Shown piece by piece: positions 1 to 33,660 of a DNA stretch of 33,660 nucleotides; within the stretch, counting starts at the first letter, position 1, and every line of letters begins with the position of its first letter. The DNA is from Planctomycetota bacterium. GTDB lineage: Bacteria > Planctomycetota > UBA1135 > UBA2386. Both the position numbers and the translations under genes were made by a program. The notes below the pieces were generated by a model that searched no databases, was not told the origin of the DNA, and saw only the letters and a program-made list of their open reading frames with translations. The stretch is from assembly GCA_016795295.1 (NCBI GenBank), contig JAEUHP010000109.1, positions 1 through 33,660 on the forward strand, in the 5' to 3' direction.

Positions 1-290
1 TCGATGTCGTGGTCGCCTTCGACCAGGCGGATGTTGCGCACCTTGGTGCCGACCTTGACCACCAGCGAGCTGCCGCGCACCTTGAGGTCTTTGACCACCG
101 TCACGGTGTCGCCGTCCTGCAGCACGTTGCCGTTGCTGTCGCGCACCAACTTGGCCTCGGCCGCCGCCGCCGCCGCGGCCGCGGTCTCGGCCACGGTCCA
201 TTCGTGGGCACACTCCGGGCAGACCAACAACCCGCGGTCCGCGTAGGTGTAGCTCGACTGGCACTGCGGACAGTTCGGCAGTTCGCTCAT
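1..290 (-). CDS. yjdM: YjdM/PhnA-family zinc-ribbon protein (partial, 3' end cut off)
   Basis: The minus-strand reading frame starts at ATG 290 and runs off the window start after 96 residues. It opens with a zinc ribbon, two CxxC pairs at C7/C10 and C24/C27 with the family-typical CPECAHEW. The C-terminal part carries [20 protein letters not shown] and [16 protein letters not shown], which match the YjdM/PhnA family (historically 'alkylphosphonate utilisation protein PhnA'). The biochemical role is not established, and a phosphonate-lyase role is not implied. The usual family length is about 110 residues, so only some 15 residues are missing. An eight-alanine run (residues 37-44) sits in the linker between ribbon and barrel, where homologues have a short acidic linker. 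No clear Shine-Dalgarno sequence is visible. Family identification is firm. Confidence 0.9.
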
Positions 291-529
291 GCTGGGAGCA
301 TGGCAGCTGTGGCGACGAGTTTCCGCCCCCATGCCGCTCCAGTTCGCAGCCAATCCCACTGGCAAGCCCTCAGGGGCCCGCATGGACCCAAGCCTTGGAC
401 GGCCATCCGTAGACGGCGCCGCCCACTTCGAACCTCGAGCGCCCCCTGGGCACGAACTCGGACCCGGCTCGCTCTGCTCCCCCTTGCTTTCTCAATGCAT
501 TTCTGCTAATTCATACTTCGGACCTGTCC

Positions 530-1252
530 ATGCCCCGTCGTTCGCCCAAACCCAGCCGCATCCAGCAGGCCGAACTGCCGTTCCGCCAACGCGGCGGTGC
601 GCGCCCCGGTGCCGGCCGCAAGCCGAAGGGTCTGCTGCCCGGCGTGGCGCACACCCCCCGCGCCAATCTGCCGGCACGGCATCCCGTGCACGTGACGGTG
701 AAGCTGCGCCAAGGCCTGCCCAAGCTGCGCCAGCCGCGCGAACGCGCGCTGCTGCTCGCCGCCTTCGCCAAAGCCAAACAGCGCGCAGGCCGCACCGGCA
801 AGACGTTCCGACTCACCCACTTCGCGATTCTGAACGACCACCTGCACCTGATCGCCGAAGCCCAAGACCGGCAAGCCCTCGCCCGTGCCGTACAGGGGCT
901 GCTGATCCGCATCGCGCGCGCGCTCAACAAGCTCTGGCAGCGCCACGGCAGCCTGTTCGTGGACCGTTACCACGACCGCGCGCTGACCACGCCGCGCGCA
1001 GTGCGCAATGCGCTGTGTTACGTGCTCGCCAACGGCAAGAAGCACGCTGCCGAAGGGCGGGCAGTGACAGTACCTCAGGCGATCGACGTCTACACCTCGG
1101 CGCCATGGTTCGACGGCTTCGTCGAACGCATCACAGTGCGCGGCATCGCGGGCTTGCCACTTCCGGTGGCAACCCCGCGCACCTGGTTGCTCACCATCGG
1201 CTGGCGCCGCCGCGGCCTGCTGTCCGTGCACGAACTGCCGGCGACCGCCTGA
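530..1252 (+). CDS. REP-associated tyrosine transposase-like protein (Y1/IS200-type)
   Basis: This is a 240-residue protein of the Y1 transposase superfamily, closest in layout to RAYT (TnpA-REP) proteins, single-strand DNA nucleases of the HUH class. Residues 22-34 hold a basic GGARPGAGRKPKG segment seen at the head of many of these proteins, and HPVHVTVKL (51-59) is the first core strand. The metal-binding motif is HLH (104-106) in NDHLHLI. The candidate nucleophile is Y164 in CYVLANGKKH. The gene stands alone, with no second transposase ORF, no obvious terminal inverted repeats and no target duplication. That fits a domesticated single-copy RAYT more than a mobile insertion sequence. The 5' flank (483-517) is locally AT-rich and may hold its promoter. 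Activity is not proven by the sequence. Confidence 0.85.
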   Translation: MPRRSPKPSRIQQAELPFRQRGGARPGAGRKPKGLLPGVAHTPRANLPARHPVHVTVKLRQGLPKLRQPRERALLLAAFAKAKQRAGRTGKTFRLTHFAILNDHLHLIAEAQDRQALARAVQGLLIRIARALNKLWQRHGSLFVDRYHDRALTTPRAVRNALCYVLANGKKHAAEGRAVTVPQAIDVYTSAPWFDGFVERITVRGIAGLPLPVATPRTWLLTIGWRRRGLLSVHELPATA

Positions 1253-1327
1253 ACGGCGAGACGGGAGCAGCGCCCCTGGGCCGTTCGGCGGTTGCCGGCC
1301 AACACCCCGCCCCTACCCTGCCCCACC

Positions 1328-1600
1328 ATGAACTGGCAACTGCTCGCTTCCGTGTTCGGCAGCGTGTTCGTCGCGGAACTCGGCGACAAGACGCAACTCG
1401 CCACCATGCTGTTCGCCGCCAAGGGCGAAGCCTCGAAGTGGCAGATCTTCGCCGCCGCGTCCGCAGCCCTGGTGGTCTCGACCGCGCTCGGCGTGCTCGC
1501 CGGGCACTACGTGGGCGCGCTGCTCAACCCGAGGCACCTCCAATACGCAGCCGGCATCGGCTTCGTCGCCATCGGCCTCTGGACCCTCGCGCGCGCCTGA
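1328..1600 (+). CDS. GDT1/UPF0016 (TMEM165-like) half-size cation transporter
   Basis: This is a 90-residue, very hydrophobic inner-membrane protein with the family signature E-x-G-D-K-T (ELGDKTQLATM, residues 17-27) in the first membrane segment. Two further hydrophobic segments follow (about 37-58 and 71-89). GDT1/UPF0016 members transport Mn2+ or Ca2+ (for example bacterial MneA and eukaryotic TMEM165). Full-length proteins carry two such three-helix units, whereas this gene encodes only one, so it would need to dimerise or pair with a partner. A start at 1292 would add twelve residues unlike the family. ATG 1328, giving MNWQLL, puts the first helix at the N terminus and is preferred. It may be convergent with hutH, whose stop lies 45 bases away. 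Confidence 0.85.
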   Translation: MNWQLLASVFGSVFVAELGDKTQLATMLFAAKGEASKWQIFAAASAALVVSTALGVLAGHYVGALLNPRHLQYAAGIGFVAIGLWTLARA

Positions 1601-1645
1601 CCGGAGCCACCACGGCGCAATGCCGCGCCCCGCACGAACCCGCCC

Positions 1646-3175
1646 TCACACCGCCAGCGGCCCGACCTGCCGTTCGGCCGCGGCCACCAAATCACCCTCG
1701 GCGACCAGCCGTTCCGCCGCCGCCAGATCCGGCGCCAAGAACCGGTCGCGCTCGAGCGCCGGCACCACCTTGCGCAGCGCGCGATACGCCGCCTGCACGC
1801 CGCGCCCCGGCCGCAGCTTTGCCCCCAGATCCAACCCCTGCGCCGCCGCCAGGAACTCGATGCCGAGCACCTTGGTGGTGTTCTCGGCCACCTGCACCGC
1901 GTGCCGCGCCGCCGTGGTTCCCATCGACACATGGTCCTCGCGATTCGCCGAAGTCGGAATCGTGTCGACGCTCGACGGATGCGCCAACGTTTTGTTCTCG
2001 CTGGCCAGCGACGCCGCCACCACCTGCGCGATCATGAACCCGCTCTCGAGCCCCGGATGGCGTGCCAGGAACGGCGACAGACCCGAGATGTCCGGATTCA
2101 CCAACTGCTCGATGCGGCGTTCGCTGATGTTGGCCAGCGTGGCCAGCGCGATCGCCAGATAGTCCATGGCCTGGCTCACCGGCTGGCCGTGGAAATTGCC
2201 GCCGCTCAGCACACTGCCATCGCCGAACACCAGCGGGTTGTCGGTGACCGCATTGGCCTCGGTGACCACCACGTCGAGTGCGTAGCGGATGCCGTCCTTG
2301 CTGGTGCCGTGCACCTGCGGCGCACAGCGCAGCGAGTACGGATCCTGCACCTTGCCGCAGTCCTTGTGCGAAGGCAGGATCGCGCTGCCCGCCAGCAGAG
2401 CACGCAAGTTCGCCGCCGTGGCCTGCTGGCCCGGATGCGGCCGCAGTTCGTGGATGCGCGCATCGAACGCGGTGGCGGTGCCGCGCAATGCTTCGAGGGT
2501 CATGGCACAGGCGAGGTCGGCAGCCTTGGCCAGCAGCCGCGCCGTGGCCACGGCATGGCAACCGATCGCCGTCATGATCTGGGTGCCGTTGATCAGCGCC
2601 AGGCCTTCCTTCTCGCGCAGTTCGAGCGGTGCCCGGCCCAGCTTGGCCAGTGCCGCGGCTCCCGAACGCACCGACTTGCCGTCGTGCACTTCGCCCGCGC
2701 CGATCAGCGGCAGCGCCATGTGCGACAGCGGCGCCAGGTCACCCGACGCGCCGACCGAGCCCAAGGAAGGGATCACCGGGACGTAGCCGGCGTTGAACAG
2801 GGCCAGTGCCTGTTCGAGCAGTTCGAGGCGCACGCCCGAACAGCCCAGGGCGAGGTTGTGGATGCGCAGGGCGAAGGCGAGGCGGCTGTGGTGTTGCGGC
2901 AACGGCGAACCCATGCCGGTGGCGTGGCTCAGCAGCAGGTTGCGCTGCAGCAGGGCCAGGTCCTGGTCCGGGATGCGCACGCCGGCCAGCTTGCCGAAGC
3001 CGGTGTTGATGCCATACATGGTGCGGCCGGTGGCGACGGCGCGCTCGACCACGGCACGGCTCGCGCGAACGCGCGCACGAGCGGTCTTGGCCAGCTGGAT
3101 GCGCGAACTCGGCTGGCCGAGGGCGATCAGGGTGGAGAGCGGGAGGTTGGGTTCGCCGAGCAGGATCGCAGCCAC
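1646..3175 (-). CDS. hutH: histidine ammonia-lyase
   Basis: HutH deaminates L-histidine to urocanate, the first step of histidine degradation, in the cytoplasm. The 509-residue length is normal. The MIO prosthetic-group tripeptide is Ala143-Ser144-Gly145 within GSVGASGDLAPLSHM. The active-site tyrosine is Y54 in MYGINTGFGKL. The family blocks QDPYSLRCAPQVHG (about 277-290) and NREDHVSMG (411-419, with the catalytic-type Glu413) are intact. The QDPYSLRC context and overall length favour histidine over phenylalanine or tyrosine as substrate. No other hut gene (hutU, hutI, hutG) is present in this window, so the pathway must be completed elsewhere. The gene is divergent from the TPR lipoprotein gene across a 216-base gap in which no specific site was recognised. 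Confidence 0.96.
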   Translation of the reverse strand: MAAILLGEPNLPLSTLIALGQPSSRIQLAKTARARVRASRAVVERAVATGRTMYGINTGFGKLAGVRIPDQDLALLQRNLLLSHATGMGSPLPQHHSRLAFALRIHNLALGCSGVRLELLEQALALFNAGYVPVIPSLGSVGASGDLAPLSHMALPLIGAGEVHDGKSVRSGAAALAKLGRAPLELREKEGLALINGTQIMTAIGCHAVATARLLAKAADLACAMTLEALRGTATAFDARIHELRPHPGQQATAANLRALLAGSAILPSHKDCGKVQDPYSLRCAPQVHGTSKDGIRYALDVVVTEANAVTDNPLVFGDGSVLSGGNFHGQPVSQAMDYLAIALATLANISERRIEQLVNPDISGLSPFLARHPGLESGFMIAQVVAASLASENKTLAHPSSVDTIPTSANREDHVSMGTTAARHAVQVAENTTKVLGIEFLAAAQGLDLGAKLRPGRGVQAAYRALRKVVPALERDRFLAPDLAAAERLVAEGDLVAAAERQVGPLAV

Positions 3176-3391
3176 GCGGCGAACCTAGTGCGGCTGCTGG
3201 GCGGCGGCAAGGCTGCAGGCGGATGGCCCCCGGCGCCGCTCCCCGGCGGCGGAGCAAAGCCCTGCTCGCTTCCGCCCTTCCCTCCCAGCACCCCGCGTGC
3301 CACAATCCAGGCGGTCGCCACCCCTCTCCCGCGCTCCATCCCGCGCCGGCTGCACCCCGCAACGGGTGCTGGCCAGAGTTCGCTGTTCCCC

Positions 3392-6300
3392 ATGAAGCCA
3401 ACGACCCTCCTCTGGTGCGCCGCCGTCGTGGCCGCCTGCGCCAGCGTCCCGTCCCCGAGCCTCGAGTCCGAAGCCCGCTTGGTGCAAGCCAAGAGCCTGC
3501 TGGCCTCCGACCCGCACCAGGCCTTGGCCATCACCGACGAACTGCTCAAGCAGGCCCCGCGTTGGCGCGACGCCCGGCTGTGCGCCGCGGACGGCTCGCA
3601 GCGCCTCGCCGCCAGCGCCAAGGACAGCCGACGCCCGATGCTGCTGCAGGAGGCGGTGGCCAACCTCGAAGTGGTGGTCGCCGATGCCCCGCCGCGCGAC
3701 GTGCCGGAGGTCTGGCGCGATCTGGCGCAATGTCGCTTCGACCTCGGCTCGTTCGAAGCTGCGGCCGACGCCGCGCGCACCGCGCTGGAGGGGTTCGCCG
3801 CCCGCGGCACCGCCGCCAGCCGGCGCGATGCCGCCGCGGTCGTGCTGCTGGCCGCTCGCGCCGACCTGCGCGTGATGGCCGAACGGCGCCAGGCCGAACT
3901 GCAGACGCTCGCCCCCGACCGCCGCGGCTACGTGGTGCCCAAGGCCGCCACCGCCAACTTGGCGCAGCGCATCGTCAGTGAGTTCGACAGCGCCCGCCGC
4001 GAGTTCCCGGCCGAGGCGTGCACCGGCATCGCCGAGGTGTGGGCCTGGCTCGGCCAGGACCGCGCCATGGTCGACGAGTACGAACGCGGCATTCGCAGCG
4101 CGCCGACCAGCGGGGCGATCCACGAAGCCTACCTGGCGCGCCTGTGCGAACTCGGCCAGCAGGACGCGCTGGTCGGCGCCTATGCGACGTTCGTGCGCGA
4201 ACAGCCCACGGTGCCGCTGCTGCGCTGGTACCAAGGCCGCGCTCAGTTCGCCAAGGCCGACCAGCTGCGCGCACTCGGCAGCTTCGGCCCCGCCGTCACG
4301 GCCTACCAGGCCACCAAGGCCGTGTTCGCCGAGTACGGCGCCATGGTCCCCGCGCACCTCGAGGATGCCCGCGCTTGGGTGGCGCTGTGCGAACTGTCCA
4401 GCGCCCGCACCGCCGTGGAGCAAGGCGACTACAGTGGTGCGCGAGCCTTCTTGTTCGCGGCCGACACGGCTTCGCCGCGCGCCACCGCCTACGACGGCGA
4501 CCGGCCGGCGCTGACCGACAGCTTCGGCAGCCACTACACCGGCGTGGTGTTCGCGTTGAACCGGGCGCTCGCCGAGAGCGGCGTCGACGGCGTGGCCAAG
4601 GCGCTGGAGTTCAACGAAGCGGTGCTGCAGCGCCATCCCGACCGCTGGGGCTTCGTCTACAACAACGCGGCCCTGCCGGCGCGCGACCTCGGCGTGCGCT
4701 ACGCCGACGAAGGCAAACAGGCGGCGGCCCGGGAGCTGTGGGAACGCAGTTACCGCTACTACGAGAAGGCGGCGGCACTGTCGCCCGACGACGCGCGCAT
4801 CCAGAACGACTGCGGCCTGATGCTGATCTACCACCTGCACCGCGACTTCGGGCGCGCCGAGGCGCTGTTCGTGAAGGCGATCGAGATCGGCACCCGGCAG
4901 CTCGAGGCCCTGCCCGGCGACACCGCGGCGCGCGACCGCGAACTGCTCGAAGAGGCCGTCGGCGATGCGTGGCAGAACCGCGCCGTGCTGGCGCGCAACC
5001 ACCTGCACAAGCCGTTCGCCGAGTACCGCGCCTTCTGCACCGAGGCCGTGCGCTACTACCCCTACGAACGGCGTACCGCCGCGGCCCTGCTGCGCAGCGA
5101 AGGCCGCGACGACGGCGAGTCGGCGGCGGTGACCTTGGTTCTGCAGGGCACGGCCGCGGAGGCGCTGGCCAAGATCAAGGCCGCCGTCGACCAGAAGGCC
5201 GCCGACGGCGAATTCGACGACGCGCTGGGCCTGCTCGACGGCATCGCCAAGGAATGCGAGAGCCATGCGCCGTTCCACGCCCTGCGCGGCGAGCTGACCC
5301 TGAAGTTGGCCAACAAGAACCGCGAACTGCGCCGACGCGGCGTCGACCTGCTGTTCCAGGACGGCGTGGCCGCCTTGGAGCGGGCCGTGTCGCTGGACGG
5401 TGAGCCGATCCTGCCCCGCCAACTGCTGGCGCAGGCGCTCTACGACACCAACAAACTCGACGCCGCGGTCGGCGCGGCCTCGTCGCTGCTGCTGCACCTG
5501 CAGTCGAAGGGTGGCGGCAAGCCCGAGGAGCAGTTGGCCGCCCACACGGTGCGCGCCAACGCCGCGGGGCGCAGCTACGCAGCCGCGCGCAACGACGGCA
5601 AGGACAACCCCGAACTGCTGACCGCGGCGCGCACTTCGTTCCGCGCACTCGAAGCGGCGGGCAAGCTCGACGCGGCGCTGGCAGCGCTGTGGTCCACGAC
5701 CGAGCAGTGGGCCAAGGCACCGGCCGAAGCGGTGGCGATCTACGTGCGGGCCCTGAAGCGCACGCCCGACGACCAGGCCCTGCTCGGCACCCTGCTCGAC
5801 ACTGCCGCCAACGTGGGCCAGCTGCCCCTGGCGATCGAGGCCCTCGGCGCCCGCGACGACGCCACGTCGCGCTGGTACCTCGGCAAGGCGCACTACCTGC
5901 AGGCCGCCGCCCTGCGCGAAGGCGGCAAGGTGCCCGAAGCACAGCAGGAGCTCGACCGCGCCAAACAGCGTTTCACCGAGTCGATGCAGAAGAACACCGA
6001 CTACCGCGACAGCTGTGAGCAGTGGCTCGCCATGGTGCTCGGCAAGAAGGGCAACATCGCCTTCCGCAGCGACGACTTGGCCAACGCCGAACAATGGCTG
6101 CTCGAGTCGGTGCGCCTGCGCCCGGGCTCGGTCGGCGAAGACCTGGGTCTCGCCGAGACCACCAAGCTCGGCCTGATGCAGGTCGCCGACAAGCACTACA
6201 AGAAGCGGGATCTGGCCAAGGTCGAAGCGATCTACCGCGCCGCCTCCGACGCGGCCCAGAACGACCTCGACCTGCTCAACAATTCTGGCCTGTTCGCGCG

Positions 6301-6739
6301 CGATTACGGCAACCAGCTCGAACGCAGCGGCAAGACCAAGGAAGCGCTGGGCATGTACGAGCAGAGCTACAAGGCCTACCGCCGCGCCTGCGAACTCGAC
6401 CCGAACAACGTGCGCCTGCGCAACGACTGCGCGCTGATCGCGATCTACCACCTGGACCGCGATTGGCCGCAGAGCAAGGAGCTGCTCGACGGCGCCATCA
6501 AGCAGGGCTCGGATCGTTTGCGCGACGAGCCGCCGAGCGACGTGCAGGAGAAGCAGAACCTCGACGAGGCGGTGGGCGACTGTTACGAGAACCTCGCACT
6601 TTGGCACCTGCGCCACAGCAAGGACTACGAAGCCGCCAAGCAGGCCGCCCAGCAGAGCATGGCCCACTACCCGGGCCAACGCCGAATCGGCGCGCAGCGG
6701 CATTTGCAGGAAGCGGAACGCTTGTTGAAGAGCAAGTGA
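3392..6739 (+). CDS. large TPR-repeat lipoprotein with duplicated C-terminal-type module
   Basis: A 1115-residue predicted lipoprotein. The start at ATG 3392 gives a short signal sequence (MKPTTLLWCAAVVAAC) with a lipobox VAAC and lipidated Cys16. The frame is open far upstream, but only this start yields a signal peptide. The rest is alpha-helical TPR-like repeats (for example YEKAAALSPDDARIQNDCG and YRRACELDPNNVRLRNDCA). A segment of about 150 residues occurs twice, near residues 421-570 and 961-1115. Each copy has NN-x-[AS]-[AG]-L, then RDxG, then NDC[GA]LxxIYHLxRD and a terminal EEAVGDxxxN / DEAVGDxxxN block. TPR lipoproteins usually act as protein-protein scaffolds at an envelope membrane; no specific partner can be named. 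Its stop lies one base before the start of a second TPR lipoprotein, so the two are presumably co-transcribed. Confidence 0.85.
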   Translation: MKPTTLLWCAAVVAACASVPSPSLESEARLVQAKSLLASDPHQALAITDELLKQAPRWRDARLCAADGSQRLAASAKDSRRPMLLQEAVANLEVVVADAPPRDVPEVWRDLAQCRFDLGSFEAAADAARTALEGFAARGTAASRRDAAAVVLLAARADLRVMAERRQAELQTLAPDRRGYVVPKAATANLAQRIVSEFDSARREFPAEACTGIAEVWAWLGQDRAMVDEYERGIRSAPTSGAIHEAYLARLCELGQQDALVGAYATFVREQPTVPLLRWYQGRAQFAKADQLRALGSFGPAVTAYQATKAVFAEYGAMVPAHLEDARAWVALCELSSARTAVEQGDYSGARAFLFAADTASPRATAYDGDRPALTDSFGSHYTGVVFALNRALAESGVDGVAKALEFNEAVLQRHPDRWGFVYNNAALPARDLGVRYADEGKQAAARELWERSYRYYEKAAALSPDDARIQNDCGLMLIYHLHRDFGRAEALFVKAIEIGTRQLEALPGDTAARDRELLEEAVGDAWQNRAVLARNHLHKPFAEYRAFCTEAVRYYPYERRTAAALLRSEGRDDGESAAVTLVLQGTAAEALAKIKAAVDQKAADGEFDDALGLLDGIAKECESHAPFHALRGELTLKLANKNRELRRRGVDLLFQDGVAALERAVSLDGEPILPRQLLAQALYDTNKLDAAVGAASSLLLHLQSKGGGKPEEQLAAHTVRANAAGRSYAAARNDGKDNPELLTAARTSFRALEAAGKLDAALAALWSTTEQWAKAPAEAVAIYVRALKRTPDDQALLGTLLDTAANVGQLPLAIEALGARDDATSRWYLGKAHYLQAAALREGGKVPEAQQELDRAKQRFTESMQKNTDYRDSCEQWLAMVLGKKGNIAFRSDDLANAEQWLLESVRLRPGSVGEDLGLAETTKLGLMQVADKHYKKRDLAKVEAIYRAASDAAQNDLDLLNNSGLFARDYGNQLERSGKTKEALGMYEQSYKAYRRACELDPNNVRLRNDCALIAIYHLDRDWPQSKELLDGAIKQGSDRLRDEPPSDVQEKQNLDEAVGDCYENLALWHLRHSKDYEAAKQAAQQSMAHYPGQRRIGAQRHLQEAERLLKSK
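4652..5107 (+). repeat. copy 1 of the ~150-residue module in the TPR lipoprotein
   Basis: Encodes roughly residues 421-572 of the upstream lipoprotein, beginning VYNNAALPARDLG and containing NDCGLMLIYHLHRD and EEAVGDAWQNRAVL. It aligns by eye, nearly end to end, with the C-terminal copy at 6272-6739. The similarity is at protein level; the DNA has clearly diverged. Confidence 0.7.
6272..6739 (+). repeat. copy 2 of the ~150-residue module in the TPR lipoprotein
   Basis: Encodes residues 961-1115, beginning LLNNSGLFARDYG and containing NDCALIAIYHLDRD and DEAVGDCYENLALW. Order and spacing of the blocks match copy 1. A third, degenerate relative (WNNCALACRDTG ... LLNDYAVVLHRHV) ends the next gene at about 8032-8333. 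Confidence 0.7.
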
Positions 6740-6740
6740 C

Positions 6741-8336
6741 ATGCGCGCTGCTCGCCTGGCTCCCGCCCTCCTGACCGTCCTGCTGGCCGCCTGCGGCACC
6801 GCGCAGGCACCGCCGCCGACGCCACCGGCCCAGGGCAACACCCTGGCGCTGCGCGAACGCGCCTTCGGCGCCGAGAACCAGGGGCGCTTCCGCGAGGCGG
6901 CGGATGCGTTCCTGGAACTGGTCACCGCCGAGCCCAACCGCGTCGAATGGACGGTTGCCGCCGGCCGCTGCCTCGGCCGTTCGGGCCGCTACCGCGACGC
7001 CATCGACCTGCTCGACGGCGCCCAGCAGCGCTTTCCGGGCGTGATCGACGTGCCCGCCATGCTGGCGCGCACCTACCTGCTGCAGGGTGAACTCGATCCT
7101 GGCGTCGGCGACCGCCGCGGCCTCTGGCTGCGCGCCGCCGAACTGGCCGAGGGCGTGCTGCGCCTCGAGCCCAAACACGAAGACAGCCGCCTGATCCTCT
7201 GCCAGGCGCTCTACCAGCTGGGCGACTTCGCTGGAGCCCAAGCGCAGGCCGAACAGGCAGTCCAGCAGCACCCGCAACGCCCCGGCGCCTACATCCTGCT
7301 CGGCCGGGTGCACCTCGACCACTGCCGCGCCCTGCACCAGGGGCTCGCCGCCACGGACCTGAAGGAGCAGGCGCGCGCCGACCTGGTCGGCCGCCTCGAA
7401 GAAAACCGCCGGGCGGCCACCACTGCGTTCCAGAAAGCTGCCAACCTCGACCCGAGCCGGGCCCACCCCCACGTGCTGCTGGCCCAGTTGGCCCAGCTCG
7501 ACGGCCGCGACCGCCAGGCCGCCGAGCACCTGCTGGCCGCCCTCGCCATCGAGCCCGAAGGGGTCGCCGACCAGGCACCGATCGATGCGGCGTTCGCCCC
7601 GGAAGCACGCGCCAAAGCCTATGCGGACGCGCTGCAGGCCTATGCCGCCCGCCCGGGCGCCACGCCGAAGAAGCAGGCGGTGCTGTGCTTCCACCGTGGA
7701 CGCGCGCTCTACCAAGGCGGTCTCTGGCAAGCCGGCTACGACGCCTTCGCGCAGGCCCTGGTGCTCGACCCCACCGCCACCAACAACCACTACTACGCGC
7801 TGTTCTGCGCGTTCCACCTCGAACGGCTGGAACTGGCCGAGCAGCACGCCGCGGCGTTCGCCGCGGTCTCGGCGCCGGCCTTCGCCGCGATCGTGCAGAA
7901 GCTGGCCGAGGCACCGCGGGTCGAAGCGACGGCGCTGCTGCAATACCTCGCCGACCGCGCCTACCGCGGCGGGCGCCTGCCCGCCGCGCGCGACCTGCTG
8001 CACACGGTGGCGGTGCTGCTCGACACGGCCGATGCCTGGAACAACTGCGCTCTGGCCTGCCGCGACACCGGGCAGTTCGAGCGGGCGCTCGATGCCTACC
8101 GGGCCGCCTTGGCGCAGGAGCCGGAGTCGCCGCAGTTGCTGAACGACTATGCGGTGGTGCTGCACCGCCACGTGGCGAACGAAGCGAACTTGGCGCGGGC
8201 GCGCGGGCTCTACGAGCGCGCGATTGCGCTGGCCGACCTGCAGTTGAAGGATCCGGCGCTGCCGGCCGCGGTGCGAGCCCGCACCGAGCAGGCGCGGCAG
8301 GACGCGCGCCAGAACTTGGCGGATCTGCCGCGCTGA
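6741..8336 (+). CDS. TPR-repeat lipoprotein
   Basis: A 531-residue predicted lipoprotein. The signal sequence ends in the lipobox LAAC with Cys18, followed by a Pro-rich linker (about 23-30) and then helical TPR-like repeats to the end. Recognisable repeat cores are AFGAENQGRFREAADAFLEL (41-60) and a C-terminal FERALDAYRAALAQEPESP unit. The last hundred residues carry WNNCALACRDTGQF and LLNDYAVVLHRHV, a shortened version of the module that occurs twice in the preceding gene, so the two genes are probably ancient duplicates. Only one base separates the two genes, which indicates an operon and possible translational coupling. An envelope scaffold role is inferred from the family type; no enzyme motif is visible. 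Confidence 0.85.
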   Translation: MRAARLAPALLTVLLAACGTAQAPPPTPPAQGNTLALRERAFGAENQGRFREAADAFLELVTAEPNRVEWTVAAGRCLGRSGRYRDAIDLLDGAQQRFPGVIDVPAMLARTYLLQGELDPGVGDRRGLWLRAAELAEGVLRLEPKHEDSRLILCQALYQLGDFAGAQAQAEQAVQQHPQRPGAYILLGRVHLDHCRALHQGLAATDLKEQARADLVGRLEENRRAATTAFQKAANLDPSRAHPHVLLAQLAQLDGRDRQAAEHLLAALAIEPEGVADQAPIDAAFAPEARAKAYADALQAYAARPGATPKKQAVLCFHRGRALYQGGLWQAGYDAFAQALVLDPTATNNHYYALFCAFHLERLELAEQHAAAFAAVSAPAFAAIVQKLAEAPRVEATALLQYLADRAYRGGRLPAARDLLHTVAVLLDTADAWNNCALACRDTGQFERALDAYRAALAQEPESPQLLNDYAVVLHRHVANEANLARARGLYERAIALADLQLKDPALPAAVRARTEQARQDARQNLADLPR

Positions 8337-8359
8337 GACAAGCCCGCGCTGAGACAAGA
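8328..8359 (+). repeat. 16-bp tandem duplication covering the stop codon
   Basis: CCGCGCTGAGACAAG occurs at 8328-8342 and again at 8344-8358, a period of 16 bases. The first copy contains the gene's stop (TGA 8334-8336), and the second repeats it just downstream in a different frame. Confidence 0.8.
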
Positions 8360-8361
8360 CA

Positions 8362-8381
8362 GCCGTTTGAAGCAGAACGGC
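8362..8381. terminator. possible bidirectional terminator hairpin
   Basis: GCCGTT (8362-8367) and AACGGC (8376-8381) form a 6-bp perfect stem with an 8-base loop between two convergent genes. There is no T-tract, so assignment as a terminator rests on position and symmetry only. Confidence 0.35.
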
Positions 8382-8392
8382 CGATCCCGCGT

Positions 8393-9151
8393 TCAGAACG
8401 CCGGCGCCCCCGGCCCACTCTCCGGCAGCAACCGCCGGCCCAGATTGCCGTAGTTGCGGTAGGCCGTCGCGTCCGGCGAACCCGCCGCGTACCACCACAA
8501 CAACCCGCTCGGCACGTCCCGCGGCAACGCCAAGATCGAACTCGACACCGTCCCGTACGCCCCCCCCACCTTGCACACCGCGTGGCGCCCCGGCCCACCG
8601 GGATCCCGCAGCACCTGCGCCAGGTGCTGGAACCGCACCGCGGCCGCCAATCCCGGCGCCGCCGCCGCCAGAAGCCCCGGCACTTCGAGTTCGCCCGGCC
8701 CGTGCTCGTTGGTGACCACCAACATCGGCAACGACCAGTCCCGCACCTCCAGCACCGCACGCCGATGCCGCAGCACCACCACCCGCTCGGCCGAGGCGAG
8801 CACCAACTGGAACCCGCCGTAGGGCGCTGCGGCCACCGCGGCGCGCACCCGGTCGATCGCAGTGGCCCAATCCGGCGCATCGAGCGCCAGGTGCGGCAGA
8901 TGCCCGCGCGAGGGCGCCCCCGGGCTCGCGGGCTCCCCCGCCAGGTTGGTGATGCCTGCACAACGGCCCGCGGCGTCGATCGCGAGCCAGGTACCACCGG
9001 CCAGCTTGTCGCGCGGCGACAGCACCCGCAGCCGCTGCCCTTCCCACACCCCGGGCGGCGCCGCCGGCCGGTCGCGGCGCTCGTCGCGATTGCCGGCGAT
9101 CCACAGGGGCGCGTCGCGGTCGAGGCCGCGCAGGACGATCAGGATGCACAT
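8393..9151 (-). CDS. NRDE/TANGO2-family protein
   Basis: A 252-residue protein of the NRDE (TANGO2) family. The start is placed at ATG 9151 so that the protein begins MCILIV; homologues start with Met-Cys, and Cys2 is the expected N-terminal nucleophile-type residue of this Ntn-hydrolase-like fold. The family name motif is present as WIAGNRDERRDRPA, followed by the conserved GGTWLAID and CAGITNLAG blocks. A late segment GAYGTVSSSILAL also fits the family. A longer reading from 9193 would add fourteen residues not typical of the family. The molecular function in bacteria is not settled; eukaryotic TANGO2 has been connected with heme and lipid handling. It follows the MFS gene on the same strand after an 84-base gap and may be read with it. 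Confidence 0.88.
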   Translation of the reverse strand: MCILIVLRGLDRDAPLWIAGNRDERRDRPAAPPGVWEGQRLRVLSPRDKLAGGTWLAIDAAGRCAGITNLAGEPASPGAPSRGHLPHLALDAPDWATAIDRVRAAVAAAPYGGFQLVLASAERVVVLRHRRAVLEVRDWSLPMLVVTNEHGPGELEVPGLLAAAAPGLAAAVRFQHLAQVLRDPGGPGRHAVCKVGGAYGTVSSSILALPRDVPSGLLWWYAAGSPDATAYRNYGNLGRRLLPESGPGAPAF

Positions 9152-9235
9152 GGTGCGCCCGAGGCCAGGGCGAGGGGGGCAGTGTAGGCCCACAGCGGCC
9201 GTTCGCGCAAATGCACAGGGAATGCGGCCCGTGCC

Positions 9236-10564
9236 TCAAGGTGGTGCGGCGCCGTCTGGCAACGGGGGGCGCGGCGGGTGGTCGTGGTGGGCGGGCGAAC
9301 GCCGCAACCACAGCATGCCGAGCCCCGCCAACACACACAGCATCCCAGCCGCGACGAACGCATGGCGGAACTCCACCACCCCGGGCCGACCGAGGGCCGC
9401 CACCAGACTGCCGAGCTGCGGCCCGAGGCCGAAGCCGAGCTGCATGCAGCTCTGCACCAGCGAGAACGCCAGCGTGCGCAGCGCATCGTCGACGCGTTTG
9501 CTCGCCGCCGCGTAGGCCAGCGTCATCGAGCCGGCCATCAGGCAGGCGGCGAGGGCGCGCAGCACAAGGAACTGGTCGATGCCTGCCGTCCATGCGGTCG
9601 CGGTGAGCACTGCGCCGAGCGACAAGCCGAGCCAGGCGAGGCAGCGCAGCGGGCCGAAACGATCGGCCAGCCGCCCCCACCAGGGCGTGAACACCCACTG
9701 CGCCACCGCGAGCACCGCGAAGGCCCCGCCGATGGTCAGTTCGAGCGCCAGTTCGGGACGCAACTGCAGTGGCGCGAGCCAGCGCGGCGCGCCGAGTTCG
9801 CGCACGAACAGCGCCAGCAGCGGTTCGAGCATGTTCTGGCCCAGGCGCAGCAGCAACACCAGGAGCAAGAGGCCGGCGAAGATGCGCCGGGACAGCAGCG
9901 CGCGCATGCCCGCGCCGAACGCTCCGGCGAACGACGCGCCGTCGCTGGGCCGCACCGGCGGCTCCTCGTCGGCACTCCGGTGCAACCGGAAGGCGGCCCA
10001 GGCGGTGAGCACACTGGTGACCCAGAACAGCGCCGCGCGGCCCCACAGGTCGGCGACCGCCGCCCCGAGCAACGGCCCGAGGAAGCTGCCGGCAGCCATC
10101 GCCACTTGCATGCGCGCGATCACCAACCCGTGCAGTTCGCGCGGCGCCTGCTGCGACACCAGGGCCATCGCCGGCGCCACGTAGCCGGCCAGCGCACCCT
10201 GCACGATGCGCATGACCAGCAGGAGCCACGGCGTCGGCAGGAACGGCATCACCGCGGTGGTCGCGGCGATCGCCAGGTTGGCGCGGATCGCCATCGGCTT
10301 CTTGCCGACGCGGTCGCCGAGCGTCCCCCACAACGGGCCGCACAGCGCCGCGGCGAGCGGGGCAGCGCCGTAGACGATCGAACCCCAGAGGGCGACCTGC
10401 TGTGGGTCGTCGATGCCGTAGCGTTCGCCGACGTAGAGCGCCAAGGTCGGCAGGAACGCCATCAAGCCCATCGAGGTGGCGAACAGGCTCGGCCAGACCG
10501 CGTGGAAAGTGCGCCGCCAGGGTTCCAAGCGCGCGCTTCTACCCGAAACGGGACGCCGCGGCAC
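9236..10564 (-). CDS. MFS transporter (drug/metabolite efflux type)
   Basis: A 442-residue inner-membrane protein with about twelve hydrophobic segments in two six-helix halves. The cytoplasmic loop motif A of the major facilitator superfamily appears in both halves: GTLGDRVGKKPM (about 82-93) and GRLADRFGPLR (about 325-335). The segment LVMRIVQGALAGYVAPAMAL in helices 4-5 resembles motif B/C regions of proton-driven multidrug exporters such as MdtG. The substrate cannot be told from the sequence. The C-terminus is Pro-rich and hydrophilic. The gene lies 36 bases downstream of the anti-sigma gene on the same strand and could be in the same transcription unit. Identification as MFS is secure; efflux direction is an inference. 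Confidence 0.9.
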   Translation of the reverse strand: MPRRPVSGRSARLEPWRRTFHAVWPSLFATSMGLMAFLPTLALYVGERYGIDDPQQVALWGSIVYGAAPLAAALCGPLWGTLGDRVGKKPMAIRANLAIAATTAVMPFLPTPWLLLVMRIVQGALAGYVAPAMALVSQQAPRELHGLVIARMQVAMAAGSFLGPLLGAAVADLWGRAALFWVTSVLTAWAAFRLHRSADEEPPVRPSDGASFAGAFGAGMRALLSRRIFAGLLLLVLLLRLGQNMLEPLLALFVRELGAPRWLAPLQLRPELALELTIGGAFAVLAVAQWVFTPWWGRLADRFGPLRCLAWLGLSLGAVLTATAWTAGIDQFLVLRALAACLMAGSMTLAYAAASKRVDDALRTLAFSLVQSCMQLGFGLGPQLGSLVAALGRPGVVEFRHAFVAAGMLCVLAGLGMLWLRRSPAHHDHPPRPPLPDGAAPP

Positions 10565-10600
10565 CGCTGTGCTGGAACGACGGCCGAGTCGCGAACGCGC

Positions 10601-12328
10601 TCAGCGGGGGCGGAAGCGCAGGATCAGACGCACCGGGGCCGGCTCCCCCGCGGCAGCAGCGTGCGCGCCGCCGGCGGCCGGGGCCCCAGGAAACAACACG
10701 CTCGTGACCACCGGCGCATCCGCAGAAGCCGCAGCCCCCGAAGCCGGAGGTCGGCCGGGTTCGGCGTTGGGCCAACGCGGCACGCCCCCGGCAAAGCCGG
10801 CCAACTGGCTGGCATCGGGAGCCGACTCCTCGCCGTTCTGCAGCGCATGGCCGTGCGCCGCGGCGAAGCGCGTCAATTCGCGCACCAACGCCTGGATGGC
10901 CGTCGGCGAACCCTCGGCGAGCCAAACCCGGTCCGCTCCGGCTTGGGTGTCCGGCAGCGGCAGCAAGGTCAGCCCCGGCAGCACGGTGGGCGTGCCAGCC
11001 GCAACTTCGGCGGGCGCTGGAGCAGCGCGCCCGTCACCTCGCGGCACCGCGCTGGAACTCGGCTTCTGGGGCGATCCAGCGTCTGCCTTGGCTGGCGCAC
11101 CGGCACGCGCCGCCGGGTCCTCCGGCGGAGCCGAACCCGCGGTCTGCGCCATGAAGAACAACTCATAGGCACTGGCGGCCGGATCGGCGCTCACTTCGCC
11201 GGCCGCGCCGCGCGCAACGCCGCCCAAACTCCCGCGCCCGTTGCGGTCCTCGCCCGCTGGCGCCCCGCGGCGCGTCCGGCCTGGACTGGCGGGACCTGCT
11301 GGACCGGCCGAAGCCGGGCCGGTATTGCCGGGGCCCACGCCACCACCGCCGGACTTCGGCGAGTTCGCCCCTTCGCCGCCGCCGAACCCCAAGCACAAGC
11401 TGGGCACCATGTTTCCAGCGGACCCGGACGGCGCGCCCGGAGCGGGAATGCCAACCTGGCGGGCGGCGTGGTCCGCGGCGGCGGCGTGGTCCACGGGGAC
11501 TCTTGGCAGCTCCACCGCTGGCGGCCTCACCGCCGGAAGTTCCTTGGCCTTGGCAGCCGACTCCGGGGTTGGCGTCTCAGCCACCTCCTGGCCACGTTCC
11601 GTAGCCCCTGACGCGGGCACGGCGAACCGCTCTGGCGATGCCCCTGGCGGCGGCACGCTGCTGGCGCGCTCGCGCAGCGCCTCTTCTGCAGTTGCCAGAA
11701 CGGCTTCGGGAGCGACCTCGGCGGCAGGTTCCCCAGCGGGCTGCCCGGCGGGTGGCCCGACGGGCCCCTCCGGCGGCGCCGCAGCGGGCCGTGGTGCCAC
11801 CGGCACCGCCAGCACACGGGGCAAGCCGGGCGTGCCCGGCGCCAGGCGTTCGACCGCCGGCTCGAGGTTCGCTCGCTCGCGCCGTTCCGGGCGCAGCGCC
11901 GCATCCTGCAGCCACACCACACTCGCCAGAATGCCCGCCGCCGCACACAGCCCCCACAGCAGCGCGCCTGGGCGCAGCTGCCAACCGCGGGGCCGCGGCG
12001 CCGCACCGGCCTCGACGGCGGCGAGCACCCGCTGCGCGAACGCCTCTGCTCCGGCGTTCCCACCCGCACTGGCGCGGTGCGGCGCCGCACCGTCTGCCTC
12101 CGACTGCAGGGCCGCCTCCGACTGCAGGGCCGCCTCCGACTGCAGGGCCGCGCGCAGCGTGGCCACCGTGCGTTCGTAGGCTTCGAGGTCGGCGCGCAGC
12201 TGCGCATTCACGCGCAGCTCGGCGGCCATGCGCTCGCGTTCGCGCGGCGGCAATTCACCGTCGACCCACGCGGCGAGGCGCTCGTCCGGCTGCCGTGCAT
12301 CCGGCCACCCCGAGTCTGGGCCACTCAT
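10601..12328 (-). CDS. putative membrane anti-sigma factor with long Ala/Pro/Gly-rich region
   Basis: A 575-residue protein starting at ATG 12328, where ATGA overlaps the sigma-factor stop. Residues ~15-60 (LAAWVDGELPPRERERMAAEL) resemble the cytoplasmic sigma-binding head of anti-sigma factors, but no zinc-binding HxxxCxxC is present. One membrane helix follows (LLWGLCAAAGILASVVWL, near residues 123-140). The next ~300 residues are low-complexity, rich in Ala, Pro and Gly. A more ordered C-terminal stretch (WLAEGSPTAIQALVRELTRF) ends the protein. The expected role is to hold the partner sigma factor at the membrane until an envelope signal releases it. This is inferred from gene order, translational coupling and topology; the sequence match of the head is weak. 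Confidence 0.7.
   Translation of the reverse strand: MSGPDSGWPDARQPDERLAAWVDGELPPRERERMAAELRVNAQLRADLEAYERTVATLRAALQSEAALQSEAALQSEADGAAPHRASAGGNAGAEAFAQRVLAAVEAGAAPRPRGWQLRPGALLWGLCAAAGILASVVWLQDAALRPERRERANLEPAVERLAPGTPGLPRVLAVPVAPRPAAAPPEGPVGPPAGQPAGEPAAEVAPEAVLATAEEALRERASSVPPPGASPERFAVPASGATERGQEVAETPTPESAAKAKELPAVRPPAVELPRVPVDHAAAADHAARQVGIPAPGAPSGSAGNMVPSLCLGFGGGEGANSPKSGGGGVGPGNTGPASAGPAGPASPGRTRRGAPAGEDRNGRGSLGGVARGAAGEVSADPAASAYELFFMAQTAGSAPPEDPAARAGAPAKADAGSPQKPSSSAVPRGDGRAAPAPAEVAAGTPTVLPGLTLLPLPDTQAGADRVWLAEGSPTAIQALVRELTRFAAAHGHALQNGEESAPDASQLAGFAGGVPRWPNAEPGRPPASGAAASADAPVVTSVLFPGAPAAGGAHAAAAGEPAPVRLILRFRPR
12096..12149. repeat. three perfect 18-bp tandem repeats inside the anti-sigma gene
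   Basis: GCCTCCGACTGCAGGGCC is present three times in a row (12096-12113, 12114-12131, 12132-12149). On the minus strand it encodes the six-residue unit ALQSEA repeated, lengthening the helix between the sigma-binding head and the membrane segment. Perfect copies suggest recent slippage and possible length variation. Confidence 0.9.
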
Positions 12329-12939
12329 GGCGCGAACTCCTGCAGCCGCCCGGCCAACCACAGCCGCCCGCGGTGGATGCGCGAACGCACCGTGCCGGTC
12401 GGCAGTTCCAGAACCATGGCGATCTCTTCGTAGGCCAAGCCTTCCATGTCGCGCAGCACCACCGCCTCGCGGAATTCGTCCGGCAGCTCCTGCACCGCGG
12501 CGCGCACCCGACCGAGGAACTCCTGCTGGCCGGCGGCCACTGCCGGATCGAGTTCGCGCCCGGCCACCTGCGGCAGGCGGTCGTCGTCGGGACCGAGCGG
12601 GGCGTCGAGCGACTGCACCACGGCGCGGCGCTTCTGCGCGCGGCGGCTGCGGTGGGCGCTGATCGCCACGTTGCGGGCGATCGCGTAGAGCCAGGTGGCG
12701 AAGCGCACCTTGCCGTCGAAGTCGGGCAGGCCCTTGTGCACGCGCAGGAACACCTCCTGGCCGAGGTCTTCGGCGGTGGCCCGGTCGCAGTGCAGGATGG
12801 TCGTGAGCAAGCGCATCACCCGTTCGGCGAACATCGCGACGAGGGTGCCGAACGCCGCGCGGTCGCCGCGCTGCGCCGCCAGCATCGCCGCCCGCGCCGG
12901 ATCGTCGGCGGTCGGCAGTTCGGTTTCGGCCTCGGGCAC
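12325..12939 (-). CDS. ECF-type RNA polymerase sigma factor (RpoE-like)
   Basis: A sigma-70 family factor of the extracytoplasmic-function group. Region 2 spans AAFGTLVAMFAERVMRLL through TAEDLGQEVFLRVHKGL and FATWLYAIARNVAISAHRSRR. Region 4 spans VQELPDEFREAVVLRDMEGL and YEEIAMVLELPTGTVRSRIHRGR, the helix-turn-helix that reads the -35 element. Regions 1 and 3 are absent, as expected. The frame is open further upstream to 13143, but that extension is low-complexity and would nearly reach the next gene. GTG 12939 gives 204 residues, close to the family norm. TTG 12948 is an alternative. The stop TGA (12327-12325) overlaps the start of the putative anti-sigma gene, which predicts coordinated synthesis. 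Confidence 0.92.
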   Translation of the reverse strand: MPEAETELPTADDPARAAMLAAQRGDRAAFGTLVAMFAERVMRLLTTILHCDRATAEDLGQEVFLRVHKGLPDFDGKVRFATWLYAIARNVAISAHRSRRAQKRRAVVQSLDAPLGPDDDRLPQVAGRELDPAVAAGQQEFLGRVRAAVQELPDEFREAVVLRDMEGLAYEEIAMVLELPTGTVRSRIHRGRLWLAGRLQEFAP

Positions 12940-12950
12940 ACTCGTCAAGA

Positions 12951-12967
12951 CCCGCCTAGTGGGCGGG
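12951..12967. promoter_or_regulatory. inverted repeat in the sigma-factor leader
   Basis: CCCGCC (12951-12956) and GGCGGG (12962-12967) form a perfect 6-bp inverted repeat with a 5-base loop, just upstream of the sigma-factor start. On the minus strand its 3' arm, AGGCGGG, is the best ribosome-binding candidate, so pairing could hide it. The functional role is a guess. Confidence 0.3.
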
Positions 12968-13148
12968 GAAAACGCGCCCAAACGCAGTGCTGCTGGGGGA
13001 GTTCCCGAAGCAGCGGTGCTTTTCTCGGCGGTCACGGGCGGACGGTGGCAGCGGCGGTTGGTTGGCGCAGGCGGCCGCCGAGGATACCCTCGCCAGCGCC
13101 CGGCGGCGAACCTTCGACGCCGTTCCCCCGCCCGAACTGCCAACGACC

Positions 13149-13445
13149 ATGGCCGATTCGCTGTTCACGTTCCCCTGTCCCTGCTGCGGCAAACTGGTCG
13201 AAGTCGACACCCGCAGCGGCAAGGCGCGCGCCGTGCGCCCCGAGGACAAACTCGGCGCCAAGAACCTGGACCAGCTGTTCGCGGCGCAGACCAAGGAGCA
13301 GCAGCGGCTCGGCAACCTGTTCGACCAAGCGGCCGAGGACCAACGCCGCGAACGCGAACGGCTCGAGCAGCAGCTGCAGCGGGCCAAACAGGACGCGCAG
13401 AAGCACCCCCAGGAACGGCCGCGCAACCCGTTCGATCTGGAGTGA
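13149..13445 (+). CDS. small Cys-motif coiled-coil protein of unknown function
   Basis: A 98-residue hydrophilic protein starting at ATG 13149 (MADSLFTFPCPCCGK). The N terminus has FPCPCCGKLVEVD, one half of a zinc-ribbon-like knuckle (CPCC), but the second CxxC pair needed for a complete ribbon is missing. Residues ~45-85 (EQQRLGNLFDQAAEDQRRER and what follows) are strongly charged and predicted to be a coiled coil. The end is Arg/Pro-rich (ERPRNPFDLE). Longer upstream reading to 12987 is unlikely because it would enter the divergent promoter region of the sigma gene. Similar short 'CPxCGK + coiled coil' proteins occur in high-GC planctomycete-like genomes. No function is assigned here. It is divergent from the sigma factor and convergent with feoB. 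Confidence 0.7.
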   Translation: MADSLFTFPCPCCGKLVEVDTRSGKARAVRPEDKLGAKNLDQLFAAQTKEQQRLGNLFDQAAEDQRRERERLEQQLQRAKQDAQKHPQERPRNPFDLE

Positions 13446-13472
13446 GGCCCGTGGCTCAGCCGCCCCCGCAGC

Positions 13473-15428
13473 TCAACCGCCACAGCCGAGCCAGCGGCCG
13501 ATCTGCTGGATCAGCACCGCGACCAGCCATGCCAGCGCGGTCATGTAACCGAAGGTGAAGACCGGCCAGAACCACGAGTGCGTCTCCCGGCGGATCGCCG
13601 CCAGCGTCGACGCGCACTGGCTGCACAGCGCGAAGAACGCCAGCGCCGCGAGGGCGGTGAGCCCATCGATCGCCAGCCGGCCGTCGGCGGCCTTGGCCGA
13701 GCGCAGCGCGTCGCGCAGGCGGTGCACCGAAGTGCTGTCGGGGTCGCTGTCGGCTTCGACCGCGCCGAGGCTGTGCAGCGTGCCGAGCGTCGGCACCACC
13801 AGCTCGCGAGCCGGGAACGCGGCCAGCACCGACACGGTGAGCCGCCAGTCGAAGCCCGCGGGCGCGAACAGCGGCTGGATGCCGCGGCCGAGCCGAGCCA
13901 GCCAGCTCTGTTCGAGGTAGGCACGCGCTTCGGCCGCGGCGATCCGTTCGCGTTCGGCATCGCCGTCCGGCCCTTCGACCACCGCGGCGCTCTGGGCCGC
14001 GAACGCTTCGCGCACCGCGTCCGGGCGCGGGAAGTAGGCGAGCAACCACACCAGCAGCGTCGCCGCCAAGATCACGGTCCCAGCGGTGCGCACGAACGAC
14101 CGCACCGCCAGCCAGGTCTGCTGCCAGACGAGGCGCAGACGCGGTCGTTGGTAGACCGGCAGTTCCATCAGCAGCAACGAGGTGCCGCCGCGCAGCAGGG
14201 TGCGCCGCAGCAGCGTCGCCACCACCGCCGCGGCGACCACGCCGAGCAGATACAGCAGCAGCAACAAGAGCCCGGCCTGTTCGGGCGGGAAGAACGCTGC
14301 GAGCAGCACCACGTAGACCGGCAGGCGCGCCGAACAGGACATCAGCGGCGCCACCGCGATGGTGGCCAACCGGTCGCGTTCGTCGGTGAGGATCCGGGTG
14401 GCCAGGATGCCGGGGATCGCGCAACCGAAGCTGCTCATCAACGGCACGAAACTCTTGCCGGTGAGCCCCACCGCGCGCAGCAGCCGGTCGAGCAGGAACA
14501 CCGCGCGCGCCATGTAACCCGAGGCTTCGAGCACCGCCACCGCGGCGATCAGGAGCGCAATCTGTGGCACGAACAGCAGCGTGGTGCCCACCCCCTGCAC
14601 CACCCCGTCGACGAGGCAACTGCGCAGCGCGCCTTCGGCCAGGATGGCTTCGAGGCCCGCGGTCGCCGCCGCTTGGCCCTGTTCCACCAGCGCCATGAAC
14701 GGCTCGGCGATGCGGAACACCCCCTGGAACAGCAGCGTGGCGCCCGCCGCGAGCAGCAGCGGCCCGAACAGCGGGTGCAGCAGCACGCGGTCCAGGCGGT
14801 CGGTGGTCGAACGGTCGGCGCGGGCCGGCCGGCAGTCGGGGCCGTGTGTCGCCCCAGGCAGTGGCAGGGTCGGCACCGGCAGAGTCGGTGGCACGCGCGG
14901 CACCGGCAACGGCTCGGCGGCGAGCCGCTGCAGCAGTTCGGCGGCGCCAGCACCGGTCCGGCCGTCGCAGACCACGAGCGGTACCGCGAGGGCCTGCTGC
15001 AGGCGCGCAGCATCGACCGGATTGCCTTCGGCCGCCGCTATGTCGAGCTTGGTCAGCACGGCGAGCAACGGCAGGCCCAGGCTCGCCAGTTCGCGCAAGA
15101 AGCGCAGTTCGACCAGGAGCCGGCTGCCGTCGAGCACCGCCACCAGCAGATCCGGTGGCGGGCCGCCGATGCCGCGCAGCGCGGCCACGGTGACCTGCTC
15201 GTCGCGGCTGAGCGCCTGCAGCGACCCGATCCCGGGCAGGTCGACCAGCAACAGACGCCGACCGTCGACCACCTGCTCGCTCTCGGTGCGCTCGACCGAG
15301 GTGCCGGCGAAGTTCACCGGGCGCTGCAGCGTGCCGGTCAGGTGCATCAGGAGCGAAGTTTTGCCGGCGTTGGGGCGGCCCACCAACGCGATGCGGCGCA
15401 CGGGCAGCGCAGCGGCCGCGGCACTCAC
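13473..15428 (-). CDS. feoB: ferrous iron transport protein B
   Basis: FeoB is the inner-membrane Fe2+ permease with an N-terminal G-protein domain. The 651-residue protein starts at GTG 15428, preceded by GGGAG at six bases. GTP-binding motifs are G1 GRPNAGKT (17-24), the switch threonine T43 in FAGTSVE, G3 DLPG (63-66) and G4 TKLD. The membrane part holds two gate-type repeats, including GKSFVPLMSSFGCAIPGILATR and MSCSARLPVYVVLLAAFF, with the conserved Cys residues of the family. A late FFALCSQCASTLAAIRRET segment is also typical. The start GTG overlaps the feoA stop (GTGA), so the two are translationally coupled. The length is at the shorter end for FeoB. Expression is probably iron-repressed through the palindrome at 15747-15763. 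Confidence 0.96.
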   Translation of the reverse strand: MSAAAAALPVRRIALVGRPNAGKTSLLMHLTGTLQRPVNFAGTSVERTESEQVVDGRRLLLVDLPGIGSLQALSRDEQVTVAALRGIGGPPPDLLVAVLDGSRLLVELRFLRELASLGLPLLAVLTKLDIAAAEGNPVDAARLQQALAVPLVVCDGRTGAGAAELLQRLAAEPLPVPRVPPTLPVPTLPLPGATHGPDCRPARADRSTTDRLDRVLLHPLFGPLLLAAGATLLFQGVFRIAEPFMALVEQGQAAATAGLEAILAEGALRSCLVDGVVQGVGTTLLFVPQIALLIAAVAVLEASGYMARAVFLLDRLLRAVGLTGKSFVPLMSSFGCAIPGILATRILTDERDRLATIAVAPLMSCSARLPVYVVLLAAFFPPEQAGLLLLLLYLLGVVAAAVVATLLRRTLLRGGTSLLLMELPVYQRPRLRLVWQQTWLAVRSFVRTAGTVILAATLLVWLLAYFPRPDAVREAFAAQSAAVVEGPDGDAERERIAAAEARAYLEQSWLARLGRGIQPLFAPAGFDWRLTVSVLAAFPARELVVPTLGTLHSLGAVEADSDPDSTSVHRLRDALRSAKAADGRLAIDGLTALAALAFFALCSQCASTLAAIRRETHSWFWPVFTFGYMTALAWLVAVLIQQIGRWLGCGG

Positions 15429-15763
15429 GGAGCACTCCCGTCCGCAGGTGCCTGCGGTGCTGGACGCTGCTGGCCGCGCACCCGCGCCGCTTCGTTGCGG
15501 CGCAGGGCCAACCGGAACCCGTGCAGCCGCACCCGCAACGGCTCGCCGAACGGGCCGCGGCCCAGACACTCCACCACGGTGCCGGGCCAGAAGCCGTTGG
15601 CGGTGAGGCGGGCGGCGAGTTCGTCGCTGCCCTGCACTTCGGCCACGACCAGCCATTCACCGGTCGCGAGTTGGTCGAGACCGCGCAGGCCAGCGCCGGC
15701 AGCGGCTGGCCCGGCGGCCGCCGGCGCAGGGAGGGATCCGTCGCTATTGAGATCGATTCTCAA
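15425..15763 (-). CDS. feoA: ferrous iron transport protein A (SH3-like); start uncertain
   Basis: A small cytoplasmic SH3-like partner of FeoB. The domain core is clear: GLDQLATGEWLVVAEVQG, then LAARLTANGFWPGTVVECLG and PLRVRLHGFRLALRRNEAARV. This is the usual FeoA order, ending in the RxxEA segment. The stop (15427-15425) overlaps feoB's GTG. The start is unclear because there is no ATG in frame. TTG 15763 (112 residues) lies inside the Fur-like box, GTG starts further up would place the whole operator inside the gene, and CTG 15688 would give an 87-residue protein of normal family size. The coordinates given use TTG 15763. The N-terminal ~25 residues of that choice are Ala/Pro/Gly-rich and not FeoA-like, so the true start may be lower. 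Identity as FeoA is well supported by domain and position. Confidence 0.85.
   Translation of the reverse strand: MRIDLNSDGSLPAPAAAGPAAAGAGLRGLDQLATGEWLVVAEVQGSDELAARLTANGFWPGTVVECLGRGPFGEPLRVRLHGFRLALRRNEAARVRGQQRPAPQAPADGSAP
15747..15763. promoter_or_regulatory. Fur-like operator upstream of feoAB
   Basis: TTGAGATCGATTCTCAA is a 17-bp palindrome: TTGAGA and TCTCAA arms around a 5-base centre. Its form agrees with the 7-1-7 Fur-type pattern (TTGAGAAT-N-ATTCTCAA), and it lies immediately upstream of a ferrous-iron uptake operon. A near-identical copy lies at 22538-22554. The regulator itself is not in the window. Confidence 0.75.
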
Positions 15764-15780
15764 GAGAAACGCATGTTCTC
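15764..15780. promoter_or_regulatory. weaker second half-site pair abutting the feoAB operator
   Basis: GAGAA (15764-15768) and TTCTC (15776-15780) form an inverted repeat with seven bases between, centred 17 bases from the centre of the first palindrome and directly abutting it. Together with 15747-15763 this gives four alternating GAGA/TCTC half-sites, as in extended Fur operators. Confidence 0.45.
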
Positions 15781-15907
15781 CAGACCAGGGTCGCGGCGCA
15801 AGGACCTTCTGCTGGGCCGATGTGCGCACCGATCGCGCCCAGTGCCTGCACCAGCCGGCGGACGGGCCGCCGTTGCCTCGGCCGGCGCCGACGGCAAGAT
15901 CCTCGGC

Positions 15908-17995
15908 ATGCAGCCCACCGCCCACCGCACCACGGTCCGCATCGCCGGCACCGAACTCGTGTTCGAGACCGGCCGGATCGCCCGCCAGGCCACCGGGGCC
16001 GTGCTGTTGCGCTGCGGCGACAACGCCGTGCTCGCCACCGTGGTCGCCGCGGCGAACCCCAAGCCCGGCCAGGACTTCTTCCCGCTCACCGTCGAGTACC
16101 GGGAGAAGTTCGCCGCTGCGGGCCGCATCCCCGGCGGCTTCGGCCGCCGCGAAGGCCGCATCTCCGACCACGAAGTGCTGGTCAGCCGCCTGATCGACCG
16201 CACCGTGCGTTCGCTGTTCCCCGAGGAATACCGCAACGAAGTGCAGATCCAGGTACAGGTGCTCAGTGCCGAGCCCAGCAGCGACCTGGAGAGCTTGGCG
16301 ATTCTCTCGGCGTGCGCCGCGCTGCACACCAGCCCGGTGCCGGCGAACGGCCCCGCCGGCGGGCTGCGCATCCTGCGCGTCGACGGCGAGTGGCTGGCCT
16401 TCGGCGGCAAGGCCCAGCGCGAACAGGCGGATCTCGACTTCTCGGTCGGCATGGGGCCGGACGGGCTGGTGATGCTCGAAGGCGAAGGGCTCGAAGTCGA
16501 CGAAGCGGCCGCGCTCGCCGCGATCGCACAGGCTGGCGAGTGGCTGCAGCGCTGCCGCAAGGCCATCGGCGAGCTCGCCGCTCTGGCCGGCACCCAGAAA
16601 GCACCGGTGCCCGCAGCCCCGCCCAGCGCGGCACTGCCGGAGGCCGCCCGGCAGGCCCTGCGCACGGCACTGCAGATTCCGGGCAAAGCCGAACGGCGCG
16701 CCGCGGTGGCGCAGGCCCGCACTCTGGCCGTGGCCGAGGCGCCGGCCGAACAGCACGCCGGGCTGCTGGCGGCCTTCGAACTCGCCGTGTGGCGCACCGC
16801 GCGCGAACTGGTGCTCGACGGCAAGCCGCGCCTCGACGGCCGCACCCCGACCCAGATCCGCCCGATCTGGGGCGAAGTCGGCCTCCTGCCGCGCGCCCAC
16901 GGCTCGGCCCTGTTCACCCGCGGCGAAACCCAGGCGATCGTCACCTGCACGCTCGGCAGCCCGGACGACGCCCTACGCCTGGACGGACTCGCCGCCCAGG
17001 GCAGCACCGACCCCTTCTTGTTGCACTACAACTTCCCGCCGTACTCGGTCGGCGAGATCCGCCCCTTGCGCGGCCCCGGTCGGCGCGAGATCGGCCACGG
17101 CTCACTGGCCCGGCGCGGCCTGCGGCCGGTGCTGCCGGCGCAGCAAGACCACCCGTTCACCATCCGGATCGAAGCCGAGATCACCGAGAGCAACGGCAGT
17201 TCGTCGATGGCAACGGTGTGCGGCGGCACCCTGGCGATGCTGCACGCCGGCGTGCCGCTCACCACTTCGGCCGCCGGCATCGCCATGGGCATGGTCAGCG
17301 ACGGCAGCCGCCACGTGGTGCTGAGCGACATTCTCGGTGACGAAGACCATCTCGGCGACATGGACTTCAAGGTGGTCGGCACGGCCCGCGGCATCACCGC
17401 GATCCAGCTCGACAACAAGCTCGGCGGGCTGCCGACCGCAGTGCTCGAACAGGCCCTGCGCCAAGCGCGCGACGGCCGCCTGCACATCCTGGGCGAAATG
17501 GCCAAGATCCTGGCCGCTCCGGCGCAGCCGTCGCGCTTCGTGCCGCGCGCGGCGCGGCTCGCGATCCTGCCCGAAGCGATCGGCGCGCTGATCGGCGCGC
17601 GCGGCGCCAACATCAAGGCGATCACCGAAGCCACGGGGGCCAAGGTCAGCGTCGACGACGCCGGCGAAGTGCTGATCTACGCCACCGAACAACATGCGGC
17701 GCAACGCGCGACCAGCATGGTGCTGCGTTCGGCGGGGGTGCTGGAGGTGGGCCGCTGCTACCGCGGCACGGTGACCGGAGTGAAGGACTTCGGCGCGTTC
17801 GTGCGCGTCAACGCCGTGAACGAAGGGCTGGTGCCGATCGAAGAACTCGACGCGCAGCCGGTGCGGCACGCCGGCGACATCGCGCGCGAAGGCGAGGAAA
17901 TGGTGGTGGCGGTGCTGGGCGCCGACGACCGCGGGCGGCTGCGGCTGTCCAGGCGCCAGGCGCTCGGCGTCGACGAAGCGCAGATCGTGTTCTGA
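15908..17995 (+). CDS. pnp: polyribonucleotide nucleotidyltransferase (PNPase)
   Basis: PNPase degrades RNA 3'-to-5' by phosphorolysis and works as a trimer, often with the RNA degradosome. The 695-residue protein starts at ATG 15908 and has the full domain order. The first RNase PH domain includes FFPLTVEYREKFAAAGRIPG and LIDRTVRSLFP. A helical linker (~220-300) follows. The second, catalytic RNase PH domain includes LFTRGETQAIVTCTLG, ESNGSSSMATVCGG and DILGDEDHLGDMDFKVVG. Then come a KH domain (LIGARGANIKAITEATGAK) and an S1 domain (YRGTVTGVKDFGAFVRV). The usual rpsO neighbour is not next to it here. It is divergent from feoAB across 144 bases containing the Fur-like operator. A run of two hairpins follows the stop. 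Confidence 0.97.
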   Translation: MQPTAHRTTVRIAGTELVFETGRIARQATGAVLLRCGDNAVLATVVAAANPKPGQDFFPLTVEYREKFAAAGRIPGGFGRREGRISDHEVLVSRLIDRTVRSLFPEEYRNEVQIQVQVLSAEPSSDLESLAILSACAALHTSPVPANGPAGGLRILRVDGEWLAFGGKAQREQADLDFSVGMGPDGLVMLEGEGLEVDEAAALAAIAQAGEWLQRCRKAIGELAALAGTQKAPVPAAPPSAALPEAARQALRTALQIPGKAERRAAVAQARTLAVAEAPAEQHAGLLAAFELAVWRTARELVLDGKPRLDGRTPTQIRPIWGEVGLLPRAHGSALFTRGETQAIVTCTLGSPDDALRLDGLAAQGSTDPFLLHYNFPPYSVGEIRPLRGPGRREIGHGSLARRGLRPVLPAQQDHPFTIRIEAEITESNGSSSMATVCGGTLAMLHAGVPLTTSAAGIAMGMVSDGSRHVVLSDILGDEDHLGDMDFKVVGTARGITAIQLDNKLGGLPTAVLEQALRQARDGRLHILGEMAKILAAPAQPSRFVPRAARLAILPEAIGALIGARGANIKAITEATGAKVSVDDAGEVLIYATEQHAAQRATSMVLRSAGVLEVGRCYRGTVTGVKDFGAFVRVNAVNEGLVPIEELDAQPVRHAGDIAREGEEMVVAVLGADDRGRLRLSRRQALGVDEAQIVF

Positions 17996-17999
17996 CCGA

Positions 18000-18043
18000 G
18001 CCGCGGCGGACCCGCGGCCAACGGCACCCGCGGCACGCCGCGG
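18000..18043. terminator. tandem GC hairpins between convergent pnp and DUF2058 gene
   Basis: First stem: GCCGCGG (18000-18006) with CCGCGGC (18012-18018), 7 bp perfect, 5-base loop. Second stem: CCGCGG (18028-18033) with CCGCGG (18038-18043), 4-base loop. They fill the 55-base convergent gap. No T-tract follows on either strand. Confidence 0.45.
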
Positions 18044-18050
18044 CCGCCGC

Positions 18051-18551
18051 TCAGGCGCCAGCGACGATGCCGCGCGGCGCCAGCACCACGGCTTCGGGCC
18101 AGACCCGGGCCACCCGGCGCGTGGCCTCCAGCGGCAGCAGCCGGTAGGTGTGCGTGCCGGGTGCTCCGCTGCGCACCACACACAGGCTGCCGGCGCGCAG
18201 TTCCTGGCCTTCGCGCGGCGACAGCTCGAGCCACGGCAGGCTGCCATCCGGAGCCTGGAAATAGAACTTCATGGTGCCCGGCCCCGGCTTGCGCGCCGCA
18301 GCCACCAACTGCCGCACCGCCGCCAGCTCGTCGCGCTTCTGCTGCTGGGCCGCGGCCCGCTCCGTGGCCAGCCGATCCCGCTCGCGTTCCTTGGCGGCGA
18401 GCTGCTCGAGTTCGCGCTGGCGTGCAGCCGCCTCCTGCTCGATCGCCTCACGGCCCTTCTCGGCCCGCTCGACGCGGGCCTCGTGGGCGAGCCGCTTGTG
18501 CTCCTTGTCGGACAGCAGGTTGGCCTTCTTCAGCTGGTCGCGCAGGTTCAT
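18051..18551 (-). CDS. DUF2058 family protein (YaiL-like)
   Basis: A 166-residue cytoplasmic protein. The N terminus MNLRDQLKKANLLSDKEHKR is the hallmark of DUF2058 (E. coli YaiL starts LQEQLLKAGLV). It is followed by a long charged coiled coil (about 20-85, rich in Glu, Arg, Gln and Ala). The C-terminal part (KFYFQAPDGSLPWLELSP and after) departs from the enterobacterial form. DUF2058 proteins have been labelled nucleic-acid-associated, but their role is not established. A strong ribosome-binding site, GGAGG, stands six bases before the ATG. The gene lies 34 bases after the exported CXXCXGXG protein on the same strand, so the two likely form an operon; the functional connection is unknown. 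Confidence 0.82.
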   Translation of the reverse strand: MNLRDQLKKANLLSDKEHKRLAHEARVERAEKGREAIEQEAAARQRELEQLAAKERERDRLATERAAAQQQKRDELAAVRQLVAAARKPGPGTMKFYFQAPDGSLPWLELSPREGQELRAGSLCVVRSGAPGTHTYRLLPLEATRRVARVWPEAVVLAPRGIVAGA

Positions 18552-18585
18552 GGGGATCCTCCGGGCGCGGTGGGCGCCATGGGCA

Positions 18586-19494
18586 CTACTTGGGCTTGCT
18601 CTCGGCGAGCACCTTCTCGTTGGTCGCAGCGCGCTTCTGCGCCAGTTCGAGCATGCGCTTCTGGTGCTTCAGGTAGTACTCGGAGCCGACCTTGAAACCG
18701 TTCATCGTGTTGGCCTCGGCTTCTTCGTGGCCCTGGAACTGATTGCCACCGTAGACCTTGCCCATCACGTCCTCGAGCGCTTTGCCGATGCGCTTCATCG
18801 GCGGCGAAATGGGCCCGGCCTCACCCAGGATCCGCGCCAACTCCTTCACTTCTTTGCGCGAATCGCGCGCAGCAGGAGTGAAACCACCCAGCGCCGTGAG
18901 CGTCTTGTCCACCGCGGCGAGCGCCTTGGCCAGCAGCTGGCTGTTGGCGTCCTTCAGGCTCGGCTTCAAGCCCAGCGGCTCGACCAGACGCGTGCCGTTG
19001 CAAGTCGCGCATTTCCAACCACCATCACCGCGGCAAGCCGGGCAATTGGTCCAGCGGTCGCCGCCACCGGTGATCTTGATCTGCCCACCCCCGGAGCAGG
19101 TGCCGCACTCGGTGATGGCCGCGCCCATGCACTGCGGACAGGTCACCTTTTCGAGTGGGTCGGGCCAGTGGCCGAGTCCGCCGCACGAACGACACCCGGT
19201 CTCGCGGTCCTTGTTGCGTTTGCACTCGATGCAGTGCTTGGCGTCGTCGGGAAAGCGCTCGCAGGTGACGCAACGGGTCTTGCCCGTGCCCTTGCAGACC
19301 GTGCACTTCTCCGGCTTGTACTCCGCCCACTGCTCGAGCCCCTTGTCGTCGGTCTTGGTCGCCCGTTCGAAACGCTCCGGGATGATGTAGCGGATCTCCA
19401 CGGGCTCGTTCTTCTGCGCCGCCAAAGCCGCAGTGAGCGACCAGGGCAACAGCAACAGGAGCAGACGTACGACAACGCACCAGGATTGGCTCAC
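18586..19494 (-). CDS. exported protein with DnaJ-type CXXCXGXG zinc-finger repeats
   Basis: A 302-residue secreted or periplasmic protein. The GTG start at 19494 has GAGG seven bases upstream and produces a signal peptide (VSQSWCVVVRLLLLLLPWSLTAALA, cleavage probably after ALA). Residues ~50-165 contain eight CxxC pairs (CTVC, CVTC, CIEC, CRSC, CPQC, CGTC, CPAC, CATC), several extended to the CxxCxGxG form known from the DnaJ zinc-binding region (CTVCKGTG, CRSCGGLG, CPACRGDG). No J domain or DnaJ C-terminal domain is present. The C-terminal half is helical and charged, ending in a Lys-rich tail. Such domains bind two or more zinc ions and contact unfolded protein in DnaJ; here that role outside the cytoplasm is an inference. 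A longer reading upstream lacks a signal peptide at its start and is rejected. Confidence 0.8.
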   Translation of the reverse strand: MSQSWCVVVRLLLLLLPWSLTAALAAQKNEPVEIRYIIPERFERATKTDDKGLEQWAEYKPEKCTVCKGTGKTRCVTCERFPDDAKHCIECKRNKDRETGCRSCGGLGHWPDPLEKVTCPQCMGAAITECGTCSGGGQIKITGGGDRWTNCPACRGDGGWKCATCNGTRLVEPLGLKPSLKDANSQLLAKALAAVDKTLTALGGFTPAARDSRKEVKELARILGEAGPISPPMKRIGKALEDVMGKVYGGNQFQGHEEAEANTMNGFKVGSEYYLKHQKRMLELAQKRAATNEKVLAESKPK

Positions 19495-19609
19495 GGCAGG
19501 ACCTCGGAAAGGACTGCTGGAGGATACGCGCTCCCGCGGGGAGAATGCCAACCCCTCGCCGGCAGCCGCCTCCTGACCACCGCCGACGCAGCCCCGCCCC
19601 CCCCTCGCC

Positions 19610-20614
19610 GTGCCCAGAATCGCCAGCCTGCTGCCCCCGGCAGTCGCCCGCCGCCACCACCTGCTCGAACGGCTGCACCGGGAGGGCACCGACACCTACC
19701 GGCTGCTGCACGGGATCGCCGAAGGCGCCCCCGGGGTCACCGTCGATCGCTACGGCGGGGTGTGGTTGGTGCAGACGTTCCGCGGCCCGCTGCCGGCAGG
19801 GGAAGTCGAGGCGCTGCAGCAGGCGGCGAACCAGGCCCTCGGGCTCGACCTGCCGGTGGTGTGCAACCACCGCGGCCGTCCCGATCCGGACGCCCCGGCG
19901 CCCCACCAGCCAACCGCCGAAGCCCTGGCCGAGCGAGTCTGCCACGAAGCGGGCGTTCGCCTGCCGTTCCAGGCGCGCCACCGCGGCCAGGATCCCTGGC
20001 TGTTCCTCGACCTGCGCGCTGGGCGCGCCGTGCTGCGGGCCGCCGCCGCTGGGCAGCGCGTGCTCAACCTGTTCGCCTACACCTGCAGTGCCGGCGTGAT
20101 GGCCGCCGCGGCCGGTGCCACCCAGGTGGTCAACGTCGACTTCGCGACCAGCGCGCTCGCGGTCGGCGCACGGGCACGCGACCAGAACGGCATCGCGGCC
20201 GCGCGCTGCACCCTGTTCGAGTCCGACTGCTTGCCGGTGCTGCGGCAACTCGCCGGCCAGCCGGTACAACGCCGCGGCAAACACGTGCCGTACCCGCGCA
20301 TCGAGCCGCAGCCGTTCGATCGCATCGTGCTCGACCCACCGCGCTTCGCGAAGAGCCCGTTCGGCACCGTCGACGTGGTGCGCGACTACCCGTCGCTGTG
20401 GAAGCCTGCCCTGCTCGCCCTGGCCCCCGGCGGCGCGATCCTGGCCACCAACCACGTGCCCGAGGTGTCCGCCGCGGACTGGCACGAACTGCTGCGCCGC
20501 AGCGCCGCGAAAGCCGGCCGACCGCTGCGCGATCTGCAGCCGATTGCGCTGGACGCCGACTTCCCGTCGTTCGACGGCCAGCCACCGCTGAAAATGGTCT
20601 GGGCCACGGTGTGA
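19610..20614 (+). CDS. class I SAM-dependent rRNA methyltransferase-like protein (RlmI/RlmK type)
   Basis: A 334-residue Rossmann-fold methyltransferase with a GTG start. The N-terminal YRLLHGIAEGAPGVTVDRYGG (30-50) matches the EEHI-like segment of RlmI-family enzymes (RLxNGExDGLPGLxVDRYG). SAM motif I is VLNLFAYTCSAGVMAAAAGA (151-170), the acidic loop is VNVDFAT (174-180) and motif IV is FDRIVLDPPRFAKS (236-249). The N-terminal PUA domain of RlmI is absent. Where RlmI-type m5C enzymes have the catalytic Cys in an SCS motif, this protein has ATNHV. That argues against m5C chemistry and is closer to the SNN of RlmK, which makes m7G. The substrate is probably rRNA, but the modified base cannot be assigned. 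Confidence 0.85.
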   Translation: MPRIASLLPPAVARRHHLLERLHREGTDTYRLLHGIAEGAPGVTVDRYGGVWLVQTFRGPLPAGEVEALQQAANQALGLDLPVVCNHRGRPDPDAPAPHQPTAEALAERVCHEAGVRLPFQARHRGQDPWLFLDLRAGRAVLRAAAAGQRVLNLFAYTCSAGVMAAAAGATQVVNVDFATSALAVGARARDQNGIAAARCTLFESDCLPVLRQLAGQPVQRRGKHVPYPRIEPQPFDRIVLDPPRFAKSPFGTVDVVRDYPSLWKPALLALAPGGAILATNHVPEVSAADWHELLRRSAAKAGRPLRDLQPIALDADFPSFDGQPPLKMVWATV

Positions 20615-20697
20615 GCGCAGCCGGGGCGCGGGCCCCGACTCGGCTCGGCGGCCCAATCCCCTTCCCTCCGCCGCGCTGCGCGGCGATGCTGGTTGGC

Positions 20698-22482
20698 ATG
20701 GGCTCCGTTCCCGGCACCCCTCCACCCGAGACGCCCTACCAGGTCGTCGCCCGCCGTTTCCGGCCGCAGACCTTCGGCGAGATGGTCGGCCAGGACGACG
20801 TGCTCAAGTCGCTGCGCCTCGCCCTGCAACAGCACAAGGTGCCCCACGCCTTCCTGTTCTCGGGCAGCCGCGGCGTCGGCAAGACCACTTCGGCGCGCAT
20901 CCTGGCCCGCTGCCTCAACTGCGTGCGCGGCCCGACGCCGGAACCGTGCGGCGAGTGCCCGGCGTGCCGTTCGATCCTGGACGGCAGCAACCCCGACGTG
21001 ATCGAGATCGACGCCGCGTCGAACAACGGCGTCGACGACGTGCGCAGCCTGCGCGAACACCTGGGCTACGCCACCATGCAGTCGCGCTACCGCGTGGTGA
21101 TCCTCGACGAGGCCCACATGATGTCGAAAGGCGCGTTCAACGCCCTGCTCAAGACCCTCGAAGAGCCACCGCCGCAGGTGGTGTTCGTGCTCGCCACCAC
21201 CGAGATGCACAAGCTGCCCGACACCATCGTGTCGCGCTGCCAGGTGCTGCTGTTCCGTCGGGTTGGCGAACCCGACCTGATGCGCCGGCTGCGCACGATC
21301 GCCGACCGCGACGGGGTGGCGGTGCCCGACGCGGTGCTCGCCGAGATCGCCCAATCGGTGCACGGCGGCGTGCGCGACGCCGAAACCGCGCTCGAACGCG
21401 TGCTGCCGGTCGCGCGCGAACTGGGCCCGGCCTTCGACCTGGCCGCCTACCGCACGCTGGTGGCCAAGGTCGGCCTCGACCGCGCGGTCGAAGTGGTCGA
21501 AGCGCTGCTGGCCGGCGACGTGCGGGCCGGGCTCGCGTTCGCCCGCGAACAAGAAGAGCGCGGCATCGACCAGTACGAAGCGCTCGGCGAACTGGTCGAG
21601 GTGCTGCGCTGGCTTCTGTTGCTGCAGGCCGACGGCCCCGACAGTGGCTCGGTGCAGGTCGCCGGGGCCCTGCGCGAGCGGCTGGTGGCACTGGCCAAGC
21701 AGGTGTCGCTGCACCAGCTCGACGCGCTGCTCTCGGCGGGCCTGAAGGCCCGCACCCGGCTGCGCGAGGGCGACGACCGCAGCGCCGTGTTCGAAGTGGC
21801 GCTGGTGCGCATGGCCCAGGCCGGGGCCCTGCCGACCCTCGCCGATCTGCTGGCCGAAGTGCGCGCAGGCGGCGGCTTCGCGGCGGCGGCGACCGCGGCC
21901 CCCGCAGCGGCGCGGCCGCAGTTCGGCAAAGCGGCCACGAGTGCTGGGGCCGGGCCGGCACCGACGCCACCGCGGCCAGGGGCCGGGACGCCAGCCGGTG
22001 GCGGTGCGCCAGCAGCCGCCGGGGCGCCCCCTCCCGGTGGCGACCTCAAGGCGCGAGTGAAGTTCGCGCTGAAAGAGCGCGGCCTCCTGCAGGCGACGCT
22101 CGACACCTGCCGCTTCGACGGCCCAGGCAGCGAGGGCAAGGTGGTGGTCACGACCACTGCCACGCAGCGCATGCACCTGGATCGGCTGGCTTCGCCGGAC
22201 GTGCAGCGCGAGCTCACGCAGACGCTGGTGGCGCTGCTGGGCCCAGTGCAGGTCGAGTTCCGGCTGCCGAGCAGTGCGGCCGGCGCGCCGGGTGCGGCGG
22301 CGGCCACGCCCCCGGCGAAGGTGAGCCTCGGCGAAACCGGGAAACGCGTGTTGGGCCAGTTCCGCGGCCGGGTGGTCGAAGTGAATCCCACCGACCGGCC
22401 GCAGCCGAGCGAGCCGGTGCGCGAGGCGCGCGACGAGCCAGCGCCGGGTGCGGAGCCCGAGCTGCCCGAACCCCAGGACTGA
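20698..22482 (+). CDS. dnaX: DNA polymerase III subunits gamma/tau
   Basis: The clamp-loader ATPase of the replicative polymerase, 594 residues from ATG 20698; ATG 20686, four codons earlier, is equally possible. YQVVARRFRPQTFGEMVGQ (14-32) is the family N terminus. Walker A is GSRGVGKT (56-63). The zinc-binding cysteines follow in RCLNCVRG and EPCGECPAC. Walker B is VVILDEAHMMS, and sensor 1 and the SRC arginine-finger motif are in FVLATTEMHKLPDTIVSRCQ. The C-terminal third has an Ala/Pro/Gly-rich linker and a tau-like end. No A-rich slippery sequence for programmed gamma production was seen. It is 83 bases downstream of the methyltransferase. The usual recR and YbaB neighbours are not adjacent. 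Confidence 0.96.
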   Translation: MGSVPGTPPPETPYQVVARRFRPQTFGEMVGQDDVLKSLRLALQQHKVPHAFLFSGSRGVGKTTSARILARCLNCVRGPTPEPCGECPACRSILDGSNPDVIEIDAASNNGVDDVRSLREHLGYATMQSRYRVVILDEAHMMSKGAFNALLKTLEEPPPQVVFVLATTEMHKLPDTIVSRCQVLLFRRVGEPDLMRRLRTIADRDGVAVPDAVLAEIAQSVHGGVRDAETALERVLPVARELGPAFDLAAYRTLVAKVGLDRAVEVVEALLAGDVRAGLAFAREQEERGIDQYEALGELVEVLRWLLLLQADGPDSGSVQVAGALRERLVALAKQVSLHQLDALLSAGLKARTRLREGDDRSAVFEVALVRMAQAGALPTLADLLAEVRAGGGFAAAATAAPAAARPQFGKAATSAGAGPAPTPPRPGAGTPAGGGAPAAAGAPPPGGDLKARVKFALKERGLLQATLDTCRFDGPGSEGKVVVTTTATQRMHLDRLASPDVQRELTQTLVALLGPVQVEFRLPSSAAGAPGAAAATPPAKVSLGETGKRVLGQFRGRVVEVNPTDRPQPSEPVREARDEPAPGAEPELPEPQD

Positions 22483-22521
22483 GCCGCCCCCTGCCGGCGC
22501 GCCGCCCCGCATCGTGCGCTC

Positions 22522-22549
22522 TTGCGCTTGGTGTTACTTGAGATTGAAT
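22522..22549 (+). promoter_or_regulatory. candidate sigma70-type promoter under the second Fur-like box
   Basis: TTGCGC (22522-22527), a 16-base spacer, then TTGAAT (22544-22549), which matches 4 of 6 bases of the -10 consensus and lies inside the Fur-like palindrome. Overlap of operator and -10 would give direct repression. Weak on sequence alone in such a GC-rich background. Confidence 0.3.
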
Positions 22550-22554
22550 CTCAG
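22538..22554. promoter_or_regulatory. second Fur-like operator, upstream of small Cys/His gene
   Basis: TTGAGATTGAATCTCAG: left arm TTGAGATT and right arm AATCTCAG pair at 7 of 8 positions around one central base. It is identical to the feoAB box at 14 of 17 positions. It lies in the 90-base gap after dnaX, 19 bases before a ribosome-binding site and ATG 22573. Confidence 0.7.
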
Positions 22555-22572
22555 TAGCGATAAGAAGGGGCC

Positions 22573-22680
22573 ATGCTCCCGACCACCGATCCTCCTTGCC
22601 GGACCAAGACGCCGTGGCTCGGCGCACTGCTCAGCGCGCCGTCAGGCCTCGATCTCGCCGCGACCAGAGGCAGGGCGTGA
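22573..22680 (+). CDS. 35-codon ORF, possible leader peptide
   Basis: ATG 22573 is preceded by a purine-rich AGAAGGGG that can serve as ribosome-binding site, directly behind the Fur-like box. It encodes 35 residues (MLPTTDPPCRTKTPWLGALL and onward, ending ATRGRA) without recognisable domain. Its stop TGA (22678-22680) is two bases before the ATG of the Cys/His-rich gene, a spacing typical of translational coupling. It shows no match to HemP-like peptides that often accompany Fur-controlled genes. It could be a real small protein, a leader peptide that opens the next gene, or chance. Codon third positions are mostly G or C, but so are competing frames. Confidence 0.4.
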   Translation: MLPTTDPPCRTKTPWLGALLSAPSGLDLAATRGRA

Positions 22681-22682
22681 CC

Positions 22683-22901
22683 ATGTGCCGACCGACCAAC
22701 TTGGCCGCCCGCGGCCCGTTCCGCATCGACCACTGCAGCTGCGGCTGCCTGCACCTGCACCTGGGACCGGTGATGGTGCGACTCGATCTCGCCGCAGCCC
22801 CGGCGCTGCTCGCGTTGTTGGAGCAGGCGCAGGAACGCCTCGCCACGCCACCGCGCTGGCTGGGGCCTGGCTCGGACCAGAAGCCGGAATCGCGCAACTG
22901 A
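22683..22901 (+). CDS. small Cys/His-rich protein, probably iron-regulated
   Basis: A 72-residue protein starting at ATG 22683 (MCRPTN). The central part FRIDHCSCGCLHLHLGPVMV (13-32) packs Cys18, Cys20, Cys22, His17, His24 and His26, a plausible metal or Fe-S binding knot. It is followed by a strand-like VRLDL and a helix (LLALLEQAQERL). The tail is hydrophilic. Short proteins with a CxCGxxHLxxGPxxLRL core occur in various bacteria as uncharacterised proteins; this relation is from memory and not searched. A longer frame start at 22596 adds 29 residues lacking conservation features and overlaps the 35-codon ORF. The Fur-like box at 22538-22554 upstream suggests production when iron is scarce. 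Function unknown. Confidence 0.7.
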   Translation: MCRPTNLAARGPFRIDHCSCGCLHLHLGPVMVRLDLAAAPALLALLEQAQERLATPPRWLGPGSDQKPESRN

Positions 22902-22944
22902 ATGCGGCGCACCGGGCCGCCAGCGCCACCGCCTGCGCGCCGAC

Positions 22945-24354
22945 TCAGACGCGGAAGCCGCTGGCGCCGGCGAGCCCGTCGCCGAGCCGCTGCCAGCGAC
23001 CGCGCAGTTCGCAGCGCCACAACACCCACAGCCCCCCGGCACCACCGACCGCGAGCTGCGCCAGCAGCCACGGCAGACCGCCGGCCCCCGGCACCAAACA
23101 CGGCAGCGCGGCACCGGCGGCGGTGGCCAGAGCCGCGAGCAGCGGCGCCGTGAGCCAGCGGCGATGGCCGACCAGCAACTCGGCGCGCAGGGCGAACAGC
23201 GATCCCGCCAGATAGACCGCGTGCGCCGCAGCGAACCCACCCGCAGCCAGTTCGCCGGCCCCCGGGGCGGCGAGCCAAGCCCACCAAGCCAACTGCAACA
23301 CGGCAGGCCCGAGCAAGCCGAGCGCGTAGGCGCGGTCGCGGCCGGCCGCGAGCAGCGCGTGGCTGCACTGCCAACCGAGGTGCAACAACACACTGCCGGC
23401 GAGCCAGAGCCGCAGCACCGGTGCGGTCGCACGGTGCTCGGGACCGAACCAGGCACAGAGTGGTTCGGCCACCACCAGCCCCCCGGCGAGGACCGGCAGC
23501 GCGGCGAACGCCGTGGCGCGCAACGCCGCCCGCACCGTGGCGACCCGGTCGCCCCCCACCGGCGCCCGCAGCAGGTGCGGCAGCAGCAACCGGACCAGCT
23601 GCGCCGAGGGCAGCAAGGCCGCCGCACCGAGGCGCTGCGCCAGTGCGTACCCGCCGGCCGCGGCATCGCCGAACCACAGCGCGACGAACCACACGTCGCC
23701 GGCGGCGAGCACTTCGTGGGCGGCTTGGCCGAGCCCGACCAGTGGGTTGGGGCGCACTGACGCCGGGAACGGCAGGGGGCTGCGCGGCAGCGCCGCCGCG
23801 GTGTGCAGCACGCCCAGTGCGTAGAGGCTGCGGCACCCGAGCGCAATCGCCACCAGTGGCCACAGTTCGCCACCGCCGCAGGCGAGCCAGACGGCGACCA
23901 GCGCCAACTGCAGCGCGGCGGCTGTGGTCTCGAGGCCGACTTCGCGCCGCGCCAAGCCCATGGCGTCGAACAACAGCTTGCCGTCGCAGGCCAGCGGCAG
24001 CGCCAACAGCAGGCTCAGAGTCCAGAACCACGGTGCGGCGGTGCCGGTCCAGGCCCACAGCAGGGCGGGCACCAGCAGGGCACCGGTGTTGCGCAGGCGG
24101 GTGCGCAGCGCCAAGCGCAGCAGCGGCCCGGCGAACTGCGGCGCCCTCGCCATCTCGCGCGTCAGCACGAGGCGCACCGGGGCCCCCGCGAGCACGGCGA
24201 GCAGGCCGGCGATGGCGAGGCCTTGGGCGTAGACGCCGAGCTGGGCCAGCGGCAGCGCCCGGCCGACCAGCGCGAACGCCGCAAGCTGCAACAGACGCTG
24301 GCCGAGGGCGGACAGCCCGAACAGAACCAGCGTGCTGCGGACCCGATGCGCCAC
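22945..24354 (-). CDS. polysaccharide flippase-like membrane protein (MOP superfamily)
   Basis: A 469-residue, very hydrophobic inner-membrane protein with about twelve to fourteen predicted helices, starting at GTG 24354. The layout resembles Wzx/MATE-type (MOP superfamily) lipid-linked oligosaccharide flippases. The N-terminal helix pair STLVLFGLSALGQRLLQLAA is followed by LPLAQLGVYAQGLAIAGLLA, the 'G.YA' segment common in this group. The middle has VLAAGDVWFVALWFGDAAAGGYALAQRL, again family-like. No glycosyltransferase or polymerase genes surround it, so the substrate cannot be guessed. It lies 66 bases downstream of hflC on the same strand. Its stop converges with the small Cys/His gene over 43 bases. 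The superfamily call is fairly sure; the transport role is inferred. Confidence 0.75.
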   Translation of the reverse strand: MAHRVRSTLVLFGLSALGQRLLQLAAFALVGRALPLAQLGVYAQGLAIAGLLAVLAGAPVRLVLTREMARAPQFAGPLLRLALRTRLRNTGALLVPALLWAWTGTAAPWFWTLSLLLALPLACDGKLLFDAMGLARREVGLETTAAALQLALVAVWLACGGGELWPLVAIALGCRSLYALGVLHTAAALPRSPLPFPASVRPNPLVGLGQAAHEVLAAGDVWFVALWFGDAAAGGYALAQRLGAAALLPSAQLVRLLLPHLLRAPVGGDRVATVRAALRATAFAALPVLAGGLVVAEPLCAWFGPEHRATAPVLRLWLAGSVLLHLGWQCSHALLAAGRDRAYALGLLGPAVLQLAWWAWLAAPGAGELAAGGFAAAHAVYLAGSLFALRAELLVGHRRWLTAPLLAALATAAGAALPCLVPGAGGLPWLLAQLAVGGAGGLWVLWRCELRGRWQRLGDGLAGASGFRV

Positions 24355-24420
24355 ACCTTGCCATCGGCAGTTCGGGCCCCGGCGGTGAAGAGCCCGTGCG
24401 CCCGCCCGGCCGCGCCGCCG

Positions 24421-25368
24421 TCAGCGCGGCGGGGCGCCCTTCAGCCAGCGGAACACTTCGCTGTCGGTCGACAGCACCACGTTGGTGCCGGCCAGCACCG
24501 CGCGGTAGGTGTCCATGGTCTTCAAGAACGAGAACAGCGCCCGGGACTCGGGGCTCTGGTCGTAGGCCTCGGCATAGATACGGGTCGCCTCGGCATCGGC
24601 AGTGCCGCGCAGCTCCTGCACCTTGGAATAGGCTTCGGACTCGATGCGGCGCAGTTCGCGCTCCTTCCGGCCGAGGATGCGCGCCGCCTCGCCTTCGCCC
24701 TCGCTGCGGAACCGCTGCGCGATCTGCAGGCGCTCGCTGGTCATGCGCTGGTAGATGCGCGGCAGCACGTCGGAGTTGTAGTTGACGCGCTTGACCCGCA
24801 CGTCGAGCAGTTCGATGCCGAGCGGCGCCAACTTCGGCGCGGCGGCGGCGAACACGTCCTTCTCCAGTTCGATGCGGCCGCGTTTGGCCGGCAGCAGCAC
24901 GACGGTGGCCTGCAGCTGCCGCTGCACCTCGGCGGGCAAGGCGCGGTTCTTGTCGCTGCGCACGATCTCGATCAGCTCGTGGGCCGCCACGGCGGTACGC
25001 ACTTCGCTGCCGAGGATGTCTTCGAGCCGCGAGTGGGCGCTGCGTTCGTCGCGCAGCGCCACGAAGTAGGCCGCCGGGTCGCCGATGCGCCACCGGCTGA
25101 AGGTGTCGACCGAGATGTAGGTCTTGTCCTTGGTCGGCATCGCGGTCGCCGGCCCGTCGAACTCGAGCACGCGCTTGTCGAGCACGTGCACCTCCTGCAC
25201 GAACGGGGTCTTCCAGTGCAGACCCGGGGTCGTGATCGGCGCACCGACCGGCCGCCCGAACTGGGTCAGGATCACGATCTCGGTCTCGCGCACGGTGAAC
25301 AGCGCGCCGCTCATCAGCAGCAGCACGAACAAGGTGAGCACCGACAGCAATACGAACCGAAGGTTCAC
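24421..25368 (-). CDS. hflC: SPFH-domain membrane protease regulator HflC
   Basis: A 315-residue inner-membrane protein whose partner is HflK; in E. coli the HflKC complex surrounds and modulates the FtsH protease. The GTG start at 25368 overlaps the hflK stop (GTGA). An N-terminal membrane helix (VLLSVLTLFVLLLMSGALF) is followed by the SPFH/band-7 domain: VRETEIVILTQFGRPVG, PGLHWKTPF and DKRVLEFDGPA. The HflC-specific block is VRVKRVNYNSDVLPRIYQRM, TSERLQIAQRFRSEGEGEA and a coiled coil to ATRIYAEAYDQSPE. The C-terminal FLKTMDTYRAVLAGTNVVLS is also typical. The length is near the family norm (about 330). Confidence 0.94.
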   Translation of the reverse strand: MNLRFVLLSVLTLFVLLLMSGALFTVRETEIVILTQFGRPVGAPITTPGLHWKTPFVQEVHVLDKRVLEFDGPATAMPTKDKTYISVDTFSRWRIGDPAAYFVALRDERSAHSRLEDILGSEVRTAVAAHELIEIVRSDKNRALPAEVQRQLQATVVLLPAKRGRIELEKDVFAAAAPKLAPLGIELLDVRVKRVNYNSDVLPRIYQRMTSERLQIAQRFRSEGEGEAARILGRKERELRRIESEAYSKVQELRGTADAEATRIYAEAYDQSPESRALFSFLKTMDTYRAVLAGTNVVLSTDSEVFRWLKGAPPR

Positions 25369-26345
25369 TTGCGCACCTCCGGCAGCGGCGCGGCCCCCGG
25401 CAGCATCGGCAGCAGCTGCGTGACCTTCTCGTCGACCACCCAGGTGCTGCGCAGCTGCGGCAGCACTTCCTTCATGGTCTCCAGGTAGAGGCGCTTCTGC
25501 GTCACTTCGGGCGCCTTGCGGTATTCGGCCAGCACCGACGCGAACGCCGCGGCGTCGCCGCGCGCTTCGTTGACGCGCTTCAACCGATAGCCCTCGGCTT
25601 CGCTGAGGCGCTGCTCGGCCTCGCCCGCGGCCCGCGGCACCACCTTGTTGTACTCGCCGTTGGCGATGTTGATCATGTTCTCGCGATCCTGCTGGGCCTT
25701 GTTCACTTCGTGGAACGACGCCTGCACGGCCTCTGGCGGATCGACGTTCTTCAGCTGCAACTGGTCGATGCCGATGCCGAGCTGGTAGTTGGCCGCCAGC
25801 GCACGCAGACGTGCCATGGCGGTCGCCTCGATCTCGCCGCGACCGACGGTGATGACTTCGTCGACGGTGCGGTCGCCGACCACTTCGCGCATCGCCGCCT
25901 CGCTGAGGTCGCGCAGGGTCTGGCCGGCGTCGCGCACGTGGAACAGGTAGAGGCGCGGGTCTTCGACGTGGTACTGGACGATCCACTCGACCAGCACGGC
26001 GCTGAGGTCGCCGGTGACCATGCTGCGTTCGGCCGCCGGTTCTTCGCTGGGCTGGTCGGGATTGGTCCAGCGCTCCTGCGCCGGGAACCCGAACTCGAGC
26101 TTCATCTGGCGCTTCACCGGGACCAGGGACACGTCGTCGATGCCGAACGGCAGTTTCCAGTGCAGGCCGGGCTGAGCCGTGGTGTGGTAGGCACCGAAGC
26201 GCAGCACCACGCCGACGGCGTCGGCCGGCACGGTGTAGTAGAGGCTGAACAGGCCGAACAGGAGCAGGAGGGCTGGAATCAGCCAGAGCAGGCGCAGGCC
26301 GCGCGGCAGGGACGGACCGTCGAGGACCAGGGTCGGGCGGGTCAT
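25365..26345 (-). CDS. hflK: SPFH-domain membrane protease regulator HflK
   Basis: A 326-residue partner of HflC, starting at ATG 26345 (MTRPTL). One membrane helix (LLWLIPALLLLFGLFSLYYT, ~19-38) leads into the SPFH domain (VPADAVGVVLRFGAY, PGLHWKLPFGID). Then follow VEWIVQYHVEDPRLYLFHV, GDRTVDEVITVGR and IGIDQLQLKNVDPPEAVQASFHEV, which are close to HflK. The coiled-coil region ends in a conserved RLYLETMKEVLPQ. The Gly/Pro-rich N-terminal extension of proteobacterial HflK is missing, which accounts for the shorter length. The same reading frame stays open for thousands of bases upstream, but that is a shadow of the Znu genes. Divergent from the porin-like gene, with 144 bases between. Confidence 0.93.
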   Translation of the reverse strand: MTRPTLVLDGPSLPRGLRLLWLIPALLLLFGLFSLYYTVPADAVGVVLRFGAYHTTAQPGLHWKLPFGIDDVSLVPVKRQMKLEFGFPAQERWTNPDQPSEEPAAERSMVTGDLSAVLVEWIVQYHVEDPRLYLFHVRDAGQTLRDLSEAAMREVVGDRTVDEVITVGRGEIEATAMARLRALAANYQLGIGIDQLQLKNVDPPEAVQASFHEVNKAQQDRENMINIANGEYNKVVPRAAGEAEQRLSEAEGYRLKRVNEARGDAAAFASVLAEYRKAPEVTQKRLYLETMKEVLPQLRSTWVVDEKVTQLLPMLPGAAPLPEVRK

Positions 26346-26489
26346 GGCAGCGCATTGGGTACGGCAACCCTGGCGCGGCGCAAGGCGGATCCGGGAATCA
26401 TGGCGGAGACACGCCGCCCCCCACCGATCCATGGCGTCAGGCCAGAATTCCGGGAACCCGCGGGCACCGAGCGGCACTGGACTCGTGCC

Positions 26490-27899
26490 ATGCTGCGCCA
26501 GACTCACCTCCTGCCCATCAGCCTCGTCCCGTGTTTGGCCGCCTTGCCAGCACAGGAACCACGGCCGCAGGATCCACCCGCGCAGGCCCCGAGCCCAGGG
26601 CCTGCGACCCGGCGCCAAGCTTTGGAACGCGCGGCTCAGAGCCTGCCGCCGGCCACCCCCGATCAGGGCGCGATGCCGATTCCCGCCCGGGCGCCGTTCC
26701 AGAACGGCGGCGGCCTGCCGGGCCCCCTGACGCAGCTCGACGTCAGTGTGGACCTGTTGACGGCCCTCGGCCACTCGAGCGCCCGCGACGGCGAACTGCG
26801 GCAGCTGCAAGGTGGCATGCACGACCCGCGCAAGCGCGGCTTCACCCTCCAGCAGGCCGAGCTGCAGATCAACGGCGCTGTCGATCCGTACTTCCGCGGC
26901 CAGTTCGTTTTGGTCTCGGCCCTGGAGCCGGACGAAGGCGAGACGATCGTCGAAGTCGAAGAGGCCTGGTTGACCACCCAGAATCTGCCCTACAACCTGC
27001 AGGTCAAGGCCGGACACTACCTCACCGAGTTCGGCCGCATGAACCCGGTGCACCCGCACGCCTGGGACTTCCAAGACCAGCCGGTCATGCTGTCGCGCCT
27101 GTTCGGTCCGGATGGACTGCGTTCCCCTGGGGCACGCGTGTCGTACCTGGCGCCCACTCCGACCTATCTCGAGTTCTATCTGGGTGCCCAGAACGCCAAC
27201 GGCGAGACCCTGGAGAGCTTCCACGCCAACGATGAAGTGTACGAAGAGCGCGGCATCGGCGGGCGCTTCCTCGACGAGGATGCACGCCAGCGGCTCGGGC
27301 TCGGCGACCTCATGTGGCAAGGGCGGATCGCCACGGCGATGGACTTCGACGCGGCGAACACGCTCGCCGGCGGCGTCTCGGCACTGTTCGGCCCCAATGC
27401 CACCGGCCCCAATGCCGACACCACCATTCTGGGCGCCGATGTGATGTATCGGTGGCGCCCGGTCGACAACCGGCGCGGCTATCCGTTCTTCAAGGTGCAG
27501 GCCGAGTTCTTGGCGCGTCGTTTCGACGCAGCCCAGCAACAGGACACGTCCGACCCGCTGAACCCGATCGATCTGCCCAGCACCACGCTTCGCGACTACG
27601 GTGCCTACCTCTACGTGGTCTACGGCTTCGCGGTGGGCTGGGCAGTGGGCTTGCGTGGCGAGTTCGCCACTGGCAGCGGTGCCAGCTATCTGGGCGGCGG
27701 GGACTTCGCCCGCGCCGACGACCCGTTCCGCTGCAACCGCACCAGGATCTCGCCCATGCTGTCGTACCAGACCTCGGAGTACTCGCGGCTGCGCCTGCAG
27801 TACAACTACGATCGCAGCGACCATCTCGACGACCCGGTACACTCGGTGTGGCTCGGCTTCGAGATCTTGATGGGCCCGCATCCGCCGCACGCCTACTGA
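26490..27899 (+). CDS. outer-membrane porin-like beta-barrel protein linked to zinc uptake
   Basis: A 469-residue exported protein. ATG 26490 gives a signal sequence (MLRQTHLLPISLVPCLAALPAQ), whereas the in-frame ATG 26400 would bury it. A Pro/Ala/Gln-rich linker (~25-75) precedes a region of alternating hydrophobic and aromatic strands, such as YFRGQFVLVSAL, YNLQVKAGHYLTEFGRMNPVHPHAWDF, YGAYLYVVYGFAVGWAVGLRGEFATG and YSRLRLQYNYDRSD. It ends in an aromatic-terminated strand (HSVWLGFEILMGPH ... AY). This is the pattern of a phosphate-selective-porin-like barrel. The gene leads directly into znuA (30-42 bases apart), so a role in bringing zinc or its chelates across the outer membrane is likely. 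No TonB box or plug domain was recognised. The function is an inference from position. Confidence 0.75.
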   Translation: MLRQTHLLPISLVPCLAALPAQEPRPQDPPAQAPSPGPATRRQALERAAQSLPPATPDQGAMPIPARAPFQNGGGLPGPLTQLDVSVDLLTALGHSSARDGELRQLQGGMHDPRKRGFTLQQAELQINGAVDPYFRGQFVLVSALEPDEGETIVEVEEAWLTTQNLPYNLQVKAGHYLTEFGRMNPVHPHAWDFQDQPVMLSRLFGPDGLRSPGARVSYLAPTPTYLEFYLGAQNANGETLESFHANDEVYEERGIGGRFLDEDARQRLGLGDLMWQGRIATAMDFDAANTLAGGVSALFGPNATGPNADTTILGADVMYRWRPVDNRRGYPFFKVQAEFLARRFDAAQQQDTSDPLNPIDLPSTTLRDYGAYLYVVYGFAVGWAVGLRGEFATGSGASYLGGGDFARADDPFRCNRTRISPMLSYQTSEYSRLRLQYNYDRSDHLDDPVHSVWLGFEILMGPHPPHAY

Positions 27900-27929
27900 T
27901 CCAGTCCGATTTCCGCCGCATCCGGTCCC

Positions 27930-29012
27930 ATGCCGAATCCCATGCACGCGTTCCGTTTCCTCCCGCAGGCGGCCCTGTGCCTGGCAGCCTTGCTGCCAAC
28001 GTGCGCGGCTGCGACCCAGCAGCTGCCCCGCCACAACGTGGTCGCGGCGACCCCCGACCTCGGGGCGCTGTGCCGGGCGATCGGCGGCGAACACGTCACC
28101 GTGACCACGTTCGTCGTGGGCCCGCAGGACCCACACTACCTCGATGCCCGCCCCAGCATGCTCTACGCCTTGCAGAAGGCCGAGCTGCTGGTGTTCTTGG
28201 GGCGCGAACTGGAAGGCGGCTGGCTGCCGGTGCTGATCAACAACGGCCGCAACCCGGTGACCCAGGCTGGACAGTTGGGCCACCTCGACTGCAGCAGCGC
28301 GGTGCGCGCTCTCGGTGTGCCCCAGTCCGGGACCAACCGCAGCGCCGGCGACATCCACGCGGCCGGCAATCCACACTACCTGCTCGACCCGTTGTGCGGT
28401 CTGCAGGTGGCGGAACTGCTGCGCAACCGGATGGCGGCGCTGTGGCCCGCCGAGCGGGACGCGTTCACCGCGAACTTCGCCGCGTTTCGGCAACGCCTCG
28501 CAACAGCCATGGTCGGCCCCGAGTTGGCGAAGGCCTACGAATACGCCGCCGAATCGCTGGCGCAGGCGTACGGCAACGGCACGCTGCTCGATGTGCTGAA
28601 GGAGCAAGGCGACCTGCAGCGGCTGGGCGGCTGGTTCGCGCAGGTGGCGCCCCTGCGCGACCGCGCCTTGGTCGTCGACCACGATCTGTGGCCCTACTTC
28701 GCCGAACGCTTCGGCTTCCGGTTGTTCGGCTACCTCGAACCGAAGCCGGGCATGACGCCGTCGTCCGCGCACCTCGAACAACTGGCGAAGCGCATGCGCG
28801 ACGGCCAAGTGCACGTGTTGCTCGCCTCCTCCTACTTTCCCCTGCAGTATGCGCAGGCCCTGCAGAAACTCGTGCCGGTGACGGTGGCGGAGGTGGCCCA
28901 CCAACCCGGCGCCCGGCCTGGCACCGACGACTACCACGCCTTCCTCGACTACAATGTTCGCACCGTGGTGGCGGCGTTCGCCGCCGCCGATCGGCCTGCT
29001 GCAGGCCGCTGA
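27930..29012 (+). CDS. znuA: zinc ABC transporter, periplasmic binding protein
   Basis: A 360-residue substrate-binding protein of the TroA/cluster 9 family. It has a signal peptide (cleavage near CAAA) and is encoded just ahead of the transporter ATPase. Metal ligands visible: His69 in DPHYLDARPS, His149 in GNPHYLLDP, His251 in VVDHDLWPYF and an Asp (333/334) in GTDDY. The third His, where manganese binders such as PsaA have Glu, supports zinc. The His-rich loop of E. coli ZnuA is absent, with only the short GVPQSGTNRSAGDIH in its place. ATG 27942 (MHAFRF) is an alternative start. It delivers Zn2+ to ZnuB in the inner membrane. Confidence 0.9.
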   Translation: MPNPMHAFRFLPQAALCLAALLPTCAAATQQLPRHNVVAATPDLGALCRAIGGEHVTVTTFVVGPQDPHYLDARPSMLYALQKAELLVFLGRELEGGWLPVLINNGRNPVTQAGQLGHLDCSSAVRALGVPQSGTNRSAGDIHAAGNPHYLLDPLCGLQVAELLRNRMAALWPAERDAFTANFAAFRQRLATAMVGPELAKAYEYAAESLAQAYGNGTLLDVLKEQGDLQRLGGWFAQVAPLRDRALVVDHDLWPYFAERFGFRLFGYLEPKPGMTPSSAHLEQLAKRMRDGQVHVLLASSYFPLQYAQALQKLVPVTVAEVAHQPGARPGTDDYHAFLDYNVRTVVAAFAAADRPAAGR

Positions 29013-29024
29013 CCGCGAACTTTG

Positions 29025-29723
29025 GTGACCGCCACCGCCTCTCCGAGCCAAGCCCTGCTGGGCGCCGAGCACCTGTGCTGCGGCCGTGGCACCGACGTGC
29101 TCACCGACGTCACCTGGCACGTGTTCCCAGGGGAGTTCTGGTGCGTGTTCGGCCCGAACGGCGCCGGCAAGTCGACCCTGATCGCCACGCTGCTCGGCCT
29201 CTTGCCGGCGCGGGGGGGCGCGGTGCTGCCGGTGGCGCGCGGCGACCGCGGTCGCCTGGGCTATGTGCCCCAGCAGCAGCGCTTCGACCTGCCCCTGCCG
29301 ATCACCGTCGCCGAGTTCGTGGCCCTCGGCCTCGACCGCCGCGGCTCCCGCGCCGAGGTCCAAGCCCAGGTAGGCGCCGCCTTGCCTCTGCTCGGGCTCA
29401 CGGAACTCGCTCACCGCCGTGTGCAAGACCTGTCGCTCGGACAGCAGCGGCGCGTGCTGGTCGCCAGGGCGCTGGCACGGCGGCCGCAACTCCTGGTCCT
29501 GGACGAGCCCTTGGCGAATCTCGACGAGGACGGCGCCGAACGCCTGCTGGCCGACTTGGTGCGGCTGCGCCGCGAAGACGGCTTGGCCGTGGTCCTGGTG
29601 ACGCACGAACAGCACCGCGCCAGGTCGGTCGCATCCCACCTCCTCAGACTCGAAGGTGGCCGGGTGTACACCGAACGCGCCGGCGCGGTGCCCTTGGCCG
29701 CTGGCCACGGGAGCCGCGGATGA
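29025..29723 (+). CDS. znuC: zinc ABC transporter, ATP-binding protein
   Basis: A 232-residue ABC ATPase that powers the ZnuB channel. Walker A is GPNGAGKST, preceded by the WCVF strand. The Q-loop is in YVPQQQRFD, followed by LPLPITVAEFVALGL, typical for metal-type ABC ATPases (VxxFVxLG). The signature is LSLGQQRR, Walker B is LLVLDEPLANLD and the H-loop His is in VVLVTHEQH. The start is GTG 29025; TTG 29022 directly before it is possible. It follows znuA by twelve bases. Its stop TGA (29721-29723) overlaps the znuB start as ATGA, showing coupled translation. Confidence 0.92.
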   Translation: MTATASPSQALLGAEHLCCGRGTDVLTDVTWHVFPGEFWCVFGPNGAGKSTLIATLLGLLPARGGAVLPVARGDRGRLGYVPQQQRFDLPLPITVAEFVALGLDRRGSRAEVQAQVGAALPLLGLTELAHRRVQDLSLGQQRRVLVARALARRPQLLVLDEPLANLDEDGAERLLADLVRLRREDGLAVVLVTHEQHRARSVASHLLRLEGGRVYTERAGAVPLAAGHGSRG

Positions 29724-30586
29724 TGCTGGGGCGGATGATGCTGGGACAAGCGGGCGAGTGGTGGCCGGCGTGGGACCTGTTCGGCGATGCCATCCTGGTC
29801 GGCACCATGTTGGCGATCGTGCTGCCACTCGGGGGCGTGTTGCTGGTGCTGCGCCAGCAGATGTTCGTCGCCGCGGCCATCGGCCAGGCGGCCACGCTCG
29901 GAGTGGCGCTGGCACTGGCCTGCGGCCTGGGTTCGGCGCACGCCTTGACGCATGGAGCTGGACGCGGCGCCGCGCTGGCGTGCGCGTGCGCGGCAGCAGC
30001 CGTGACGGCCATCGCGGCACTGCGGGCGCTCTCGGTGCGCCAATCGACCCTGGAAAACCGCAGCGCCTGGACGTTCCTGATCTCGGGCAGTGTCGCCATG
30101 CTGCTGCTCGACGGCGTGCCGCACGGCCCCCAGGCAGTGCAGCAGTTGTTCCTGTCGTCGCTGCTGACGGTGGCACCCGGGGAAGTCGGGATGGTGGCGG
30201 TCGGCGCTGCACTGACCTTGGGCGCGGCCGCGCGCTCCCGTCGGCTGCTGCTCTGGGCGATCGATCCCACCACCGCGGCGGCCCACGGCGCCCACTTGGT
30301 CGCCCACGACGTGGTGGTCGGCGCTCTGCTGGGGCTGTGGCTCGGCTGGGCCATCTTCACGGCCGGGCTCTTGTTCACGTTCGGCGCCACGGTGCTGCCG
30401 GTGCTGGCGGCGCGCGCCGCGGCACGATCGCTGCGCGGGGTGCTGGTGCTGGCACCCTTGCTGGGCGGCGGCGGCCAGTGGCTCGCCTTCGTCCTGGCGC
30501 ACCGTCTGGACCTGCCGCCCGCCCAGGTGTTCGTGGCGCTGCAGGGCACGCTGGCCATGGTGGCACGGCTGGTGGCACGGCGCTGA
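29720..30586 (+). CDS. znuB: zinc ABC transporter, permease
   Basis: A 288-residue ABC-3 family inner-membrane permease. ATG 29720 overlaps the znuC stop and has GGGAG six bases upstream. About eight hydrophobic segments follow, with the family landmarks DAILVGTMLAIVLPLGGVLLVL, RQQMFVAAAIGQAATLGVAL, the cytoplasmic LFLSSLLTVAPGEV loop and LFTFGATVLPVLAARAAARS. The ABC-3 type is used for Zn2+, Mn2+ and Fe2+; zinc is inferred here from ZnuA. The alternative second ATG (29723) would remove one residue. It is the last gene of the porin-znuA-znuC-znuB unit and is followed by a nested hairpin. Confidence 0.92.
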   Translation: MMLGRMMLGQAGEWWPAWDLFGDAILVGTMLAIVLPLGGVLLVLRQQMFVAAAIGQAATLGVALALACGLGSAHALTHGAGRGAALACACAAAAVTAIAALRALSVRQSTLENRSAWTFLISGSVAMLLLDGVPHGPQAVQQLFLSSLLTVAPGEVGMVAVGAALTLGAAARSRRLLLWAIDPTTAAAHGAHLVAHDVVVGALLGLWLGWAIFTAGLLFTFGATVLPVLAARAAARSLRGVLVLAPLLGGGGQWLAFVLAHRLDLPPAQVFVALQGTLAMVARLVARR

Positions 30587-30587
30587 C

Positions 30588-30623
30588 GGCCCGCGGGCGG
30601 ACGCGCCATCGCCCCCACGGGCC
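30588..30623. terminator. nested hairpin between convergent znuB and methyltransferase gene
   Basis: Outer stem GGCCCG (30588-30593) with CGGGCC (30618-30623); inner stem GGGCG (30595-30599) with CGCCC (30610-30614) around a 10-base loop. It fills most of the 49-base gap. No T-tract. Confidence 0.45.
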
Positions 30624-30635
30624 CAGGCAACGGCT

Positions 30636-31283
30636 TCAGTCCGGCAGCACCAGCTCCCGCGCCTTCGCCGCCCGGCCCGGATTGCACTCGATGCCCACCG
30701 CCGCGAGCCCCAGTTCGTTCGCTGCCGCCAGCGCCGTGCCCTGGCCACAGAACGGCGCCACCACCGTGCGCACACCCGCGACGTCGCGCAACCACCGCAC
30801 CGCGAAGCGCGCCGCGGCGACACCCATGCCACGCGACCACACTTGCGCGCCGAGCGCCGGCAGCACGTCCGCGCTGGCCGCCGCCACCGGCTCGCGCAGT
30901 TCGCTCGAGAATGCCAGCAAGTGCGCGTAGCCAGGCCGCCCGAACGTCGCCTGGCCCGCCGGCGCCCGGCACACGATCTTGTGCCAGAGCAACCCAGTGC
31001 CCACGGCGCCCGCGGCGGCCTGCAGCAGCGCACTCTTGTCGACCCAGGCCCCGTCGCGTTTCACGTCGGTTTGGTAGAACACTGCCGCGCGCTGCCGCGG
31101 CGTGCTGCGTAGCACCCGTTCGGCCGTGGCCACGAACCACGCCTGCCAGCGCACCGCGTCGCCGTGGCGGAACTCCACCAGATCGGGCAGCGAGGTCAGG
31201 ATGCCACAATCCGGCTCGAGCGGCGCCGCAGCGAGCCAAGCCAGCGCGTCCCCTTCGTGCACCGTGCGCGGCGCGCGCGTCAC
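30636..31283 (-). CDS. SAM-dependent methyltransferase-like protein, target unknown
   Basis: A 215-residue protein starting at GTG 31283, which overlaps the stop of the DUF2459 gene (GTGA). The layout is that of amino-methyltransferases with permuted motifs. The catalytic-motif position near the N terminus reads ILTSLPDLVEF (28-38), where N4/N6 enzymes have (T)SPPY or DPPY. The SAM motif near the C terminus reads VAPFCGQGTALAAANELGLAAVGIE, like DPFCGSGTT. Between them lie AVFYQTDVKRDGAWVDK and LLWHKIVCRAPAG, followed by FGRPGYAHLLAF, blocks that recur in an uncharacterised family as far as I recall. The Pro-Pro-Tyr catalytic box is replaced by Leu-Pro-Asp, so classical DNA methylation is doubtful. 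Target unknown. Confidence 0.75.
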   Translation of the reverse strand: MTRAPRTVHEGDALAWLAAAPLEPDCGILTSLPDLVEFRHGDAVRWQAWFVATAERVLRSTPRQRAAVFYQTDVKRDGAWVDKSALLQAAAGAVGTGLLWHKIVCRAPAGQATFGRPGYAHLLAFSSELREPVAAASADVLPALGAQVWSRGMGVAAARFAVRWLRDVAGVRTVVAPFCGQGTALAAANELGLAAVGIECNPGRAAKARELVLPD

Positions 31284-32023
31284 CGGGCCTCCGGCAGAAA
31301 GCGCCCGACCGCCCCCGGGAACGGCGACCAGAGCGGTGTCGGCAACCCGGCGGCCCGCAGTGCTGCGGTGGTCCAGACGTTGCATGTGCGCACCAAACTG
31401 TAGTGCCCCAGCGCTTCGAAGAACGCGTCGCGGCCGTCGTACGAGTAGCCACGCGCGGCGATCGGCACGGGTTGCCCGGTGGCAGTGCGCGCGAACGCCC
31501 CCTGCACGAACTCCACCAGCCGCCGGTAGTGTGCGGCGTCGATGCGCACGCGCTGCACGGTGTTGCCGGGCCATTGCGCCGGCCAGTCCAGGTCGGGCAG
31601 GAACTCGACGTGCATGGCCGCGCGGCCCACACCGCTGATGGCGACCAGAGCCGTGCCAAGGCGCAGGTCAGCCCAGGTCGGCGCTTCGAGAAAGAACCCG
31701 CGGTCGCCCCAGCCGATCGCCACGTGCGTACAAGCGGCGACGGCGCCGGGAAACGCCGCGCGCGGCAGCCAAGTGGCCCAGTCGGCGTGTTCGTGTTGGA
31801 GCGGCAAGAGCACGTCGGTGTGCACCGGCGAAGTCAGCAGGCCGATCTCGACCGAGCCGGCTGCAACCTGCGGTTCGCCCGGCACGGCCCAACGCGACAG
31901 GAGCCACGCGAGCCCCAGGTAGAGCAGCAGCGCAGCCAGCAGGGCGGCCAGAGCCCACAGCAGCCAGCGCAGCAGGCGGCGCCAGCGGCGAGGTCGAGGA
32001 GCTGCAGGGGCGGTGCTGGACAC
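31280..32023 (-). CDS. DUF2459 (TIGR02117-type) membrane-anchored protein
   Basis: A 247-residue protein starting at GTG 32023. A Pro/Arg-rich head is followed by a membrane helix (about residues 17-40, LLRWLLWALAALLAALLLYL). The outer part has VHTDVLLPL, CTHVAIGWGDRGFFLEAPTW, ADLRLGTAL and RTCNVWTTAALRAAGLPTPLW, the conserved blocks of the DUF2459/TIGR02117 family, whose His and Cys residues suggest a papain-like or NlpC-like hydrolase fold. Function not established. Coupled by GTGA overlap to the downstream methyltransferase-like gene. Divergent from the DUF2911 gene across 129 bases. Confidence 0.85.
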   Translation of the reverse strand: MSSTAPAAPRPRRWRRLLRWLLWALAALLAALLLYLGLAWLLSRWAVPGEPQVAAGSVEIGLLTSPVHTDVLLPLQHEHADWATWLPRAAFPGAVAACTHVAIGWGDRGFFLEAPTWADLRLGTALVAISGVGRAAMHVEFLPDLDWPAQWPGNTVQRVRIDAAHYRRLVEFVQGAFARTATGQPVPIAARGYSYDGRDAFFEALGHYSLVRTCNVWTTAALRAAGLPTPLWSPFPGAVGRFLPEAR

Positions 32024-32152
32024 GGCTGGAGCATCCCCGGTGGGACGCCGCCCGACAATTCCCGACCTGGATCCCGGAACCCGCGCCGCTCTTGCTCGTA
32101 GCAGCAGAATCCGTACTCTGTTCGCCCCATTTCCCGAACTGCCAACACCAAC

Positions 32153-32755
32153 ATGCGCATTCCGTTCCTCGCCAAGTCTCTGACCCTGCTCTGCCTCGCC
32201 CTGCCCGCCACCGCCCAGAAGGTCCAAGTGTACGGCGGCAACGACGGCCGCGCCGCCACCACCCAGGTCCTGTTCGGCGACGGCGTGATGGCCGGCATGT
32301 CGATCACCTACGGCCAGCCGCAGTGGCAGGCCAACTACGACGGCATGCTCGACAAGCTGAAGGGCAAGCTGCTGCGCCTCGGCAAGGACTGGTGGACGAC
32401 GTTCACCACCAGCGCCGACGTCGAGATCGGCGGCGTGAAGGTTCCCGCGGGCGCCTACCTGCTGGGCCTGTCCTGTGACAAGGACGGCAAGTTCGCCCTG
32501 GCCGTGCTCGATGCGGCGAAGGCGCTGAAGGCGGCGGCCACGCCGTGGCCGATCGACGACGCCGGCAACATGAACTGGAAGCCGGACATGCTGATCCCGT
32601 TGACCCTCAACCAGGGCACCGCGAAGGAATCGGCCGAGAAGCTGACCATGACCCTGCAGGCGAACGGCGACGATCTCGCCAAGGGCACCTTCACCCTGGC
32701 CTGGGGCAAGCACACGCTGACCGCGCCGCTGGCGGTGCTGGTCGCCAAGAAGTGA
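32153..32755 (+). CDS. DUF2911 exported protein
   Basis: A 200-residue predicted periplasmic protein. The signal peptide MRIPFLAKSLTLLCLALPATA is likely cut before QKV. The mature part matches DUF2911: MSITYGQPQW, then LLRLGKDWWTTFTTSADVEI, GGVKVPAGAYLLGL and a late SAEKLTMTL plus FTLAWGKHTL. The family commonly has W(R/T)xGA-N--T-; here it is W-WTTFTTSADV. The role is unknown; family members are often found in diderm bacteria as abundant periplasmic proteins. The codon pattern is strongly G/C at third positions, like its neighbours. It probably has its own promoter in the divergent gap, although no convincing -10 was found. The sequence after its stop repeats CAAGAAGTGA once more at about 32790. 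Confidence 0.85.
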   Translation: MRIPFLAKSLTLLCLALPATAQKVQVYGGNDGRAATTQVLFGDGVMAGMSITYGQPQWQANYDGMLDKLKGKLLRLGKDWWTTFTTSADVEIGGVKVPAGAYLLGLSCDKDGKFALAVLDAAKALKAAATPWPIDDAGNMNWKPDMLIPLTLNQGTAKESAEKLTMTLQANGDDLAKGTFTLAWGKHTLTAPLAVLVAKK

Positions 32756-32811
32756 TCGGCAGGTAGTGCCAGCAGCAGCGGTGGCGCTGGCAAGAAGTGA
32801 CGGTCGGCGCC

Positions 32812-32833
32812 GCGCGCAGCCTATGCTGCGCGC
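32812..32833 (+). promoter_or_regulatory. perfect 9-bp hairpin abutting the start codon of the DUF218 gene
   Basis: GCGCGCAGC (32812-32820), loop CTAT, GCTGCGCGC (32825-32833), followed at once by ATG 32834. It occupies the site where a ribosome-binding sequence would lie. It may terminate the DUF2911 transcript or restrain translation of the next gene. Confidence 0.55.
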
Positions 32834-33577
32834 ATGCTGCGCCGCCTCGCCGAGATCCTGCTGCTGCCACCCGCGGCACCACTGTGGCTGCTGCTGCTCG
32901 GCACTTGTCTCCGCCGGCGCTGGCCTCGCTGCGGGCGCGGCCTGCAGTTGGCGGCGCTGCTGCTGCTGACCACTCTGTCGATGCCCGCGGTCGGCGGCCT
33001 GCTGCTCGAGTCGCTGCAGCGCGACCCGCCGCTGCCGGCCAGCGGCGAACTGCCCGCCGCCGACGCGATCGTGGTGCTGTCGGCCGAGGCCGACCGCCAC
33101 GGCCGCGAGTACGGCCACGCGGTGGCCGGGGCCCTGACCATGCAGCGGCTGCGCTCCGGTGCGTTCCTGCAGCGGCGCACGGGGCTGCCACTGCTGGTCA
33201 GCGGCGGCGTCCCGGACCGAAATTCGCCACCGTTGGCGCAGTTGATGGCCGACGCCGCGCGCACCGAATTCGGCGTGCCCGTGCAATGGCTCGAAGACCG
33301 CTCGGCGGACACCTGGCAAAACGCAGAGTACAGCGCGGCACTGCTGCTGCCCGCGGGCAAACGCCGGGTGCTGCTGGTGACGAGCGCTTGGCACCTGCCG
33401 CGCGCCAGCGCCAGCTTCCGCCGGTTCGGCCTGGAGGTGGTCCCGGCGCCGACCGGATTCCGGGCGCCGGCACTGGACGGCTGGACCGGCTGGCTGCCGC
33501 AGTGGTCGGGCCTGAAGGACAGCTGCTTCGCGCTGCACGAGTGGGTCGGCGCCTTGGTCTACGCGCTGCGCGGGTGA
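32834..33577 (+). CDS. DUF218 family protein (ElyC/YdcF/SanA-like)
   Basis: A 247-residue inner-membrane protein with two N-terminal hydrophobic segments (about 7-25 and 37-57) and a DUF218 domain outside or at the membrane. Domain blocks: AADAIVVLSAEADRHGREYG (normally VVLGGG, here VVLSAE), MQRLRSGAFLQRRTGLPLLV with SGG, RSADTWQNAEYSAALL, and VLLVTSAWHLPRASASFRRFG. E. coli ElyC, of the same two-helix layout, is involved in envelope biogenesis and peptidoglycan precursor supply; that role is an inference here. ATG 32834 directly follows a strong hairpin. The first GGG block being changed to SAE may matter for ligand binding. No recognisable gene follows before the window end. Confidence 0.85.
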   Translation: MLRRLAEILLLPPAAPLWLLLLGTCLRRRWPRCGRGLQLAALLLLTTLSMPAVGGLLLESLQRDPPLPASGELPAADAIVVLSAEADRHGREYGHAVAGALTMQRLRSGAFLQRRTGLPLLVSGGVPDRNSPPLAQLMADAARTEFGVPVQWLEDRSADTWQNAEYSAALLLPAGKRRVLLVTSAWHLPRASASFRRFGLEVVPAPTGFRAPALDGWTGWLPQWSGLKDSCFALHEWVGALVYALRG

Positions 33578-33599
33578 GACCAGCCGCGGGGGGGGGCGG

Positions 33600-33660
33600 G
33601 CGGCGCGGAGGCCGGCGCCCGCCCCCCGCGCGCGCGGGGGCGGGGGGCCCGGCGCGGGGG
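33600..33660. other. almost pure G/C terminal block, probable contig-end artefact
   Basis: From 33600 on there is a single A in about 60 bases, in runs of G, C and GC. No reading frame or conserved element was recognised. It differs from the composition of all other gaps and stands at the window edge, which suggests assembly or sequencing noise. Confidence 0.5.

Follow-up and report, generated by a model that had tools for sequence, protein, structure and literature searches.

A small CxC protein behind a Fur-type box: a probable new accessory of iron uptake in Planctomycetota

Introduction

FeoC is a cysteine-containing protein of about 75 amino acids, and bacterioferritin-associated ferredoxin (Bfd) is a CxC protein of similar size encoded by an iron-starvation gene. 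A short cysteine-containing layout is also present in DUF6686 (PF20391). The gene for ChuP comes first in a haem operon repressed by Fur; its product binds haem and works on receptor genes at the post-transcriptional level (PMC9131926). CruR (DUF2946) is a copper-responsive upstream open reading frame (ORF) in a leader position, with a CXXC motif and a C-terminal RAPP motif (PMC9426467). Known members of the PepSY_TM proteins are mostly ferrisiderophore reductases, although one member serves copper (PMC13038864). Searches of open-access papers yielded nothing relevant on a planctomycete Fur regulon, on its Fur box or on Fur-controlled haem or siderophore uptake.

In this study, a 33,660-nucleotide stretch of planctomycete DNA (the window) was analysed together with the genomes of its relatives. 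The window is an entire contig (C224) of an assembly of 5.5 Mb in 309 contigs, which is 91% complete and 5.5% contaminated. An initial annotation had pointed to a palindrome shared between a ferrous-iron operon and a small gene, and had put forward the product of this gene, which carries an invariant CxC motif in the family described below, as the best candidate in the window for an undescribed component, with a role in iron handling such as that of a metal chaperone or an Fe–S or iron sensor.

Results and discussion

Two Fur-type boxes in the window

The two 17 bp palindromes of the initial annotation were confirmed at 15747–15763 (TTGAGATCGATTCTCAA) and 22538–22554 (TTGAGATTGAATCTCAG), as was their agreement at 14 of 17 positions, and feoA and feoB were found behind the former, as had been claimed (Table 1). 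The stretch that leads from the box to the FeoA domain (15689–15746, minus strand) holds no in-frame ATG, GTG or TTG, which makes the start or frame of feoA doubtful; the sole near-canonical start is a CTG at 15688.

Table 1. Positions of the features discussed, numbered from the first nucleotide of the window
Feature	Position	Strand	Basis or remark
Fur-type operator ahead of the CxC gene	22538..22554	.	7-1-7 palindrome TGAGATTGAATCTCA at 22539–22553; top matrix score in the window
Companion Fur-type operator before feoAB	15747..15763	.	Between feoA and divergent pnp
128-nt stretch from operator to start codon	22555..22682	+	Presumed mostly 5' untranslated
35-codon ORF between box and CxC gene	22573..22680	+	Probably not a gene
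72-aa CxC protein gene	22683..22901	+	Coding-like codon GC, shared homologue Met, leave-one-out HMM
HCSCGCLHLH segment, residues 17–26	22731..22760	+	C18 and C20 invariant; beta2–beta3 turn (AlphaFold)
feoA	15425..15688	-	PF04023, E = 2.3e-15; start codon uncertain
feoB	13473..15428	-	TIGR00437, 417 bits (cut-off 316); start inferred

At the core of the second palindrome lies TGAGATTGAATCTCA, an inverted repeat of perfect 7-1-7 symmetry. The pair has the character of Fur-type boxes, being 7-1-7 inverted repeats near TGATAATNATTATCA or TGAGANNNNNTCTCA that recur before the iron-uptake genes of relatives and are rare elsewhere. With ≤3 mismatches, TGAGATYGAWTCTCA matched five times in the window against 0.29 expected, a count reached in 0/100 shuffles, while exact TGAGA-N5-TCTCA occurred twice compared with a mean of 0.006 in dinucleotide shuffles (two copies in 0/500). 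Across the whole 5.5 Mb assembly, exact TGAGA-N5-TCTCA, TGAGATYGAWTCTCA with 0–1 mismatch and TGAGANNNNNTCTCA (two occurrences) were each found only at the two window boxes, so that the palindrome is not common genome-wide. Mixed binning cannot account for the pairing because both boxes lie on one contig. A wider pattern, TGMGANNNNNTCKCA (genome matches L055–L058), was set aside with 12 matches compared with 16 for its reversed control; since it is no commoner than this control, only TGAGA/TCTCA is informative.

An iron box of the lineage

The 300 bp upstream of feoA in relatives were scored for 7-1-7 sites. Among the 29 feoA loci retrieved, 23 have an upstream site of the TGA/TGC type (shuffle P ≤ 0.05), in the form TGAGA(C/T)...TCTCA or TGCGA...TCGCA. 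A matrix was built from 22 such boxes of other planctomycete genomes, none being taken from the window genome; these training sites, all upstream of feoA, were chosen by our own Fur-like consensus score and beat shuffled controls. With this matrix, the best-scoring site of the window was 22539–22553 (27.1 bits), followed by the feo box (24.7 bits). The third site, at 22777–22791 (TGCGACTCGATCTCG, 15.2 bits), lies inside the CxC coding sequence, may be a chance match and was left uncounted; every other site scored <7 bits. No site as high as either window box occurred in 4 Mb of simulated Markov sequence. Because the feoA-box matrix ranks 22539–22553 at the top, without an equal in the simulated sequence, the palindrome is, as judged from sequence, the iron box of the lineage. 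Promiscuous matching by the matrix can be discounted, since no site of ≥14 bits was found at 20 loci around the FUR genes of relatives; the box does not seem to control Fur itself.

A single FUR-family protein was found in the assembly (L020, 1414–1860, minus strand, contig C147). It is PerR-like, with ligand residues that by inspection we take to be of the PerR type, and its gene has a peroxiredoxin gene and a Dps-like ORF as neighbours. A classical full-length Fur was not detected in the assembly, which is incomplete (91%). FUR proteins are present in 29 of 30 relatives, most of them full-length (E about 1e-27 to 1e-35), and because of this and of the incompleteness, loss of the fur gene from the assembly is probably the simplest account. 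The same evidence bears on whether the box serves another regulator (PerR-like, Zur-like or RirA-like) or another metal, leaving the small protein unrelated to iron. This has only a slight probability: the sole FUR protein found is PerR-like, the 15 bp TGA-N9-TCA form fits other regulators too and there is a ZnuA-like gene at a distance of 5 kb; however, the box is found upstream of feoA throughout the order and also upstream of a haem-uptake operon, and the relatives point to a fur gene lost from the assembly.

The 72-residue protein and its family

The ORF behind the second box was borne out as annotated, with three Cys and three His within ten residues (HCSCGCLHLH). Its GC content by codon position (0.71/0.55/0.86) is close to that of other genes here (about 0.75/0.53/0.87), and its homologues begin at the same Met. 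No signal peptide or membrane segment was seen in the protein. The 128-nt stretch ahead of the gene gave no sigma-70-like promoter match, and the 35-codon ORF within it, beginning at 22573, was rejected as a gene, having a GC content of 0.61/0.72/0.78, unlike local genes, and no family match. A gene for a ZnuA-family metal ABC transporter binding protein lies 5 kb from the CxC gene (27930–29012, plus strand), and no Fur-type box was found near it.

Homologues were found in four further genomes, G020 (46% identity), G017 (37%), G127 and G182, giving five members; the closest sits in a genome of the same family. When an HMM was built from any four members, the fifth scored 24–62 bits, compared with 8–13 for the best of 2000 shuffles. 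The distribution is patchy, with members in four of 154 genomes of the class and in one elsewhere in the phylum sample. The latter, in G182 (L019/L022), is a lone Fur-boxed CxC gene in another class, which suggests that the family is old or was transferred. Further weak profile matches (G158, with an internal stop, G182 C254, G009, G004, G137 and G112) were dropped because they lie in other or long unrelated frames, and a tblastn search of plasmids with four members gave chance matches only (E > 1).

In this shallow alignment of five members, the start Met, C18, C20, G28 and L53 are invariant, and P29 and R33 are shared by four of the five. The conserved Cys/His core of the initial annotation has therefore to be narrowed: its CxC is invariant, whereas conservation among homologues does not extend to the third Cys or the three His of the window copy. 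As only two Cys are invariant and the homologues do not share the His-rich part, any metal site is putative. Pfam, NCBIfam and PHROGs held no credible match for the window protein or its four homologues, which supports the view of an undescribed component. Judged on sequence evidence, the CxC proteins are a real, undescribed small family of the iron regulon with putative chemistry.

AlphaFold models of two members that are 32% identical, which rest on three-row alignments only, predict the same beta4-alpha core, with a mean pLDDT of 84–90 over residues 1–40 and the CxC at the beta2–beta3 turn. Foldseek searches of the PDB and of viral models with both models gave nothing at E ≤ 0.001; scattered weak matches (PURA, MoSub1) were not counted as evidence. 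A search of the PDB by sequence profile returned helix look-alikes only.

Gene context of the five members

The idea of a shared operator is strongly supported, as the box precedes feoA in most of the relatives checked and stands at the head of the unit in each of the five family members (chance expectation 0.0005–0.0016 per 400 bp search); the homologues thus do carry boxes. In the window (G000), the box is followed by the CxC gene alone and then by a convergent polysaccharide-flippase-like gene. The gene also stands alone in G182, with a box (TGAGACTCATTATCA) 99 nt ahead of its ATG and a separate 658-aa ORF beyond it. In G017, the box (TGCGACTGCGTCTCA) begins 37 nt ahead of the ATG, and the CxC gene is followed by a PepSY_TM gene, which it may overlap at GTGA. 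The box of G020 (TGCGACTGAGTCTCA) lies immediately before the first gene of its unit, which encodes a 345-aa protein predicted to be secreted and is followed by a PepSY_TM gene and, last, the CxC gene. In G127, the box (TGATAATCAATTTCA) begins 29 nt ahead of the ATG, inside GATAATGATAATCAATTTC, near the classical Fur consensus; the CxC gene, with a possible ATGA overlap, is followed by genes for an HmuY-domain protein, Peripla_BP_2, FecCD, an ABC ATPase and HemS, and is thus the first gene of an HmuY–HmuTUV–HemS haem operon. The operator, the family and the conservation of box and operon can be read directly from these sequences.

Two further features of the G020 unit (L023) were observed. The predicted secreted protein at its head (2591–3628, minus strand) has no Pfam match, and a strong hairpin, with a predicted energy of -36.8 kcal/mol over 110 nt, lies between the PepSY_TM and CxC genes (about 1583–1683, minus strand), where it is a possible terminator or attenuator.

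These neighbours, the predicted iron reductase PepSY_TM twice and a haem-uptake operon once, support the proposed role in handling iron. No single substrate is indicated because the operon partners differ. Since one PepSY_TM protein serves copper, a non-iron role of the PepSY_TM-linked copies could still apply. Iron-repressed expression, which had been predicted from the operator, is strongly supported by the conservation of the box and is a strong prediction.

The stand-alone copies also bear on whether the locus acts through a small RNA under Fur control, with the ORF secondary. The short monocistronic Fur-boxed units of the window and G182 and the 128-nt leader would suit this idea, which is nevertheless highly improbable given the conservation at the protein level across genera, the coding-like codon composition, the operonic copies and the absence of an Rfam match in 22400–23000. 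The ORF could also be a metal-sensing leader of the CruR/DUF2946 kind, in which metal binding by the nascent peptide controls downstream genes. In G017 and G127 it is small, contains Cys and comes first, ahead of uptake genes, and a precedent exists in CruR, which has a CXXC and heads an operon for a TonB receptor and PepSY_TM (PMC9426467). However, such a leader is improbable and is disfavoured because stand-alone copies (in the window and G182) and an operon-terminal copy (in G020) exist; moreover, the genes of G017 can overlap without a regulatory gap, and neither a RAPP-like arrest motif nor an export signal was seen.

Comparison with known systems

The closest functional parallel, by analogy, is with HemP/HmuP/ChuP. 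Like these, the CxC protein is small, has a Fur-type box ahead of its gene, heads a haem operon in G127 and is predicted to be cytosolic. The families differ in that the CxC protein has its invariant CxC and also occurs alone and with PepSY_TM, and in that none of the five matches the Pfam HemP profile at E ≤ 10. A haem-uptake operon is headed in G127, the other members lying elsewhere. With CruR the protein shares a small Cys-motif ORF able to precede PepSY_TM genes, but it has CxC instead of CXXC, a Fur-type box and stand-alone copies, and it lacks the export signal, RAPP and the fixed leader position. DUF6686 was rejected because its profile matched nothing in these five genomes at E ≤ 10, in a weakly powered search, since few candidates had passed a first look.

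The CxC gene resembles that of FeoC in size, in encoding Cys and in being controlled together with feoAB in the window, and the protein resembles Bfd in size, CxC and iron-starvation control. It is unlikely that the protein is a Bfd- or FeoC-like Fe–S or thiol electron-transfer partner, in which a cluster bridged by two CxC protomers, or redox-cycling thiols, would help iron release or sensing during starvation. The CxC is invariant, one member has its operator in common with feoAB and two of the five lie in operons with PepSY_TM, known members of which reduce ferrisiderophores (PMC13038864). Against this, neither the FeoC nor the Bfd (Fer2_BFD) model of Pfam gives a match, the predicted fold is beta4-alpha and not the winged helix of FeoC, and only two Cys are invariant, the second Cys pair of the four in Bfd being absent. 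Furthermore, the gene lies outside the feo operon, and no FeoA was found in G017 or G020, both of which carry it.

Proposed role

The reading that we prefer, at about even odds in its specific form, is that the locus is an iron-starvation gene for a Fur-repressed cytosolic Fe- or haem-binding accessory or regulator, which occupies the HemP/HmuP slot and belongs to an unrelated family. When iron is replete, a Fur-family repressor on 22538–22554 would shut off the CxC gene along with feoAB, and when iron falls both would be expressed, as predicted from the operator. The product would be a small, probably cytosolic protein of about 50 ordered residues with the beta4-alpha fold and the CxC at the beta2–beta3 turn. 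C18 and C20 may bind incoming Fe(II) or haem, helped in the window copy by neighbouring Cys and His, perhaps across a dimer. The protein could then buffer the metal, pass it on or signal its arrival to the uptake system, in a role like that of the unrelated small Fur-controlled HemP/HmuP/ChuP proteins in haem uptake.

Conclusions

The earlier finding stands and is strengthened, with its Cys/His argument reduced to the CxC. Because it shares a Fur-type box with the ferrous-iron importer, and because of the boxes and the iron and haem neighbours of its four relatives, it is very probable that the CxC protein is a small, new accessory to iron uptake in bacteria, with a putative chemical role. It is possible, though doubtful, that the family serves Planctomycetota as a general sensor or adaptor for iron or haem inside the cell, coupled through Fur control to unrelated systems of uptake (ferrous iron, PepSY_TM reductases and haem ABC transport) and filling the role of the Proteobacterial HemP, FeoC or Bfd. 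The analysis provides a matrix for the iron box of one planctomycete order, which has been tested, and links a family of small proteins to this box in five genomes. Together they offer a concrete handle on iron sensing or handling in these bacteria, and the CxC family is a candidate for the functional counterpart of HemP or FeoC, differing in sequence and in predicted fold.
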